Below are positions 1 to 64,000 of a stretch of 64,000 nt of DNA, piece by piece (within the stretch, counting starts at the first letter, position 1; each line of letters begins with the position of its first letter). The notes beneath the pieces are model-generated. The model was not told the origin of the DNA and did no database searches. It saw nothing but the letters and a program-made list of their open reading frames with translations. The stretch covers positions 290,522-354,521 of the forward strand of contig NZ_SJDM01000002.1 in assembly GCF_004761865.1 (NCBI RefSeq), written 5' to 3'. This DNA is from Crenalkalicoccus roseus. Its GTDB lineage: Bacteria > Pseudomonadota > Alphaproteobacteria > Acetobacterales > Acetobacteraceae. A program made the translations under genes and the position numbers.

Positions 1-671
1 GCGGCGGCGCCCCGCTCCAGCCGTTCGAGCCGCGCCTCCAGCGTGGCGAGGCGCGGCGCCGTCCCCTCGGCGTCGGCGCGGGCGAAGGCGTAGCGCGCCA
101 GCGGCGCCTCCAGCCCGACCAGGTGCAGGGTGACGGAAAGGCCGCTCTCGGTCAGGTCGCCCGGCTCCAGCGGCAGGGCGAAGCGGAAGGCGCAGCCGCC
201 CTCCGGCAGCGGGACAGGGCGCTCCACCGCCACGCCGCGGGCACCACATTCGTTGATCCGCGCATACATCACGGGTTCGAGCAGGCCGTTGGCGCGGTCG
301 GTGGCGTAGCCGCGCAGCACGCCCTGCTCCAGCCGCAGCTCCTCCACCGCCACCTCGCCGGGGCCGAGCAGTTCCAGCGCCGCCGCCGCGTTGGGAAGCG
401 GCCAGGGCGGGGCGATGTCCGGCCCCCCGACGGCCAGGGAGAAGCGCAGCTCGGCCGGCAGGGTGACGCGCGGCAGGCGCGCGATCGGCACCTCGATCTC
501 CATCCCGGCGGCGAGAGCGCCGGGGAGGGGGCGCCGCCCCACCTCGATGCCGCGGCAATGCGCCAGGATCTCGCCCACGACCTCGACGCGCCGCAGGCAG
601 CGCAGCCGCACCCCGGCGCGGCTGGCCGCCAGGGGCAGGAAGGGAAGCGCCGCGACCGCCGAGCCGTCCAT
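1..671 (-). CDS. Hypothetical protein, 3' end beyond the window (partial)
   Basis: Open frame of 223 codons on the minus strand that runs off the left edge without a stop. The ATG at 671 is the first start after an in-frame TAG 18 nt upstream, so the N-terminus is well fixed. I do not recognise a family. The residues seen are rich in Ala, Leu, Arg and Glu, with alternating hydrophobic stretches that suggest a beta-sandwich. The last visible part (LATLEARLERLERG) has a heptad-like leucine pattern, so a short coiled coil may follow. It is divergent from a glycosyltransferase gene about 100 bp away, so a role in surface polysaccharide work is possible but is inference only. Codon use matches the neighbours, which supports a real gene. 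Confidence 0.6.
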   Translation of the reverse strand, partial: MDGSAVAALPFLPLAASRAGVRLRCLRRVEVVGEILAHCRGIEVGRRPLPGALAAGMEIEVPIARLPRVTLPAELRFSLAVGGPDIAPPWPLPNAAAALELLGPGEVAVEELRLEQGVLRGYATDRANGLLEPVMYARINECGARGVAVERPVPLPEGGCAFRFALPLEPGDLTESGLSVTLHLVGLEAPLARYAFARADAEGTAPRLATLEARLERLERGAA

Positions 672-773
672 TGCGCCCGCACGCTAGCTCGCGGACTCGC
701 GCCGGGGCAAGCGCCACTGGACAATTGCCTCCGCCGCGCGCTACCGCCGGTAGTGATGGCGGGGCAGGATGAC

Positions 774-2243
774 ATGACCGCGCGCGACGCGCTGACGGCG
801 TTCACCCCGCTGCCGCCGGCGCGAAACGGCATCGCCGACTATGCCGCCCTGCTGCTCGGCGCCCTCACCGCGCATTACGACTGCGCCGCCGCCTGCGAGG
901 ACTGGCTGGCCGAGGCGCCCCCCGGCGTCGCGGTGCTCGACCCGGCGCTGGCCCACCGACGCATCGCTCCCGGCGGGCGGGTGCTGCACCAGCTCGGCAA
1001 CAACCCGCAGCATGGCTTCGTGCTGCAGGCGCTGCGCCGCCACCCCGGCGTGACGACGCTGCACGATCCCGGCCTGCTGCATCTGCACGAGGCGGCGGGG
1101 GAGGGGGTGGAGCGGATCCTCGCCGGCATGGCGGGGGCCACGCCGGCGCTGGCGCCCTTCGCGCGCCACCTGCGCGACCACGGCCTCTGCACCCGCGCCA
1201 ACCACCTGCTGTTCGACCTGGCGGGGGAGGTGCTGGCGCGCTCCCGCGCGGTGGTGGTGCATTCCCGCTTCGCCCTGGGGCGTCTGCGCGCCTTGCATGG
1301 CGAGGCCCGCACCGGCCATGTCGCGGTGGTGCCGCACCCGCTGCCCGCCGCGGCGATGCCGGAGCGGGCGGCGGCGCGGGCGCGGCTCGGCATCGCGGAG
1401 GAGGATGTGCTGGTGGTCACCGCCGGCTTCGCCACCGCCGCCAAGCGCCTCGACTGGGTGATCGAGGCGCTGGAGCGCGCGCTCGCCGCGGGCGCGGCGC
1501 TGCGCTGGGTGCATGCCGGGGCGGAGCGGCCGGAGGAATTCCCCCTCTCCGCCCGCATCGCCGGGCGCGAGGCGCTGCGCCCTTGCGCCCGCGTCACCGG
1601 CTGGCTGCCGCAGGCGGCGCTGGACGAGCACATCGCCGCCGCCGACGCGCTGCTGTGCCTGCGCTTCCCCTCCTTCGGGGAGAGTTCCGGCGCGCTGGCG
1701 CGCGGCCTCGCCGCCGGCACCTGCTGCCTGGTCTCCGACACCGGCGCCTATGCCGAGCTGCCGCGGGAGGCGGTGCTGCACATCCCGCTCGCCGGCGCGG
1801 TCCCGGCGCTGGCCGCGGCGCTGGCGGCGCTGGCGCGGGAGAGGGCGCTGGCACGGCGCATCGGCGCCGCCGGGCGGGAATTCGCGGCGCGGGAGATGGC
1901 GCTGCCCGCCGTGGCCGCGGCCTACCGCGAGGTCATCGAGGCCTCGCGCGAGCGCCCGGTGGTGGCGCCGCCCCCGGCCGGGGCGGCGCCCCTCCTGGTG
2001 CTGGAGGCCGGCCCGGCGCTGCGCCCGGCCGAGGTGGAGGCGGCGCTGGCCCCGCACGCCGGGCCGTGCCGGCTGCTGCTGGCGGTGCCCGACCTTGCGG
2101 CGCTGGCGGCGCTGACGCTCGACCGGCCAGGACTCGTGCCGGCGCTGCTGCCGCCCTGGGCGGCGCTGCGGCGGCTGCGCGTGCAGGCGCCGCCGGCGCA
2201 GCCGGGGCTGCTGCTGGAACTCGACCTGCCATGGCGGGGCTGA
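774..2243 (+). CDS. Glycosyltransferase family 1/4 (GT-B fold)
   Basis: About 489 residues. The N-terminus carries FTPLPPARNGIADYAALL, a signature of GT-B glycosyltransferases that starts their first Rossmann strand. VVVHSRFAL (about residue 158) and VPHPLP (about 185) mark the inter-domain region, and SFGESSGALARGLAAG (about 300) is the nucleotide-sugar site with the conserved Glu. It should transfer a sugar from an activated donor in the cytoplasm; donor and acceptor cannot be read from sequence. The last ~100 residues are an Ala/Leu-rich extension outside the usual domain. I chose ATG 774 because GGGGCAGGA lies just upstream; ATG 756 in the same frame is the alternative. The stop overlaps the next gene by 13 nt, indicating translational coupling. 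Confidence 0.82.
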   Translation: MTARDALTAFTPLPPARNGIADYAALLLGALTAHYDCAAACEDWLAEAPPGVAVLDPALAHRRIAPGGRVLHQLGNNPQHGFVLQALRRHPGVTTLHDPGLLHLHEAAGEGVERILAGMAGATPALAPFARHLRDHGLCTRANHLLFDLAGEVLARSRAVVVHSRFALGRLRALHGEARTGHVAVVPHPLPAAAMPERAAARARLGIAEEDVLVVTAGFATAAKRLDWVIEALERALAAGAALRWVHAGAERPEEFPLSARIAGREALRPCARVTGWLPQAALDEHIAAADALLCLRFPSFGESSGALARGLAAGTCCLVSDTGAYAELPREAVLHIPLAGAVPALAAALAALARERALARRIGAAGREFAAREMALPAVAAAYREVIEASRERPVVAPPPAGAAPLLVLEAGPALRPAEVEAALAPHAGPCRLLLAVPDLAALAALTLDRPGLVPALLPPWAALRRLRVQAPPAQPGLLLELDLPWRG

Positions 2244-3079
2244 ACGCCGCGCCGCTGCTGGCGGCGCTGCTGCGCCACGCCCTGCCGGGCCTTGCCGTGC
2301 TGGATGCGGCGCTGGCGGAGGGCGGCCTCTATCCCTGGCTGGCCGGGGCGCGCTGCGGCGCGGCCGCGCCCGCCGCGCTGCCGGGGCCGGAGCGCGCCCT
2401 GCTCCGCCGCTTCCGCCAGGGCGGGCGGCCGCTCTTCGGCTTCGACCCGGCGACGGATGCCGCCCTCGCCGCCGGGGCGCCGGAGGCCTGGGGCGGCGCG
2501 GCGGCGCGGCTGGTGGTGCTCGGCGCCGCCGCCGATCCGGCCCCCTGGCTCGCGGGCGGGACGCTGGTGCTGGCCCGCGCCGCGCCGGAAGGGGGGTGGG
2601 CGCGGATCATCCTGCTGGCGGGCGCGCCGGCACCCTTCGAGCGGCTCGACCTGCTGCTGACGGAGGAGGAGCGCCTGCCCGCGCTGCTGGCGGCGCTGGA
2701 GGCGGCGGCCCGCGCCCTTGGCGCCGAGTGCGGCACGCGCCGGGTTTCGCCGCGCCTCGCCACCCTCACCCTGCTCGCCGGGGCGGTGGAGGCGAGGGCG
2801 GCGCTGGAGGGGGAGGCGCTGATCGCCGACGCCGCGGCGGAGGGAAGGCTGCGCCTGCTGCTCGGCTGCCTGCCGCCCCGCCCGCTCGGCCTGCGCGTTA
2901 TCCTGGCGCCGGGCGGTCCATTGCCGGCGCTGTTCCTGGACGGGGCGCCCCACCCGGCCGAGGCGGCGGGCGAGGGAGTGCTGGAGGCGCGCCTGCCTCC
3001 CGGCGGGGTGCGGCCGGCGGTGCTCGGCCTCGCCGGCGCCACGACGCCGCGGGTGCGGCGGGTGGAGATCGGCCCGTGA
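2231..3079 (+). CDS. Hypothetical protein in the glycosyltransferase operon
   Basis: 282 residues, starting with an ATG inside the end of the upstream glycosyltransferase gene (13-nt overlap) and ending in a GTGA overlap with the next one, so it is the middle gene of a three-gene operon. No motif I recognise. It is Ala/Gly/Leu/Pro-rich with no signal peptide or clear membrane segment. The centre (LVVLGAAADPAPWLAGGTLV) has the look of an alpha/beta protein. Conserved overlap architecture with two glycosyltransferases suggests a partner role in glycan assembly, as inference. Codon bias is the same as its neighbours, so it is unlikely to be a spurious frame. Confidence 0.6.
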   Translation: MAGLNAAPLLAALLRHALPGLAVLDAALAEGGLYPWLAGARCGAAAPAALPGPERALLRRFRQGGRPLFGFDPATDAALAAGAPEAWGGAAARLVVLGAAADPAPWLAGGTLVLARAAPEGGWARIILLAGAPAPFERLDLLLTEEERLPALLAALEAAARALGAECGTRRVSPRLATLTLLAGAVEARAALEGEALIADAAAEGRLRLLLGCLPPRPLGLRVILAPGGPLPALFLDGAPHPAEAAGEGVLEARLPPGGVRPAVLGLAGATTPRVRRVEIGP

Positions 3080-4221
3080 CCCGCCCGCCGCGGCTGCTGG
3101 TCGTCTCGCCCATCGCCTCGCACCCGCCCGACCAGGGCAATGCGGCGCGCCTCGTCGCCTTCGGGCAGGAGATGGCGGCGCGCGGCATCCTGTGCGAGTT
3201 CCTCTACCACACGCTGGAGGGGCTCCAGGATGCGCAGCGCGAGGCGATGGCCGCCTTCTGGCCGGTGCTGCACCTCCACCACGCCCCGCCCCTGCCCGAG
3301 CCGCGCTTCCCCGGGGCCTGGGGGCTCGACGACTGGTGCCCGGAAGGCCTGGTGGAGCGGGTCGCCGTCCTGCAGCGCCGCCGCCGCTATGACGCGGTGG
3401 TGGTGAACTACGTCTGGATGTCCCGCGCCCTGGAAGGGGCGGGGGAGGCGCTGCGCATCCTCGACACCCACGACGTCTTCGGCGACCGCCACCACGCCGC
3501 GCGGGCGGAGGGACTCGATCCCTCCTGGTTCTTCACCACGCCGGAGGAGGAGGCGAGGGGTCTCGCCCGCGCCGAGCTGGTGCTGGCGATCCAGGCGGAG
3601 GAGGCGGCGGTGCTCAGGGCGCGCGGGGCGCGGGCGGTGCTGACGCTCGGCCACGCGCCGCCGCCGCCCTTCCTCGCCGAGGCCGGGGCGCCGCCCGCCC
3701 CCCGGGCCAGCTTCGGCTATCTCGGCAGCGCCAACCCCTGGAACACCGGCTCGGTGCGGGCGCTGGACGCGGCGCTGGCCGAGGCGCCGGAGCTCGACTG
3801 GCTGCTCGCCGGCAGCATCCTGCGCCGGCGCGATCTGCGCCTGCGCTCCCGCCCGCTGCTGCTCGATCCGCTGCCGGAGGCGGCGGCGTTCTACCGCGCC
3901 GTCGGCTGCGTGGTGAACCCGATGACCGGCGGGACGGGGCTGAAGATCAAGACGGTGGAGGCGCTGATGCACGGCCGCCCGGTGCTCGGCACGCGCGACG
4001 CCTTCGCCGGCCTGCCCGCCGAGCATCCCGGCCACCGGGCGGCGGACGTGCCGGCGCTGGTGGCGCTGATGCGCGAGCACGCGGCGAGCGCGGCCTTCCG
4101 CGCCGAGCTTGCCCGCGCCTCCCGCCTGCTGGCGCTGCGCTACGCGGCGGAGGTGGCGGTGCAGCACGACGCGCTGGCGGCGCTGGTCGCGGGGCGGGCG
4201 CGGGGCGCCGCTCCCCCCTGA
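3076..4221 (+). CDS. Glycosyltransferase (GT4-like)
   Basis: 381 residues, beginning with a GTG that overlaps the upstream TGA (GTGA). Residues about 8-21 ([14 protein letters not shown]) are the donor-domain entry loop typical of GT4 enzymes that open with P-x-x-x-G-N. [11 protein letters not shown] (about residue 131) resembles the DxHD element of GT-B enzymes. [20 protein letters not shown] (about 281-300) is the C-terminal nucleotide-sugar site, with Glu in the E-A-L-x-x-G-R-P context. It is the last gene of the operon; the next gene begins 85 nt later with its own strong ribosome site. Substrate is unknown. Likely acts in the cytoplasm on a surface glycan. Confidence 0.82.
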
Positions 4222-4306
4222 CCCCCCATTGCCCGCCGCCGGCCGCACGGCCAAAGTGCCGGGCCGACCACCGGCCGGCCACGCACCGGCCCAGGAGGAG
4301 ACCGCC

Positions 4307-5743
4307 ATGTCCTACCCGAATGTCCAGCTCTACATCGACGGCAAGTGGCGCCCGGCCAGCGGCAACCGCACGCTCGCCGTGATCAACCCGGCGACCGAGG
4401 AGGTGATCGGGCAGGTGGCGCACGCCTCCAGGGTCGATCTCGACGAGGCGCTGGCCGCCGCGGAGAAGGGCTTCGCCGCCTGGCGGAAGGTTTCCGCCTA
4501 CGAGCGCGCCAAGCTGATGCGCAAGGCCGCCGACATCTTCCGCTCCCGCGCCGACGAGGTGGCGCGGATCCTGACCATGGAGCAGGGCAAGCCGCTGGCC
4601 GAGGCGAGGATGGAGGTGCTGGCCGGCGCCGACCTCATCGACTGGTTCGCCGAGGAGGCGCGCCGCGCCTATGGCCGCGTCATTCCGGCGCGCGCCGAGG
4701 GCGTCTACCAGCTCGTCATCAAGGAGCCGGTCGGCCCCGTCGCCGCCTTCACGCCCTGGAACTTCCCGATCAACCAGGTGGTGCGCAAGCTCTCGGCGGC
4801 GGTGGCCACCGGATGCTCCATCATCGTCAAGGCGCCGGAGGAGACGCCGGCCTCCCCGGCCGAGCTGATCCGCGCCTTCGCCGATGCCGGGCTGCCCGCA
4901 GGCGTCGCCAACCTGGTCTATGGCGTGCCGGCGGAGATCAGCGAATACCTCATCCCGCATCCGGTCATCCGCAAGGTGACCTTCACCGGCTCGACGCCGG
5001 TGGGCAAGCAGCTCGCGGCGCTGGCCGGGCAGCACATGAAGCGGGTGACGATGGAGCTCGGCGGCCACGCGCCGGCGATCGTCTTCGACGATGCCGACCT
5101 CGACCACGCGGCGCGCACGCTGGCCGGGGCGAAGTTCCGCAACGCCGGCCAGGTCTGCGTCTCGCCGACGCGCTTCCTGATCCAGGAGAAGCTCTACGAG
5201 CCCTTCGTGGAGAAGTTCGTCGCCGCCGCGAAGACGGTGAAGGTCGGCAACGGGCTCGAGGAGGGCACGCAGATGGGCCCGCTCGCGCATGACCGCCGCA
5301 TCCCCTGGGTGGAATCGCTGGTCGCCGACGCCCGGCAGAAGGGCGCGGAGGTGCTGACGGGCGGCGAGCGCATCGGCAACAAGGGGTACTTCTACGCCCC
5401 CACCGTGCTCACCGGCGTCAGCAGGGAGGCGCGCATGATGAACGAGGAGCCCTTCGGCCCCGTCGCCATGATCGCCCCCTTCCGCGACTTCGACGAGGTG
5501 GTGGAGGAGGCGAACCGCCTGCCCTACGGCCTCGCCGCCTACGCCTTCACCCGTTCGGCCAAGACCGCGACCGCGATCGCCTCGAAGGTCGAAAGCGGGA
5601 TGATGACGATCAACCACCTCGGCCTCGCCCTGCCGGAAGTGCCCTTCGGCGGCGTGAAGGACAGCGGCTACGGTTCCGAGGGCGGGTCGGAGGCGATCGA
5701 AGCCTATCTGAACACGAAGTTCGTCACCCAGGCCGGGCTCTGA
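4307..5743 (+). CDS. NAD(P)-dependent succinate-semialdehyde-type aldehyde dehydrogenase
   Basis: 478 residues, full length for the ALDH superfamily and closest in pattern to the GabD/SSADH group. TPWNFP (about residue 149) is the oxyanion-hole Asn, FTGSTPVGK (about 226) the NAD-binding element, ELGGHAP carries the general base Glu250, and GQVCVSPTR carries the catalytic Cys284. NEEPFGPV (about 380) is also typical. It would oxidise succinate semialdehyde or a related short aldehyde acid to the carboxylate. CCAGGAGGAG just before the ATG is a strong ribosome site. A terminator-like hairpin follows at 5752. The aldehyde specificity is inferred from overall pattern. Confidence 0.88.
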
Positions 5744-5751
5744 CCCGCGGC

Positions 5752-5776
5752 GGGGCGGGGCGCGGCCCCGCCCCTT
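5752..5776 (+). terminator. GC-rich hairpin after the aldehyde dehydrogenase gene
   Basis: Perfect 10-bp stem GGGGCGGGGC / GCCCCGCCCC with a 3-nt loop, starting 8 nt after the stop codon and followed by TTCCCT. Shape and position fit an intrinsic terminator with a weak T-run. Confidence 0.55.
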
Positions 5777-5808
5777 CCCTGGCGGGCGGCGGCGCCCAGA
5801 TCGGGGGC

Positions 5809-6462
5809 ATGGACCCCGCCCGCCGTCTTCTCCTTCTCGTCCCCTTTCTCGCCGGCCCGGCGCTCGCCGCGGAACGGCTGGTGCCGGTCGCCGACACCGA
5901 ACCGGCCGGCCAGGCGCTGGTGGCGCGGCTGCGCGAGGGCGGGCTCGTGCTCTATTTCCGCCACGCCGACACCACCGGCGAGCCCTGCGACCGCAGCTAT
6001 CGCCTCGGCGACCGGGCGGGGCAGCGCAACCTCTCCGCCGCCGGCCGCGCGCAATCGGCGCGGATCGGCGCGCGGCTGGCGGAGCTTGGCATCCCCATCG
6101 CCTTCCCCGTGCTCGCCGGCCCGGTCTATCGCGCCCGCGACACCGCCGAGATCGCCTTCGGCGCGGAGCGGGTGCGGGTAACCGACGCCCTGCTCGCCGA
6201 CGACTATGCCGGGTCGCGCCTCGCCGAGGTGCTGGAGGCGCATCGGAGGCTGCTCGGCGAGGCGGTGCCGCCCGGCGCCAACCGCGTGCTGGTCGGCCAC
6301 CGCACGCCGGCCATCATGGTCGCCGGCGAGGCGGTGGGCGGCCGCGCCTTCCCGGAGGGCGCGGCGCTGGTGGTCGAGCCCCGCGGCGCGGCGGGCTTCG
6401 CCCTGCTCGGCATCCTGATGCCGGCGCCGATCCCCGGCGCCGGGCATCACCGCTGCGGCTGA
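5809..6462 (+). CDS. Histidine phosphatase family protein, exported
   Basis: 217 residues with a signal peptide (MDPARRLLLLVPFLAGPALA, cleavage expected near AAE). LYFRHADTTG (about residue 47) is the phosphate-binding RH motif; here it is RHAD rather than the classic RHG, a variant known in exported members of the superfamily. RARDTAEIAF (about 106) supplies the second Arg, and VGHRTP (about 162) the second catalytic His. Probably a periplasmic phosphohydrolase of unknown substrate. It starts 65 nt after the dehydrogenase gene, behind that gene's hairpin, so it may be transcribed on its own. Confidence 0.8.
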   Translation: MDPARRLLLLVPFLAGPALAAERLVPVADTEPAGQALVARLREGGLVLYFRHADTTGEPCDRSYRLGDRAGQRNLSAAGRAQSARIGARLAELGIPIAFPVLAGPVYRARDTAEIAFGAERVRVTDALLADDYAGSRLAEVLEAHRRLLGEAVPPGANRVLVGHRTPAIMVAGEAVGGRAFPEGAALVVEPRGAAGFALLGILMPAPIPGAGHHRCG

Positions 6463-6500
6463 GGACCGGCGCCGTCCGCCTTCGCCCCGCCCCGCGCCGC

Positions 6501-6528
6501 AGCGTGATCCGCTTTGGCGGATCACGCT
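6501..6528. repeat. Perfect 12-bp stem palindrome with TTTG loop
   Basis: AGCGTGATCCGC, loop TTTG, GCGGATCACGCT. It lies 38 nt after the histidine phosphatase stop and about 100 nt before the next gene. No T-run follows, so it looks more like one of the dispersed palindromic elements of this genome than a classic terminator. Compare the palindromes at 18197, 37437, 37492 and 61211. Confidence 0.6.
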
Positions 6529-6624
6529 TCCGCCCTTCCCTGGGCGGCCGGGTCACCGTTCCGGCGATTCCGCCTTCACGGATCGGGCGCTAAGCTCGGC
6601 GGCAAGGATGCGGGGGAGGAAGGG

Positions 6625-7596
6625 ATGCGCACGACACGCCGTGGCCTGGCCGCGCTCGGGCTGGCATTGGGGGCCGCGCCGCGGGCCCGGGCGCAGGGCT
6701 GGCCCGACCGCCCGATCCGCTTCGTCGTCCCCTTCCCGCCGGGTGGGCCGGTGGACACCTATGCCCGCATCATGGCGCAGGCGCTCACCGGGCCGCTCGG
6801 CCAGCAGGTGATCGTGGAGAACCGCTCCGGCGCCGGCGGCAACATCGGCATCGACGCGGTGGCGAAGTCCCCGCCCGACGGGCACACCATCGCCGTCGGC
6901 TCGACCGGGGCGGTGGCGGTGAACATCTCGCTGCTGCCGAACATGCCCTACGACACGCTGCGCGACCTGGCGCCGGTGACGATCATGGCGGCGACGCCCT
7001 CCGTCCTCGTCGTGCGCCCGAACGGACCGGAGACGCTGGCGGCGCTGCTCGCGGAGGCGCACCGCCGGCCCGGACGCCTCACCTTCGCCTCCACCGGCCC
7101 CGGCGGCACGCCGCACCTCGCGGCGGAACTGCTGAAGCTGCGCACCGGCGTGGACCTGACGCATGTCGCCTATCGCGGCGCCGCGCCGGTGATCACCGCC
7201 ATGCTCGGCGGGGAGATCGACATGTGCTTCCTCGACGTGCCGGTGCTGCTGCCGCACATCCGGGAGGGCAAGTTCCGCGCGCTCTGCGTTACCGCGAAGG
7301 AGCGCTCCGCCGTGCTGCCCGAGGTGCCGACCACGGCGGAGGCCGGCGCGCCCGGGGTGGAGGTGGAGAACTGGTACTCGCTGCTGGCGCCCGCCGCCAC
7401 GCCGCCGGAGCGGGTGCGGCGGCTGTCGGAGGCGGTGCGCGGGGTGCTTGCACCGGGCAGCGAGACGCATCGCCGCTTCACCGAGATGGGCGCCCGCGTG
7501 CTGGCCCTCGACCCCGAGCAGGCAACCGCCTTCATCCGCGCCGAGATCGCCAAATGGGCGGAGGTGATCCGCCTCGCCAACATCACCCCGGGCTGA
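6625..7596 (+). CDS. Bug/TctC-family periplasmic solute-binding protein
   Basis: 323 residues. The start MRTTRRGLAALGLALG is a twin-arginine-like or Sec signal, with cleavage expected after RARAQ. The mature protein opens with the family signature WPDRPIRFVVPFPPGGPVDTYAR, followed by VENRSGAGGNIG (about 73) and the second-lobe THVAYRGAAP (about 182). Bug proteins bind carboxylates and related small molecules for tripartite tricarboxylate transporters. No TctA or TctB membrane gene is nearby, so it is an orphan binding protein; ligand unknown. GGGGGAGGAAGGG before ATG 6625 fixes the start over the longer upstream reading. The neighbouring aldehyde dehydrogenase may use a related substrate, as a guess. 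Confidence 0.88.
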   Translation: MRTTRRGLAALGLALGAAPRARAQGWPDRPIRFVVPFPPGGPVDTYARIMAQALTGPLGQQVIVENRSGAGGNIGIDAVAKSPPDGHTIAVGSTGAVAVNISLLPNMPYDTLRDLAPVTIMAATPSVLVVRPNGPETLAALLAEAHRRPGRLTFASTGPGGTPHLAAELLKLRTGVDLTHVAYRGAAPVITAMLGGEIDMCFLDVPVLLPHIREGKFRALCVTAKERSAVLPEVPTTAEAGAPGVEVENWYSLLAPAATPPERVRRLSEAVRGVLAPGSETHRRFTEMGARVLALDPEQATAFIRAEIAKWAEVIRLANITPG

Positions 7597-7658
7597 GCGG
7601 CGCGCCCGCCGACCTGCCCTGCCGGATGAGGCGCTTGTTGCCGTCCCGCCCGCCGGCG

Positions 7659-8276
7659 TCAGGCCAGCAGCGCCAGCGCCCCGGCCACGGCGCCGACGAC
7701 GCAGGCGGAGGCGCCGGCCCAGCGGCGCAGCCGCGCGCCTTCGCCGGCGCGCCGGGCCAGCGCCATCGCGCCATAGGCGATCGCCGCCTGCACCGCCAGC
7801 AGGCCGGCCAGGTAGGCGAGGATCGGCCCGGCCTGCGCCCCCACCACTGCCTCGGCATAGGCGTGGCCGTGGAACAGTCCGGCGAGGCCGAACAGCCCGG
7901 CCAGCGCCGGCGCCGGGGGCGCGGGCCCGCGGCGGAGCAGCAGCGCCCCGGCGGCCAGTGCCGAGAGGGCGACCGCGGCCTCCACCGGCCCAAGGCCGAT
8001 GCCGCCGAGATGCAGCAGCGTCCCCGCCAGCCCGGCACCGAGGAAGAGCAGCGGCAGCGCCCGCCCGGCGCGCCCCACCGTCGCCGCCAACACGCCCGCC
8101 GCCACCACGAAGGCCAGGTGGTCGAGGCCGATCACCGGGTGCGCCAGGCCCGACAGCAGCCCCTCGGCCCAGCTTCCGGGCGCCGCGCCGTCCATCGCGT
8201 GATGCGCCGATGCGGGCCGGGGCAGGGCCGCGGCCGCGAGCATGAGGGCGAGCGGGCGGGCGGGATGTGCGGTCAT
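7659..8276 (-). CDS. HupE/UreJ family membrane protein
   Basis: 205 residues. An N-terminal signal-like helix (LALMLAAAALPRPASA) is followed by the His motif HHAMDG, then about six hydrophobic segments. HPVIGLDHLAF (about residue 44) and GLFHGHAYAEA (about 128) are the family's conserved His-containing signatures, thought to bind nickel or cobalt. HupE/UreJ proteins are permeases for these metals or accessory proteins of hydrogenase and urease. Neither enzyme is visible here. It follows the cytochrome c gene by 56 nt on the same strand, so it may be the last gene of the sugar-dehydrogenase operon. Metal transport is from family knowledge. Confidence 0.8.
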   Translation of the reverse strand: MTAHPARPLALMLAAAALPRPASAHHAMDGAAPGSWAEGLLSGLAHPVIGLDHLAFVVAAGVLAATVGRAGRALPLLFLGAGLAGTLLHLGGIGLGPVEAAVALSALAAGALLLRRGPAPPAPALAGLFGLAGLFHGHAYAEAVVGAQAGPILAYLAGLLAVQAAIAYGAMALARRAGEGARLRRWAGASACVVGAVAGALALLA

Positions 8277-8332
8277 GGCGGTCCTCCGGCCGGCAGCATC
8301 GCCGCGGCCGCACGCTGGCGCAACGGGGCGGT

Positions 8333-8920
8333 TCAGGGCGCGTGCGCGAGGTAGTGCGCGAGGGCGGCGATGTCCTCGTCCGGCATGCCGTACATGATGC
8401 CGTTCATCTGCGTGTCGGTGCCGACGCGCCGGTTGTCGCGGTACTCGGTCAGCGCATGGATCAGGTAGTCCTCGCGCTGCGCGGCGAGGCGCGGCATCTG
8501 CGCCCGGCCGCGGTAGTCGGGCAGGTGGCAGACGCCGCAATTGTGCCGCGCCGAGAGCGCCCTGCCGCGCTCGGCCAGCGCCGGGTCGCGCGGCGGAAGG
8601 TCGTCGGGCGGGCCGGGCGGCAGGGCGGCGTACCAGGCGGCCAGTGCCTCGATCTCGGCATCCGAAAGGCCGCGGGCGAGTTCGGTCATCGGCGCCGCGT
8701 TCCGCAGACCCTCGCGGAACAGGATCATCTGCAGGACGGTGAACTCCGCCGGCATGCCCGCGAGCGAGGGCACGCCCGGCATCTGCGAGCGCCCATCCTG
8801 CCCGTGGCAGGCGGCGCAGGCTTCCGCCGCCGCCTCGCCTCGTCGCAGGTCGCCCGCCCATGCCGGAGACGCGAAGGCGGCGGCTGCGAAGGCCGCCGCC
8901 AGCAGGAACCGCGCCCTCAC
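8333..8920 (-). CDS. Dihaem c-type cytochrome, periplasmic
   Basis: 195 residues. GTG start overlapping the upstream stop (GTGA). Signal peptide RFLLAAAFAAAAFASPAWA. Two covalent haem sites are visible: CAACHGQDGR (about residue 36) and CGVCHLPDYRG (about 128), each with downstream Met candidates for the sixth ligand (MPGVPSLAG, MNGIMYGMP). This is the cytochrome c4/c553 double-domain layout. Being translationally coupled to a PQQ-type sugar dehydrogenase, it is most simply the electron acceptor that carries electrons from that enzyme to the terminal oxidase; that pairing is inference from the operon. Confidence 0.87.
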   Translation of the reverse strand: MRARFLLAAAFAAAAFASPAWAGDLRRGEAAAEACAACHGQDGRSQMPGVPSLAGMPAEFTVLQMILFREGLRNAAPMTELARGLSDAEIEALAAWYAALPPGPPDDLPPRDPALAERGRALSARHNCGVCHLPDYRGRAQMPRLAAQREDYLIHALTEYRDNRRVGTDTQMNGIMYGMPDEDIAALAHYLAHAP

Positions 8921-10131
8921 CGCGCGCGGGAGATGCGGTAGATCGCGCCGTTCTGCTCGTCGCTGACCAGCAGCGAGCCGTCGCGGAGCTGCAGCACGTC
9001 CACGGGGCGGCCGAGGAAGCGGTTGTTCGCCTCGTCCAGCAGCCCGGTCAGGAAGGGCTCGACGGCGGTCACGCGGCCCTCGCCGTCGAGCTTCGCCACC
9101 ACCACGTCGTAGCCCGCGAGCGTCTCGCGGTTCCAGGAGCCGCGGCGGGCGATGAAGATCTGGTTGCGGTACTGCTCGGGGAACATCTCGCCCGTGTAGA
9201 AGCGCATGCCGAGCGCGGCGGTGTGCGGGCCGAGCAGCGCGGCGGGGGCGACGAACTCGTTGCAATTGGCCGGGCCGCTGCTGAGGAAGGGATCGCGCCA
9301 ATTGGCCGCGCACCAGGGGAAGCCGTGATCCTCGCCGCTGCGGCGGATGCGGTGCAGCGTATCCTCCGGCATGTCGTTGCCGGCCCAGTCGCGGCCGTTG
9401 TTGGTGGCCCAGAGCTCGCGCGTCTGCGGGTGCCAGTCGAAGCCGACGCTGTTGCGGATGCCCTTGGCCTCGATGCGCCGGTCCGAGCCGTCTGGGTTGA
9501 AGGAGACGATCAGCGCATAGGCGTCGCGGTCGAACTCGCAGATGTTGCAGGGCACGCCGACATTCGTGTAGAGCCGCCCGTCCGGCCCGAAGGCGGCGAA
9601 TTTCCAGCCGTGATGCTCGTCGCGCGGCAGGTTGAAGGCCTCCGTCAGGTTGACCGGCTGCACCTCCGGGTTCCGCTCGATCCCGTCGTAGCGGTACACC
9701 TCGTTGATCGCGAGCACGTAGAGGCTGCCGTCGCGGAAGGCGAGGCCGTTCGGCTGGCGCAGCCCCTGCGCCACGATCCGGTGCGTGCGCTGCCCGCCTT
9801 CGTCCTTCACCGCGTAGACGCGGCCGATCACGCGGGTGCCGACGAACACCGTGCCGTCGTCGCCGAGCGCCATCATGCGCGCGCCCGGCATGCCATGCGC
9901 CCAGAGCTCCACCTGGAAGCCCTCCGGCACGCGCAGGGCGGCCGTCGGCACCTGCTCCGGCGGGGTGACGGTGAGGCGCGGGGGGTGGGGGGCGAGGGGT
10001 GAGGCGGCCATGGAGTCCGGCCTGCCCTGGGCCCAGGCCGGTGCCTGCTGCGGCTGCTGCGCCAGGGCGGCGCCGCCGAGGGCGAAGGCCGCCGCCAGGC
10101 CAAGGGCGATCCTGCGTGTGCTGATGGTCAT
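8917..10131 (-). CDS. PQQ-dependent sugar dehydrogenase, sorbosone dehydrogenase type
   Basis: 404 residues with a signal peptide (RRIALGLAAAFALGGAALAQ). It has the beta-propeller pattern of the soluble glucose/L-sorbosone dehydrogenase family: repeated strands such as DGTVFVGTRVIGRVYAV and LRQPNGLAFRDGSLYV, then RNSVGFDWHPQTRELWATNNGRD and EDHGFPWC, with LVSDEQNGAIYRI at the end. It should oxidise an aldose or sorbosone-like sugar in the periplasm using PQQ. The gene is divergent from the pqq operon 140 bp away, and it overlaps a dihaem cytochrome c gene. GGGAGGAGCAGCG precedes the ATG. Substrate cannot be assigned from sequence. Confidence 0.87.
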   Translation of the reverse strand: MTISTRRIALGLAAAFALGGAALAQQPQQAPAWAQGRPDSMAASPLAPHPPRLTVTPPEQVPTAALRVPEGFQVELWAHGMPGARMMALGDDGTVFVGTRVIGRVYAVKDEGGQRTHRIVAQGLRQPNGLAFRDGSLYVLAINEVYRYDGIERNPEVQPVNLTEAFNLPRDEHHGWKFAAFGPDGRLYTNVGVPCNICEFDRDAYALIVSFNPDGSDRRIEAKGIRNSVGFDWHPQTRELWATNNGRDWAGNDMPEDTLHRIRRSGEDHGFPWCAANWRDPFLSSGPANCNEFVAPAALLGPHTAALGMRFYTGEMFPEQYRNQIFIARRGSWNRETLAGYDVVVAKLDGEGRVTAVEPFLTGLLDEANNRFLGRPVDVLQLRDGSLLVSDEQNGAIYRISRAR

Positions 10132-10270
10132 CGCTGCTCCTCCCGATGCGGCGGTGCCGCAATGTTCGGCGCAGGGTATGGGGGCGCGGGCCGGGGCGGC
10201 AAGGACGGTCTTGAAGAAAGCCGCGGCCGTTGCCAGTCTCACTCCCGCGCCAGCAACCGTGGAGGAGAGC

Positions 10271-10351
10271 ATGGCCTGGAAGAAGCCGCGCGTGGTCGAG
10301 GTGTCCCTCGGCCTCGAGATCAACGCCTACGCCTGCGCCGAACTCGGCTGA
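10271..10351 (+). CDS. pqqA: PQQ precursor peptide PqqA
   Basis: A 26-residue gene, easy to miss. MAWKKPRVVEVSLGLEINAY contains the essential Glu-x3-Tyr pair (E16 and Y20) that is cross-linked by PqqE and becomes pyrroloquinoline quinone; six residues follow. GGAGGAGAGC precedes the ATG. It opens the pqq operon and is followed by a strong hairpin (10395-10427) before pqqB, an arrangement that in other bacteria gives much more pqqA than pqqB transcript. The divergent region upstream (10132-10270) must hold promoters for this operon and for the sugar dehydrogenase; I see no convincing -35/-10 pair. Confidence 0.93.
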   Translation: MAWKKPRVVEVSLGLEINAYACAELG

Positions 10352-10394
10352 GGGCGCGACGGGCGGCCGCGAGGCGGCCCCCCGCGGAATCGTG

Positions 10395-10427
10395 AAGCCC
10401 CGCGCCGCAGGCCGGCCGCGGGGCTTT
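10395..10427 (+). terminator. Attenuator-type hairpin between pqqA and pqqB
   Basis: Perfect 10-bp stem AAGCCCCGCG / CGCGGGGCTT with a 12-nt loop and a short TTT end, 43 nt after the pqqA stop and ending just before pqqB. Likely a partial terminator that raises the pqqA to pqqB ratio. Confidence 0.75.
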
Positions 10428-10444
10428 CCATGTGCGGACGCGCC

Positions 10445-11383
10445 ATGACGCTTCGCGCCATCATCCTCGGCTCGGCCGCGGGGGGCGGGTTCCCGCAGTG
10501 GAACTCCGCCGGGCCCGGCTGCCGGCGCGCGCGTGCCGGCGATCCCCGCGCGAGGCGGCGCACCCAGGCAGGGCTCGCCGTCAGCGCCGACGGGGCGCGC
10601 TGGGTGCTGCTGAACGCCTCGCCCGACCTCAGGGCGCAGATCGAGGCGACGCCGGCGCTGCATCCCGCCCCGCCCGCGGGCGCCGTGCGCCACTCCCCGA
10701 TCGCCGCCGTGGTGCTGACCGGGGCGGAGGTGGATACCATCGCCGGGCTGCTCAGCCTGCGCGAGCGCCACCCCTTCGCCCTCTACGGCAGCGGGGCGAG
10801 CCTTGCGGTGCTGGACGCGAACCCGATCTTCCGCGCGCTCGACCCCGCCCTGGTGCCGCGGCGGGCGCTGCCGCTCGACGCGCCGCTCGCGCTGGCCGAC
10901 GCCGCGGGCGCGCCGCTCGGCCTCGCCGTCGAGGCCTTCGCCGTGCCCGGCAAGGTGCCGCTGTTCCAGGAGGAGGGGGGCGATCCCGGCCGCGCCGAGG
11001 GGGGAGAGACGATCGGGCTCCGCATCGGCGCGCCGGGGGCGGAGGCGCCGCTCGTCTTCATCCCCGGCTGCGCCGCCATGACGCCCGGGCTGCGCGCGCG
11101 GATCGCCGGCGCGGGCTGCCTGCTGTTCGACGGCACGCTCTGGAGCGACGACGAGATGATCCTGGCCGGCGCCGGCCCCAAGACCGGCGCGCGCATGGGG
11201 CACATGAGCCTCAGCGGCCCCGGCGGCACGCTGGCGGCGCTGGCCGATGTCCCGGTGCGGCGGCGCATCCTGATCCACATCAACAACACCAACCCCATCC
11301 TGCTGGAGGACAGCCCCGAGCGCGCGGCGGTCCGGGAGGCCGGCTGGGAGGTGGCGGAGGACGGCATGGAGATCGCGCTGTGA
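10445..11383 (+). CDS. pqqB: PQQ biosynthesis protein PqqB
   Basis: 312 residues, usual length for PqqB. The start MTLRAIILGSAAGGGFPQWN is diagnostic, and CRRARAGD follows. The fold is metallo-beta-lactamase-like. Later landmarks are ALYGSGASLAVLDANP, GETIGLRIG and MGHMSLSGPGG (about 250). PqqB is thought to hydroxylate the PqqA-derived tyrosine during PQQ assembly. I prefer ATG 10445 over the in-frame ATG 10430, which abuts the hairpin. The end overlaps pqqC by 4 nt (GTGA). All pqq genes downstream are coupled in the same way. Confidence 0.94.
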   Translation: MTLRAIILGSAAGGGFPQWNSAGPGCRRARAGDPRARRRTQAGLAVSADGARWVLLNASPDLRAQIEATPALHPAPPAGAVRHSPIAAVVLTGAEVDTIAGLLSLRERHPFALYGSGASLAVLDANPIFRALDPALVPRRALPLDAPLALADAAGAPLGLAVEAFAVPGKVPLFQEEGGDPGRAEGGETIGLRIGAPGAEAPLVFIPGCAAMTPGLRARIAGAGCLLFDGTLWSDDEMILAGAGPKTGARMGHMSLSGPGGTLAALADVPVRRRILIHINNTNPILLEDSPERAAVREAGWEVAEDGMEIAL

Positions 11384-12114
11384 CGGCAGAGGCGGACCTC
11401 CTCCCGCCCGAGGAGCTGGAGCGGCGGCTGCGCGCCATCGGCGAGGAGCGCTACCACGTCCACCACCCCTTCCACCACCTGCTGCATGGCGGCAGGCTGA
11501 CCAGGGGGCAGGTGCAGGCCTGGGCGCTGAACCGCTACTACTACCAGGCCTCGATCCCGGCCAAGGACGCCTCGCTGCTCGCCCGCCTGCCGACGCCGGC
11601 GCTGCGCCGCGAATGGCGCCGCCGCCTGGTGGACCACGACGGCGACGGGGTGACGCCCGGCGGGGTGGAGCGCTGGCTCAAGCTGTGCGACGGCCTCGGG
11701 CTCGACCGCGACTACGTGGTCTCGCTGCGCGGCCTGCTGCCGGGGACGCGCTTCGCGGTGGACGCCTATGTGCGCTTCGTGCGCGAGCGCAGCGTGCTGG
11801 AGGCGGTCGCCTCCTCGCTGACCGAGATGTTCTCGCCCGCCATCATCTCGCAGCGCGTCGCCGGGATGCTGCGCAACTACGACTTCGTCACCGAGGAGAC
11901 GCTCGCCTACTTCACGCCGCGCCTGAGCCAGGCGCCGCAGGACGTCGCCTTCGCCCTCGACTACGTGAAGCGCGAGGCGCGCACGCGCGCGCAGCAGGAG
12001 CAGGTGCTGGACGCTCTGCGCTTCAAGTGCGACCTGCTCTGGGCGCAGCTCGACGCGCTGCACTTCGCCTACGTCTCCCCCGGCCTGCCGCCGCCCGGGG
12101 CGTTCCGGCCGTGA
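11380..12114 (+). CDS. pqqC: Pyrroloquinoline-quinone synthase PqqC
   Basis: 244 residues, GTG start overlapping the pqqB stop. YHVHHPFHHLLHGG (about residue 25) and WALNRYYYQASIPAKDA (about 48) are the conserved PqqC elements. DHDGD (about 86), RFVRERSVLEAVASSLTEMFSP (about 130) and NYDFV (about 166) line the active site. The enzyme catalyses the last step, ring closure and eight-electron oxidation of AHQQ to PQQ with oxygen and no metal. It is a haem-oxygenase-fold helical bundle in the cytoplasm. Overlaps pqqD by 4 nt. Confidence 0.95.
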   Translation: MTAEADLLPPEELERRLRAIGEERYHVHHPFHHLLHGGRLTRGQVQAWALNRYYYQASIPAKDASLLARLPTPALRREWRRRLVDHDGDGVTPGGVERWLKLCDGLGLDRDYVVSLRGLLPGTRFAVDAYVRFVRERSVLEAVASSLTEMFSPAIISQRVAGMLRNYDFVTEETLAYFTPRLSQAPQDVAFALDYVKREARTRAQQEQVLDALRFKCDLLWAQLDALHFAYVSPGLPPPGAFRP

Positions 12115-12383
12115 TCGGGCCGGACAGCGTGCCGCGCCTCGCCCGCGGCATGCGGCTGCGCGAGGACGCGGCGCGCGGCCGCTGGGTGGTGCTCGGCCCC
12201 GAGCGCATGTTCGTCCCCGACGAGACCGCGCTCGAGGTGCTGCGGCTGCTCGACGGCGCGCGCAGCGTCGCGGCGATCGTGGACGACCTCGCCGCGCGCT
12301 ATGACGCCCCGCGCGAGGAGATCGCCGCCGACGTGACGGCGCTGCTGCAGGAGCTGGCGGAGAAGGGGGTGGTGACGGCATGA
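12111..12383 (+). CDS. pqqD: PQQ biosynthesis peptide chaperone PqqD
   Basis: 90 residues, GTG start overlapping the pqqC stop. [26 protein letters not shown] and [22 protein letters not shown] give the typical RiPP-recognition-element fold: three beta strands followed by a winged-helix part. PqqD binds PqqA and presents it to the radical-SAM enzyme PqqE. Overlaps pqqE by ATGA. Separate pqqD and pqqE genes are kept here, unlike species where pqqC and pqqD are fused. Confidence 0.94.
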
Positions 12384-13516
12384 CCGCGGAGGCCGCCGCG
12401 ATGCGCCAGGATGCTGTTCCGGCGGTGGAGCCGCCGCTGGCGCTGCTGGCGGAGCTGACGCATCGCTGCCCGCTGCGCTGCCCCTACTGCTCCAACCCCG
12501 TGGCGCTGACCCGCCCGGCCCGGGAACTCGACACCGCCACCTGGGCGCGGGTGTTCCGCGAGGCGGCGGCGCTCGGCTGCCTGCAGGTGCACCTCTCGGG
12601 CGGCGAGCCCACGGCGCGGCGCGACATCGTCGAGATCGTGCGCGCCGCCGCCGAGGCCGGGCTCTACACCAACCTGATCACCGCCGGGGTGACGCTGGAT
12701 GCGGCGAAGGTGGCCGCGCTGGTCGGGGCGGGGCTGGATCACGTCCAGCTCTCGGTGCAGGACGCGGAGGGGGCACCGGCCGACCGCATCGCCGGCGCCG
12801 CGGGCGCGCATGCGCGCAAGCGCGAGGCGGCGCGCCTGGTGCGCGCGGCGGGGCTGCCGCTGACGCTGAACGCCGTGGTGCACCGCCAGAACCTCGACCG
12901 GCTGCCGGCGCTGATCGCGCTGGCGGTCGAGCTCGGCGCCGCGCGGCTGGAGGTGGCGCATGTGCAGTACTACGGCTGGGCGCTCGCCAACCGCGAGGCG
13001 CTGCTGCCGACCCGCGCGCAGCTCGACGCCGCGACGGCGGAGGTGGAGCGGGCGCGCGCCGCGCTGGCCGGGCGGCTGGTGATCGACTACGTGGTGCCGG
13101 ATTATTTTGCGAAGCGGCCGAAGGCGTGCATGGGCGGCTGGGGACGGCGCTTCCTCGCCGTCTCGCCCGCCGGGCGCGTGCTGCCCTGCCACGCCGCTGA
13201 GAGCCTGCCGGGCTTCGACTTCCCCGATGTGCGTGCGGTGTCGCTGCGCTGGGCCTGGGAGGAGTCGGAGGCGTTCCGCCGCTTCCGCGGCACCGCCTGG
13301 ATGCCCGAGCCCTGCCGCGGCTGCGCGCGGGCGGAGATCGACTGGGGCGGCTGCCGCTGCCAGGCCTTCGCGCTCACCGGCGACGCGGCGGCGACCGACC
13401 CGGCCTGCGCCCTCTCGCCCCATCACCACCTGCTGGCCGAGGCGGTGGCGGCGGCCGGTGAGGCCGGCTTCACCTACCGCCGGATGGGCGCCGGGGGAGG
13501 GGGCGATGACGGCTGA
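12380..13516 (+). CDS. pqqE: PqqA peptide cyclase PqqE (radical SAM)
   Basis: 378 residues. CPLRCPYC (about residue 32) is the radical-SAM CxxxCxxC motif that holds the first [4Fe-4S] cluster, followed by [11 protein letters not shown] for SAM binding. The C-terminal SPASM region has the extra cluster cysteines: [21 protein letters not shown], then [16 protein letters not shown] and a late Cys. It forms the C-C bond between Glu and Tyr of PqqA. The final residues (GAGGGGDDG) are low complexity. Overlap with the next gene is 11 nt, extending the pqq operon by one gene. Confidence 0.95.
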
Positions 13517-13805
13517 GGAGCTGCGGCGCAGCGCCGGCCGCGATGCCGCGCCGCCGGAGGGCCTGCCCGCCCCGCTGGCGGCGCTGTGGTGGGCGGCGCG
13601 GGGGGATTGGGAGCGGGCGCACGCGCTGGCCCAGGCCGGCGGGGATGCGGACAGCGCCTGGGTGCACGCGCATCTGCACCGCCAGGAAGGCGACCTGGCG
13701 AATGCCGACCACTATGGGCGGGCGGGCCGCCGCCGGCCGGTGGAGCCGCTCGGGGCGGAGTGGCTGGCGATCGCGGAGGCGCTGCTCGGCCGGCGCGGGG
13801 CGTGA
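13506..13805 (+). CDS. Small conserved hypothetical protein coupled to pqqE
   Basis: 99 residues. The ATG lies inside the end of pqqE (11-nt overlap), so it is translated from the pqq operon. The core [18 protein letters not shown], followed by [25 protein letters not shown], is rich in Trp and His and is a pattern I know from short uncharacterised proteins of many proteobacteria. It resembles one and a half TPR-like helical hairpins. No signal peptide or metal-binding cysteine is present. A role in PQQ handling is suggested only by position; it may simply have been captured at the operon end. Confidence 0.75.
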
Positions 13806-13902
13806 AGGCCGCGAATGCCCCGAAAACGCCCCAAACTGTCCCCGAAGCCGCCCGCCGGGCGGGGGAGAAGGGGGGCGAACCGGAACCGAGAGTCGCCCTG
13901 CC

Positions 13903-14124
13903 ATGATGCAGCGAATCGCCTGCGCCCTGATCGGGTCTGCCCTCGCCGTGATCTGCGCCCTGGTGGCGCTGCTGCTGAGCGATGCGCTCGCGCCGGGCCG
14001 GCTGGCCCCGATGGCGGCCTTCTACGCCGCGTGCCTAGCCGGCGGCCTGCTGATCCTCGGCCTCGTGCTGCTGGAGCGGCGGGGCGGCGCGCGGGGCGAG
14101 GCATCCCACTCCTACCAGGGCTGA
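13903..14124 (+). CDS. Small membrane protein, unknown function
   Basis: 73 residues with two clear transmembrane helices: IACALIGSALAVICALVALL (about 5-24) and AAFYAACLAGGLLILGLVLL (about 37-57), then a basic tail (ERRGGARGEAS). No family recognised. It lies 97 nt after the pqq-linked gene and converges on mtnA 10 bp away. ATG 13903 is directly followed by a second ATG at 13906; either could be used. The strong membrane pattern makes it a plausible real gene, but small size keeps confidence moderate. Confidence 0.5.
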   Translation: MMQRIACALIGSALAVICALVALLLSDALAPGRLAPMAAFYAACLAGGLLILGLVLLERRGGARGEASHSYQG

Positions 14125-14134
14125 CGCCCAACTC

Positions 14135-15238
<1,104 letters not shown>

Positions 15239-15555
15239 GCGCGCGCCTCCTCCTGCGGGTCGGGGTGACGGCCCGGCGCCGGATGCCGGGCCGGAAGCGC
15301 AGCTACACGCCGCTGCCTCGCGGGCCAAGCCGCTTCTGCCGGACTGTCGGGCGGTAACGCCGGCGAGGCGTGCGGGATCGGCGGCCGGCCGGGGTGTCCG
15401 GGCCATGCCGCCGGGGAGAACGAATCTATGTCAGTTACAAAAATCAATTAAGGGTTGAAATACGGTCAAGGAATATTCCACATACGTGATCGCGGTTTTG
15501 TGAAGGAGCAGGGCCGCCCATCGCCTTCCATCCCGATCACTCCGAGAGGTTTCCG
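15239..15555. other. Intergenic region with an AT-rich island (317 nt)
   Basis: Divergent region between mtnA and the GH16 protein. It has a small 7-bp hairpin at 15271-15291 (GCCCGGC / GCCGGGC). From about 15421 to 15500 the DNA is strikingly AT-rich for this genome (GTTACAAAAATCAATTAAGG, then TTGAAATACGG). This is the likely promoter zone of the large downstream gene; TTGAAA at 15455 is a -35 candidate but no good -10 is evident. No gene seen. Confidence 0.4.
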
Positions 15556-18186
15556 GTGGAATTGAACGTATTGATCCGCGGCCAGTCCAACGCCCTGCTG
15601 TTCGCGCAGCACGCGGGCTGGGCGGCCCCGACCGCGATGCGGAAGGAGATCGAGAAGCTTCTCGGCTTCGATGGCGTGACCAACCGGGTGGTGGTGCATG
15701 TCGACTGGGGAGACAGCACCTCCACCGTCCACAGCGGCACCTCCTTCCTCAAGGAGTGGATGCGGAAGGACGCCTCCGGCCAGTGGGTCGCGGGCGACCT
15801 GACCAAAAGCCTGCTCGGCTACATCGCGCATGACATGACCGCGGCGCAGCGCGCCAACCCGACCGCGGTCTTCTGGCTGCACAGCGAATCGGACAGCACG
15901 ATCCACGGCCTCTCGGCCGCGGACTGGGCCGCTGCAGTGCGCGCGGACGCCGCGCTGGTGCGCCAGGCACTTGGGCAAAGTGCCGAGACGGTACCCTACA
16001 TGTTCGTCTCCGCGCATCCCTACTGGGGTAACGGCGCCGCGCACCAGGCGATCCGCCTCGGCATGGAGACGCTGGCTGCCGATGCCGGCTTCAACGGCCA
16101 CATCGCCGCGCGCGCGCTCGACCTCGACATCGACAACGACGACTACGACGGCAACCCGGCGACGCGGGAATACGGCGGCTCCCATATCTCGGCCTCCGAT
16201 GCGATGGTGATCGCCGCCCGGGCCGCCCGTTCCATAGCCGAGGCCTTCGCGCAGTACGCACTGCCCGATTCGCCCATGGCGCTCGCGGGCGGCGACATCG
16301 CCAATCTCGGGCCCAAGGTGGTGGCGGCACGGCCGGTCGGCGCGCGCACGCTTGAGATCGACGTGGAGCATGACGGCGCCGCCGCCTTCGCCAAGCTCCA
16401 CCCCGACGCGGCGAAGGGCGTGGGCTGGAGCGTGCATGTCCCAGGCGGCAAGACGCTCTACGCCACCTCCGCCACCATCCTCGACGGCGACACGCTGCGG
16501 GTGACCTTCGACGGCGATCTGCCGGCGGGCGGGATGCTGCATTACGGGTACGGCTACGGGCGCCTGGCCAGCGACGGCGGGCCCGGCCAGGGCCGCGCGG
16601 TGTACGACTCCGCCGGGCTTCCGATCTGGACGCCGGCAAGCGGCGTCGCCATCGCCGCATCGGCCACCACCCCGCCGCCGGCGAAGGGCGGTGCTGTGCT
16701 CAGCGCCGGCACCGGCCCCGATGCGCTGGTGCTGCAGATCAGCCAGGACCACTACCTCGGCGACGCGCAGTACCTCGTGAAGGTCAACGGCCAGCAGATC
16801 GGCGGCACCTTCACCGCCTCGGCCACCAGGGCCTCCGGCCTGCACGACACCCTGACCCTGCGCGGCGACTGGGGTGCGGGCACGCACAAGGTCGAGGTGG
16901 TGTTCCTCAACGACGCCTGGGGCGGCAGCAAGGCGCTCGACCGCAACCTCTACGTCGAGGGCGCCAGCTTCAACGGCCAGACGGTCGCCGGCGCCAGCCT
17001 GGCGCTGGAGCGCGAGGGGCCGGCGAGCTTCAGCATCACCAAGCCCGCCGCCACCACCCCGCCGCCGGCGAAGAGCGGTGCTGTGCTCAGCGCCGGCACC
17101 GGCCCCGATGCGCTGGTGCTGAAGATCAGCCAGGACCACTACCTCGGCGACGCGCAGTACCTCGTGAAGGTCAACGGCCAGCAGATCGGCGGCACCTTCA
17201 CCGCCTCGGCCACCAAGGCCTCCGGCCTGCACGACACCCTGACCCTGCGCGGCGACTGGGGTGCGGGCACGCACAAGGTCGAGGTGGTGTTCCTCAACGA
17301 CGCCTGGGGCGGCAGCAAGGCGCTCGACCGCAACCTCTACGTCGAGGGCGCCAGCTTCAACGGCCAGGCGGTCGCCGGCGCCAGCCTGGCGCTGGAGCGC
17401 GAGGGGCCGGCGAGCTTCAGCATCACCAAGCCCGCCACCACCACCCCGCCGCCGCCGCAGAATGACGGCCCCGTGACGCCGCCGGCGAAGGGAGAGTTCA
17501 GCACCGCCCTGCTCTGGGGCGACGAGTTCAGCGGCAATACGGTGGACGGCTCGAAATGGCCGATCCTCTACGGCGGCAGCATGTACTGGAACGGCGCCTT
17601 CCGCTGGGACAAGTCGCAGGTATCGGTGGCCGACGGCAACCTGGTGATCAGCCTGGACAAGCAGGCGGATGGAATTTGGAACGTCGGCGGGCTGGCCACC
17701 ATCCCGTCCTGGTGGGCGCCCGGCTTCAGCTTCACCTACGGCAAGGTGGAGATCCGTGCCAAGGCGAGCGAGGTGGTCTGGGGCGCCGGGCCGTGCTTCC
17801 TGCTCTGGCCGGCGAGCAACGACCACTGGCCGCCGGAGGTGGACATCCTGGAAACCCCGAAGGGGAGGGGGATGTTCACCAACCACTGGCAGGGACCCGG
17901 TGGCGATCACGACGACCACTACGAGTCGCACCTCTTCGATCTCGACTATTCGCAGTGGCATGTCTACACGCTGGAATGGACGCCGAGCCGCCTGACGCTC
18001 TTGGTGGACGGCCAGCACGTGAAGACCTTCACCGAGAACATCCCGACCGGGCCGATGAGCATCGGGCTGCAGGGCCATGTCGGTGCCGCGAAGGACGAGT
18101 GGTACGGCGGCAGCCCCAACGGCTCCGGCGTGGACCAGGTGCAGATCTTCGTGGATTACGTCCGGGTCTACGACTACATCGGCTAG
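15556..18186 (+). CDS. Multidomain carbohydrate-active protein: SGNH-like domain, two repeats, GH16 glycosidase
   Basis: 876 residues, GTG start with GAGAGG 6 nt upstream. Residues about 4-240 open with LIRGQSNALLF, a GQSN block as in SASA/SGNH esterases, and include SESDS and a late SHISASDA His. A short Ig-like segment follows (about 255-360). Residues about 370-627 are two nearly identical 129-residue units that resemble Ca-dependent xylan-binding modules (CBM36/60-like: QDHYLGDAQYLVKVNG, VVFLNDAWGG), joined by TTPPPAK linkers. Residues about 650-876 are a GH16 domain with the catalytic EVDILE motif. It should cleave beta-glucan-type polysaccharide after deacetylation. No Sec signal peptide is present, so type I or another non-Sec export is likely, or it is cytoplasmic until release. 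Confidence 0.82.
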   Translation: MELNVLIRGQSNALLFAQHAGWAAPTAMRKEIEKLLGFDGVTNRVVVHVDWGDSTSTVHSGTSFLKEWMRKDASGQWVAGDLTKSLLGYIAHDMTAAQRANPTAVFWLHSESDSTIHGLSAADWAAAVRADAALVRQALGQSAETVPYMFVSAHPYWGNGAAHQAIRLGMETLAADAGFNGHIAARALDLDIDNDDYDGNPATREYGGSHISASDAMVIAARAARSIAEAFAQYALPDSPMALAGGDIANLGPKVVAARPVGARTLEIDVEHDGAAAFAKLHPDAAKGVGWSVHVPGGKTLYATSATILDGDTLRVTFDGDLPAGGMLHYGYGYGRLASDGGPGQGRAVYDSAGLPIWTPASGVAIAASATTPPPAKGGAVLSAGTGPDALVLQISQDHYLGDAQYLVKVNGQQIGGTFTASATRASGLHDTLTLRGDWGAGTHKVEVVFLNDAWGGSKALDRNLYVEGASFNGQTVAGASLALEREGPASFSITKPAATTPPPAKSGAVLSAGTGPDALVLKISQDHYLGDAQYLVKVNGQQIGGTFTASATKASGLHDTLTLRGDWGAGTHKVEVVFLNDAWGGSKALDRNLYVEGASFNGQAVAGASLALEREGPASFSITKPATTTPPPPQNDGPVTPPAKGEFSTALLWGDEFSGNTVDGSKWPILYGGSMYWNGAFRWDKSQVSVADGNLVISLDKQADGIWNVGGLATIPSWWAPGFSFTYGKVEIRAKASEVVWGAGPCFLLWPASNDHWPPEVDILETPKGRGMFTNHWQGPGGDHDDHYESHLFDLDYSQWHVYTLEWTPSRLTLLVDGQHVKTFTENIPTGPMSIGLQGHVGAAKDEWYGGSPNGSGVDQVQIFVDYVRVYDYIG
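16663..17049 (+). repeat. In-gene tandem repeat, unit 1 (387 bp)
   Basis: First of two adjacent 387-bp units inside the GH16 protein gene, each encoding a TTPPPAK linker and a putative carbohydrate-binding module of 129 residues in total. Unit 2 differs at four positions as far as I can align them by eye. Confidence 0.92.
17050..17436 (+). repeat. In-gene tandem repeat, unit 2 (387 bp)
   Basis: Second unit. Compared with unit 1: Gly to Ser, Gln to Lys, Arg to Lys and Thr to Ala. All four single-base changes alter an amino acid and I see no silent change, pointing to a very recent duplication or ongoing gene conversion. Confidence 0.92.
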
Positions 18187-18196
18187 GGCCTCTTCA

Positions 18197-18224
18197 CCCG
18201 TTCAGGCGGATCCGCCTGAACGGG
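18197..18224. repeat. 28-bp perfect palindrome, dispersed element copy 1
   Basis: CCCGTTCAGGCGGA followed by its exact reverse complement, 11 nt after the GH16 gene stop. Together with the flanking TCTTCA it is a second-orientation copy of the element at 37437-37470 (CCCGTTCAG..GGA.CC.CCTGAACGGG then TGAAGAGGC). Sits between convergent genes and could also stop transcription. Confidence 0.8.
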
Positions 18225-18256
18225 CTCTGCCCCGGAGCGGGTCGCGGGGCCCGGGA

Positions 18257-18282
18257 CCGTTTCCGCGGTCGCGCGGAAACGG
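18257..18282. terminator. Hairpin between convergent genes
   Basis: Perfect 11-bp stem CCGTTTCCGCG / CGCGGAAACGG with a GTCG loop, placed between the GH16 gene (ends 18186) and the nitroreductase gene (ends 18309 on the other strand). A bidirectional terminator is plausible. Confidence 0.5.
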
Positions 18283-18308
18283 CTTCCGCCGCGGCGCGCT
18301 CCGCGCGG

Positions 18309-18953
18309 TCAGCCCTCCGCCGGCGCGTAGGGCTGGCCCCAGCGATCCTGGTAGACCACCTCCTCCAGCGGGCCGCGCCCGACCGGCCCGAAGCGGCCCA
18401 TCGGCCAGCCGATGGGCAGGATGGCGTAGGACCGCACCCCCGGGGGCAGGCCGAGCGCGGCCTCCGCCTCCTTCTCGAACAGCAGGTGCCGCGTGGTCAG
18501 CGTCGCGCCGAGACCAAGGGCGCGGGCGGCGAGCAGCATGTTCTGCACCGCCGGATAGATGGAGGCGCCGGACCAGCGCGTCGGTGGCCCATCCTCCTCG
18601 AGGCAGGCGACGATCCAGACCGGCGCCTCGTGGAAGTGGTCGGTGAGGTATTCCACCGCCTCGTGCTGGCGCCGGTAGCGCTCGGCGGAGACGCCGGGGG
18701 GCGGGGCGCTGCTTGCGTAGCGGGGCCCGATCACCTCGTCATAGGCGCGCCGGTACCAGGCCTGCACCGCCTTCTTGATCGCCGTGTCCTTGACCACGAG
18801 GAAGCGCCAGCGCTGCAGGTTGCCGCCATTGGGCGCGCAGATGCCGGCTTCCAGGATCCTGCGGATCAGCGCATCCGGCACCGGGTCGGGCTTCAGCCGC
18901 CGCATCGCCCGCGTGGTGCGCATGATCTCGAACACGTCGCCTGATTCGGACAT
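18309..18953 (-). CDS. Nitroreductase family protein
   Basis: 214 residues. MRTTRAMRRLKPDPVPD is the FMN-phosphate-binding start of the family, followed by ICAPNGGNLQRWRFLVV (about residue 38), and AAVQNMLLAARALGLGATL-like segment (PAVQNMLLAARALGLGATLTT, about 135) with the second half of the flavin site. The overall pattern fits flavin-dependent NAD(P)H oxidoreductases; the substrate is unknown. ATG 18953 is chosen because it begins just before the family start; an in-frame GTG at 18989 is a less likely alternative. It follows, in the same direction, the TetR gene upstream but is 69 nt away from it. Confidence 0.83.
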   Translation of the reverse strand: MSESGDVFEIMRTTRAMRRLKPDPVPDALIRRILEAGICAPNGGNLQRWRFLVVKDTAIKKAVQAWYRRAYDEVIGPRYASSAPPPGVSAERYRRQHEAVEYLTDHFHEAPVWIVACLEEDGPPTRWSGASIYPAVQNMLLAARALGLGATLTTRHLLFEKEAEAALGLPPGVRSYAILPIGWPMGRFGPVGRGPLEEVVYQDRWGQPYAPAEG

Positions 18954-19022
18954 TCCATCCCCCCGCTTCCGGTCCGGGGAGCCTCCCACAGGGGCGGCGG
19001 CGCCGGAAGCGGGGGAGGGGGA

Positions 19023-19769
19023 TCAGGCGCCCGGGCGCCCCTCCGCCGTCATGGCCCGCCCGGGCGCGGCGGCGCCGGGCCGGGCCGCGTCGCGCCGCAG
19101 CAGCCCCTCCAGCGCCAGGCGGATATGGGCGCGTTCCATCGCCGCGGGCGCCGGCGCGGCCTCCGGCCCCACCATCATCCGCCAGACGGAAGCCATGATC
19201 GCCGGCGCGAGCAGCACCGCGGCCATGCCTTCCTCCCCCGCCTCGGGGCGGAACTCGCCCGATTCGACGCCGGCCCGCAGCAGCCGGCCGGTGAGGGCGA
19301 GGGCCCGGGCGAGCACCTCGGTGCGGTAGAGCTCGGCCAGTTCCGGAAAGCGCTCCGCCTCCAGCAGCACCAGCTTGAACAGGATCCGCTCCCGGCGGTC
19401 GGCGGCGGCCAGGCCGTAGGCCATCTCGAGCAGCGCCTGCAGCAGCGCGGCGCGCGGTCCCTGGAAGCCCGCCGCCAGCCGCTCGGCCTCGGCGAAGATG
19501 GGCTGGACGCAGGAGCGGATCACGGCGCGGAACAGCTCGGCCTTGCCGGGGAAGTAGTGGTAGATCAGCCCCTTGGCGATGCCTGCCCGGGCGGCGGTAC
19601 CGGCCATGCTGGCGCCGGCGTAGCCATGCGCGGCGAACTCGCCGAGCGCTGCCTCCAGGATCAGCCGCGTGCGCTCCTCCGGCGGCAGGCGGCGGCGCGG
19701 CGGGGTCCGCCGCCTGGGGGCGGCGCCGCGCTTCGGCCTTTCGGGGGGTGCTCTCCTGCCTTCGCCCAT
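19023..19769 (-). CDS. TetR/AcrR family transcriptional regulator
   Basis: 248 residues. A basic Pro/Arg-rich N-terminal tail (about 30 residues) precedes the helix-turn-helix ERTRLILEAALGEFAAHGYAGASMAGTAARAGIAKGLIYHYFPGK (about 32-76, cited here in parts), the classic TetR DNA-binding domain with YHYF. The C-terminal ligand domain has AEAERLAAGF and MASVWRMMVGPEAAP. It is divergent from an RND efflux pair with a 103-bp shared region that contains an imperfect palindrome (19788-19803), so it very likely represses that pump and itself. Effector unknown. Confidence 0.88.
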   Translation of the reverse strand: MGEGRRAPPERPKRGAAPRRRTPPRRRLPPEERTRLILEAALGEFAAHGYAGASMAGTAARAGIAKGLIYHYFPGKAELFRAVIRSCVQPIFAEAERLAAGFQGPRAALLQALLEMAYGLAAADRRERILFKLVLLEAERFPELAELYRTEVLARALALTGRLLRAGVESGEFRPEAGEEGMAAVLLAPAIMASVWRMMVGPEAAPAPAAMERAHIRLALEGLLRRDAARPGAAAPGRAMTAEGRPGA

Positions 19770-19787
19770 TCCCGGATGACAATCCTA

Positions 19788-19803
19788 TTGACTGGACATT
19801 CAA
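19788..19803. promoter_or_regulatory. Putative TetR operator overlapping a -35 box
   Basis: TTGACTGGACATTCAA is an imperfect palindrome (TTGA.TG..CA.TCAA on both strands). Its first six bases, TTGACT, are also a good -35, with AGATTA 17 bp downstream as a weak -10 for the efflux operon. Placement between the TetR gene and the RND adaptor gene fits a repressor site. No binding data. Confidence 0.5.
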
Positions 19804-19872
19804 CAGCGCCAGATTACCGGCCCAGATATTGACCGCGCGTTCGATACGCAAGCCCCCTTCCGGAACGGAGCG

Positions 19873-21090
19873 ATGCCGGACCACAACTTTCCCGCGCCGC
19901 GCGACCTTGCCGCGGCGCCGCCGGAGGCACCGCGGCGCCCGGCGCGCCGGCGCCGCTGGGTGGCCGGCATGGCCATCCTTCTGGCGCTGGCCGGCCTCAT
20001 CGCCCTTCTGCCGCGGGCGGAGCTGCTCTCGGGCATCGAGCTGCCGGCCGTCCGGCGCCCCGCCCCGCCCCTTGCCGCCGCCGGGGCGCCGCCGCCGGCG
20101 CTGACGGTGGCGGTGCAGCCCGTCACCCCGCGCCTGCTCGGCCGCCAGGTGGTGGGCGACGGCTCGGTCGTCGCCTGGCAGGAGCTGGTCCTCGGCGCCG
20201 AGATCGGTGGGCTGCGCGTGGTCGAGGTGGCGGTGGAGGAAGGCGACCGGGTCCGCCAGGGGCAGGTGCTGGTGCGGCTCGAGGACGCCGTCCTCGCCGC
20301 GCAGCGCGACCAGGCGGTGGCGGCGGTGACCGAGGCCGAGGCGGCGCTGCGCATCGCCCAGCAGGACCTGCAGCGCGCCGCCGAGCTGGTGCGCACCAAC
20401 AGCGTCCCCCGCCAGACCCTGGAGCAGCGCGAGGCCGCCACCCGCCAGGCCGAGGCCAGGCTGGCCGCCGCCGAGGCGCGGCGCGACGAGGCCGTGGCCC
20501 GGCTCGCCCAGACCCGCATCCTGGCCCCGGCGGACGGCATCGTCACCCGCCGCGTGGCGCTGCTCGGCTCGGTGGTGCCGGCGGGGCAGGAGATGCTGCG
20601 CCTCGCCCGCGAGGGCAGGCTCGAGCTGAACGCACGCGTGCCGGAGCTGGAGCTCGCCGCGGTGGCGCCCGGCATGGCGGTGCGCGTGACGCATGGCGAG
20701 CGGGTGATCGAGGGGCGGGTGCGTGCCATCGCCCCCACCGTCTCCGCCGAGACGCGGCTCGGCACCGTGCATGTGGCGCTGCCCCCCGAATCGGGGCTGC
20801 GACCGGGCATGTTCGCCCGCGCCGAGATCCTGGCGGAGGCTGCCCCCGTCCTCGCCGTGCCGCAGGAGGCGGTGGTGTTCCGCGACGGAAGGCCGGCGGT
20901 GTTCGTCCTCGCCGAGGGCGGCGAGCAGGTCGCGCTGCGCGCCATCGCCACCGGCCGGCGCCGCGACGGCATGGTGGAGGTGAGGGAGGGGCTCGCCGCC
21001 GGCGAGCGCGTGGTCGTCGCCGGCGCGGGCTTCCTCGAGGACGGCGACCGGGTGCGGCTCGCCGGCCCGGTCACGGCGCGGAGGGAGTGA
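19873..21090 (+). CDS. RND efflux periplasmic adaptor subunit (MFP)
   Basis: 405 residues. Basic N-terminus and one membrane anchor (VAGMAILLALAGLIALL, about 35-51). Lipoyl half VVAWQELVLGAEIGGLRVVEVAVEEGDRVRQGQVLVRL (cited in parts, about 98-135), then a long coiled-coil hairpin (residues about 140-215, VTEAEAALRIAQQDLQRAAEL), second lipoyl half ILAPADGIVTRRVALLGSVV, and a beta-barrel domain. It links the inner-membrane pump to an outer-membrane channel. Three nucleotides separate its stop from the pump gene. No outer-membrane TolC-type gene is present in this operon. Confidence 0.9.
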   Translation: MPDHNFPAPRDLAAAPPEAPRRPARRRRWVAGMAILLALAGLIALLPRAELLSGIELPAVRRPAPPLAAAGAPPPALTVAVQPVTPRLLGRQVVGDGSVVAWQELVLGAEIGGLRVVEVAVEEGDRVRQGQVLVRLEDAVLAAQRDQAVAAVTEAEAALRIAQQDLQRAAELVRTNSVPRQTLEQREAATRQAEARLAAAEARRDEAVARLAQTRILAPADGIVTRRVALLGSVVPAGQEMLRLAREGRLELNARVPELELAAVAPGMAVRVTHGERVIEGRVRAIAPTVSAETRLGTVHVALPPESGLRPGMFARAEILAEAAPVLAVPQEAVVFRDGRPAVFVLAEGGEQVALRAIATGRRRDGMVEVREGLAAGERVVVAGAGFLEDGDRVRLAGPVTARRE

Positions 21091-21093
21091 GCC

Positions 21094-24000
21094 ATGCGCG
21101 CGACGCCCGCCGCCTCCGACCACCGCAACATCTCCGCCTGGGCGATCCGCAACCCGGTCGCCACCACCGTGCTGTTCCTGCTGCTGACGGTGGCCGGGCT
21201 GTTCGCCTTCCCGCAGCTCCGCATCAACAACACCCCGGATCTCGACCTGCCGGCGGTGGTGGTCACCGTCGCCCAGCCCGGCGCGGCGCCCTCCGAGCTG
21301 GAGACCGAGGTGACGCGCCGCGTCGAGAACGCGGTGGCCGGCCTCGGCGACGTCAAGCGCATCACCTCCACCGTGGTGGACGGCATGTCCGTCACCGCGA
21401 TCGAGTTCATGCTCGGCAAGAACGTGGACCGGGCGACCAACGACGTGCGCAACAAGGTCGCGCAGATCCGCAGCGACCTGCCCGCCGGCATCCGCGAGCC
21501 GGTCGTGACGCGCGTCGAGGCAACGGGCGGCGCCATCCTCACCTACAGCGTCGCCGCGCCGCACCTCTCCGACGAGGCGCTCTCCTGGTTCGTGGACGAC
21601 ACCGTCTCGAAGGCGATGCTTTCCGTCCCCGGCGTCGCGCAGGTCAACCGCGTCGGCGGGGTGGACCGGGAGATCCGCGTCGCGCTCCGGCCGGACCGGC
21701 TGCTCGCCCTCGGCGTCACCGCCAACCAGGTGAACGAGCAGCTCCGCGCGCTGAACGTGAACCTGCCCGGCGGGCGGGGCACGCTCGGCGCCGGGGAGCA
21801 GAGCATCCGCACCCTCGGCGCCGCCCCGACGGTCGAGGCGCTGCGCGAGCGGCCGATCAGCCTGCCCGGCGGGCGTACGGCGCGGCTCGCCGACATCGCC
21901 GAGGTGACGGACGCCACCGCCGAGGTGCGCACCGCGGCACGGCTCGACGGCCGTCCGGTCGTCGCCTTCGAGATCCTGCGCACCGTCGGCTCCTCCGAGG
22001 TGCGGGTGGCGGAGGGCGTCGAGCGGGCGGTCGCGGCGCTGCGGGCGGCGCATCCGGGGGTGGAGATCCGCCGCGTCGCCAGCACCGTGGACCACGTGCT
22101 GGCGGGCTATCACGGCGCGATCGAGGCGCTGCTGGTCGGCGCCGGGCTCGCCGTGCTGGTGGTGTGGCTGTTCCTGCGCGACTGGCGCGCCACCGCCATC
22201 GCCTCGCTCGCCATGCCGCTGTCGCTGATCCCGACCTTCCTGGTGATGCACTGGTTCGGCTTCTCGCTGAACAACGTCACCCTGCTCGGGCTGACCCTGG
22301 TGATCGGCGTGCTGGTGGACGACGCGATCGTGGAGATCGAGAACATCGTCCGCCACCTGCGCCAGCGCGCCGACGGCGACACGCTGAAGGCGGCGCTCGA
22401 CGCCTCGGCCGAGATCGGCCTCGCCGTGGTGGCGACCACGGCGACCATCCTCGCCGTGTTCGTCCCCGTCGCCTTCATGCCCGGCATCCCCGGGCAGTTC
22501 TTCCGCGAGTTCGGCCTTACCGTCGCCACCGCGGTCGCCTTCTCGCTCATCGTCGCACGGCTGCTGACCCCGCTGCTCGGCGCCTGGTTCCTGAAGCCGA
22601 AAGCCGCCCATGCCGAGGAGGTCGGGGAGGGGCCGGTCGGGCGGCGCTACCTCGGCCTGCTCGGCTGGTGCCTGCGCCACCGCTGGGTGACCCTCGGCGG
22701 CGCCGCGGCCTTCTTCGCCGCCTCGGTGGCGATGGTGCCGCTGATCCCGCAGGACTTCATGCCGAACGTGGACCGCGGCCGCTCCGCCCTCTCGATCGAG
22801 CTGCCGCCCGGCGCCACCCTGGCGCAGACCGAGGCGGTGGTGCAGGAGGCGACGCGCATCCTGAAGACGCGGCCGGAGGTCGCCTCGGTCTTCGCCTCGC
22901 TCGGCACGCAGAACTCGCAGGGCGGGCCCGCCCTCGGCAACATGACGCGGGCGGGCGATCCGCGCATGGCCAACCTCACCGTGACCCTGGTGCCGCATGG
23001 CGAGCGCCGGCTCCGCCAGTACCAGATCGAGGCGGAGCTGCGCCCGCTGCTCGAGCGGATCCCTGGCGCGCGGGTGCGCTTCGGCGCCGACGGGCAGAGC
23101 GGCGCCAAGGTGTCGGTGACGCTGGTCGGCGAGGATCCGGCGCTGCTCGCCGCCACGGTGCGGGAGCTGGAGCGGCAGATGCGCACCATCCCCCAGCTCG
23201 CCGGCGCGCGTTCCACCGCGAGCCTGTCGCGGCCGGAGCTGCAGATCCTGCCGCGGGACGAGCGGGCGGCCGAGCTCGGCGTCTCGCCCGCCGCCATCGC
23301 GGCGACGGCGCGCATCGCCACCACCGGCGACGTCGAGCAGAACCTGGCGCGCTTCAACCTGATGGACCGGCAGATCCCGATCCGGGTGATGCTGGAGGAG
23401 GGTGCGCGCGGCGACCTCGACCTGCTGCGCACGCTGCGCGTCGAGGGGCGCGGCGGCCTCGCCGTGCCGCTGGAGGCGGTGGCGGAGATCGCCCATGGCG
23501 CCGGCCCGGCGCAGATCGAGCGGCTCGGGCGCGTGCGCAAGGCGACGGTGGAGGCGGAGCTGAACGGCCTGGCGCTCGGCGACGCCACCCGGCTGATCGC
23601 CGCCCTGCCGGTGATGCGGAGCCTGCCGCCCGGCATCCAGGAGCGCCAGACCGGCGACACCGAGATCATGGCCGAGCTGTTCGGCGGCTTCGCCGTCGCC
23701 CTCGCCACCGGCATCGGCCTCGTCTACCTGGTGCTGGTGCTGCTGTTCGGCGGCTTCCTGCAGCCGTTCACCATCATGACCGCGCTGCCGCTCTCCCTCG
23801 GCGGCGCGCTGCTGGCGCTGGTGCTGGCCCAGAAATCGCTCGGCGTCTCGGCGGTGATCGGGGTGCTGATGCTGATGGGCATCGTCGCCAAGAACTCGAT
23901 CCTGCTGGTCGAGTACGCGATCGAGGCGCGGCGCGGCGGGCTCGAGCGCGGCGCGGCGCTGATGGACGCGGCGCGCAAGCGGGCGCGGCCGATCGTCATG

Positions 24001-24231
24001 ACCACCATCGCGATGACCGCGGGCATGGCCCACATCGCCATGGGCATCGGCACCGAGGCGGAGTTCCGCGCCCCCATGGCGATGGTGGTGATCGGCGGCC
24101 TCGTCACCTCGACCCTGCTCAGCCTCGTCGTGGTGCCGGCGGTCTACCTGGTGATGGACGATTTGGGCCGCTGGCTGCGCGGCCTGGGGCGGCGGCGCGG
24201 CGCGGGCCGGGCCGGTGCGCTGCCGGCCTGA
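21094..24231 (+). CDS. RND efflux transporter permease (AcrB/MdtB-like)
   Basis: 1045 residues, full length for the HAE1/RND family. N-terminal helix AIRNPVATTVLFLLLTVAGLFAFP, first periplasmic part from LRINNTPDLDLPAVVVTVAQPGA, then TM4 with the proton-relay Asp pair in GVLVDDAIVEIENIVRHL (about 405). The second half shows the repeated topology, with GIVAKNSILLVEYAIEARR (about 928) near TM10. It exports drugs or other amphipathic compounds using the proton gradient, as a trimer with the upstream adaptor. Regulated by the divergent TetR protein by inference. Substrate range unknown. Confidence 0.93.
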   Translation: MRATPAASDHRNISAWAIRNPVATTVLFLLLTVAGLFAFPQLRINNTPDLDLPAVVVTVAQPGAAPSELETEVTRRVENAVAGLGDVKRITSTVVDGMSVTAIEFMLGKNVDRATNDVRNKVAQIRSDLPAGIREPVVTRVEATGGAILTYSVAAPHLSDEALSWFVDDTVSKAMLSVPGVAQVNRVGGVDREIRVALRPDRLLALGVTANQVNEQLRALNVNLPGGRGTLGAGEQSIRTLGAAPTVEALRERPISLPGGRTARLADIAEVTDATAEVRTAARLDGRPVVAFEILRTVGSSEVRVAEGVERAVAALRAAHPGVEIRRVASTVDHVLAGYHGAIEALLVGAGLAVLVVWLFLRDWRATAIASLAMPLSLIPTFLVMHWFGFSLNNVTLLGLTLVIGVLVDDAIVEIENIVRHLRQRADGDTLKAALDASAEIGLAVVATTATILAVFVPVAFMPGIPGQFFREFGLTVATAVAFSLIVARLLTPLLGAWFLKPKAAHAEEVGEGPVGRRYLGLLGWCLRHRWVTLGGAAAFFAASVAMVPLIPQDFMPNVDRGRSALSIELPPGATLAQTEAVVQEATRILKTRPEVASVFASLGTQNSQGGPALGNMTRAGDPRMANLTVTLVPHGERRLRQYQIEAELRPLLERIPGARVRFGADGQSGAKVSVTLVGEDPALLAATVRELERQMRTIPQLAGARSTASLSRPELQILPRDERAAELGVSPAAIAATARIATTGDVEQNLARFNLMDRQIPIRVMLEEGARGDLDLLRTLRVEGRGGLAVPLEAVAEIAHGAGPAQIERLGRVRKATVEAELNGLALGDATRLIAALPVMRSLPPGIQERQTGDTEIMAELFGGFAVALATGIGLVYLVLVLLFGGFLQPFTIMTALPLSLGGALLALVLAQKSLGVSAVIGVLMLMGIVAKNSILLVEYAIEARRGGLERGAALMDAARKRARPIVMTTIAMTAGMAHIAMGIGTEAEFRAPMAMVVIGGLVTSTLLSLVVVPAVYLVMDDLGRWLRGLGRRRGAGRAGALPA

Positions 24232-24363
24232 GGCGCCGCGCGCGGCGCGGAACGGCCGGGTTGCCGGCCGGGGCGCTTTGGCTATATGGCAGGGCCGTGC
24301 GGGCGCCGGCGTCGGGGCCCGCGGCGACGGATGCGCGAGGCGGCAGCGGGGACGGCGACGGTC

Positions 24364-25011
24364 ATGAACTCGATGGAAGTCAACAAGGTGTTCGCCGCCA
24401 TCCTCACCGCCGGCATCGCCTTCATGGTGGCGGGGCTGGTCGGCGAGGTGCTGGTGCATCCCAAGCGCCTGCACGAGAGCGCGATCCGCATCGGCGACGT
24501 CGAGGCCCCGACCGCCGTGCCCACTGCCCCCGCCGCCCCCGCCCTCGAGCCGATCGGGCCGTTGCTGGCGAACGCGGACCCGCAGGCCGGGGAGCAGCTC
24601 GCCCGCCGGCTCTGCGCCTCCTGCCACACCTTCAACGAAGGCGGACGCCAGGGCGTCGGGCCCAATCTCTACGCCATCGTCGGCGCTCCCCACGCGCATA
24701 TCGAGGGGTTCAACTACTCCGCGGCGATGCGGGCGCTGTCCGACCAGCCCTGGACCTACGAGGCGCTCAACGCCTTCCTCGCCGCGCCGGCGCGAGCCAT
24801 TCCCGGCACGCGCATGGCCTTCGCCGGCATGGGCAACGCGCAGCAGCGGGCGGACCTGATCGCCTATCTGCGCAGCATCACGCCCAACCCGCCCCCGCTG
24901 CCCGAGGCGGAGGCGCCCGCCGAGGCCCCGGCCGGGCAGCCGGCAGAGGCGCCGCAGCCGGCGGAAGCGCCGGCGCAGCAGCAGCCCGCGGCCGCCCCGA
25001 CCGGGGGTTGA
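24364..25011 (+). CDS. Membrane-anchored cytochrome c (CycM/c552-like)
   Basis: 215 residues. MNSMEVNKVFAAILTAGIAFMVAGLVGE is an uncleaved N-terminal membrane helix, as in CycM-type cytochromes of alphaproteobacteria. The haem domain has CASCHTFNEGGRQGVGPNLY (about residue 80) and a Met ligand region at PGTRMAFAGM (about 142). The C-terminal 40 residues are Pro/Ala/Glu-rich and probably disordered. It likely carries electrons from the bc1 complex to the terminal oxidase at the inner membrane. I chose ATG 24364 because the upstream reading adds only a basic, poorly coded tail. Confidence 0.88.
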   Translation: MNSMEVNKVFAAILTAGIAFMVAGLVGEVLVHPKRLHESAIRIGDVEAPTAVPTAPAAPALEPIGPLLANADPQAGEQLARRLCASCHTFNEGGRQGVGPNLYAIVGAPHAHIEGFNYSAAMRALSDQPWTYEALNAFLAAPARAIPGTRMAFAGMGNAQQRADLIAYLRSITPNPPPLPEAEAPAEAPAGQPAEAPQPAEAPAQQQPAAAPTGG

Positions 25012-25028
25012 ACCCGCCCACGGGCGCC

Positions 25029-25886
25029 ATGCGCGATCCCGCCCGCGACATGCCCGCGCCGCCGGCGATGCCGCCGCTGGCGGCGCTGGCGGCGCGCTAT
25101 GGCGCCGCCGCGGCGGCGCCCGCGGCCGCCGCCTGGAACGACACCATCGCGCTGCTGCTCGCCCACCGCTCGGTGCGCGGCTACCGGCCCGATCCGCCGC
25201 CTCCCGGCACGCTGGAGGCGCTGGTGGCCGCGGCGCAGTCCGCCGCCACCTCCTCCAACCTGCAGGCGTGGTCCGTGGTGTCGGTCACCGATCCCGCGAC
25301 CAGGGCCGCCCTCGCCAGGATCGCCAACGGCCAGGCGCATATCGAGGAGTGCCCGATCTTCCTCGTCTGGATCGCCGACCTCTCGCGCCATGCCCGCCTG
25401 GCCGAGGCGGAGGGGGCGGCGCTGGAGGGGCTGCCCTATCTCGAGACCTTCCTGGTCGCGGTGATAGACGCGGCGCTGGCGGCGCAGAACGCCGTGATCG
25501 CCGCGGAATCGCTCGGCCTCTCCACCGTCTATATCGGCGCGCTGCGCAACCGCCCCGAGGAGGTGGCCGCCCTGCTCGGCCTGCCCCGGGGCGCGATGGC
25601 GGTGTTCGGCCTCTGCGTCGGCTATGCGCGGGAGGGGGCGGAGGGCGAGGTCAAGCCGCGCCTGCCCCAGGCGGCGGTGCTGCACCACGGGCGCTACGGC
25701 ACCGAGGGCGAGGCCGCGCTGCGCGCCGGCTACGACCGGGCGCTGGCGGCGTTCTCCGCCCGCCAGGAGATGGCGCAGGCCGGCTGGACGGGGCGGGTGC
25801 TGGCCCGGCTTGGCCGGCTGCGCGCCCTGTCGGGCCGCGACCGGATGCGCGAGGCGCTGGCGGCGCTCGGCTTCCCGCTGCGCTGA
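25029..25886 (+). CDS. NADPH-dependent nitroreductase (NfsA/Frp-like)
   Basis: 285 residues. AHRSVRGYRPDPPPPG (about residue 52) is the nitroreductase flavin-phosphate motif, followed by AAQSAATSSNLQAWSVV (about 75). IGALRNRPEEVAALLGLP (about 180) and FGLCVGYA (about 205) complete the FMN fold of the NfsA/Frp group, with a C-terminal helical extension (SARQEMAQAGW). It should reduce nitro, quinone or flavin substrates with NADPH. ATG 25029 is 18 nt after the cytochrome stop; ATG 25050 is an alternative. The neighbour context gives no substrate. Confidence 0.82.
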   Translation: MRDPARDMPAPPAMPPLAALAARYGAAAAAPAAAAWNDTIALLLAHRSVRGYRPDPPPPGTLEALVAAAQSAATSSNLQAWSVVSVTDPATRAALARIANGQAHIEECPIFLVWIADLSRHARLAEAEGAALEGLPYLETFLVAVIDAALAAQNAVIAAESLGLSTVYIGALRNRPEEVAALLGLPRGAMAVFGLCVGYAREGAEGEVKPRLPQAAVLHHGRYGTEGEAALRAGYDRALAAFSARQEMAQAGWTGRVLARLGRLRALSGRDRMREALAALGFPLR

Positions 25887-25946
25887 CCCCCCTGCACGCC
25901 GCCTCCCGCCTCCCCATCTGACACCGGGCCAAGGAGGGGGCGAGAG

Positions 25947-26495
25947 ATGAGCGCGAGCGAGACGGCGACCCTGGGCGGCGGCTGCTTCTGGTGCCTCGAC
26001 GCGGTGTTCCGCGACCTCAGGGGCGTCTCGGAGGTGGTCTCGGGCTATGCCGGCGGCCATGTGCCGAACCCGACCTACGAGCAGGTCTGCGGCAAGCGGA
26101 CCGGCCATGCCGAGGTGGTGCGCGTCACCTTCGACCCGGCGGAACTGAGCTACGCCGACCTGCTGCGCATCTTCTTCACCATCCACGACCCGACGACGAA
26201 GGACCGGCAGGGCAACGACGTCGGGCCGCAGTACCGCTCCATCATCCTCTACGAATCCGAGGCGCAGCGGCGCACCGCCGAGGCGGTGATGGCCGGGGTG
26301 GCGAAGGCCGGCATCTGGGACGCGCCGCTGGTGACCGAACTGGTGCCGCTGGAGACGTTCTGGCCGGCCGAGCCCGAGCACCAGGACTACTTCGCCCGCA
26401 CGCCCTGGAACCCCTACTGCCAGGTGGTGATCGCCCCGAAGGTGCGGAAATTCCGCCACGCCTTCGCCGACCGCCTGCGCCGCCCGGCGGCCTAA
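25947..26495 (+). CDS. msrA: Peptide-methionine (S)-S-oxide reductase MsrA
   Basis: 182 residues. GGGCFWCLDAVFRDLRGV has the catalytic Cys13 in GCFWC, with Cys16 as a possible recycling residue. SGYAGGHVPNPTYEQVC, TGHAEVVRVTFDP and QYRSIILY are the other hallmark blocks. It reduces the S epimer of methionine sulfoxide in proteins and free methionine, using thioredoxin. AAGGAGGGGGCGAGAG precedes the ATG. msrB follows 17 nt after the stop, making a repair operon. Confidence 0.96.
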   Translation: MSASETATLGGGCFWCLDAVFRDLRGVSEVVSGYAGGHVPNPTYEQVCGKRTGHAEVVRVTFDPAELSYADLLRIFFTIHDPTTKDRQGNDVGPQYRSIILYESEAQRRTAEAVMAGVAKAGIWDAPLVTELVPLETFWPAEPEHQDYFARTPWNPYCQVVIAPKVRKFRHAFADRLRRPAA

Positions 26496-26512
26496 GGAGA
26501 GGGAGGCAAGGA

Positions 26513-26953
26513 ATGGGCCTGTTCGGCAAGCGCGGCGAGGCGGCGCCCGCCGACTACCCGGTGCGGAAGCCCGAGGCCGAGTGGCGCCGGGAGCTGACCC
26601 CGGAGCAGTTCCGCGTCCTCCGCCAGCACGGCACGGAGCGCGCGGGCAGCAGCCCGCTGAACGCGGAGAAGCGGCCCGGCCTCTACCGCTGCGCCGGCTG
26701 CGGCCGGCCGCTGTTCGACGCCGCCGCCAAATTCGAGAGCGGCACCGGCTGGCCGAGCTTCTGGCAGCCGCTGGAGGGCGCGGTCGGCACCAGCACCGAC
26801 CGCAGCTTCTTCATGGTGCGCACCGAGGTGCACTGCGCCGGCTGCGGCGGCCATCTCGGCCATGTCTTCTCCGACGGGCCGCCGCCGACCGGCCTCCGCT
26901 ACTGCATGAACGGGGTGGCGCTGCGCTTCGAGCCGGAGGGGGGCGGGGGATGA
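26513..26953 (+). CDS. msrB: Peptide-methionine (R)-S-oxide reductase MsrB
   Basis: 146 residues. Four zinc cysteines are present in CAGCGRPLF and CAGCGGHLGHVFSDG. FESGTGWPSFW is the substrate-binding block and RYCMNGVALRF holds the catalytic Cys. It reduces the R epimer of methionine sulfoxide, complementing MsrA encoded just before it. The N-terminus (MGLFGKRGEAAP) has no signal peptide, so it is cytoplasmic. GGAGGCAAGGA gives the ribosome site. Confidence 0.96.
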   Translation: MGLFGKRGEAAPADYPVRKPEAEWRRELTPEQFRVLRQHGTERAGSSPLNAEKRPGLYRCAGCGRPLFDAAAKFESGTGWPSFWQPLEGAVGTSTDRSFFMVRTEVHCAGCGGHLGHVFSDGPPPTGLRYCMNGVALRFEPEGGGG

Positions 26954-26978
26954 GCGCCGCCCGCCCCGCGGCGGCGGT

Positions 26979-28007
26979 TCAGCGAATCGGCATGCCGTAC
27001 ATCAGCCCGCCGCGGCTCCACAGGTCGTTCAGCCCGCGCGGCAGGCCGATCGGCGATCCCTGGCCGAGGTTGCGCTCGAAGATCTCGCCGTAATTGCCGA
27101 CCGCCCTGATCGCGTTGTAGGCCCAGCGGCGGTCGAGGCCCATCAGCGGCCCGTGGTCGCCGGAGACGCCGAGCAGGCGCCGCACCTCCGGGTTCTCGCT
27201 GCGCAGCGCCTCGTCCACGTTGGCGCGGGTGATGCCGAGTTCCTCGGCCAGGATCAGGGCGAAGACGGTCCAGCGGACGATGTCGAACCACTGGTCGTCG
27301 CCGTGGCGCACCGCCGGCGCCAGCGGCTCCTTGCTGATGATGTCGGGCAGGATCACGTGATCCTGCGGGTTCGGCAGCGCGCTGCGCACCCCCGCGAGCT
27401 GACTCGCATCCGTGCTGAAGGCGTCGCAGCGCCCGGCCAGGTAGGCGTGGCGCGTCTCGTCGTTCTGCTCGAATACCACGGGCTGGATGCGGATGCGGTT
27501 GGTGCGCGCCCAGTCGGCCAGGTTGAGCTCATTGGTGGTGCCGGTGGTGACGCAGATGGTCGCCCCCTCCAGCTCCCGCGCCCGCTGCACGTTGAGGCTG
27601 CGGCGCAGCAGGAAGCCCTGGCCGTCGTAGAAGGTGACGGCGGTGAAGTTCAGCCCGTTCGCCGTGTCGCGCGTCTGCGTCCAGGTGGTGGTGCGGGCCA
27701 GCACGTCCACCTGGCCCGATTGCAGCGCCGGCAGCCGCGCCTGGGAGGAGAGCACGACCCAGCGCACCTTGTTCGGATCGCCGAGCACGGCGGCGGCGAT
27801 CGCCCGGCAGGTGTCGGCGTCGAGGCCGCGGTAGATCCCCTGGCTGTCCATCACGCCGAAGCCCGGCGCGCCGGGATGGGCGCCGCAGACCAGCGCGTCC
27901 CGCTGCTTCACCGCGGCGAGCGTCGGGCCCGGGGCCTGCGGCTGCTGCGCCAGGGCCGGCGCGCCGAGCAGGGCGGCCAGGCAGGCCGCCGCCATGATCC
28001 GTCTCAT
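26979..28007 (-). CDS. Amino-acid ABC transporter substrate-binding protein (AapJ-like), orphan
   Basis: 342 residues with signal peptide MRRIMAAACLAALLGAPALA. VKQRDALVCGAHPGAPGFG, DSQGIYRGLDADTCRAIAAAVLGD and LEGATICVTTGTTNELNLADW are characteristic of the general L-amino-acid binding protein AapJ/BztA family. AYLAGRCDAFSTDASQLAGVR and WFDIVRWTVFALILAEELG are further blocks. It should bind amino acids in the periplasm. No permease or ATPase genes flank it, so it must work with a transporter elsewhere or act as a sensor partner. ATG 28007 with GGGAGGAAGAGGG is clearly the start. It converges on msrB. Confidence 0.9.
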   Translation of the reverse strand: MRRIMAAACLAALLGAPALAQQPQAPGPTLAAVKQRDALVCGAHPGAPGFGVMDSQGIYRGLDADTCRAIAAAVLGDPNKVRWVVLSSQARLPALQSGQVDVLARTTTWTQTRDTANGLNFTAVTFYDGQGFLLRRSLNVQRARELEGATICVTTGTTNELNLADWARTNRIRIQPVVFEQNDETRHAYLAGRCDAFSTDASQLAGVRSALPNPQDHVILPDIISKEPLAPAVRHGDDQWFDIVRWTVFALILAEELGITRANVDEALRSENPEVRRLLGVSGDHGPLMGLDRRWAYNAIRAVGNYGEIFERNLGQGSPIGLPRGLNDLWSRGGLMYGMPIR

Positions 28008-28168
28008 CCCTCTTCCTCCCCCGGCCGCCCCGGGGCGGCGTGTCGCTTCCTGCAACGAGCCTAGGCCGGGTTTCGCCGCCTGCCTATCGCGCATCGGGAG
28101 GCGGGCCGGCGATATTCCCGCCCCTCGCGCCGCCGCCTATATGCCTGGGCCTGACCCCCCGAGGCGCC

Positions 28169-29506
28169 ATGCAGACCAGCTTCACCGCCGAGCAGCTCCG
28201 CGACCCGGACATCCGCGAGTCCAACCGGATCCTGCGCACCTGCGTGCATTGCGGCTTCTGCACCGCCACCTGCCCGACCTTCGTGCTGCTCGGCGACGAG
28301 CTCGACAGTCCGCGGGGGCGCATCTACCTGATCAAGGACATGCTGGAGAGCGGGCGCCCCGCCACCGAAGAGGTGGCGCGCCACGTGGACCGCTGCCTCT
28401 CCTGCCTCTCCTGCATGACCACCTGCCCCTCCGGCGTGCACTACATGCACCTGGTGGACCACGCCCGGCGCCACATCGAGGAGACCTATCGCCGCCCGCC
28501 GGCGGAGCGGGCGCTGCGCCGGGCGCTGGGATGGCTGCTGCCCCATCCGGCGCGCTTCCGCGCCGCGCTGGCGGGGGCGCGCCTCGGCCGGCTGGCGGGA
28601 GGGCTGATCCCGGGCACGGGGCAGACGGCGCGGCGGCTGCGCGCCATGCTGCGCCTCGCCCCGGCGCGCCTGCCGCCGCCGAGCCCGATGCAGCGCCCGC
28701 AGGTGCACCGCGCCGAGGGGGCACGGCGCGGCCGGGTGGCGCTGCTCACCGGCTGCGCGCAGCAGGTGCTCGCCCCCTCCATCAACGAGGCGACGATCCG
28801 CCTGCTGACGCGGATGGGCGTCGAGGTGGTGATCGCGAAGGGCCAGGGCTGCTGCGGCGCGCTCAACCACCACATGGGCCAGCACGACCCCGCCATGCGC
28901 CTCGCCCGCGCCAACATCGCCGCCTGGAGCGCGGAGCTGGAGGGGGAGGGGCTGGACGCGGTGGTGATCAACGCCTCGGGCTGCGGCACCACGGTGAAGG
29001 ATTACGGCTTCATGTTCCGCGAGGAGCCTCCGCCCTGGAAGGAACGGGCCGAACGCGTCGCCGCCATCGCCATGGACGTCTCCGAGGTGCTGGCGAAATT
29101 CGGCTACGCGCCCCGGCGCGAGCCGCCCGGGCTGACGGTGGCCTACCACGCCGCCTGCAGCCTGCAGCACGGCCAGCGCATCACCACCCTGCCGAAGCAG
29201 CTTCTGCAGCGGGCAGGCTTCGCGGTGAAGGAGCCGCGGGAGGCGCATCTCTGCTGTGGCTCCGCCGGCACCTACAACCTGCTGCAGCCGGAGATCGCCG
29301 GGCGGCTCAGGGACCGCAAGCTCGCCCATCTGGGGGCGCTCGGCGCCGATCTCGTCGCCTCCGGCAATATCGGCTGCCTGACCCAGCTCGCCGGCGGCGG
29401 GCTGCCGGTGGTGCACACGGTCGAGCTGCTCGACTGGATGGCGGGCGGCCCGGCGCCCCCGGCGGTGGCGGGCATCGCCCCCCGCCCGCCCGCCGCCGCG
29501 GCCTGA
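28169..29506 (+). CDS. glcF: Glycolate oxidase iron-sulfur subunit GlcF
   Basis: 445 residues. Two ferredoxin-type [4Fe-4S] motifs, CVHCGFCTATCP (about residue 25) and CLSCLSCMTTCP (about 76), followed by two CCG domains (GQGCCGALNHHMG about 228, HLCCGSAGTYNL about 362). It passes electrons from the flavin subunits of glycolate oxidase into the respiratory chain. glcD and glcE, usually next to glcF, are not in this window; here it stands between a minus-strand binding-protein gene and a converging yihY gene. Glycolate use fits the glycerate kinase gene 4.5 kb away. Confidence 0.93.
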   Translation: MQTSFTAEQLRDPDIRESNRILRTCVHCGFCTATCPTFVLLGDELDSPRGRIYLIKDMLESGRPATEEVARHVDRCLSCLSCMTTCPSGVHYMHLVDHARRHIEETYRRPPAERALRRALGWLLPHPARFRAALAGARLGRLAGGLIPGTGQTARRLRAMLRLAPARLPPPSPMQRPQVHRAEGARRGRVALLTGCAQQVLAPSINEATIRLLTRMGVEVVIAKGQGCCGALNHHMGQHDPAMRLARANIAAWSAELEGEGLDAVVINASGCGTTVKDYGFMFREEPPPWKERAERVAAIAMDVSEVLAKFGYAPRREPPGLTVAYHAACSLQHGQRITTLPKQLLQRAGFAVKEPREAHLCCGSAGTYNLLQPEIAGRLRDRKLAHLGALGADLVASGNIGCLTQLAGGGLPVVHTVELLDWMAGGPAPPAVAGIAPRPPAAAA

Positions 29507-29531
29507 CCGCGCCGCCGGGCGGGGCGGCCGT

Positions 29532-30635
29532 TCAGCTCGCCACGGTGTCGGCCATCTTCGCGCCACGCCGGCCCATCGGCTTCTCCGGCTGCTTCGTCGT
29601 GTCGCGGGCCGTCTGGTGCTCCATCTCGGCGTTGAGCTCCGCGCCCACCAGCACCACGATGGCGGAGATCCAGATCCAGGTCATGAAGCCGACCACGGCG
29701 CCGAGCGAGCCGTAGGTCTCGTTGTAGCTGCCGAAATTCGCCACGTACCAGGAGAACAGGGCGGAGCCGACGACCCAGACCACGGCCGCGAAGGCGCTGC
29801 CCCAGCTCACCCAGCGCCAGCGCGCCTCCTTCCGGTCCGGCCCGTAACGATAGACCACGGCGAGGAAGACGGTGACGCCGACCAGCAGCAGCGGCCAGCG
29901 AGCCCAGCGCAGCAGCAGGTCGGCGGTGTCGCCGAGGCCGATGAAGCCGAGGATCACGGGCACCGCCACCACGCCGGCCATGGCGAACAGAATAAAGACG
30001 ATCCCCCCCAGGGTGAGGGCGAGGGTGAGCAGGGTGCGCCGGAAGAAGCTGCGCGTCTCCTTCTCCTCGTAGACGACGTTCAGCGCGTCCACGAGCGCCT
30101 TCATGGCCTGGTTGGCGCTCCAGAGCGAGATGCCGAGGCTGATGACCAGGCTGAGGCCGAGCGTGCCGCCGGTCTGGCCGGCGATGCGCGTCACCTGGTC
30201 GTTCAGGATCTCCATGCCGCCGCCCGGGATCACGCCCTCGAGCCCCTGCAGGTGCCGCTCCACCTCGGCCGGGTCGGCGAACAGGCCGTAGATCGAGACC
30301 AGCGCGGCCAGCGCCGGGACGAAGGCGAGCAGGGTGTAGAAGGTGACGCCCGCCGCCTCGGTCATGACGCGGTCCTCGGAGACCTGCTGGGCGGTGCGCT
30401 TGAGGATCGCCCACCAGCCGCGGGCGGGGATCTCGCTCGGCCGCTCCGCGTCCCGCCCGTGCGGGTCCGCGCCGCCCCGGCGGGCGGCGGCGGGCGGACG
30501 GCCGCCCTCGCCGGGCGGCTGCCCCCGCAAGGCGGCCCGCGCACGGGGCTGGGGGCGACGGGTTGCAGCGGCCAGCAGACCAGCCGCAGTCACGGCCGCG
30601 GCGACAAAGGGGTTGGGCTTGCGGTCCGCTGGCAT
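29532..30635 (-). CDS. YihY/BrkB (ribonuclease BN-like) membrane protein
   Basis: 367 residues. A basic, disordered N-terminal part (about 75 residues, RRPQPRARAALRG) precedes the UPF0761 core: GWWAILKRTAQQVSEDRVMTEAAGVTFYTLLAFVPALAALVSIYGL (parts), then six membrane helices including SLGISLWSANQAMKALVDALNVVYEE, a strong family signature, and YETYGSLGAVVGFM-like (NETYGSLGAVVGFMTWIWISA). Function is unclear in bacteria despite the old name RNase BN. GGAG lies 7 nt before ATG 30635. The extended N-terminus is common in Acetobacteraceae relatives. Confidence 0.9.
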   Translation of the reverse strand: MPADRKPNPFVAAAVTAAGLLAAATRRPQPRARAALRGQPPGEGGRPPAAARRGGADPHGRDAERPSEIPARGWWAILKRTAQQVSEDRVMTEAAGVTFYTLLAFVPALAALVSIYGLFADPAEVERHLQGLEGVIPGGGMEILNDQVTRIAGQTGGTLGLSLVISLGISLWSANQAMKALVDALNVVYEEKETRSFFRRTLLTLALTLGGIVFILFAMAGVVAVPVILGFIGLGDTADLLLRWARWPLLLVGVTVFLAVVYRYGPDRKEARWRWVSWGSAFAAVVWVVGSALFSWYVANFGSYNETYGSLGAVVGFMTWIWISAIVVLVGAELNAEMEHQTARDTTKQPEKPMGRRGAKMADTVAS

Positions 30636-30784
30636 GGGTGGCTCCACCTTTCGGGGCGCCGGCTTCCGGGCGGAAAGCTGCTGCGGCGCCTGCTGCTTGA
30701 CGCGCCGCAGCGCCCGCGGTTCACGCTCCGTCTCCGCCGGCCATGCCCTTGCGCCAGGAGGCGGCCTGCCCGACTTCTCCCGCC

Positions 30785-31363
30785 ATGCGCTGGCTGCCCG
30801 TCCTGATCCTGCCGCTCCTGCCCGCCCCGGCGGTGGCCGAGACCGCGCCGCAGGCCCCGCCCCGGAGCGGGGCGGAGGCACGCCGAGCCGAACTCGACCG
30901 CGCCTTCGAGGCGCTGCGCGCGGCACCGGACGAGGGCGGGGCGGCGCTGGTCGAGGCGCGCATCCGCGCGCTCTGGGCCCAGGCGGCGAGCCCGGCCGTG
31001 ACCCTCCTGCTCCGCCGCGGCCTGCGCAACATGGAGGCCGGGCTGCCCGACGAGGCGCTCGAGGATTTCGATGCCGCGCTGACCCTCGACCCCCGCTTCC
31101 CCGAGGCGTGGTACATGCGCGCCCAGGCCCATGCCCGGATCGGCGACGGCACCGCCGCCGCGCGCGACCTGCAGGAGGCGCTGCGGCTCGAGCCGCGGCA
31201 CTGGCCGGCCCTGGCCGGCCTCTCGGCGCTGCAGGAGCAGAGCGGCGACGCCGCGGGGGCCCTGCGCAGTCTGGAGGCGGCGCTGGCGATCAACCCCAGG
31301 ATGCCGGGCGGGGCGGAGCGCCTGCGCGTCCTGCGCCGCAAGGCGGAGGGCGACCCGACCTGA
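30785..31363 (+). CDS. Tetratricopeptide-repeat protein, exported
   Basis: 192 residues. A signal peptide (MRWLPVLILPLLPAPAVA) precedes three TPR units: LRRGLRNMEAGLPDEALEDFDAALTLDP, PEAWYMRAQAHARIGDGTAAARDLQEALRLEP and WPALAGLSALQEQSGDAAGALRSLEAALAINP (quoted in parts). Probably a periplasmic scaffold protein; partner unknown. ATG 30785 opens directly with the signal peptide; an in-frame ATG at 30743 would add a polar stretch and is less likely. It is divergent from yihY and converges on the acyltransferase gene. Confidence 0.83.
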   Translation: MRWLPVLILPLLPAPAVAETAPQAPPRSGAEARRAELDRAFEALRAAPDEGGAALVEARIRALWAQAASPAVTLLLRRGLRNMEAGLPDEALEDFDAALTLDPRFPEAWYMRAQAHARIGDGTAAARDLQEALRLEPRHWPALAGLSALQEQSGDAAGALRSLEAALAINPRMPGGAERLRVLRRKAEGDPT

Positions 31364-31371
31364 CCCGACAG

Positions 31372-32454
31372 TCAGGCCCGGGCCAGCCCCGCCGTCCGTC
31401 GGGTGGCGCCCGGCAGGCCGAACAGGAAGGGCACCCGCTCCAGCACCCGGCCGAGCGCGAGCGCGACCGCCACGGCGAGCAGCGTCAGCACCGGCAGCAG
31501 GATCAGGCCCGGCAGCCATTCCGGCTGCGGCACCAGCGCCATCAGCACCCGCAGGGTGATGGTGTGCAGCACGTAGATCGCCAGGGTGTTGCGCCCGACC
31601 ACCTGCAGGGGCGCGGCAAGCGGCGGAAGGTGGCGGCTCAGCCAGATGGCGAGGCCGAGGCCGGCCGGTACCGCGAGCAGGGAGAGCGACGCCACCACTG
31701 CCGGATCCCGCAGGATGCGCACCATGTGCGCGAGCGCGCCCAGCGCCAGCCAGCAGAGCAGGAGCGGCAGCAGCACGCGGAGTTGCCCGAGCCGCGGCGC
31801 CGCGGCGCGCAGCCGCTCCGAGCCCAGGATGCCGAGCAGGAAGTAGGGGAAGTGGTAGAAGCGGTCGAGCACCGGCAGGCCGATCGCCTCGCCCCACTCC
31901 AGCACGCCCGGCACGGCCAGCGCCAGGGCGATCGCCATCTGCGCCGCCGGGGGCAGCGGCCGCAGCAGCAGCGCCACGGCGAAGAACAGCATCAGCGCGT
32001 AGAGGAACCAGGTGTTGTTCCAGGTGACGAGCAGCGCCTCCACCGGCCCCTCGATGGTGTTGTAGTATTCCTGCATTCCCGGCGGCCCGAGGTCGCGCAG
32101 CGCCCAGGCGTGGATCCCGGCGTAGAGCAGCGACCACAGCGCGTAGAGCCAGGCGTAGTGCAGCACCCGCCGGCGCATCACCTCCCCCGCCGGGCGCCGC
32201 ATCAGCCCCGCCGCGAGCAGGCCCGAGACCAGGAAGAACATCGGCATGCGCAGCGGGAACAGCAGGTAGTTGAACAGCGTGACGGCGAGTTCCTGCTGCT
32301 CCATCGCCTGCGCCACGATGTCGGCGTGCAGCAGCACGACCATCAGCATGGTGAGGCCCCGCGCGGTGTCTATCCAGCCGAGGCGCGCGCGCGCTTGGTC
32401 GGATGCGGGGGCGACAGGGGGGATCGCCGCGGGTCGTGAAACAATCTCCGGCAT
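31372..32454 (-). CDS. Acyltransferase 3 family membrane protein
   Basis: 360 residues with about ten hydrophobic helices. RLGWIDTARGLTMLMVVLLH (about residue 27) has the conserved Asp-x-x-R-G and His of the acyltransferase-3 family. PLRMPMFFLVSGLLAAG follows and NTWFLYALMLFF is a further family block. Members transfer acetyl or succinyl groups to surface glycans or glucans; OpgC-type proteins are the nearest layout. Specific substrate unknown. It is the downstream gene of the pyk-glycerate kinase strand with a 69-nt gap, which may be a separate unit. Confidence 0.85.
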   Translation of the reverse strand: MPEIVSRPAAIPPVAPASDQARARLGWIDTARGLTMLMVVLLHADIVAQAMEQQELAVTLFNYLLFPLRMPMFFLVSGLLAAGLMRRPAGEVMRRRVLHYAWLYALWSLLYAGIHAWALRDLGPPGMQEYYNTIEGPVEALLVTWNNTWFLYALMLFFAVALLLRPLPPAAQMAIALALAVPGVLEWGEAIGLPVLDRFYHFPYFLLGILGSERLRAAAPRLGQLRVLLPLLLCWLALGALAHMVRILRDPAVVASLSLLAVPAGLGLAIWLSRHLPPLAAPLQVVGRNTLAIYVLHTITLRVLMALVPQPEWLPGLILLPVLTLLAVAVALALGRVLERVPFLFGLPGATRRTAGLARA

Positions 32455-32523
32455 GGGACCTACCCTAGCCGCGGCCACCCTGGTGCTTCGCCTCACGCCG
32501 GCGTGGGGCCGGGGGCGGCCGGC

Positions 32524-33957
32524 TCACTTCACCGTGGCGACACGCAGGGAATTGGTGGTGCCCGGTGTGCCGAAGGGAACGCCGGCGGTCACCACCACCT
32601 CGTCGTCGCGGCTGGCGAAGCCTTCCTGCTGCGCCGCACGCAGCGCCTTCGCCACCATGTCCGACATCGAGTGCGGCTCCGGCGTGACCAGCGGGTGCAC
32701 GCCCCACACCACGGCGAGGCGGCGCGCCACCTGCGCATTGGCGGCGAGACCGATGATCGGGCTGTGCGGGCGCTCCCGCGCCACGCGCAGCGTGGTCGAG
32801 CCGGTGGAGCTGTAGGTGGCGATCGCCTCGGCGCCGATGGTGTGCGCCACTTGGCTCGCCGCGGCGGCGATGGCCCCGGCGCTGGTCGGCTCCGGCGGCG
32901 GGCGGGCGGCGTCGGTGATCGTGCGCCAGCCCGGATCCTGCTCCACCCGCGCCACGATGCGGTCCATCATGTTCACCGCCTCGACCGGATACTGCCCGGC
33001 CGCCGTCTCGGCCGAGAGCATCACCGCGTCGGCACCGTCGAAGACCGCGGTGGCGACGTCTGAGGCCTCGGCGCGGGTCGGGTAGGGGCTGCCGATCATG
33101 CTTTCCAGCATCTGCGTCGCCACCACCACCGGCTTGCCGGCGGCACGCGCGGCGCCGACGATGCGCTTCTGCGCCAGCGGCACCTCCTCGGGCGGCAGCT
33201 CCACGCCGAGGTCGCCGCGCGCCACCATCACGCAGTCGGTCAGCGCCATGATGGCGTCGAGATTGTCGAGCGCCTGCGGCTTCTCGAGCTTCACCATGAT
33301 CCAGGCGCGGCCGGCCGTGATCTCCCGCGCCTCGGCCACGTCCTCGGGCCGTTGCACGAAGGAGAGGCCGACATACTCGATGCCGTGGCCGAGCACGAAG
33401 GCGAGGTCCTGCCGGTCCTTCTCGGTCAGCGCCGGGATCGGCAGCACCACGTCCGGCACGTTCACCCCCTTGCGGTCGGAGAGCGCGCCGCCGACCAGAA
33501 CCTCCGTCTCGAGGTGGTCGTCGCGGCGATGGGTGACGCGCAGGCGGAGCTTGCCGTCGTCGAGCAGCAGGGTGGTGCCGATCTGCGCCGCCTGGATGAT
33601 CTCGGGATGCGGCAGGTTCACCCGGCGCACGTCGCCCGGCGTCGGGTTGAGGTCGAGGCGGAAGGTCTGGCCGGCCTGGAGCTGCACCCGCCCGCCCATG
33701 AACCGCCCGACCCGCAGCTTCGGCCCCTGCACGTCGGCGAGGATGCCGATCGGCCGCCCGACCCGCCGCTCCACCGCGCGGATCGCGGCGATGCGCGCGG
33801 CGTGGTCCTCATGCGTGCCGTGGCTAAAGTTCAGGCGGAACACGTCGGCACCGGTGCGGTGCAGGCGCTCGATCATCTCCGGCGTCGAACTGGCGGGACC
33901 GAGCGTCGCGACGATCTTGGTGCGCCGCCGGCGGCGGAGCGGGATGCGGATGGCCAT
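32524..33957 (-). CDS. pyk: Pyruvate kinase
   Basis: 477 residues. RTKIVATLGPASSTPEMIERL is the start of the family; MVKLEKPQALDNLDAIM and VMVARGDLGVELPPEEVP contain the active-site Lys and the metal-binding residues, with MLESMIGSPYPTRAEASDVA-like substrate loop (TQMLESMIGSPYPTRAEAS). It converts PEP and ADP to pyruvate and ATP. Only 32 nt separate it from the glycerate kinase gene upstream, so the two are likely co-transcribed: the kinase makes 2-phosphoglycerate, which enolase turns to the PEP used here. Confidence 0.96.
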   Translation of the reverse strand: MAIRIPLRRRRRTKIVATLGPASSTPEMIERLHRTGADVFRLNFSHGTHEDHAARIAAIRAVERRVGRPIGILADVQGPKLRVGRFMGGRVQLQAGQTFRLDLNPTPGDVRRVNLPHPEIIQAAQIGTTLLLDDGKLRLRVTHRRDDHLETEVLVGGALSDRKGVNVPDVVLPIPALTEKDRQDLAFVLGHGIEYVGLSFVQRPEDVAEAREITAGRAWIMVKLEKPQALDNLDAIMALTDCVMVARGDLGVELPPEEVPLAQKRIVGAARAAGKPVVVATQMLESMIGSPYPTRAEASDVATAVFDGADAVMLSAETAAGQYPVEAVNMMDRIVARVEQDPGWRTITDAARPPPEPTSAGAIAAAASQVAHTIGAEAIATYSSTGSTTLRVARERPHSPIIGLAANAQVARRLAVVWGVHPLVTPEPHSMSDMVAKALRAAQQEGFASRDDEVVVTAGVPFGTPGTTNSLRVATVK

Positions 33958-33989
33958 GCGGGGTGGGCACTCCTCGGTCCGCTCCGCCC

Positions 33990-35282
33990 TCAGGCGACGA
34001 GAACGGCGCGGACGTCGTTCACATTGGTCAGGGTCGGGCCGGTCACGATCAGGTCGCCGAGGGCCTCGAACAGCCCGTGGCTGTCATGGGCGGCGAGCAT
34101 GGCCCGCGGGTCGAGGCCCCGCGCGCGGGCGCGCGCCAGGCTGTCGGGCGTGGCGATGGCGCCGGCGGCCTCGGAGCGGCCGTCTATGCCGTCCGTATCG
34201 GCGCAGAGCGCCCAGATGCCGGGATGCCCCTCCAGGGTCAGGGCGAGGCCGAGCAGGCACTCGGTGTTGCGCCCGCCTCGCCCCGCCGCGCCGGGGGGCA
34301 GCGTCACGGTGGTCTCGCCGCCCGAGAGCAGCACCGCCGGGCGGGGCAGGGGCAGCCCGTGCGCGGCGGTGCTACGGGCGATGCCGGCGAGCGCGCGGCC
34401 GAGCTCCCGCGCCTCGCCCTCCAGCGCGTCGCCGAGGATGAGGGGGGCGAGGCCCTGCCGCTCCGCCTCCGCCGCCATGGCGCGCAGCGCCATCAGCGGG
34501 GTGGCGATCAGGCGCAGGTCGGGCCGGCCGAGGCGCGGGTCGCCCGGCTTCGGCGTCTCCTCCTCCGCCCGGTCCAGGTGGCGCAGCACCGGATCGGGCA
34601 GGGCCATGCGGTAGTGGGCGACCAGGGCGCGCGCCTCGGCGAAGGTGGTCGGGTCCGGCACGGTGGGGCCGGAGGCGATCACCGCCGGATCGTCGCCCGG
34701 CACGTCCGAGATCGCCAGCGTCACCACCCGCGCCGGATGCGCCGCCGCGGCCAGCCGCCCGCCGGAGAAGGCGGAGAGGTGCTTGCGGATGCAGTTCATC
34801 TCCTGGATCGGCGCGCCGGAACGCAGCAGCTCCCGGTTCACCGCCACCAGGTCCTCGAGCGTCAGGCCCGGCGCGGGCAGGGTGGTGAGCGCCGAGCCGC
34901 CGCCCGAGACCAGGACCAGCACCAGGTCGTCCGGCCCCAGGCCGCGCACCAGGCGCAGCATCTCCGCCGCCGCCTCGGCGCCGCCGGCATCCGGCACCGG
35001 GTGGCTGGCGAATCGGAGCGCGATCCGCCGCCGCAGCGGGGGGGAAGGGAGGTCGGCGCCATGCGGGGCGACGACCAGCCCGGAGAGCGGCAGGCCGGGC
35101 CAGGCGGCCTCGACCGCGGCGGCCATCTTGGCCGCGGCCTTGCCGGCGCCGACCACCACGATCCGCCCGCGCGGCGGCTCGGGCAGGTGCGGCGCCAGCA
35201 CGGCGAGGGGGTCGGCCGCCTCGAGCGCCGCCCCGAATAGCCGCTGCAGCGCCGCCCGCGCCCGTCCGTCGTCCCACCCCAT
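33990..35282 (-). CDS. ttuD: Glycerate 2-kinase (type II, TtuD/GckA family)
   Basis: 430 residues. GRIVVVGAGKAAAKMAAAVE (about residue 41), SHPVPDAGG, LVLVLVSGGGSALTTLPAPGL (about 108) and ISDVPGDDPAVIASGPTVPDP (about 187), then SGGETTVTL and ADTDGIDG near the end, define the MOFRL/GCKA family. It phosphorylates D-glycerate to 2-phosphoglycerate. Older annotations call it hydroxypyruvate reductase. AAGGGGGTGCGCGGC before ATG 35282 favours that start over the GTG at 35291. It heads an operon with pyk, consistent with glycolate or tartronate-semialdehyde catabolism. Confidence 0.92.
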   Translation of the reverse strand: MGWDDGRARAALQRLFGAALEAADPLAVLAPHLPEPPRGRIVVVGAGKAAAKMAAAVEAAWPGLPLSGLVVAPHGADLPSPPLRRRIALRFASHPVPDAGGAEAAAEMLRLVRGLGPDDLVLVLVSGGGSALTTLPAPGLTLEDLVAVNRELLRSGAPIQEMNCIRKHLSAFSGGRLAAAAHPARVVTLAISDVPGDDPAVIASGPTVPDPTTFAEARALVAHYRMALPDPVLRHLDRAEEETPKPGDPRLGRPDLRLIATPLMALRAMAAEAERQGLAPLILGDALEGEARELGRALAGIARSTAAHGLPLPRPAVLLSGGETTVTLPPGAAGRGGRNTECLLGLALTLEGHPGIWALCADTDGIDGRSEAAGAIATPDSLARARARGLDPRAMLAAHDSHGLFEALGDLIVTGPTLTNVNDVRAVLVA

Positions 35283-35351
35283 GCCGCGCACCCCCTTGCC
35301 GCCGGCCCATCATCACCGTGCCGGACGGATCATCAAGCGTCCGCGCGCGGT

Positions 35352-35738
35352 TCAGCCCGTGGCGCAGCTCGTCTCGTCCCAGGCCTGCACGGTCAGGTGA
35401 CGCAGGATGCGGCCGCCGGCGAGGTCGAGGGTCATGGCCGAGACCACATGGCAGCCATCCGGATAGGCGCAGCGCTCGACGAAGGAAAGGCGGTCCGGCC
35501 CGATCACCTCCTGCGTCACCGCATGGGTCATCTCCCGCGCGCAGACCTCGCGCCAGAAGGCCGCGATGGAATCGCGGCCCCTGAGGCGCATCGGCGCGCT
35601 GGGCGGGCGGTTCCGGTCCACGACGGTCATCTCGGCATCCTCGGCGTAGAGGCCGGCGAGAGTGTCGGCATCGCTGCGTTCGAGGGCCTCCTTCAGCCGG
35701 GCGAAGTCGAAGGCCCGGCGCGGCGCGGTGGCGCGCAT
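35352..35738 (-). CDS. NTF2-like/SnoaL-like domain protein
   Basis: 128 residues. FARLKEALERSDADTLAGLYAEDAEMTVVDRN, LRGRDSIAAFWREVCAREMTH and VSAMTLDLAGGRILRHLTVQAWDE give the helix-then-curved-sheet outline of the NTF2-like superfamily, typical of small ketosteroid-isomerase-like or scaffold proteins. No catalytic residues can be assigned with confidence. GGGAGGATGCC gives a good ribosome site at ATG 35738. It lies 70 nt upstream of the glycerate kinase start on the same strand. Confidence 0.75.
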   Translation of the reverse strand: MRATAPRRAFDFARLKEALERSDADTLAGLYAEDAEMTVVDRNRPPSAPMRLRGRDSIAAFWREVCAREMTHAVTQEVIGPDRLSFVERCAYPDGCHVVSAMTLDLAGGRILRHLTVQAWDETSCATG

Positions 35739-35873
35739 GGCATCCTCCCTTGGCCGCGCGGCGGGGCCGCGCGGACCCGGCGAGGGTACACCCGCAGGGC
35801 GGCGGTGCGCGACGCTCCCCTGGCGCGGCGCGCCGGCGCCCCCCAGATCACCCCCGGCAAGGAGGAGGACCCG

Positions 35874-36185
35874 ATGGCCGCACCGGAGATCGACCCGAAG
35901 ACCCGCACCGAGCTCGAGGCCGCCGCCTTCCGCCGGCTGGTCGAGCATCTGCGCGGGCGCACCGACGTGCAGAACATAGACCTGATGAACCTCGCCGGCT
36001 TCTGCCGCAACTGCCTCTCCCGCTGGTACCGGGAGGCGGCCGAGTCGCGCGGCCTGGCCCTCTCCGAGCCGGAGGCGCGGGAGATCATCTACGGCATGCC
36101 CTACAAGGAGTGGCAGGCGAAGTACCAGAAGGAGGCGACGCCGGAGCAGAAGGCGAAATTCGCCGCCTCCAATCCGGGGCATTGA
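35874..36185 (+). CDS. DUF1244 family protein
   Basis: 103 residues. FRRLVEHLRGRTDVQNIDLMNLAGFCRNCLSRWYREAA and EREIIYGMPYKEWQAKYQKEAT-type ending (AREIIYGMPYKEWQAKYQ) are the full DUF1244 signature, a helical family conserved in alpha- and gammaproteobacteria with no settled function. Two Cys are close together in FCRNCLSRW. GGCAAGGAGGAGGACCCG precedes the ATG. It is followed 55 nt later by a GapR gene in the same direction. Confidence 0.92.
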   Translation: MAAPEIDPKTRTELEAAAFRRLVEHLRGRTDVQNIDLMNLAGFCRNCLSRWYREAAESRGLALSEPEAREIIYGMPYKEWQAKYQKEATPEQKAKFAASNPGH

Positions 36186-36239
36186 TGCGCCCGTCCCCTC
36201 CCGGCTAAGACCGCGGCCCTTTCGCGTGGGGGAAAGGGC

Positions 36240-36518
36240 ATGAGCGAGGCGGCAACCATGCCGGAGGCGGAGGCGGATACGGAGGTCGGCGGCATCGCCG
36301 CCGAGCGGCTGCGCTCCATCGTCGAGCGGATCGAGCGGCTGGAGGAGGAGCGCAAGGCGCTCGGCAACGACATCAAGGACATCTACGCCGAGGCCAAGAG
36401 CGCCGGCTTCGACGTGAAAGTGCTGCGCCAGGTCATCTCGCTGCGTCGGCGCGAGCCGGCGGAGGTCGAGGAGCAGGAGACGCTGCTCGACCTCTATCGC
36501 CGCGCCCTTGGCATGTAG
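36240..36518 (+). CDS. gapR: GapR family DNA-binding protein (DUF2312)
   Basis: 92 residues. [50 protein letters not shown] (quoted in parts) is the hallmark of GapR, which forms a dimer-of-dimers clamp that senses overtwisted DNA in alphaproteobacteria. The first ~20 residues are acidic and variable. GTGGGGGAAAGGGC precedes the ATG. It is an essential or near-essential nucleoid protein in Caulobacter; here it sits alone between DUF1244 and the aquaporin. Confidence 0.93.
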
Positions 36519-36646
36519 GGTGCCCCCGCCGGCGGGACGCGCTCCCCGATCACGATGGGCGGAACCGTGTTTCAAGCCAGTTGGTAACCTCTGTCGTTCT
36601 CTCGAGCCGGGGCCAGTTCCAGGGTGCCGGGGAGGAGGACGAAAGG

Positions 36647-37429
36647 ATGTCCCGCAAGCTGCTGGCCGAGTGCCTCGGCACGCTGTGGCTCGTTCTGGGC
36701 GGCTGCGGCAGCGCCGTGCTGGCCGCGAAATTCCCGGAGGTCGGCATCGGGCTGGTCGGCGTGTCGCTTGCCTTCGGGCTGACCGTCCTGACCATGGCCT
36801 ATGCGATCGGCCACATCTCGGGCTGCCACCTGAACCCGGCCGTGACGCTCGGCCTCGTCGCCGCCGGGCGGTTCCGCGGCGGCGAGGCGGGGCCCTACAT
36901 CGCCGCGCAGCTCGCCGGTGCCCTGCTCGGGGCCCTGCTGCTCTACGCCATCGCCTCCGGCCAGCCCGGCTGGACGCTCGCCGCCGGGCTCGCCACCAAC
37001 GGCTACGGCGAGGCCTCGCCCGGGCGGTTCAGCATGGCCGCCGGCTTCGTCACCGAAGGGGTGATGACCTTCTTCTTCCTGCTCATCATCCTGGGCGCCA
37101 CCGCGGCACGCGCCCCGGCGGCGCTTGCCCCGGTGGCCATCGGCCTCGGGCTGACGCTGATCCACCTGGTCAGCATTCCCGTGACCAACACCTCGGTGAA
37201 CCCCGCCCGCAGCACCGGGCCGGCGCTGGTGGCGGGAGGCACGGCGCTGGCGCAGCTCTGGCTGTTCTGGGTGGCACCGATCCTGGGCGCGGTTGCTGCC
37301 GGCGCGCTGCACCGCTGGATGGGGGCCGAGGCGGCGGCCGACGATGCGGACCGCGAGGCGGCGGCGCGCCGCGCGGCGGCCTCCCCGGTGGAGGCGCTGG
37401 CGCCCATGCCGGCCCGCGAGCCGCGTTAG
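36647..37429 (+). CDS. aqpZ: Aquaporin (AqpZ-like)
   Basis: 260 residues, six membrane helices. The two half-helix pore motifs are both intact: [12 protein letters not shown] (about residue 62) and [14 protein letters not shown] (about 185). The His and Cys near the second half and the Arg after NPA are consistent with a water-selective channel. The C-terminal 30 residues are charged and Ala-rich ([15 protein letters not shown]). GGGGAGGAGGACGAAAGG precedes ATG 36647, so the longer upstream reading is not used. A dispersed palindrome follows immediately. Confidence 0.94.
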
Positions 37430-37436
37430 GGCGGAT

Positions 37437-37464
37437 CCCGTTCAGATGGACCCACCTGAACGGG
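37437..37464. repeat. Dispersed palindromic element, copy 2
   Basis: CCCGTTCAGATGGA followed by CCCACCTGAACGGG, an imperfect palindrome directly after the aquaporin gene. With the following TGAAGAGGC it matches the element at 18187-18224 in the opposite orientation, differing at only a few centre bases. Confidence 0.8.
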
Positions 37465-37491
37465 TGAAGAGGCTGACACGCACAAGATCTG

Positions 37492-37529
37492 GAGCATTTT
37501 CCGCGAGCCGAGGCGAACGGAGAATGCTC
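37492..37529. repeat. Second palindromic element, GAGCATTTTCCG type
   Basis: GAGCATTTTCCG, 14-nt spacer, CGGAGAATGCTC; one mismatch, which would pair as G-U in RNA. Elements of this type recur between genes in many alphaproteobacteria. It overlaps the stop codon of the minus-strand gene that ends at 37529 and may stop transcription of both neighbours. Confidence 0.75.
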
Positions 37530-37891
37530 TAGCCCGGCCGGAAGCGCGCCGCCGTCACCGCATCCGTCCGCAGCGCCGCGGCGAGCGCCGCTCGGCCGGC
37601 GGCGCTCGGCACCAGGGCCACCACCCGCTCGAACCAGGGGCAGCGCCCCCGCACCCGTGCTTGGAACAGCGCATCGAGCGCCGCCGCCGCGGGTGGCCGC
37701 CCCGCACAGCAGGCGCAGCCGGCGGGGTGGCTCTCCCCCGGTGCGAAGGCCGCCGCGGCGGCGGCAAGGGGCGAGGGCGGGCCGGGCGCCTCGGCGAGCA
37801 GGGCGGCGGGCCGGCCGGCGAGGGCGGCGGGCAGGTCGTCAGGATCGGTGATGACGGTGACAGGGATACGGGCATCCAGGGACCAAGCCAT
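37529..37891 (-). CDS. Short CobW-like (COG0523-related) protein lacking the GTP-binding loop
   Basis: 120 residues. The start RIPVTVITD matches the first strand of COG0523 GTPases, but the P-loop G-x-x-G-x-G-K-T is absent and replaced by DPDDLPAALAG. The metal motif GC-x-CC survives as HPAGCACCAGR (about residue 57), and the end LRTDAVTAARFRPG matches the family's TDPVVAARF block. It is therefore a cut-down relative that should not bind GTP but might bind metal. It is divergent from the ArsR-methyltransferase regulator and its start lies 7 bp from that gene's likely operator, so joint control is plausible. It could be a decaying gene instead. Confidence 0.6.
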   Translation of the reverse strand: MAWSLDARIPVTVITDPDDLPAALAGRPAALLAEAPGPPSPLAAAAAAFAPGESHPAGCACCAGRPPAAAALDALFQARVRGRCPWFERVVALVPSAAGRAALAAALRTDAVTAARFRPG

Positions 37892-37898
37892 GCGCTGG

Positions 37899-37918
37899 AC
37901 ATAAGGATATGTTTATGT
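37899..37918. promoter_or_regulatory. Putative ArsR-family (SahR/SamR-like) operator
   Basis: ACATAA-N8-TTATGT, a 20-bp palindrome in an AT-rich pocket between the divergent CobW-like gene and the ArsR-methyltransferase gene. ArsR-type regulators of the SAM cycle with this domain fusion bind AT-rich palindromes of similar size. Its place 13 bp before the regulator start fits autoregulation together with metH. Confidence 0.6.
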
Positions 37919-37931
37919 TATTGGCAAGTGC

Positions 37932-38876
37932 ATGGAGGACCTCCTGGCCCAGCTCCGCGCCGCCGCCGAGCCGACACGGCTCCGCCTGCTCGCCCTCTGC
38001 GCGCGCGGCGCCTTCTGCGTGAGCGACCTCTGCGAGGTGCTCGGCCAGTCCCAGCCGCGCCTCTCCCGCCACCTGAAGCTGCTGGTCGAGGCCGGGCTGC
38101 TGGAGCGGGTGCCGGAAGGCGCCAACGCCTATTTCCAGGTCCCCCCCGGCGCCGACCTCGCCCGCGTCATCCTGGCCCGCCTGCCGGAGGACGACCCGCT
38201 GCTCGCCGCCGACCGGCGCCAGGCCGTGCGCCTCGCCGCCGAGCGGGCCCGCGAGGCCTCCGCCGCCTTCCGCCGCGACGGCGCCGACTGGGACGAGATG
38301 CGCGCCCTCGGCCTGCCCGCCGCGGCGATCGAGGCGGCGCTGCTCGCCGCCCTGCCGCCGCGCATGGGCCGCCTGCTCGACATCGGCACCGGCACCGGCC
38401 GGCTGCTCGAACTGGTGGCACCCCGTGTCGAGAGCGCCCTCGGCGTGGACGCCAGCCGCGAGATGCTGGCGCTCGCCCGCGCCCGCCTCGCCGAGCGCGG
38501 CCTCGCCGGCCGCTGCGCGGTGCGCCAGGCCGACATGTACCGCCTGCCCCTGCCCGACGCCGCCTTCGACGCCGTGACGCTGCAGATGGTGCTGCACTAC
38601 GCCGAGGATCCGGCGGCGGCGCTGGCCGAAGCGGCGCGGGTGCTCAAGCCGGGCGGCGCGCTGCTGGTGGTGGACCTCGCCCCGCACGACCGCGCCGAGG
38701 TGATGGAGCGCCACCGGCACCGCTGGCCCGGCTTCGACGACGCCGAACTCGCTGGATGGCTCGGCGAGGCCGGCTGCGCGCTCGCCGACGCCATCACCGT
38801 GGACGGCCCGCTTCCCGTCCGCCTCTGGCCGGCGCGGCGGCGCGTGCGCGGCCCCGTCTCCGTCCTCGCCTTCTGA
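37932..38876 (+). CDS. ArsR-family regulator fused to a SAM-dependent methyltransferase domain
   Basis: 314 residues. N-terminal winged helix: EPTRLRLLALCARGAFCVSDLCEVLGQSQPRLSRHLKLLVEAGLLER (in parts, about 14-63). C-terminal class I methyltransferase: GRLLDIGTGTGRLLELVAP (about 144-160), GVDASREMLALARARL and LQMVLHYAEDPAAALAEAARVLKPGG. Proteins with this fusion (SahR/SamR group) sense SAM or S-adenosylhomocysteine and repress methionine-cycle genes. Only 13 nt separate it from metH, so the two form an operon and metH is its likely target. No metF gene is present in the window. Short leader with a weak ribosome site. Confidence 0.9.
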   Translation: MEDLLAQLRAAAEPTRLRLLALCARGAFCVSDLCEVLGQSQPRLSRHLKLLVEAGLLERVPEGANAYFQVPPGADLARVILARLPEDDPLLAADRRQAVRLAAERAREASAAFRRDGADWDEMRALGLPAAAIEAALLAALPPRMGRLLDIGTGTGRLLELVAPRVESALGVDASREMLALARARLAERGLAGRCAVRQADMYRLPLPDAAFDAVTLQMVLHYAEDPAAALAEAARVLKPGGALLVVDLAPHDRAEVMERHRHRWPGFDDAELAGWLGEAGCALADAITVDGPLPVRLWPARRRVRGPVSVLAF

Positions 38877-38889
38877 GAGGCCGCACCGC

Positions 38890-41800
38890 ATGGCCCGACC
38901 GCACCTCCTCGACGCGCTCCGCGACCGCGTGCTGCTCTGCGACGGCGGCATGGGCAGCCGCGTGCAGGCCATGGCGCTCGACGTGGAGCGCGACTTCTGG
39001 GGCAGGGAGAACTGCACCGAGGTGCTGAACCTCTCCCGCCCCGACATCGTGCGCGACATCCACCGCGGCTATTTCGAGGCCGGCGCCGACATGGTGCTGA
39101 CCAATTCCTTCGGCGGCAGCCCGGTCACGCTCGGTGAATTCGGCCTCGAGGACCGCGCCTTCGAGATCAACCGCGTCGCCGCCGAGCTGGCGCGCGAAGC
39201 GGCGGAAGGCTTCGCCGACGGGCGCCACCGCTGGGTGGTGGGCGACATCGGACCGGGCACCAAGCTGCCCTCCCTCGGCAACATCGGCTACGACGCGCTG
39301 GAGACCGCGCTCGCCGAGCAGTGTCGCGGCCTGATCGCCGGCGGCGTCGACGCGCTGCTGACCGAGACCAACCAGGACACGCTCTACATCAAGGCCGCGG
39401 TCAACGCCGCGAAGCGCGCCCGCGCCGAGGCCGGCTCCGACATCCCGATCCTCGTGCAGGTGACGGTGGAGACCACCGGCACGCTGCTGGTCGGCCCCGA
39501 CATCGCCGCCGCCGCGACGGTGGCGCACGCCCTCGACGTGCCGCTGATCGGCCTCAACTGCGCGACCGGGCCGCAGGAGATGGCCGAGCACCTCCGCTGG
39601 CTCTCGCGGAACTGGCCCGGCCTCCTCTCCTGCCAGCCCAATGCCGGCCTGCCCGAGCTGGTGGACGGGAAGACGCACTACCCGCTCGGCGCCGCCGAGC
39701 TCGCCGCCTGGATGGAGCGCTTCGTCACCGAGGATGGGCTGAACCTGATCGGCGGCTGCTGCGGCACCTCGACGCCGCACATCGAGGCGCTGGACGCGAT
39801 GCTGCGCCGGCTCGACGGCGGGCGCTTCCGCCCGGCGCCGGCGCGGCGCAGCGTGGCCTGGGTGCCCTCCGTGGCAAGCCTCTACTCGGCGGTGCCGCTC
39901 CGGCAGGAGAACGCCTACTTCTCCATCGGCGAGCGCTGCAACGCCAACGGCTCCAAGGCCTGGCGGGAGCGGCAGGCGGCGCATGACTGGGACGGCTGCG
40001 TCGCCATGGGGCGCGAGCAGGTGGCCGAAGGCTCGCACGCGCTCGACCTCTGCACCGCCTTCGTCGGCCGCGACGAGCTCGCCGAGATGGCCGAGGTGGT
40101 GCGCCGCTTCACCTCCTCCGTCAACGCGCCGCTGGTGATCGACAGCACCGAGACGTCGGTGATCGAGGCGGCGCTCAAGCTGCACGGCGGCAAGCCGATC
40201 ATCAACTCAATCAATTTCGAGGACGGCGAGAAGCACGCCCATGACCGCATGGCGCTGGCGCGGAAGTTCGGCGCCGCCGTCATCGCGCTCACCATAGACG
40301 AGCAGGGCATGGCCAAGACCGCCGAGGACAAGCTGCGCATCGCGCGGCGCCTCGTGGACTTCGCCTGTGGCCGCCACGGCCTGCCGCAGAGCGACCTGCT
40401 GATCGACCCGCTGACCTTCACCATCGCCACCGGCAACGAGGACGACCGGAAGCTCGGCCTGTGGACGCTCGAGGGGATCCGCATGATCCGGGAGGAGTTC
40501 CCGGACATCCAGATCATCCTCGGCCTGTCCAACATCTCCTTCGGCCTCAACCCGGCGGCGCGGCACGTGCTGAACAGCGTGTTCCTCGACCACGCGGTGC
40601 GGGCGGGCATGACCGGCGCCATCGTGCACGCCAGCAAGATCCGGCCGCTGCACCAGATCGCGCCCGAGGAGGTGCAGGTCGCCGAGGACCTGATCTTCGA
40701 CCGGCGGCGGGAGGGCTACGACCCGCTGCAGCGCATGCTGGAGATCTTCGCCGGCCGCAAGGCCGCCGACGCCGCCGCGCGGAAGCGCGCCGAGACGGTG
40801 GAGGAGCGCCTGCGCGACCGCATCGTGGACGGCGACCGCAAGGGGCTGGAGGACGACCTCGCCGAGGCCATGGCCAGGGGCCACGCCCCGCTCGACATCA
40901 TCAACACCATCCTGCTCGACGGCATGAAGGTGGTGGGCGAGCTGTTCGGCGCGGGCAAGATGCAGCTTCCCTTCGTGCTGCAGTCGGCCGAGACGATGAA
41001 GGCGGCGGTGGCCTACCTCGAACCCCACATGGAACGGGTGGAGGGGCAGGAGAAGGGCACCATCGTCCTCGCCACGGTGAAGGGCGACGTGCACGACATC
41101 GGCAAGAACCTGGTGGACATCATCCTCACCAACAACGGCTACCGCGTGGTGAACCTCGGCATCAAGGTCCCGCTCGCGGAGATGGTCGCCGCGGCGAGGG
41201 AGCACCGGGCGCACGCCATCGGCATGTCCGGCCTGCTGGTCAAGTCCACCGTGGTGATGCGCGAGAACCTTGAGGAGATGTCGCGCATCGGCCTCGACAT
41301 CCCGGTGCTGCTCGGCGGCGCGGCGCTGACGCGCACCTACGTGGAGGAGGACTGCGTCCGCGCCTATGCCTGCGGCCGCGTCGCCTACGCCAGGGACGCC
41401 TTCGACGGCCTGCACCTGATGGACAAGGTGACGGGCAACGGCTTCGACGACTACCTCGCCGCCGTGCAGGCGAAGCGCAGGGGCAAGACGCGCAACGAGA
41501 GCCGCGTGCTCGGCCAGGCCGATCCGCGCGGCTTCGCCCCGGTGGACCTGGGCTACGCCCAGTCGCGCCGTCGCCGCCTGACCGCGGGCGTGCCGGTGCC
41601 CGATCCGCCCTTCTGGGGGCCGCGCCTGATCGAGGCGGCGCCGAAGGCGGTCGTGCCCTTCATCAACGAGCGCAGCCTGTTCCAATTCCAGTGGGGCTTC
41701 CGCAAGCAGGGACGCAGCCTGGAGGGTTTCCTCGGCTGGGCGAAGCAGGAGCTCCGCCCCGTGCTCCGGCGCATGCTGGCCCTGGCCGAGGCCGAGGGCA

Positions 41801-42390
41801 TCCTGACGCCGCGGGCGATCTACGGCTACTGGAAATGCGCCGGGCAGGGCAACGACCTGATCCTGTTCGAGCCCGACGGCGTGACCGAGGCCGCGCGCTT
41901 CACCCTGCCGCGCCAGCCGAAGCAGGACGGCGAGTGCATCGCCGACTTCGTGCGCGACGTGGAGGACGGGCCGAACGCGCGCGACGTCATCGGCCTGCAG
42001 GTGGTCACCATGGGCGAGCGGGCGAGCGAGGTGGCCCGCCAGTGGTTCGAGGCGAACCGCTACCAGGACTACCTCTACCTCCACGGCCTGTCGGTGGAGA
42101 TGGCCGAGGCGATGGCGGAGTACGTGCACAAGCGCATCCGCGCCGAATGGGGCTTCGCCGCCGAGGACGACCGCGACATGGACCGGATGCTGGCCCAGGG
42201 CTATCGCGGCGGGCGCTACTCCTTCGGCTACCCGGCCTGCCCGCGGCTCGAGGACCAGGCGCCGCTGCTGCGCCTGCTCGGCGCGGAGCGGATCGGCGTG
42301 ACCCTCAGCGAGGAGTGGCAGCTCCACCCGGAGCAGTCCACCAGCGCGATCGTGCTGCACCACCCGCGGGCCAAGTACTTCTCGGTCTGA
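38890..42390 (+). CDS. metH: Cobalamin-dependent methionine synthase MetH
   Basis: 1166 residues, all four modules present. Homocysteine domain (about 1-320): LLCDGGMGSRVQAM, LNCATGPQEM and IGGCCGTST supply the zinc cysteines. Pterin domain (about 340-620): FSIGERCNANGSKAW and GLSNISFGLNP. Cap and B12 domain (about 640-870): GDVHDIGKNLVDIIL with the cobalt-ligand His at 735, and GMSGLLVKSTVVMRENL. Activation domain (about 900-1166): EWGF and GGRYSFGYPACP for SAM binding. It methylates homocysteine from methyl-THF. Co-transcribed with the ArsR-methyltransferase gene and followed by a B12-uptake group. Confidence 0.96.
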   Translation: MARPHLLDALRDRVLLCDGGMGSRVQAMALDVERDFWGRENCTEVLNLSRPDIVRDIHRGYFEAGADMVLTNSFGGSPVTLGEFGLEDRAFEINRVAAELAREAAEGFADGRHRWVVGDIGPGTKLPSLGNIGYDALETALAEQCRGLIAGGVDALLTETNQDTLYIKAAVNAAKRARAEAGSDIPILVQVTVETTGTLLVGPDIAAAATVAHALDVPLIGLNCATGPQEMAEHLRWLSRNWPGLLSCQPNAGLPELVDGKTHYPLGAAELAAWMERFVTEDGLNLIGGCCGTSTPHIEALDAMLRRLDGGRFRPAPARRSVAWVPSVASLYSAVPLRQENAYFSIGERCNANGSKAWRERQAAHDWDGCVAMGREQVAEGSHALDLCTAFVGRDELAEMAEVVRRFTSSVNAPLVIDSTETSVIEAALKLHGGKPIINSINFEDGEKHAHDRMALARKFGAAVIALTIDEQGMAKTAEDKLRIARRLVDFACGRHGLPQSDLLIDPLTFTIATGNEDDRKLGLWTLEGIRMIREEFPDIQIILGLSNISFGLNPAARHVLNSVFLDHAVRAGMTGAIVHASKIRPLHQIAPEEVQVAEDLIFDRRREGYDPLQRMLEIFAGRKAADAAARKRAETVEERLRDRIVDGDRKGLEDDLAEAMARGHAPLDIINTILLDGMKVVGELFGAGKMQLPFVLQSAETMKAAVAYLEPHMERVEGQEKGTIVLATVKGDVHDIGKNLVDIILTNNGYRVVNLGIKVPLAEMVAAAREHRAHAIGMSGLLVKSTVVMRENLEEMSRIGLDIPVLLGGAALTRTYVEEDCVRAYACGRVAYARDAFDGLHLMDKVTGNGFDDYLAAVQAKRRGKTRNESRVLGQADPRGFAPVDLGYAQSRRRRLTAGVPVPDPPFWGPRLIEAAPKAVVPFINERSLFQFQWGFRKQGRSLEGFLGWAKQELRPVLRRMLALAEAEGILTPRAIYGYWKCAGQGNDLILFEPDGVTEAARFTLPRQPKQDGECIADFVRDVEDGPNARDVIGLQVVTMGERASEVARQWFEANRYQDYLYLHGLSVEMAEAMAEYVHKRIRAEWGFAAEDDRDMDRMLAQGYRGGRYSFGYPACPRLEDQAPLLRLLGAERIGVTLSEEWQLHPEQSTSAIVLHHPRAKYFSV

Positions 42391-42525
42391 CGCGACGCGG
42401 GGGGTTGCGGGGGCGGTGCCCGAAGGGGCATGAACCCACCCGCCGAACGGGAGCCGCGCCGCTTGGTCCCTGACCCTCTCTACCGCCTCCGTCCCCGACG
42501 GGGCCTCGCGCCGGGCTGAGGCGCC

Positions 42526-43413
42526 ATGAGCCGGGCCGTCCGCACCGCGGCGGGGAGCGTCGCCGTCGCCTGCCTCGTGCTCGCCCTGAAGCTCGTCGCC
42601 TGGTGGCTGACGGGCAGCGTGGCGCTGCTCGCCGACGCGCTGGAGAGCGTGGTCAACGTCGCCGCCGCCCTCGCGGCGCTGGCCGCCATCCGCTTCTCCG
42701 CCCTGCCGCCGGATTCCAACCACCCCTATGGCCATACCAAGGTGGAGTACTTCTCCGCCGTGCTCGAGGGGGTGCTGATCGTCGTCGCGGCGGCGGTGAT
42801 CCTGCACGAGGCCTGGGGCGCCTTCCTGGCGCCGCGGCCGCCGGACATGCCGGCGCAGGGCCTCGCGGTCTCCGCGCTCGCCACCGCAATCAACATCGCC
42901 TGGGCGCGGGTGCTGTTCCGTCGCGGGCGAGAGGTCCGCTCCCCGGCGCTGCTCGCCGATGCGCGGCACCTCACGGCGGACATCGTCACCTCCCTCGGCG
43001 TGATCCTCGGCGTCGCGCTGGTGACGCTGACCGGCCTCCTCTGGCTCGACCCGCTGGTGGCGGCGCTGACCGCGGCGAACATCCTGTGGTCGGGCTGGCG
43101 GCTGGTGCGCGCCTCGGTCGGCGGGCTGATGGACGAGGCGGTCCCGCCCGAGCTGCTCCAGCGCATCCGCCGCGTCGTGTCGGTGCACGCCGCCGGGGCG
43201 ATCGAGGCGCACGACCTGCGCAGCCGCCATGCCGGGCGCCTCACCTTCATCGAATTCCACCTGGTGGTGCCCGGGGACATGCGCGTGGTGGAGGCGCACG
43301 ACATCTGCGACCGGATCGAGGCGGCGCTGAAGGCGGAGATCGAGGGCGCCGTCATCACCATCCATGTGGAGCCGGAGGGCAAGGCCAAGCACCATGGGGT
43401 GGTGGTGCTGTGA
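42526..43413 (+). CDS. Cation diffusion facilitator (CDF) metal transporter
   Basis: 295 residues, six predicted helices. KLVAWWLTGSVALLADALESVVNVAAALAALAAI (in parts, about 22-56) has the first metal site in ADALES. PYGHTKVEYFSAVLEG (about 66), DARHLTADIVTSLGV (about 145) with the second H-x-x-x-D pair, and a C-terminal cytoplasmic domain with HDLRSRHAGRLTFIEFHLVVPG follow. CDF proteins export Zn, Fe, Co or Mn by proton antiport. Its end overlaps the tonB gene by GTGA. The surrounding B12 genes raise the possibility of cobalt handling, which is inference only. Confidence 0.9.
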   Translation: MSRAVRTAAGSVAVACLVLALKLVAWWLTGSVALLADALESVVNVAAALAALAAIRFSALPPDSNHPYGHTKVEYFSAVLEGVLIVVAAAVILHEAWGAFLAPRPPDMPAQGLAVSALATAINIAWARVLFRRGREVRSPALLADARHLTADIVTSLGVILGVALVTLTGLLWLDPLVAALTAANILWSGWRLVRASVGGLMDEAVPPELLQRIRRVVSVHAAGAIEAHDLRSRHAGRLTFIEFHLVVPGDMRVVEAHDICDRIEAALKAEIEGAVITIHVEPEGKAKHHGVVVL

Positions 43414-44207
43414 GCCGTCCGGCGGCGCTCCGCTCCGCCGCGCCGCCGCTCCGCGCCGTGGCCCTGTCGCTGCTGCTGCATGGCGGGGCGGTGGCAGGGA
43501 TGCTGCTGGCGGACCGCGACGCGCCGCCGGCGCCGGGCGCCGAGCGGGGGGTGGAAATCCTCTGGCACCGCGAGGTGGCGCGGGATTCGGCGGCGGGGGA
43601 GGCGGCGCCGGACCCACCCTCCGCCGAGGCGCCACCCCAGTCTCCGCCACCCGAGGCGCTGCCGGCCGAGGCGGGGCATGGGCCGCCGGAGCACGCCCCG
43701 CAGGCCGGGACGCCGCCGCTGGAGCCCGTGCCGCCCGGGAGGGGGGATGCGCCGGCGGCCATCGTCGCGGCGGAAGCGCCCCTGCCCTTGCCACCCCCGC
43801 CCATGCCGCCGCCTCCGCCCTCCGCCCCGGCCCGGCCGGCGCCCGCCCTGCCCCCCGCCGCGCCGCCCTTGCCGGGGGAGGGGCCGCGGCCGCCGATGCT
43901 GGGCGGCGGGGCGCTGGTGCTCGGCGCGGTCTCGCAGCCCACCCCCGAATACCGCCCGGAGGAGCCCCGCTACCCCGAGGGTGCGCGCCGACGGGGCGAG
44001 ACCGGCACCGTGCGCGTGCGGCTGCACGTGGACGAGCGCGGCCGGGTCGCCCGCGTGGACCTCCTCGGCAGTTCCGGCCATGCCGAGCTGGACCGTGCCG
44101 CCCAGGACTACTTCGCGCGCTGGCGCTTCCGCCCGGCGCGCCGCGCCGATGGGCTGCCGGTGGCGGACAGCGTGACCGCCGCCCTGACCTGGCGGCTGGT
44201 GGATTGA
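43410..44207 (+). CDS. tonB: TonB-family energy transducer
   Basis: 265 residues. GTG start overlapping the CDF stop. One N-terminal membrane helix (AVALSLLLHGGAVAGMLLA, about 15-33) is followed by a long Pro-rich periplasmic spacer (about 55-165, PPPPMPPPPPSAPARPAP) and a C-terminal TonB domain: EYRPEEPRYPEGARRRGETGTVRVRLHVDERGRVARVDLLGSSGH (in parts). It transmits the proton-motive force to outer-membrane receptors; the btuB gene 0.6 kb away is its natural partner. ExbB and ExbD are not in the window. The ATG/GTG overlap with a transporter gene is unusual for tonB. Confidence 0.9.
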   Translation: MSRPAALRSAAPPLRAVALSLLLHGGAVAGMLLADRDAPPAPGAERGVEILWHREVARDSAAGEAAPDPPSAEAPPQSPPPEALPAEAGHGPPEHAPQAGTPPLEPVPPGRGDAPAAIVAAEAPLPLPPPPMPPPPPSAPARPAPALPPAAPPLPGEGPRPPMLGGGALVLGAVSQPTPEYRPEEPRYPEGARRRGETGTVRVRLHVDERGRVARVDLLGSSGHAELDRAAQDYFARWRFRPARRADGLPVADSVTAALTWRLVD

Positions 44208-44218
44208 GGACGAGGCCC

Positions 44219-44776
44219 ATGGTGAAGCTCGACATCATCACCACCCGTGGCGGCGATGGGGGGGAGACCTCGCTCGGCGACGGCACCCGCTTGCGCAAGG
44301 ACGCGCTGCGCATCGAGGCGATCGGCGCCGTGGACGAGGCGAACGCCGCGATCGGCCTCCTCCGCCTGCACACGGCGGGGCGAGAGGAGGATGCGATGCT
44401 CGGGCGCATCCAGTCCGACCTGTTCGACCTCGGCGCCGATCTCTGCGTCCCCGGCACGGGGGAGGACCGGCTGCGCGTCGCCCCCGCCCAGTGCGCGCGG
44501 CTGGAGGCGGAGATCCGCGCCCTGAACGCCGGGCTGCCGCCGCTCGCGAGCTTCGTGCTGCCCGGCGGCTCCCCGGGCGCGGCGGCGGCGCATCTGGCCC
44601 GCACCGTGGCGCGGCGGGCGGAGCGGCGCGTGGTCGCCCTCGCCGCCGCGGAGGCGGTGAACCCGGAGGCGGTGCGCTACCTGAACCGCCTCTCCGACCA
44701 CCTCTTCGTGCTGGCGCGGCGGCTGAACGACAACGGCACGCGCGACGTCACCTGGGTGCCCGGCGCCACGCGCTGA
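44219..44776 (+). CDS. Cob(I)alamin adenosyltransferase, PduO type
   Basis: 185 residues. TTRGGDGGETSLGDGTRLRKD (about residue 8) is the ATP-binding signature of PduO-type enzymes, followed by GAVDEANAAIGLLR and IQSDLFDLGADLCVPG (about 62), and ending with RYLNRLSDHLFVLARRLN (about 155), which carries conserved Arg and Asn of the active site. It adds the adenosyl group to cobalamin reduced to Co(I). It follows tonB by 11 nt. Placement beside metH, tonB and btuB makes a B12 uptake and activation group. Converges on btuB. Confidence 0.94.
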   Translation: MVKLDIITTRGGDGGETSLGDGTRLRKDALRIEAIGAVDEANAAIGLLRLHTAGREEDAMLGRIQSDLFDLGADLCVPGTGEDRLRVAPAQCARLEAEIRALNAGLPPLASFVLPGGSPGAAAAHLARTVARRAERRVVALAAAEAVNPEAVRYLNRLSDHLFVLARRLNDNGTRDVTWVPGATR

Positions 44777-44789
44777 GCACGGGCCGCCG

Positions 44790-46733
44790 TCACAGCGCGA
44801 AGCGCGTGCCGACCAGCACGCTGCGGCCGGGCGTTGCGAAGCCGTTCACCGGCTCCCACCGGCTGTCGGTGAGGTTGCGCGCCTCCAGGAACAGCGCCAC
44901 CTGCTCCCGCGCCTGCCAGGTGGCGGCGAGGTTCACCACCACCCCGGCCGGGTTGGTGCCGGCCGCGGCGATGACGGCGCCGGTGTCGTCGTAGCGGGCG
45001 AAGGGGCCCTCCGGGCTGCGGCCGGTGAACAGCAGGGTGGGCGCGATCACCAGGCGCGGCGCCGGGCGCATCGCGGCGGTGAGGCTCACCACATGCTCCG
45101 GGCGCCGCGGCAGGCGCGTGCCGGTGCGGGGGTCGAAGGCCTGGGTGATGGTCCAGGCGGCGGTGGCCTCGATCCAGGGCGCCGGGCGCAGCGTCAGGCC
45201 AAGCTCCGCCCCGTGGATGGTCGCCCGGTCCACGTTGACCAGCGTGTCGAATTGCGGGGCGAAATTGATCAGGTCGCGGACCCGGCTGTGGAAGAAGGTC
45301 CAGCCCAGGGTGGCGAAGCGGCGCTGCCCGAAGGCGGTAAGGTCGGTCTCCATCCCCGCCTCCCAGCCGAAGCTGCGTTCCGGCCTGAGGTCGGGGTTGC
45401 CGCGGAAGATGCTGCCGATCACGCCGAAGCGCTGGAACAGCGACGGGGCGGCGAAGGCGGTGCCGGCGGCGACATGCAGCCGGCTGTGCAGCTCGGGCAG
45501 CGCCAGCACGGCGCCGAGCCGCCAGGTGGTCTCGTCGGTGAAGCCCGTGGTCGCGTCGTGGCGCAGCCCCGCGGTCAGGTCCAGCCGCCCGAAGGCGCGG
45601 TACTGCAGCGTCAGATAGCCGGCGGTGGCGTGCTGCGCCGCGTCCACGGTGGTGCGGAAGAAGGGGGCTCCGCTGGTGCTCCGCACCTCCTCCACGCCGT
45701 GGGTGATGCCGAAGGCCAGCGCGCCGTCCGACAGCGCGCCGAAGGCGGGCAGGCGCAGCGCGTTGCCCCAGTCGAGCAGGATGCGGCTGCCGCGGTAGAG
45801 ATCGTCGGCGGTGGCGGGGCTGAAGGGGTCGGGCAGGTTCACGTAGCGGCGCCGGTCCTCGGTGGCGGAGAGGCGCAGCCCCGTGGTCCAGGCGCCGCCG
45901 AGCAGCCGCGTCTCGCCTCGGAGCTGGCCGTACCAGCGCCGATCCTCGCCGGAGTAGTTGGGGTCGTCGCGCGGGATGTCGTCCAGGCCGAAATTGTTCT
46001 GCCGCCAGCGCAGCAGCGCCTCCAGCCGGGTGCCCTCCGCCGGGGTCCAGCCGAGGCGGGCGGTGGTGGCGGCGCCGCGGAAGCCGTCGCGCTCCCCGAT
46101 GTTCGGCAGGCGCGGGGCGAGGGCGTTGAAGCCGCGCGTCGAGAGGCTGTTGGCGGAGAGCAGGTAGTCCACCGCGCCCACCGTGCCGGTGGCGCCGAGC
46201 CCGCCGCGCAGGGTGCGCTGCGTGCCGCCGGCGATCTCCCCATAGGGGGCGAAGGCGCGGTCGCGCGGCGCGCGGCGGGTGACGAGGTTCACCACGCCCC
46301 CGATCGCGGCCGAGCCGTAGAGGACGGAGGCGGGGCCGCGCACCACCTCGATCCGCTCCACGTCGAACAGCAGGTCCTGACCGAAATTGAAGGCGCCGTT
46401 CGGCTCCGAGGGGTCGTTCACCGGCACCCCGTCGAGCAGGACGAGGACGTTGCGGCTGCCCGCGCCGCGCAGGAAGGCGCTGGCCTGGGCGCCGGGCCCG
46501 CCGGTCGCCGCCAGGCGCAGCCCTGGCACCTCCCGCAGCGCCTCGGCCAGGGTCTGGTAGCCGCGCTCCTCGATCTCGCGGCGGGTGATGACGGTGATGG
46601 CGGCCGGCACGCGCTCCTCCGGCGTCGGCACGCGGGTGGCGGTGACGATGGTCTCCGGGATGGCCTGCTGGGCCGGGGCGGGGGAGGGGAGGGCGAGCAG
46701 CGCTCCGGCGAGGGCTGCCAGGGGAATTCGCAT
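44790..46733 (-). CDS. btuB: TonB-dependent receptor, BtuB-like cobalamin transporter
   Basis: 647 residues. Signal peptide MRIPLAALAGALLALPSPAPA, then a TonB box (ETIVTATRVP, about residue 26), plug domain (EEIEERGYQTLAEALREVPGLRL-type start, LVLLDGVPVNDPSEPNG, VERIEVVRGPASVLYGSAAIGGVVNLVT) and a 22-strand barrel ending in an aromatic residue two before the end (RFAL). A cobalamin riboswitch lies upstream on the same strand, which settles the substrate class. It is convergent with the adenosyltransferase gene. ATG 46733 fits the signal peptide; longer upstream readings overlap the riboswitch leader. Confidence 0.93.
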   Translation of the reverse strand: MRIPLAALAGALLALPSPAPAQQAIPETIVTATRVPTPEERVPAAITVITRREIEERGYQTLAEALREVPGLRLAATGGPGAQASAFLRGAGSRNVLVLLDGVPVNDPSEPNGAFNFGQDLLFDVERIEVVRGPASVLYGSAAIGGVVNLVTRRAPRDRAFAPYGEIAGGTQRTLRGGLGATGTVGAVDYLLSANSLSTRGFNALAPRLPNIGERDGFRGAATTARLGWTPAEGTRLEALLRWRQNNFGLDDIPRDDPNYSGEDRRWYGQLRGETRLLGGAWTTGLRLSATEDRRRYVNLPDPFSPATADDLYRGSRILLDWGNALRLPAFGALSDGALAFGITHGVEEVRSTSGAPFFRTTVDAAQHATAGYLTLQYRAFGRLDLTAGLRHDATTGFTDETTWRLGAVLALPELHSRLHVAAGTAFAAPSLFQRFGVIGSIFRGNPDLRPERSFGWEAGMETDLTAFGQRRFATLGWTFFHSRVRDLINFAPQFDTLVNVDRATIHGAELGLTLRPAPWIEATAAWTITQAFDPRTGTRLPRRPEHVVSLTAAMRPAPRLVIAPTLLFTGRSPEGPFARYDDTGAVIAAAGTNPAGVVVNLAATWQAREQVALFLEARNLTDSRWEPVNGFATPGRSVLVGTRFAL

Positions 46734-46818
46734 CGGGCGTCTCTCCGCGCGAACGAGGCGGCACGCCCCGCGCCGGGCGGCCGGCGCGGGACAGGTGGGC
46801 GTCGTGCTCGCATGCGGC

Positions 46819-46845
46819 GCCGCCCCCGCCGGATGGCGGGGCGGC
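46819..46845 (-). promoter_or_regulatory. GC-rich hairpin, possible riboswitch expression platform
   Basis: Stem of 11-12 bp (GCCGCCCCGCC / GGCGGGGGCGGC on the minus strand, one bulge) with an ATCC loop, between the B12 aptamer and btuB. It may act as the terminator or sequestering helix of the riboswitch; no T-run is evident. Confidence 0.45.
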
Positions 46846-46892
46846 CTCGGGCCGTTGCGCCGGTGCACCCCGCCCGGCACGCGCGAGACGGC

Positions 46893-47110
46893 TCTGCGCC
46901 GGCCGGTCTCCTGGCTCGCGGCTGCGGCCGGCGCGGCGATGGCCGCCGCGCTCGTCCCTGCCCGGTCCCGCCTTCTCGCGCCCCGCGGGGCGCAATGGCA
47001 TTCGGGGACCGGGCTCGCCGCCTACAGTTGCGGGGGCAGCCGCGGACTGGCGGCGGCCATGGCCGCCGCGCACCGCGTTCCCGTTTCAGCCCTTGCGGGC
47101 CACCGGCGCA
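46893..47110 (-). ncRNA. Cobalamin riboswitch controlling btuB
   Basis: On the minus strand the 5' part shows GGGCTGAAACGGGAACGCGGTG, then CCCCCGCAACTGTAGGCGGCGAGC, GAATGCCATTG, and the diagnostic B12 box AGCCAGGAGACCGGCC at 46901-46916. These are the conserved aptamer segments of the AdoCbl riboswitch, in order and at normal spacing. It faces btuB, about 160 nt downstream. Cobalamin binding should lower receptor synthesis. Confidence 0.95.
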
Positions 47111-47129
47111 TGGCCGGCTGATAGCAGCT

Positions 47130-47807
47130 TCAGAACAGCCAGCCCAGGGCCTTCACGCCGAGCCAGGCGATGGCGACCAGCACGCCGGTGGCGAAGGCGC
47201 ATCCGGCGACGGTGAGCCCCGCGCCCCAGGCGGTGACGCGGCTGTCGTGCTCCACGAGGCCGAGCGCCATGACGATGTTGCCGAAGGCGGGCGGGCCGTT
47301 GGTGCCGGGTCCGGGCAGGATCAGCATCAGCGCCACGTAGGCGGTCAGCCAGCCGACCAGGCGGTCGCCGGCGGGGGAGGTGAAGAAGCCGGGGCGCGGG
47401 CGGATGTAGCGCTCCACCTTGCGCAGCCAGGAGGAGGAGAGGCTGGCCAGGCGCAGCAGGTCCTCCCGCCGGATGGACTGCCGGGCGACCACCTGCGGCA
47501 GCTTCGGCACCTGCCGGCCGATGCCCATCTGGATGCCGAGGATCAGCAGCGGCAGCCCGAAGACGGTGGCCATGCCGGGCAGCAGGGCCGGCAGCAGCAG
47601 CAGCAGGATCAGCAGGCCGAAGGCCCGGTCGCCGAAGGCTTCCGCCATCTCGCCCAGGGTGATGCGCTCGCCCGGGCAGCGGGCGGCCACCTCTGCCACG
47701 ATGCGGGAGATGGGGGCGCTTGCCTCGTCCACGACGCCCGGCGCCTGCACGGGAGTGCTGCCCGGCGCCCGCACCGTGGTGAGATGCGCCTCTATGTTGC
47801 CGTCCAT
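47130..47807 (-). CDS. exoD: ExoD family exopolysaccharide synthesis protein
   Basis: 225 residues. ERITLGEMAEAFGDRAFGLLILLLLLPALLPG (about 47-78) and GLPLLILGIQMGIGRQVPKLP are the ExoD signature, with further helices later (VGWLTAYVALMLILPGPG, VAGCAFATGVLVAIAWLG). Named for an exopolysaccharide and alkali-tolerance phenotype in rhizobia; biochemical role unknown. It lies directly upstream of the riboswitch on the same strand but should be a separate transcript. The start MDGNIEAHL is the first ATG after a stop-rich leader. Confidence 0.9.
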   Translation of the reverse strand: MDGNIEAHLTTVRAPGSTPVQAPGVVDEASAPISRIVAEVAARCPGERITLGEMAEAFGDRAFGLLILLLLLPALLPGMATVFGLPLLILGIQMGIGRQVPKLPQVVARQSIRREDLLRLASLSSSWLRKVERYIRPRPGFFTSPAGDRLVGWLTAYVALMLILPGPGTNGPPAFGNIVMALGLVEHDSRVTAWGAGLTVAGCAFATGVLVAIAWLGVKALGWLF

Positions 47808-47974
47808 TGCGAGCCTTTCATCCCCCGCGCCGCCTCCGCCGGGCCTCCTCCGGTCCGGGACGGATTTCTTGTCGCCTTCTCATTTAGTCGAAACGCCCGG
47901 CGGACGCACAGCAATTCTGCGCGCCGACCGGAAAGAACGACGGATCCCGTCCGGGACCGGGAGATGGGCACGCC

Positions 47975-48778
47975 TCAGCGTCCGGTGAAGGCCGGCTTGC
48001 GCTTCTCCATGAAGGCGCGCCGCCCCTCCCGGTAGTCGGCGCTGTCGAAGCAGGCGGCCATGGCGGCGCGCAGCGCGGCCATGTCCCGCTCGGCCGGGTC
48101 CTTCAGCACCGTCTTGACCGTGAGCTTGTTGGCCAGCAGGGAGAGGGGGGCGTTGGCGGCCATGGTGGCGGCAAGCCGCGCCACCGTCGCCTCCAGCTCG
48201 GCCGCCGGCACCACCCTGTTCACCAGCCCGATCCGCTCCGCCTCCGCGGCGCCGAACCGCTCTCCGGTCATCAGGATCATGTGGGCGTGGGCGGGCCCGA
48301 CCAGGTCCACCAGCGCCCGCACCATGTCGAAGCCGTAGGCGATGCCGAGCTTCGCCGCCGGGATGCCGAACTGGCTGTCCTCCGAGGCGATGCGGATGTC
48401 GGCCGACATGGCGATGCCGAGCCCGCCCCCCATGCAGAAGCCGCGGATCTCCGCGATCACCGGCTTGCGGAAGGCGGCGAGCCTGGCGCGCCCGGCACTG
48501 GTCAGCCGGTCGTATTCCTGCTGCGCCGAGGCGTCGGCGCGAGTCTTCTCGAACTGGCTGATGTCGGCCCCCGAGACGAAGGCCTTGTCGCCCGCGCCCC
48601 GCAGCACCACGCAGCGCACCTGCGGGTCCTCGGAGAACAGGTCGAGCGCGTCGGCGAGGCCGCCCCACATGTCCACCGACATGGCGTTGCGCTTCTCCGG
48701 CTGGTTGAACACCACCCGGCCGACCCCGTCCTCGATGCTGGCGAGGATCTTCCCGTTCGCGAATTCCATCCGGCCCAT
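47975..48778 (-). CDS. Enoyl-CoA hydratase/isomerase family protein
   Basis: 267 residues. VFNQPEKRNAMSVDMW, FVSGADISQFEKTRA (oxyanion Gly, about residue 70), GFCMGGGLGIAMSADIRIASEDSQFGIPAAKLGIAYG (in parts, about 112-145) with the second oxyanion Gly, and LVNRVVPAAELEATVARLA are crotonase-superfamily blocks. The usual catalytic Glu position is occupied within the AMSADIRIA/SQFGIP region, so the exact reaction may differ from simple hydration. Its ATG overlaps the stop of the CoA-transferase gene (TAATG), so the pair is coupled: CoA activation followed by a crotonase step. Confidence 0.88.
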   Translation of the reverse strand: MGRMEFANGKILASIEDGVGRVVFNQPEKRNAMSVDMWGGLADALDLFSEDPQVRCVVLRGAGDKAFVSGADISQFEKTRADASAQQEYDRLTSAGRARLAAFRKPVIAEIRGFCMGGGLGIAMSADIRIASEDSQFGIPAAKLGIAYGFDMVRALVDLVGPAHAHMILMTGERFGAAEAERIGLVNRVVPAAELEATVARLAATMAANAPLSLLANKLTVKTVLKDPAERDMAALRAAMAACFDSADYREGRRAFMEKRKPAFTGR

Positions 48779-49992
48779 TACCCGCCCAGCGCTCCCTTCT
48801 CCCGCAGCGATCGGATCTCCGCCTCGGAGAGCCCGGCCTCGGCCAGGATCTCCGCGCCGTGCTCGCCGAGTTCGGGGACGTCGCGGTAGACCCCCGTCTC
48901 CATTCCCTCGATGTTCAGCGGGCTGGCGACCACCCGGATATCGCCGCGGCGGCGGTGGCGCATCGGCAGCGCCATCTCCAGGTGCCGCACCTGCGGGTCG
49001 GCGAAGACCTCGTCGATCGTGTTCACCGGGCCGCAGGGGATGCCCGCCTCCTCCAGCCGCGCGATCCACCACTCGGAGGGCCTGGTGCGCGTCACCTCGG
49101 CGATGGTGGCGTTGACCCGGGCGCGGTCCTGGCTGCGGCCCTTGGGAGTCTGCCACTCCGGCACCTCCAGCCATTCCTCGTGGCCGGCCGCCTTGCAGAA
49201 GCTCTCCCAGAGCCTGGCCGAGGAGGCGGCGATGTTGATCGGCTTGTCGGCGGTCGGGAACACGCCCATCGGGATGTTCACCGGGTGGTCGTTGCCGGCC
49301 TGCCCCGCCACCTCGCCATCCATCAGCCAGCGCGTGGCCTGGAAGTCGAGCATGAAGACCTGCGCCTCGAGCAGCGAGGTGTGGACGTAGCCGCCTTCGC
49401 CCGTGCGCTCGCGGTCGTAGAGCTTCATCATGATGCCGAGCGCGAGCAGGTTGCCCGCCGTGAGGTCGTTGATCGGGATGCCGACGCGCATCGGGCCGCG
49501 GCCCGGCTCGCCGGTGATGGTCATCAGCCCGCCCATCCCCTGTGCGATCTGGTCCACCCCGCCGCGTGCGGCGTAGGGGCCGGTCTGGCCGAAGCCGGAG
49601 ATCGAGGCGTAGACCAGCCGCGGGTTGATCCCCTTCAGGTCCTCATAGGCGATCCTCAGCCGGTGCTTCACCTGCACGCGCATGTTCTCGACCAGCACGT
49701 CGGCGGTGGCGGCGAGCTTCAGGAAGGCCGCGTGCCCCGCCGGGTTCTTGAGGTCGAGGGCGATGGAGCGCTTGTTGCGGTGCAGGTTGACGAAGTCGAA
49801 GCCGTCCCGCGCCCCGCTGAGCCCGTCGCCCTGCCCCGGCGGCTCCACCCGGATGATCTCCGCGCCCCAATCCGCGAGGTGGCGGACGCAGGTCGGGCCG
49901 GCGCGGGCGAGGGTGAGGTCGAGCACGCGCAGGCCCGCGAGCGGCAGCCGGCTCTCCTGCATGATCTGCGGGTCCACGGGGCTTTCTGGCAT
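48778..49992 (-). CDS. CaiB/BaiF family (class III) CoA-transferase
   Basis: 404 residues. LPLAGLRVLDLTLARAGPTCVRHLADWGAEIIRVEPPG (in parts, from about residue 16), NLHRNKRSIALDLKNPAGHAAFLKLAATADVLVENMR, and YASISGFGQTGPYAARGGVDQIAQGMGGLMTITGEP are the full class III signature. It moves CoA from succinyl-CoA or another donor to a carboxylic acid. GGGAGGA lies 6 nt before ATG 49992; an ATG at 49998 would leave no spacing. Coupled to the crotonase gene. The repeat array at 50052 separates it from a divergent Bug gene that may supply its acid substrate. Confidence 0.92.
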   Translation of the reverse strand: MPESPVDPQIMQESRLPLAGLRVLDLTLARAGPTCVRHLADWGAEIIRVEPPGQGDGLSGARDGFDFVNLHRNKRSIALDLKNPAGHAAFLKLAATADVLVENMRVQVKHRLRIAYEDLKGINPRLVYASISGFGQTGPYAARGGVDQIAQGMGGLMTITGEPGRGPMRVGIPINDLTAGNLLALGIMMKLYDRERTGEGGYVHTSLLEAQVFMLDFQATRWLMDGEVAGQAGNDHPVNIPMGVFPTADKPINIAASSARLWESFCKAAGHEEWLEVPEWQTPKGRSQDRARVNATIAEVTRTRPSEWWIARLEEAGIPCGPVNTIDEVFADPQVRHLEMALPMRHRRRGDIRVVASPLNIEGMETGVYRDVPELGEHGAEILAEAGLSEAEIRSLREKGALGG

Positions 49993-50051
49993 GCACATTC
50001 CTCCCGGTGCAGGGGGAGAGTAGGGCGGCGGCGGGCGGAGGGCCAGCGCCC

Positions 50052-50652
50052 GATCCGCGGAGGCGGACGCCGGAGCGGTGAATCGGTCGCCCGAAGGTCG
50101 CCTGATCCGCGGAGGCGGACGCCGGAGCGGTGAATCGGTCGCCCGAAGGTCGCCTGATCCGCGGAGGCGGACGCCGGAGCGGTGAATCGGTCGCCCGAAG
50201 GTCGCCTGATCCGCGGAGGCGGACGCCGGAGCGGTGAATCGGTCGCCCGAAGGTCGCCTGATCCGCGGAGGCGGACGCCGGAGCGGTGAATCGGTCGCCC
50301 GAAGGTCGCCTGATCCGCGGAGGCGGACGCCGGAGCGGTGAATCGGTCGCCCGAAGGTCGCCTGATCCGCGGAGGCGGACGCCGGAGCGGTGAATCGGTC
50401 GCCCGAAGGTCGCCTGATCCGCGGAGGCGGACGCCGGAGCGGTGAATCGGTCGCCCGAAGGTCGCCTGATCCGCGGAGGCGGACGCCGGAGCGGTGAATC
50501 GGTCGCCCGAAGGTCGCCTGATCCGCGGAGGCGGACGCCGGAGCGGTGAATCGGTCGCCCGAAGGTCGCCTGATCCGCGGAGGCGGACGCCGGAGCGGTG
50601 AATCGGTCGCCCGAAGGTCGCCCGATCCGCGGAGGCGGATGCCGGAGCGGGC
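50052..50652. repeat. Tandem array of a 52-bp unit, 11 full copies plus a partial
   Basis: Copies begin with GATCCGCGGAGGCGGACGCC and continue GGAGCGGTGAATCGGTCGCC then CGAAGGTCGCCT. They start at 50052 and every 52 bp after, the last full one at 50572 and a partial copy at 50624 that diverges after GGAGCGG. Internal copies look identical to the eye; the edges differ by CCCGATCC instead of CCTGATCC. No spacer variation, so it is not CRISPR. It fills the 748-bp gap between two divergent genes. Because 52 is not a multiple of three, all three frames cycle, and long minus-strand readings through it are artefacts. Confidence 0.95.
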
Positions 50653-50740
50653 GGGGCTTGCGCGGAAGGCGCGGCGGCCTACCCTCGGCGCCGCCGCGGA
50701 TCCGCCGCGCGGCAGCGATACCCGACCGAGGAGGCCGTCC

Positions 50741-51727
50741 ATGCCCACCCTGCCGGCGCCCACGCGCCGCACGCTGCTCGCCGCCGCCGCCGGCCTTGCC
50801 GCCGCGCCAGCCCTGGCCCAGGCCCCCGCCGCCTGGCGGCCCTCGCGTCCGGTGACCATCCTCGTCCCCTTCGCCGCCGGATCGGGGACCGATGCCATCA
50901 CCCGCATCCTGGCCACGCTGCTCGAGCCGGAATGGGGGCAGCCCATCGTGGTCGAGAACCGGGCCGGCGCGAACGGGGCGCTCGCCGCCGCGCACGCGGC
51001 CCGCGCCGCGCCGGACGGGCACACGCTGATGATGACCACCAACACGCCGCACGGCTCCAACCCGGCGCTGATGCGGCGGCTGGACTACGACCCGGTCGGC
51101 GACTTCACCGCCATCGGCCGGGCCGGGAACTACACTTTCTGGCTGGTGGTGGGGGGCGATTCGCCCATCCGCTCGCTGCAGGAGCTGCTGGAGCAGGCGC
51201 GGGCGCGGCCCGGGCAGCTCAGCTACGCCTCGGGCAACTCCACCGGCATCGTCGCCGGCGCCACCATCGCCCGCATGGCCGGGGTGGACATGACGCATGT
51301 GCCCTACCGCAGCACGCCGCCGGCGATGACGGACGTGATCGCGGGGCGGGTCACCGCGATGGTGGTGGACGTCTCCGCCTCCCTCGGTCATGTGCAGGCA
51401 GGGCGGCTGCGGGCGCTCGGCACCACCGGCCGGGAGCGCAGCGCGCTCGTGCCCGAGGTGCCGACGCTGCACGAGCTCGGCCTCGAGGGCTTCGACATCG
51501 TGGCCTGGGCGGGGCTGGTCGGGCCGGCGCGGCTGCCGGCGGAGACCGTCTCCGCCATCAACGCCACCTTCCGCCGCGTCTGGGAGCGGCCGGAGACGGT
51601 GCGGCGCCTGGCCGGGATCGGCTTCGAAGCCAGGACCTCGACCGCGGAGGAGTTCGCCGCCTTCATCCGCGCCGAGATCGAGAAATGGGGCAACCTCGCC
51701 CGCGCCGCCGGGATCGAGCCGGAGTAG
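50741..51727 (+). CDS. Bug/TctC-family solute-binding protein
   Basis: 328 residues. Signal peptide MPTLPAPTRRTLLAAAAGLAAAPALAQ, twin-arginine-like. Mature part WRPSRPVTILVPFAAGSGTDAITRILATLLEPEWGQPIVVENRAGANG (in parts) is the family fingerprint, followed by MTHVPYRSTPPAMTDVIAGRV (about residue 187). It binds a carboxylate-type ligand in the periplasm. No membrane partner genes nearby. It is divergent from the CoA-transferase gene with the 52-bp array in between. GACCGAGGAGGCCGTCC before the ATG rules out the longer reading into the array. Confidence 0.9.
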   Translation: MPTLPAPTRRTLLAAAAGLAAAPALAQAPAAWRPSRPVTILVPFAAGSGTDAITRILATLLEPEWGQPIVVENRAGANGALAAAHAARAAPDGHTLMMTTNTPHGSNPALMRRLDYDPVGDFTAIGRAGNYTFWLVVGGDSPIRSLQELLEQARARPGQLSYASGNSTGIVAGATIARMAGVDMTHVPYRSTPPAMTDVIAGRVTAMVVDVSASLGHVQAGRLRALGTTGRERSALVPEVPTLHELGLEGFDIVAWAGLVGPARLPAETVSAINATFRRVWERPETVRRLAGIGFEARTSTAEEFAAFIRAEIEKWGNLARAAGIEPE

Positions 51728-51750
51728 CGCGCCCCTCCTCGCCGGGGGGC

Positions 51751-53010
51751 TCAGCGGCCCGGCGGCGGCGCCTCCGGCGTCGGGCCGGCGAGCACCCGCG
51801 CCAGCCGCTCCAGCGCCCAGTCCGCCTCCGCCTCGGTGATGACCAGCGGGGGCGAGAGGCGGATGGTGTGGCCGTGCGTGTCCTTGCACAGCAGGCCCTC
51901 GCGCCGCAGCGCCTCGCAGAAGCGGCGCGCCCCGCCGGCGTCGGGGTGCAGCTCGACGGCCAGCATCAGCCCGCGCCCGCGCACCTCCCGCACCCGCGGC
52001 GCGCCGAGGCCCCGCAGCGCGGCGAGCATCCGCGCGCCGATGCGCGCCGCGTTCCCGATCATCCCCTCCTCCACCAGCACCCGCAGCGCCGCGCGCGCCA
52101 CCGCGCAGGCCAGCGGGTTGCCGCCGAAGGTGCTGCCGTGCTGGCCCGGCCGCAGCACGCCGAGCACCTCGGTGTTCGAGAGCACCGCCGAGACCGGGTA
52201 GAAGCCGCCCGACAGCGCCTTGCCCACCAGCGTCACGTCGGCCTCGATCCCCTCATGCTCCTCGGCCAGGAGCTTGCCCGTGCGGCCGAGCCCGGTCTGG
52301 ATCTCGTCGAGGATCAGCGTGATGCCGTGCCGGGTGCACAGCTCCCGCGCCGCGCGCAGGTAGCCCGGCGGCGGGATGATCACCCCCGCCTCGCCCTGGA
52401 TCGGCTCCAGCAGCACGCCGACGGTGCGGGGCGTGATCGCGGCCGCAAGCGCCGCAGCGTCGCCGAAGGGCACGGTGACGAAGCCGGGCGTGAAGGGGCC
52501 GAAGCCGCCGCGCGTCTCGGGATCGCTGCTGAAGCCGATCACGGTGATGGTACGGCCGTGGAAATTGCCGGCGCAGACGATGATCTCCGCCTCCCCCTCC
52601 GGCACGCCCCGCACCTCGTAGCCCCATTTGCGCACCGCCTTGATCGCCGTCTCCACCGCCTCGGCGCCGGTGTTCATCGGCAGCACCTTGTGCGAGCGGG
52701 TGAGCGCGCAGAGCTCCTCGAAATAGGGCGCGAGCTGGTCGTTGCGAAAGGCGCGGGAGGTCAGGGTCAGCCGGCCCGACTGCTCGATCAGCGCGGCGCG
52801 GATGCGGGGATGGCAGTGGCCCTGGTTCACCGCCGAGTATCCGGCCAGGCAGTCAAGGTAGCGGTTGCCCTCCACGTCCCACACCCACACCCCCTGGCCG
52901 CGGGCCAGCACCACGTCGAGGGGGCGGTAATTGTGGGCGCCGAGGCGCTCCTCGACGCCGATGTGGTCGTAGGGAGCGCGGGGGTCGGGGGTGATGGCGG
53001 TGTCCGGCAT
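51751..53010 (-). CDS. rocD: Ornithine--oxo-acid aminotransferase
   Basis: 419 residues. Class III PLP aminotransferase: [20 protein letters not shown] (about residue 112), [43 protein letters not shown] with the cofactor Asp, and [16 protein letters not shown] with the PLP-binding Lys at about 262. These match ornithine aminotransferase more closely than acetylornithine enzymes. It makes glutamate semialdehyde from ornithine and 2-oxoglutarate. Encoded 25 nt after the amidinohydrolase gene on the same strand, and near putA, which uses the product. Confidence 0.92.
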
Positions 53011-53035
53011 GGTGTGGCTCCGGCTGCGGTCGTGG

Positions 53036-53932
53036 TCAGGCGCCGAGGGGCACGGGGGCGGCGCGCGGCGCCGCCCGCGGCGGGGCCGCCGCGCGGAGGT
53101 CGAGGCGCAGCGTCATGCAGAAGGCGCCCCCGCCCGCGAGGAGGAAGGGCGAGAGGTCGAGCTCCACGCAGCGGTAGCCCCGCTCGGCGAGGAGGGCGCG
53201 CAGCCGCGCCGAGGCGCGGGCCATCACCACCGTGCGGCCGATCGCCACCGCGTTCAGGCAGAGCAGCCCGGCCTCCTCCGCCGTCGCCTCGATGCGCAGC
53301 GCCGCGGGCACGCGCGCGCGGATGGCGCCGAGGGCGGAGGGGGTGAAGGCGCCGGGGTGGAACAGCACCTCGCCCCCCGGCAGGGGGCAGAAGCAGACGT
53401 CGAGGTGGTAGAAGCGCGGCGCGGCGAGTTCCAGCGGCACCGCCTCCCGCCCGAAAAACGCCTCCACATAGGGGATCGCCTCGCGCAGGCTGCGCTGGCC
53501 GTGGCCGGCCCAGAAATGCCCGCGCGCGGCGTCCCAGAGGCAGTCCCCGGCGCCCTCCTGGAACACGCCTTCCGGCAGCGCCGCCACCGCGTCGAGCAGC
53601 CCCCGTGCCCGCAGCGCCTGGAAGGCGGCCCAAAAGCGCGGCTCCTCCGGCCGCCGTTCCGGGCAGCGGAAGCGGGAGAGCAGCGCCCGCCCGTCGAGCA
53701 CCACCGCGGCGTTGGCGGGGAACACCATGTCCGGCAGGCCCGGCGCGCCCGGCAGCACCTCCACCGCCGCCCCAGCTCCGCGCAACGCGGCGGCGAGCGC
53801 CTCCCAGGCGGCGCGGGCGGCGCGGCGGTTGCCCTCGGGGTCGCGCCGCCAGGCGTCGGGACGCATCCAGGGGTTGATGACGTAGGCGACCTCGAAATGG
53901 GCGGGGTCGGTCATCAGGAAGCGTGGCGTCAT
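53036..53932 (-). CDS. Arginine deiminase/DDAH-superfamily amidinohydrolase (CtlX/ArgZ-like)
   Basis: 298 residues. [12 protein letters not shown]-type start ([14 protein letters not shown]), [29 protein letters not shown] (in parts), GAGDCLWDA (about 153), [20 protein letters not shown] with the catalytic His (about 190), and a late [13 protein letters not shown] with the nucleophile Cys. These fit the guanidino-group-modifying superfamily, in the small citrulline- or arginine-hydrolysing group often paired with ornithine aminotransferase. It would yield ornithine directly, or citrulline if it is a deiminase. It is the promoter-proximal gene of a two-gene operon with rocD, divergent from an Lrp-type regulator. 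Confidence 0.85.
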
Positions 53933-53973
53933 GGCGTCTCCCGGCGTGCCGGATGCGGGGCTCCTCCGGACCC

Positions 53974-54071
53974 GAAGATGGGCGAGGGGCACGCCAGGGC
54001 GGCGCGGGAAAAGCGTCAGCGCGCGCCCATCTTCCGCGCGGATCGCCAGGGAAGGCTGGCGGATCGCCAGG
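53974..54071. promoter_or_regulatory. Divergent control region with long inverted and direct repeats
   Basis: GAAGATGGGCG (53974) and its exact reverse complement CGCCCATCTTC (54024) are spaced 50 bp centre to centre, and GCGGATCGCCAGG occurs twice in direct order (54038 and 54059), 21 bp apart. Both distances are near whole helical turns, as expected for an Lrp-type oligomer. It lies between the amidinohydrolase gene and the Lrp-type regulator gene. Confidence 0.55.
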
Positions 54072-54080
54072 AGGGCGGCC

Positions 54081-54509
54081 ATGGAGCTTGACGAGACCGA
54101 CCGGCGCCTGATCGCCCTGCTGCGCGACGACGCGCGCCGCCCCGCCTCGAGCCTCGCCGCCGCGCTCGGGGTCTCGCGCGGCACGGTGCAGAACCGCATC
54201 GCGCGGCTGCTGCGCGAGGGCGTGATCCAGGGCTTCACCATCCGCCTCGGCCCGGGCGCCGGCCGCGACGGGGTGCGCGCCATCATGGCGATCGAGATCC
54301 GCGGCCGCGCCACCGAGGCGGTGCTGCGGGCGCTGCGCGGCTTCCCCGAGGTGCGGACGCTGCACACCACCAACGGCCGCTGGGACGTGATCGCGGAACT
54401 CGAGGCCGGGAGTCTCGAGGCGTTCGACCGGGTGCTGAACCGCATCCGCATGCTGGAGGGCGTCGCCGCCACCGAGACCAGCCTGCTGCTCTCCACCCGG
54501 AAGGGATGA
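54081..54509 (+). CDS. Lrp/AsnC family transcriptional regulator
   Basis: 142 residues. MELDETDRRLIALLRDDARRPASSLAAALGVSRGTVQNRIARLLREGVIQGFTIRL (in parts) is the helix-turn-helix start of the family, and the RAM domain follows: VRAIMAIEIRGRATEAVLRALRGFPEVRTLHTTNGRWDVIAELEA. It probably senses arginine, ornithine or proline and controls the divergent amidinohydrolase-rocD operon and the downstream putA. Start at ATG 54081 (CAGGAGGGCGGCC upstream). The shared region holds paired repeats suited to Lrp-type binding. Confidence 0.9.
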   Translation: MELDETDRRLIALLRDDARRPASSLAAALGVSRGTVQNRIARLLREGVIQGFTIRLGPGAGRDGVRAIMAIEIRGRATEAVLRALRGFPEVRTLHTTNGRWDVIAELEAGSLEAFDRVLNRIRMLEGVAATETSLLLSTRKG

Positions 54510-54561
54510 CCGGGCCGGGGCGCGGGCCCATCTGGGGGAGGCACCGGCGCCGGAGGATGCC

Positions 54562-57500
54562 TTGCCCGAGACCCTCGCCGCTTCGGAGGACGACCGCGCC
54601 GCGCTGCGCCGCCTGCACCGGCTGGATGAGGCCGAGGCGCTGGCGCCGCTGCTCGCCGCCGCCGCCCTGCCGCCCGAGGCCGGGCAGCGGGTGCATAAGC
54701 GGGCGCTGGCGCTGGTCCGCCATGCCCGCGCGGCGGGGCGGCCGGGCGCCGACGTCTCCGCCTTCCTCGCCGAGTTCGGCCTCGATACCAGGGAGGGCGT
54801 GGCGCTGCTCTGCCTGGCCGAGGCGCTGCTGCGCATTCCCGACTCCGCCACCCAGGACGCGCTGATCGACGCGACGCTCGGCGAGGCCGACTGGCGGGCG
54901 CATCTCGGCCATGCCGACAGCCTGGCGGTCAACGCTTCCGCCTTCGCCTTCATGCTGAGCGGGCGGGTGCTGAACCTCGAGGAGCGGCGCGGCGTGCCCG
55001 CGGCCATCGCCCGCACCATCCGCCGCCTCGGCGAGCCGGTGATCCGCGCCGCGCTGCGCCGCGGCATGCGCGTGCTGGCGCGGCAGTTCGTCATGGGCCG
55101 CACCATCGAGGAGGCGCTGGAGCGCGCCGCGACCAACGAGGGGCGGCGCTGGCGCCACTCCTTCGACATGCTGGGCGAGGCGGCGCGCACCGCCGCCGAC
55201 GCCGCCCGCTACCTCGCCGCCTACCGCCACGCCATCGGTGCCGTGGGCCGCGCCGCGGCCGGGCGCGGGCCGGTGGAGGGGCCGGGCGTCTCGGTGAAGC
55301 TCTCCGCCCTGCACCCGCGCTTCGAGGCGCTGCAGGCGGAGCGCTGCGTGCCGGCGCTGATCGCCGCGCTCGGTGCGCTGGCGCGCGCGGCGAAGGAGCA
55401 GGACATCGGCCTGACCGTGGACGCCGAGGAGGCGGAGCGGCTGGAGATCACGCTCGACATCTTCGCCGCGCTCCGCGCCGACCCCGCACTCGCCGGCTGG
55501 GAGGGGCTCGGCCTCGCCATCCAGGCCTACCAGAAGCGGGCGCCGGCGGTGGTGGAGTGGGTGGCGGACCTCGCCCGCCGCACCGGCCACGCCATCCCGG
55601 CGCGGCTGGTGAAGGGCGCCTACTGGGACGCCGAGATCAAGCAGGCCCAGCTGCAGGGCCTGCCGGACTACCCCGTCTTCACGCGCAAGGCGGCGACCGA
55701 CGTCTCCTGGCTCGCCTGCGCGCGGCGGATGCTGGCGCTGCGCGGCCTGCTGCGCCCCGCCTTCGCCACCCACAACGCGCACAGCCTCGCCTACGTGCTG
55801 GAACTCGCCGGCGGGGAGGGGTTCGAGGCGCAGCGTCTGCACGGCATGGGCGAGGCGCTCTACGAGCAGGTGGTGGGGCGGGAGGCGCCAGTCCGGGTCT
55901 ATGCCCCGGTCGGCTCGCACGAGGACCTGCTGGCCTACCTGGTGCGCCGCCTGCTGGAGAACGGCGCCAACACCTCCTTCGTCCACCGCCTGCTCGATCC
56001 CGCCGTGTCGGAGGAGGCGATCGTCGCCGACCCGGTGGAGGCCGCGCGGCACGGCCCGCCGCGCCACCCGCGCATCCCGCTGCCGCGCGACCTGTTCCCC
56101 GACCGGCGCAATTCGGCGGGCCTCGACCTCGCCGATCCGGTGGTGCGGGAGGCGACGCTGCGCGCGGTGCGCGCGGCGGCGGGGCAGGCCTCGGGCGATC
56201 CCGCGCTGCGCGGGGGTGCGCTGCGCGAGGTGCGCAGCCCGGCGGACCGGGCGCTGCTGGTCGGCACGGTGTGGGAGGCGGGCGACGCCGATGTCGTGGC
56301 CGCGCTCGACGCCGCCTCCGCCGCCTGGCGCGGCTGGGACGCACGCGGCGGCGCGGCGCGGGCCGAGGTGCTGGAGCGCGCGGCCGGGCTGATCGAGTCG
56401 CACCGCGACGACTTCCTCGCCCTGCTGGCGCGCGAGGCCGGCAAGACCCTGGCCGACGGCGTGGCCGAGGTGCGCGAGGCGGCGGATTTCTGCCGCTGGT
56501 ACGCCGCCCGCGCGCGGGAGTGGTTCGGCGCCCCGCGCGAGCTGCCGGGCCCGACGGGGGAGCGCAACACCTGGGCGCTCGGCGGGCGCGGCGTCTTCGC
56601 CTGCATCAGCCCGTGGAACTTTCCCCTGGCGATCTTCGTCGGCCAGGTCGCCGCCGCGCTCGCCGCAGGCAACGCGGTGGCCGCCAAGCCGGCGGAGCAG
56701 ACGCCGCTCGTCGCCGCCCTCGCGGCGCGGCTGCTGCACGAGGCCGGGGTGCCGCGCGAGGTGCTGCACCTGCTGCCCGGGGACGGCCCTTCGGTCGGGG
56801 CGCGGCTCGTTGCCGATCCGCGCGTCGCCGGCGTCGCCTTCACCGGCGGGACGGAGACGGCGCAGGCGATCGCGCGCAGCCTCGCCGCGCGCCCCGGCCC
56901 GCTGGTGCCGCTGATCGCCGAGACCGGCGGCATCAACGCCATGGTGGTGGACAGCAGCGCGCTGCCCGAGCAGGTGGTGCAGGACGCGCTGACCTCCGCC
57001 TTCGGCTCGGCCGGGCAGCGCTGCTCGGCGCTGCGCCTGCTCTGCCTGCAGGAGGAGATCGCGGACCGCGTGCTGGAGATGCTGGCCGGCGCGGCGGCGG
57101 AGCTCCGCCTCGGCGACCCGCTCGACCCCGCGACCGACATCGGCCCGGTGATCGAGGAGGCGGCGCGGGAGGGGCTGGAGGCGTGGTGCCGCGGCCTCGG
57201 CACGGCGCCGCTGTTCCAGGTGCCGCTGCCGCCCGGCCTCGAGCGCGGCTGCTTCTTCGCCCCGCGCGCCTATGCGCTGCCCTCCGCGCGGGCGCTGACG
57301 CGGGAGGTGTTCGGGCCGGTGCTGCACGTGGTGCGCTGGCCGGGCGGCGGGCTCGACGCGCTGCTCGACGACATCGCCGCCCACGGCTTCGCCCTGACGC
57401 TCGGCGTGCACAGCCGCATCGAGGCGGTGCAGCGCCACGTCGTGGAGCGGCTGCGCGTCGGCAACGCCTATGTCAACCGCAACCAGATCGGCGCCGTGGT

Positions 57501-57663
57501 GGGGGTGCAGCCCTTCGGCGGCCACGGCCTGTCCGGCACCGGGCCGAAGGCCGGCGGGCCGGTGACGCTGATCCGCTTCGCCACCGAGCTTTCGGTCAGC
57601 GTCAACACCGCGGCCGCGGGCGGCAACGCCTCGCTGCTGGCGATGGACACGGGCGGCGTGTAG
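54562..57663 (+). CDS. putA: Bifunctional proline dehydrogenase / P5C dehydrogenase PutA
   Basis: 1033 residues, TTG start with CGGAGGATGCC upstream. Proline dehydrogenase part (about 60-430): MGRTIEEAL, SVKLSALHPRFE, VDAEEAERLEITLDIF, YQKRAPAVVEW and RLVKGAYWDAEIK around the flavin. Aldehyde dehydrogenase part (about 520-1010): CISPWNFPLAIFVGQ (Asn), ETGGINAMVVDSS (Glu, about 794) and GSAGQRCSALRL (Cys, about 817). It oxidises proline to glutamate through a channelled intermediate and can take P5C from ornithine. It lacks the ribbon-helix-helix DNA-binding start seen in E. coli PutA, so it is not a self-repressor. It follows the Lrp-type gene by 52 nt. Confidence 0.95.
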   Translation: MPETLAASEDDRAALRRLHRLDEAEALAPLLAAAALPPEAGQRVHKRALALVRHARAAGRPGADVSAFLAEFGLDTREGVALLCLAEALLRIPDSATQDALIDATLGEADWRAHLGHADSLAVNASAFAFMLSGRVLNLEERRGVPAAIARTIRRLGEPVIRAALRRGMRVLARQFVMGRTIEEALERAATNEGRRWRHSFDMLGEAARTAADAARYLAAYRHAIGAVGRAAAGRGPVEGPGVSVKLSALHPRFEALQAERCVPALIAALGALARAAKEQDIGLTVDAEEAERLEITLDIFAALRADPALAGWEGLGLAIQAYQKRAPAVVEWVADLARRTGHAIPARLVKGAYWDAEIKQAQLQGLPDYPVFTRKAATDVSWLACARRMLALRGLLRPAFATHNAHSLAYVLELAGGEGFEAQRLHGMGEALYEQVVGREAPVRVYAPVGSHEDLLAYLVRRLLENGANTSFVHRLLDPAVSEEAIVADPVEAARHGPPRHPRIPLPRDLFPDRRNSAGLDLADPVVREATLRAVRAAAGQASGDPALRGGALREVRSPADRALLVGTVWEAGDADVVAALDAASAAWRGWDARGGAARAEVLERAAGLIESHRDDFLALLAREAGKTLADGVAEVREAADFCRWYAARAREWFGAPRELPGPTGERNTWALGGRGVFACISPWNFPLAIFVGQVAAALAAGNAVAAKPAEQTPLVAALAARLLHEAGVPREVLHLLPGDGPSVGARLVADPRVAGVAFTGGTETAQAIARSLAARPGPLVPLIAETGGINAMVVDSSALPEQVVQDALTSAFGSAGQRCSALRLLCLQEEIADRVLEMLAGAAAELRLGDPLDPATDIGPVIEEAAREGLEAWCRGLGTAPLFQVPLPPGLERGCFFAPRAYALPSARALTREVFGPVLHVVRWPGGGLDALLDDIAAHGFALTLGVHSRIEAVQRHVVERLRVGNAYVNRNQIGAVVGVQPFGGHGLSGTGPKAGGPVTLIRFATELSVSVNTAAAGGNASLLAMDTGGV

Positions 57664-57672
57664 CGGGGCGCC

Positions 57673-58902
57673 CTATCCGGCGCGCACCAGCACGTGCCGC
57701 TTGCGCCCGAGCGAGAGCTTGGCCGCGCCGTCGCGCAGGTCCGCCGCCGTCACCTGCCGCAGCGGGTCGGTCACCGGCGCGTCGTTCAGGCGCACGCCGC
57801 TCTGCGCCACCAGGCGCCGCGCCTCGCCCTTGCTGGCCACCAGCCGCGCCGCCGCCAGCAGGTCCACCACCGCCGCGGGCAGGGCGGCGGTGATGGTGGG
57901 CAGGGTCTCCGCCGCCCCGCCCTCCTCGAAGGTGCGGCGCGCGGTCTCGGCGGCCGCCTCGGCCGCCTCGCGCCCGTGGCGCAGCGCCGTCGCCTCGGTG
58001 GCCAGCACCTTCTTCGCCTCGTTGATCTCGGCGCCGCGCAGCGCGGCGAGGCGGCGCACCTCGTCCATCGGCAGCTCGGTGAAGAGGGCGAGGAAGCGGC
58101 CGACATCGGCGTCGTCGGCGTTGCGCCAGAACTGCCAGTAGTCCCAGGGGGAGAGCCGGTCCGGGTTCAGCCACACCGCGCCCGCCGCGGTCTTGCCCAT
58201 CTTGGCGCCGGAGGCGGTGGTGAGCAGCGGCGTGGTCAGGCCGAAGGCCTCCGCCCCCTCCATGCGGCGCACCAGGTCGGCGCCCATGACGATGTTGCCC
58301 CACTGGTCGGAGCCGCCCATCTGCAGGATCACCCCGTGGCGGCGGTACAGCTCCAGGAAGTCGTAGGACTGGAGCAGCATGTAGTTGAACTCGAGGAAGG
58401 AGAGCGGCTGGTCTCGCTCCAGCCGGAGGCGCACGCTGTCCATGGTCAGCATGCGGTTGACCGAGAAGTGCCGCCCGATGTCGCGCAGGAAGGGGATGTA
58501 GCGCAGCCCGTCCAGCCACTCGGCGTTGTCGAGCATCAGCGCCCGGCCGGGGCCGAAGTCGAGGAAGGCGTCGAAGGTGCGGCGGATGCCGCGCTTGTTC
58601 GCCTCGATCGCCTCGTCGCTCAGGAGCTGGCGCGCCTCGTCCCGCCCCGAGGGGTCGCCCACCTTGGTCGTGCCGCCGCCGATCAGCGCCACCGGGCGGT
58701 GCCCGGTCCGCTGGAACAGGCGCAGCAGCATGATCGACAGCAGGTGGCCGACATGCAGGCTGTCCGCCGTGCAGTCGAAGCCGACATAGGCGGTGACGCG
58801 CCCCTGCCGCAGCCGGGCGTCCAGCGCCTCGGCGTCGGTGACCTGGTGGATGTAGCCGCGCTCCTGCGCCGCGTGGAGGAAGTCGCTCTTGGGGCCGCTC
58901 AT
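57673..58902 (-). CDS. tyrS: Tyrosyl-tRNA synthetase
   Basis: 409 residues. [19 protein letters not shown] contains the HIGH-like [56 protein letters not shown] and [14 protein letters not shown] with the KMSKS-type KMGKT follow. The C-terminal S4 domain ([13 protein letters not shown] preceded by [13 protein letters not shown]) binds tRNA. It charges tRNA-Tyr. Start ATG 58902; it is divergent from anmK 56 bp away, a frequent pairing in proteobacteria. Converges on putA with only 9 bp between stops. Confidence 0.97.
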
Positions 58903-58958
58903 CGCGCGTCTCTGGGCTCTTGCCGGACCGGGGGGCGGACCCCTAGCACAGGGGCGGG

Positions 58959-60056
58959 ATGCTTAGAACCATCGGGCTGATGAGCGGCACCTCCCTCGAC
59001 GGCGTGGACGCCGCCTGGGTGGAGACGGACGGGGAGGCGATCGCCCGCGCCGGCCCGGCCCTGACCCTGCCCTACGAGCCCGGGCTGCGCCGCGACCTGC
59101 GGCGGCTCCTCGATCTCGCGCCCGGTCTCGCCCTGGACGACCCCTTCCTCGCCGACTGCGTGCGCCGCCTGACCGAGCGCCATGCCGAGGCGGTGGAGCG
59201 GCTGTGCCGGGTGGCGGGAGAGCGGCCCGACCTGCTCGGCTTCCATGGCCAGACCATCCTGCACCGCCCGCGGGAGGGCCGGACCTGGCAGGTGGGCGAC
59301 GCGGCGCTGCTCGCCCGCCTCACCGGCCTCGCGGTCGCGCACGATTTCCGCGGTGCCGACGTGGCGGCGGGCGGGCAGGGGGCACCCCTCGCGCCGGCGC
59401 TGCACGCCGCCCTGGCGCGGGACCTGCCGAAGCCGCTCGCCGTGCTGAATCTGGGCGGGGTCGGCAACGTCACCTGGATCGGGGAGGATGGGGAGCTGCT
59501 CGCCTTCGACACCGGCCCGGCCAACGGCCCGCTCGACGACTGGGCCCGCCGCCACACCGGCGCCGCCTGCGACGAGGACGGCGCGCTGGCCCTGGCGGGG
59601 CGGGCGGAGGCGGCCGTGCTGGCACGGCTGCTCGCCCACCCCTACCTCTCCGCCCCCCCGCCCAAGTCGCTGGACCGGCTGGAGTTCGGCCGCGCGCTCG
59701 CGGCGGCGGGGCTGGAGGCGCTGCCGGCCGCGGACGGCGCCGCCACCCTCGTGGCCTTCGCCGCCGGCTGCGTCGCCGCCGCCGCGCGCCACCTGCCGCG
59801 GCCGCCGCGGGAATGGCTCGTCACCGGGGGCGGGCGGCGCAACCCGGCGATGATGCGCGCCCTCGCCGGCGCCCTGGAGGGGCCGGTGCGGCCGGTGGAG
59901 GCGGTGGGATGGGACGGCGACGCGCTGGAGGCGCAGGCCTTCGGCCTGCTCGCCGCCCGGGTGGCGCGGGGCCTGCCGCTGACCTTCCCGGGCACCACCG
60001 GGGCGCCGCGGCCGCTGCCCGGCGGGCGGCTGCTGCCGGCCCCGGACGGCCGGTAG
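58959..60056 (+). CDS. anmK: Anhydro-N-acetylmuramic acid kinase
   Basis: 365 residues. [21 protein letters not shown] (from residue 4) is the ATP-binding and family signature. [44 protein letters not shown] and [14 protein letters not shown] are further AnmK blocks, with [12 protein letters not shown] near the end. It cleaves and phosphorylates 1,6-anhydro-MurNAc in peptidoglycan recycling. Divergent from tyrS. Cytoplasmic, no signal peptide. The gene runs to an unbroken stop with normal length. Confidence 0.95.
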
Positions 60057-60189
60057 GGGCGGGCGGCGGGCGGTTTGACACGCCGGCCCCGGGCCGCGAC
60101 ACCTCGGAGAGGCCGCGCCACGCCCCGGGCGGGGCGCCGCGCCGGCCGGTCCGCGAACCGGCCCGACCTTGGGAGAGAAAGCCAGAGCA

Positions 60190-61164
60190 ATGACCCGCAT
60201 CGCCCGCCGCACCGCCCTCGGCCTCGCCGCCGGTGCCCTCGCCGCCCCGGCCATCGGCCGCGCCCAGGGCCGCTTCCCGGAGCGGCCGATCCGCATCATC
60301 GTGCCCTGGCCCCCCGGCGGCTCCGCCGACGCCCAGATCCGCTCCCTGGCGGAGATCGCCGGGCGCAGCCTCGGCCAGAACATCATCGTCGAGAACCGCT
60401 CCGGCGCCTCCGGCACCATGGGGGCGATGCACCTCGTCCACCAGGCGCGGCCGGACGGCTACACGATCAGCCAGATGCACCTCTCCATCGTGCGCCGGCC
60501 CTTCATCGTGCGGAACCCGCCCTGGGATCCGGTGAACGACTTCACCCACATCATCGGTCTCGCCGGCTGGCTGTTCGGCATCGTGGTGAAGGCCGACAGC
60601 CCGATCCGCACCATGGACGACTATTGGGACTACGCGCGGAAGAACCCCGGGCGCCTCACCTACACCACCAGCGGCATCGCGACGACGCCGCACATCACCA
60701 TGGAGGATCTGGCGCGGCAGAAGGGGGTGGAACTGACCCACGTGCCCTACCGCTCCTCCAACGAGGCGGCGCTCGCCGTCGCGCAGGGCGAGGTGATGAG
60801 CACCGCCGACAGCTCCGCCTGGGCGCCGCTGGTGGATGGCGGGCGGCTGCGCGTGCTCTGCGTCTGGTCCGCCGAGCGCTCCCCGCGCTTCGCCGAGGCG
60901 CCGACGCTGCGCGAGCTCGGCATCGACATGGTGGTGACCTCTCCCTACGGCCTGTCGGGGCCGCGCGGGATGGACCCCGGCGTGGTGCGGATCCTGCACG
61001 ACGCGCTGCGCGACGCGCTGTTCGACCCGGCCAATGCCGCGGTGCGGGCGCAATTCGACATGCCGCTGGAATATTACAACACCGAGGACTATCAGGACTA
61101 CATCCGCCGCCGCGCCGCCTACGAGAAGGAAATGGCGGAGCGTCTGAACCTGCGGATCGACTGA
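60190..61164 (+). CDS. Bug/TctC-family solute-binding protein
   Basis: 324 residues. Signal MTRIARRTALGLAAGALAAPAIGRAQ has a twin-arginine-like RR. Mature start FPERPIRIIVPWPPGGSADAQIRSLAEIAGRSLGQNIIVENRSGASG (in parts) and THVPYRSSNEAALAVAQGEV (about residue 184) are family hallmarks. Lobe-two residues differ from the other two Bug genes of the window, so the ligand probably differs too. No transporter partner genes adjacent. It is 133 nt after anmK and is followed by a palindrome. Start chosen at ATG 60190; the in-frame upstream reading adds a non-signal stretch. Confidence 0.9.
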   Translation: MTRIARRTALGLAAGALAAPAIGRAQGRFPERPIRIIVPWPPGGSADAQIRSLAEIAGRSLGQNIIVENRSGASGTMGAMHLVHQARPDGYTISQMHLSIVRRPFIVRNPPWDPVNDFTHIIGLAGWLFGIVVKADSPIRTMDDYWDYARKNPGRLTYTTSGIATTPHITMEDLARQKGVELTHVPYRSSNEAALAVAQGEVMSTADSSAWAPLVDGGRLRVLCVWSAERSPRFAEAPTLRELGIDMVVTSPYGLSGPRGMDPGVVRILHDALRDALFDPANAAVRAQFDMPLEYYNTEDYQDYIRRRAAYEKEMAERLNLRID

Positions 61165-61210
61165 CCCGCGGGGGCGGCCCCGCCGCCGCCATACGGTTCC
61201 GTGAGATCCT

Positions 61211-61235
61211 GATCACGCGCTCACGGCGCGTGATC
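61211..61235. repeat. Palindrome between the Bug gene and dodecin
   Basis: Perfect 10-bp stem GATCACGCGC / GCGCGTGATC with TCACG loop, 46 nt after the stop codon. No T-run. Its GTGATC/GATCAC ends resemble the element at 6501-6528. Confidence 0.55.
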
Positions 61236-61299
61236 GGAGAGGGCTATCGTGCCCCTGCCGCCCGGGATCGGGCCGGGCCGGCAGCAATGGGAGGAACCC

Positions 61300-61503
61300 A
61301 TGGCCGTTGCCAGCGTGTCGAAAATCACCGCGGCGTCCACGCAGGGCTTCGATGCCGCGGTCCGCGAGGGGCTTGAGCGCGCGAGCCGGACGCTGCGCGG
61401 CATCACCGGCCTGCACGTCATCGAGCAGAAGGCGAGCGTGCAGAACGGCAAGATCGCCGAATACCGCGTGACCATGGAGGTTACCTTCATCCTCGAGGAC
61501 TGA
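61300..61503 (+). CDS. Dodecin family flavin-binding protein
   Basis: 67 residues. MAVASVSKITAASTQGFDAAVREGLERASRTLRGITGLHVIEQKASVQNGKIAEYRVTMEVTFILED (in parts) is a clear dodecin: one helix packed on a three-stranded sheet. Dodecins form hollow 12-mers that store or scavenge flavin. TGGGAGGAACCC precedes ATG 61300. A strong GC hairpin follows. It stands alone between the Bug gene and the second RND efflux operon. Confidence 0.92.
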   Translation: MAVASVSKITAASTQGFDAAVREGLERASRTLRGITGLHVIEQKASVQNGKIAEYRVTMEVTFILED

Positions 61504-61517
61504 GCCGAGCGCATCGG

Positions 61518-61554
61518 CGGGGCGGGGGCGGCCGGGAGCGGCCCCCGCCCCGTT
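61518..61554 (+). terminator. Strong hairpin after the dodecin gene
   Basis: Perfect 12-bp stem CGGGGCGGGGGC / GCCCCCGCCCCG with an 11-nt loop, followed by TTGCG. Probably terminates dodecin transcription and separates it from the efflux operon. Confidence 0.6.
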
Positions 61555-61593
61555 GCGTCGAGGGGGGGCGCGCGGAGCTGCGCGGCGAATTGC

Positions 61594-61607
61594 ACCGTCC
61601 GGACGGT
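61594..61607. promoter_or_regulatory. Perfect 14-bp palindrome, likely TetR-type operator
   Basis: ACCGTCCGGACGGT is exactly self-complementary and lies 100 bp before the second RND adaptor gene. Many TetR-family repressors of RND pumps bind sites of this pattern. The regulator gene is not in the window. Confidence 0.55.
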
Positions 61608-61707
61608 ATGGTAGGAGTGACGCGGCCGCCCGGCGCCGCATGCGCACCGGCGGCGGGCGGCGGCCCCTTCCGCGGCGTCGTCGCCCGTTGAGGATCGGCA
61701 GGGCGGG

Positions 61708-62802
61708 ATGGGGCGGATCAACACCAGGCTTCTGGTCTTTCTGGGCATTCTCCTGGCGGCCACGCTCTGGATCGGCAGCGGGGTCCTCTCGCGCCCGCCG
61801 CCCGCACCGCCGGTCCCGCACGAGCGCCGGCCGATGACGGTCGCCGCGAGCTGGAGCGAGGCGGTGCCGGTCGAGCGGATCCTCACCCTCTACGGGGATG
61901 TGGTGCCGAACCAGGTGGTGGTGGTCCGCGCGCAGACCGCCGGCCAGATCGAGGCGGTGGCCACCCGGCTCGGGGCGGAGGTGGCGCCGGGCGAGGTGCT
62001 GGCGCAGATCGCCCTCGGCGACCGCGAGGCGCGGCTGCGCCAGGCCGAGGCGCGGGTCGCGACCGCCGAGCGGGACTGGCGCGCGGCGCGCCAGCTCGCC
62101 GAGCAGGGGGTCGGAACCCGCGCCCGGGAGGAGGCCACGCTGGCCGAGTTCGAGGCCGCGCGCTCCCAGCTCGCCTCCATCCGCCACGAGATCGACAACA
62201 CGACCGTGCGCGCGCCGATCCTCGGCGTGGTCAACCGCCTGCTCGCCGAGGCGGGGGACTATGTCGGCGTCGGCGGCGAGGTGGCGGAGATCGTGGACAA
62301 CCACCCGCTCCGCGCGGTGGTGCAGGTGCCCCAGCACGCCATCGGCCGCGTCCGGGCGGGCGGCCCCGCCCGGGTGAGCCTGATCGGCCGCGAGCCCGTC
62401 CCCGGCACGGTCCGCTTCGTCGCGCCGCTCGCCGACGCCGCCACGCGCACCTTCCGCGTCGAGGTGGAGGTGCCGAACCCGGACCGGACGCTGCCCTCGG
62501 GCGTCAGCGCCGAGGTGGTGATCCCGACCGAGACGGTGCCGGCGCACCGCCTCTCCCCCGCCCTGGTCAGCCTCGACGCGCGGGGCGTGCCGGGCGTCCA
62601 TGCCGTGGACGAGGAGGGCATCGTGGTCTTCCACCCGCTGCAGCTCGTCCGCGCCGAGGCGGACGCGATCTGGGTGGCCGGGATGCCGGAGCGGATGCGG
62701 GTGATCACGGCGCGCCAGGGCTTCGTCACGCCCGGGCAGCGCGTGGAGGTGCGCGAGACCCCGCCCGGCTACTTCGTCCCCGCCGGGGAGCCTTCGCGGT
62801 GA
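61708..62802 (+). CDS. RND efflux periplasmic adaptor subunit (second system)
   Basis: 364 residues. Membrane anchor NTRLLVFLGILLAATLWIGSG at the start. PVERILTLYGDVVPNQVVVVRAQTAGQIEAVATRLGAEVAPGEVLAQI (in parts) is the first barrel and lipoyl part, followed by a short coiled-coil hairpin (about 110-155) and DNTTVRAPILGVVNRLLAEAGDYVGVGGEV as the second lipoyl half. The hairpin is shorter than in the adaptor at 19873, so the partner pump probably belongs to a different RND subgroup. Stop overlaps the pump gene (GTGA). Confidence 0.9.
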   Translation: MGRINTRLLVFLGILLAATLWIGSGVLSRPPPAPPVPHERRPMTVAASWSEAVPVERILTLYGDVVPNQVVVVRAQTAGQIEAVATRLGAEVAPGEVLAQIALGDREARLRQAEARVATAERDWRAARQLAEQGVGTRAREEATLAEFEAARSQLASIRHEIDNTTVRAPILGVVNRLLAEAGDYVGVGGEVAEIVDNHPLRAVVQVPQHAIGRVRAGGPARVSLIGREPVPGTVRFVAPLADAATRTFRVEVEVPNPDRTLPSGVSAEVVIPTETVPAHRLSPALVSLDARGVPGVHAVDEEGIVVFHPLQLVRAEADAIWVAGMPERMRVITARQGFVTPGQRVEVRETPPGYFVPAGEPSR

Positions 62803-64000
62803 GGACGCTGATCGGGGCCGCCTTCTCCCGGCCGCGCACCGTGCTCCTCCTGCTGGTCCTGATCCTCACCGCCGGCGCCCTCTCCTACATCCGCATTCCG
62901 AAGGAGGCGGCGCCGGAGATCGACATCCCGATCTTCAATGTCAGCGTGCTCTATCCCGGCATCTCCGCCGAGGACAGCGCCCGGCTGCTGGTGCGGCCCC
63001 TGGAGCGCCAGCTCCAGGGCATGCAGGGGCTGCGCCTGATGACGGCGCGGGCGGGCGAGGGCTTCGCCACCCTGACCCTGGAATTCGCCCCCGGCGCCGA
63101 CCACCAGCGCGCCCTGACCGACGTGCGCGACCGGGTGGACATCGGCCGGGCCGAGCTGCCGCCGGGCGCCGACCCGCCGCTGGTGACCGAGGTGGATCTG
63201 GCGCTGTTCCCGATCGTCACCGTCACCCTCTCCGGCCCCGTCTCCGAGCGGGCCCTGCTGGGCACCGCCCGCGCCCTGCGCGACCGGCTGGAGGCGCTGC
63301 CCGGCGTGCTCGAGGTGGACATCGCGGGGGAGCGCGAGGACCTGATGGAGATCCTGGTGGATCCCGTCGCGGTCGAATCCTACCGCATCTCCTACGAGGA
63401 GGTGATGCAGGCGGTGGAGCGCAACAACCGCCTGATCGCCGCCGGCGCCTTCGACACCGGCGCCGGGCGCATACCCGTCTCCATCCCCGGCGTGATCGAG
63501 GGGCCGGAGGACGTGCTGAACATGCCCGTGCGGGTGACGAACGGCACGGTCGTGCGCCTCGGCGATGTCGCCACCGTCCGCCAGGCCTTCCGCGATCCCC
63601 AGGGCTTTGCCCGCGTGGACGGCGAGCCGGCCCTGGCGCTCGAGGTGCGGCGTGCGAGCGGCGCCAATGTCATCGCCACCGTCGCCGCCGTCCGCGCGGC
63701 GGTGGAGGAGGAGCGGGCCGGCTGGCCGCCGGAGATCTCGGTCCGCTTCCTGCAGGACCAGGCACAGGACATCGCCTCGCTGCTCGGCGACCTCGAGAAC
63801 AACGTCATCGCCGCGGTCGTGCTGGTGATGCTGACGGTGGTGCTGGCGCTCGGGGTGCGCGCGTCGTTCCTGGTCGCGGTGGCGATTCCGGGCGCCTTCC
63901 TGGCCGGGATCCTGACCATCCACGCGGCCGGCCTGACGCTGAACATCGTGGTCCTGTTCGCCCTGATCCTGGTGATCGGCATGCTGGTGGACGGGGCGAT
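62799..64000 (+). CDS. RND efflux transporter permease, 3' end beyond the window (partial)
   Basis: At least 400 residues, GTG start overlapping the adaptor stop. AAFSRPRTVLLLLVLILTAGALSYIRIPKEAAPEIDIPIFNVSVLYPGISAEDSARLLVRPLERQLQ (in parts) is the N-terminus of the HAE1-type subgroup. LRLGDVATVRQAF and the TM2-TM4 region (NNVIAAVVLVMLTVVLAL, LNIVVLFALILVIGMLVDGA) follow. TM4 reads GMLVDGA, with a single Asp where AcrB-type pumps have an Asp pair. The sequence ends within TM4. Export substrate unknown. Confidence 0.92.
   Translation, partial: MRTLIGAAFSRPRTVLLLLVLILTAGALSYIRIPKEAAPEIDIPIFNVSVLYPGISAEDSARLLVRPLERQLQGMQGLRLMTARAGEGFATLTLEFAPGADHQRALTDVRDRVDIGRAELPPGADPPLVTEVDLALFPIVTVTLSGPVSERALLGTARALRDRLEALPGVLEVDIAGEREDLMEILVDPVAVESYRISYEEVMQAVERNNRLIAAGAFDTGAGRIPVSIPGVIEGPEDVLNMPVRVTNGTVVRLGDVATVRQAFRDPQGFARVDGEPALALEVRRASGANVIATVAAVRAAVEEERAGWPPEISVRFLQDQAQDIASLLGDLENNVIAAVVLVMLTVVLALGVRASFLVAVAIPGAFLAGILTIHAAGLTLNIVVLFALILVIGMLVDGA

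Follow-up and report, generated by a model that had tools for sequence, protein, structure and literature searches.

The 52-bp tandem array that lies between two divergent genes of Crenalkalicoccus roseus probably arose in place, through tandem multiplication of one part, the 5' stem-loop module, of a small non-coding dispersed element, which is restricted to some Acetobacteraceae and behaves like a non-autonomous mobile repeat. Within the 64,000-nucleotide stretch analysed here (the window), TRF calls the array at 50047-50650 (plus strand) with a period of 52, 11.6 copies, 99% matches and 0% indels, the copy number being that assembled in a 127-contig draft. The array comprises 11 complete units and a partial twelfth (50619-50650), each corresponding to one 5' hairpin module of the dispersed element. 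A search with the unit returned 11 matches at 50052-50623, ten of them exact and the eleventh with a T>C change at its last base, while none is expected in shuffles. Cutting the array at CGCC gives 12 starts, with CGCCCGAT in the first unit, CGCCTGAT in each of the ten interior units, and CGCCCGAT together with one further change in the partial twelfth. The interior units are identical to each other and do not vary in length, and outer units that differ from the ten interior ones are as expected if expansion happened inside the array. The first unit is preceded by CCAG (50043-50046, plus strand), a degenerate form of the (C/T)TAG found ahead of most element copies. On the same strand it consists of a 5' constant frame CGCCCGATC (50047-50055), a hairpin core CGC-GGA-GGCGGACGCC-GGA-GCG with a GGA/GGA internal loop (50056-50077), which is the part that is wholly different between loci in Roseococcus, and a 3' constant frame GTGAATCGGTCG (50078-50089) with an unpaired TGA and a lower stem that pairs with the 5' frame.

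The array is flanked by a CoA-transferase family III gene (PF02515, 48778-49992, minus strand) and by a TctC/Bug substrate-binding receptor gene (PF03401, 50741-51727, plus strand), with 55 bp to the start codon of one divergent gene and 90 bp to that of the other. A preceding sequence-only reading had described 11 near-identical copies without spacer variation, edge copies departing from the inside ones and a position between divergent CoA-transferase and Bug genes, and all of this holds. No gene is called through the array, and a protein-coding array was rejected since a period of 52, not being divisible by 3, shifts the frame; a CRISPR array was likewise rejected, the units being head-to-tail and without spacers. 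Neither a promoter nor an intrinsic terminator was found within the array, and a search for a GC stem followed by a U-tract gave 0 hits in 49900-50800; the element consensus also has no U-tract. The Rfam 15 covariance models gave no match at the array nor in four element loci. Besides, a CCTAxTCTC-like motif is seen at about 50014-50024 and 50677-50688, just upstream of the RBS of both divergent genes, and also upstream of CoA-transferase orthologues at four further loci (L153-L156). This motif may be a -10 element, which would place the array just upstream of both promoters.

The unit is not confined to the array. Searches of the source genome (127 contigs with a total of 4.43 Mb, completeness 99.95%) with either 16 bases of the unit or a pair of units recovered many more sites beyond the array, and the element occupies at least 80 places, forming 89 clusters in the fetched loci. 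A covariance model gave at least 139 matches at E<=0.01, E-values here being rough, with array units counted singly and 150 candidates scored. Apart from 464 kb, this survey of the element's own genome was one of similarity to a single stem class. At most of these places the unit is present once, as part of an element about 95 bp long, which consists of (C)TAG, stem-loop 1 (a module of 52-57 bp), a spacer, stem-loop 3 and TAG; its left end is (C)TAG and its right end often TAG. Stem-loop 1 is a constant frame CGYCYGATC..GYGANTCRGYCG around a hairpin, and stem-loop 3 reads GYGTGATCC..GGATCACGC. The 52-bp unit is thus the 5' hairpin module of this element, and the array at 50047-50650 has no stem-loop 3, begins at CCAG and is not placed at a stop codon. 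A full-length single copy with the 5' module and the 3' hairpin, the best score in the genome, lies in an intergenic region of the same window (6496-6593, minus strand).

Further arrays were found in the source genome with periods of 54-57 and 2-12 units; one of these is again long (12 x 54), and several have 2-4 units. Several of them end in one stem-loop 3, the repeated part being the 5' module. Unit identity is 98.7% within arrays and 82.8% between arrays, and therefore each array most likely grew from its own element copy. Together with copy-number differences between orthologous Roseococcus arrays (see below), these values support the earlier suggestion of recent expansion or homogenisation. 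The 12 x 54 array (locus L025, 4384-4701, minus strand) is a near neighbour of the tmRNA gene. At loci L035, L113, L130, L135 and L151, another dispersed motif (about CCAGGGCGAACGGAACATGCCCTGG, itself preceded by more conserved sequence) directly adjoins the left end of the element, and intergenic regions resemble mosaics made of several repeat families. A search for plasmid carriage of the full element gave no match.

Both stem-loops are maintained by compensatory change. When 54 elements are aligned by sequence only, the two-stem structure is paired in 90% of its cells, and changes on both sides are seen at 14 of the 30 pairs, with 78 such cells against 24.9 in shuffles; slid versions of the structure collapse. 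Stem-loop 1 displays a GGA/GGA-type internal loop and the unpaired TGA. The inverted TCCGC..GCGGA pair previously noticed in each unit is present, while it is only a part, and not the whole, of the hairpin backed by conservation. Folding of a single unit is no better than that of shuffles, so the structure rests on covariation and not on energy. Counts of G-U against A-C mismatches, taken as a plus-strand RNA signature, lean in opposite directions in the two stems and hence do not distinguish RNA from single-stranded DNA. The ends of the element form imperfect terminal inverted repeats (CTA-GCG..TGATCC / GGATCACGC..TAG).

The placement of the element is strongly biased. With genes called by a simple codon-usage caller made for this analysis, none of the 89 clusters of the source genome extends more than 30 bases into a called gene. 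Convergent gaps make up 31 of the 80 gaps with elements and 25 of the 262 elsewhere (p=1e-8); divergent gaps are not enriched (17/80 vs 63/262). The element often starts exactly on the TAG stop of the upstream gene: TAG is the stop in 16 of the 18 upstream genes that abut an element, as compared to 101 of 509 others (p=1.5e-9). This excess could be partly built in, the element itself starting with TAG, but TAG is also present at the very joint at two sites that are empty in one of the two Roseococcus species compared below. Of 56 Roseococcus loci, 25 lie directly next to an upstream stop codon (TAG in 12 cases, p=5e-5) and 4 are inside a called gene; 30 of 54 are in convergent gaps.

Outside the source genome, the element was detected at a strict cut-off in 5 genomes out of a sample of 100 from the family. 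Over one locus compared, a further genome of the family was identical to R. thiosulfatophilus, which assigns the window to Acetobacteraceae. An exact pattern scan recovered it in Roseococcus suduntuyensis and R. thiosulfatophilus (90 and 57 matches, respectively), Roseococcus sp. SDR, Roseomonas, Falsiroseomonas bella and several Acetobacteraceae metagenome bins, and arrays of 2-4 units are also present in independent Roseococcus assemblies. In metagenome-derived Acetobacteraceae we observed the entire element of about 92 bp in tandem, and not just the 5' module (L106, 6040-6369; L110, 3366-3547; L081, 1691-1874; L094, 4441-4623). The earlier reading knew the repeat from no named family, and indeed it is described neither in Rfam nor in the literature searched.

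R. thiosulfatophilus and R. suduntuyensis share about 91% identity over the segments that were aligned with each other. Several elements occupy the same site in both species, while others are present in one only. R. thiosulfatophilus reads GGGATAG-[element]-TAGCCGGGGCC where R. suduntuyensis reads GGGATAGCGGGGCC, GGGATAG running straight into the right flank; conversely, a full element of R. suduntuyensis is absent from R. thiosulfatophilus at GGCTAAATCATAGG, and a 55-bp unit is present in one species and absent from the other exactly at CTAG|CGCC. Orthologous arrays have 1 vs 3 and 3 vs 4 units. It follows that copies come and go and that arrays change by whole units, each difference of this two-species comparison being a gain or a loss. 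TAG is doubled in one clean pair of empty and occupied sites, but GTAG is near-constant at the right end of the element, and target duplication is ambiguous because most copies end in GTAG whatever their left flank.

The frame CGYCYGATC...GTGAATCRGCCG is kept constant in Roseococcus, and the hairpin it encloses is wholly different between loci yet paired. Such frame-enclosed hairpins were found at 27 and 29 loci in Roseococcus segments of 0.80 and 0.78 Mb, and at none in reversed sequences. The enclosed stems can be sorted into at least a dozen classes that resemble each other little in sequence, yet nearly all of the stems pair over their full length; at one pair inside the frame, T-A occurs in 48 units, C-G in 38, T-G in 4 and C-A in 0. 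One stem is common to all units of an array. Two units of one stem stand at a gene end of R. suduntuyensis, and the orthologous gene end of R. thiosulfatophilus has three units of a different stem. An unbiased 400 kb of the Crenalkalicoccus roseus genome contains almost only the CGCG..GCG stem class. On the strength of the common frame, the loci with other stems would belong to the same family. A tentative idea, which we hold as possible but rather doubtful, is that a protein or ribonucleoprotein reads the fixed frame together with the shape, not the sequence, of the hairpin, and that copying without Y1 would spread elements to TAG stops and rewrite whole arrays. If true, this would explain orthologous arrays with unrelated but perfectly paired stems.

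A non-autonomous mobile repeat of this kind would land at TAG or CTAG, often the stop codon of the upstream gene, and an inserted element would survive almost solely between genes, where it would be tolerated. The first module would then be gained or lost in exact units by slippage, which we infer here, or by unequal recombination, and such exact gain and loss would keep the units within an array identical. The differences between species would likewise reflect transposition rather than precise deletion. In a scan with positive controls, Y1_Tnp (PF01797) was found in 0 of five carrier genomes, and mobilisation by RAYT/IS200 was therefore rejected. IS701-type DDE_5 transposases were considered for their YTAR-like target and rejected as well, DDE_5 being absent from four carrier genomes. 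A longer element bounded by the terminal inverted repeats was not found in the Roseococcus segments searched, and a pattern search over four genomes gave only seven places, none of which bounds a longer element in the segments covered. One property counts against a simple mobile repeat: the upkeep of the stems by compensatory change exceeds the needs of inert debris.

This upkeep, by which stems stay paired while their sequence is replaced, also favours a functional RNA element at the 3' ends of genes, in which sense stem-loops just after stop codons would serve in mRNA protection or termination, above all at convergent ends, the arrays being an accidental multiplication of a useful hairpin. 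The Roseococcus loci abutting an upstream stop or lying in convergent gaps are in agreement with such a role. We nevertheless consider it unlikely, as 17 of the 80 own-genome element gaps, the array at 50047-50650 included, are upstream of both neighbours, no U-tract terminator exists at the array, the mismatch counts give no consistent plus-strand RNA sign, and sites differ by presence or absence between close species. Even less probable is an assembly artefact, with an array that is shorter in the cell. The assembly is a draft and short reads cannot count identical units over 600 bp, but the same genome has the second long array and several of 2-4 units, and short arrays recur in the independent Roseococcus assemblies.

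The sequence-only reading had further proposed that the copy number tunes the spacing or expression of the two divergent genes, or that the repeat is a protein-binding array. The position close to both start codons is the sole point in favour of such a tuning, insulating or protein-binding array, to which we give very little credence. The unit is dispersed and located mostly at convergent ends and at the 3' ends of genes, with divergent gaps not enriched as given above, and a conserved CoA-transferase/Bug promoter was rejected since the gene pairing was not found in relatives. That reading had itself proposed to search for the unit across Acetobacteraceae and had named scatter with no link to promoters as the result that would tell against it. 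We thus prefer the non-autonomous mobile repeat with in-place multiplication of its 5' module, and infer that the array has no dedicated role at this divergent site.

By analogy, the closest counterparts are BOX, REP/BIME and MIRU, and the element seems to work most like the pneumococcal BOX. MIRU/VNTR loci of Mycobacterium tuberculosis are dispersed intergenic repeats of 40-100 bp with tandem copies in variable number. The element resembles them in these general features, while its unit is defined by a covarying stem-loop and a TAG boundary. RUP and Correia elements are MITEs. With MITE features taken as given in PMC3049150, the element is similarly short and structured, has imperfect terminal inverted repeats and varies by presence or absence between species; it differs in being GC-rich and in the amplification of an internal module, and no parent transposase was found among those looked for (same ends in the Roseococcus segments; DDE_5). 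With REP/BIME and the GTAG/CGTC-tagged palindromes associated with RAYT (PMC3733652) it shares short extragenic palindromes in many copies, a tetranucleotide at one end and tandemly reiterated clusters; it is larger, with two different stem-loops in fixed order, a TAG-type sequence at both ends and no Y1 transposase in carriers. A REP/RAYT palindrome proper (20-40 bp, GTAG or CGTC at the 5' stem foot) was rejected, the element being about 95 bp with a left tag that is mostly (C)TAG and with GTAG 3' of the last stem; CGTC repeats are stated to be missing in Acetobacteraceae (PMC3733652). BOX of Streptococcus pneumoniae (boxA-boxB(n)-boxC) is likewise a small, modular, folded intergenic repeat with terminal inverted repeats, in which one module is tandem in variable number between single ends and which differs in presence and size from genome to genome; the number of boxB modules is variable, and BOX is over-represented between convergent genes (PMC3049150). 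The Acetobacteraceae element is GC-rich, repeats the 5' end itself, is tied to TAG stops, has a hairpin core that varies by locus and occurs in a different phylum. We use BOX-like as a working type, the element having single end modules and a tandemly variable one, by likeness of architecture.

Altogether, the element seems to represent a so far undescribed family of small dispersed repeats of Acetobacteraceae (Roseococcus, Roseomonas, Falsiroseomonas and relatives), in which REP-like hairpins and BOX-like modular arrays occur together with a TAG stop codon bias. A constant frame around wholly replaced stems, together with the lack of a REP transposase, makes it a natural test case for the spread and homogeneity of REP/BOX-type repeats. 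Its arrays are candidate VNTR typing markers, and annotators should mask them.

Two other features of the window were observed. A gene at 15556-18186 (plus strand), whose C-terminal part looks by eye like a glycoside hydrolase, contains two in-frame copies of a 129-residue segment (16663-17461; 383 of 387 bases identical), and the repeated segment looks, again by eye, like a recently duplicated carbohydrate-binding domain. A cobalamin riboswitch (Rfam RF00174, 67 bits) is located at 46884-47122 (minus strand), upstream of the minus-strand gene at 44790-46733.
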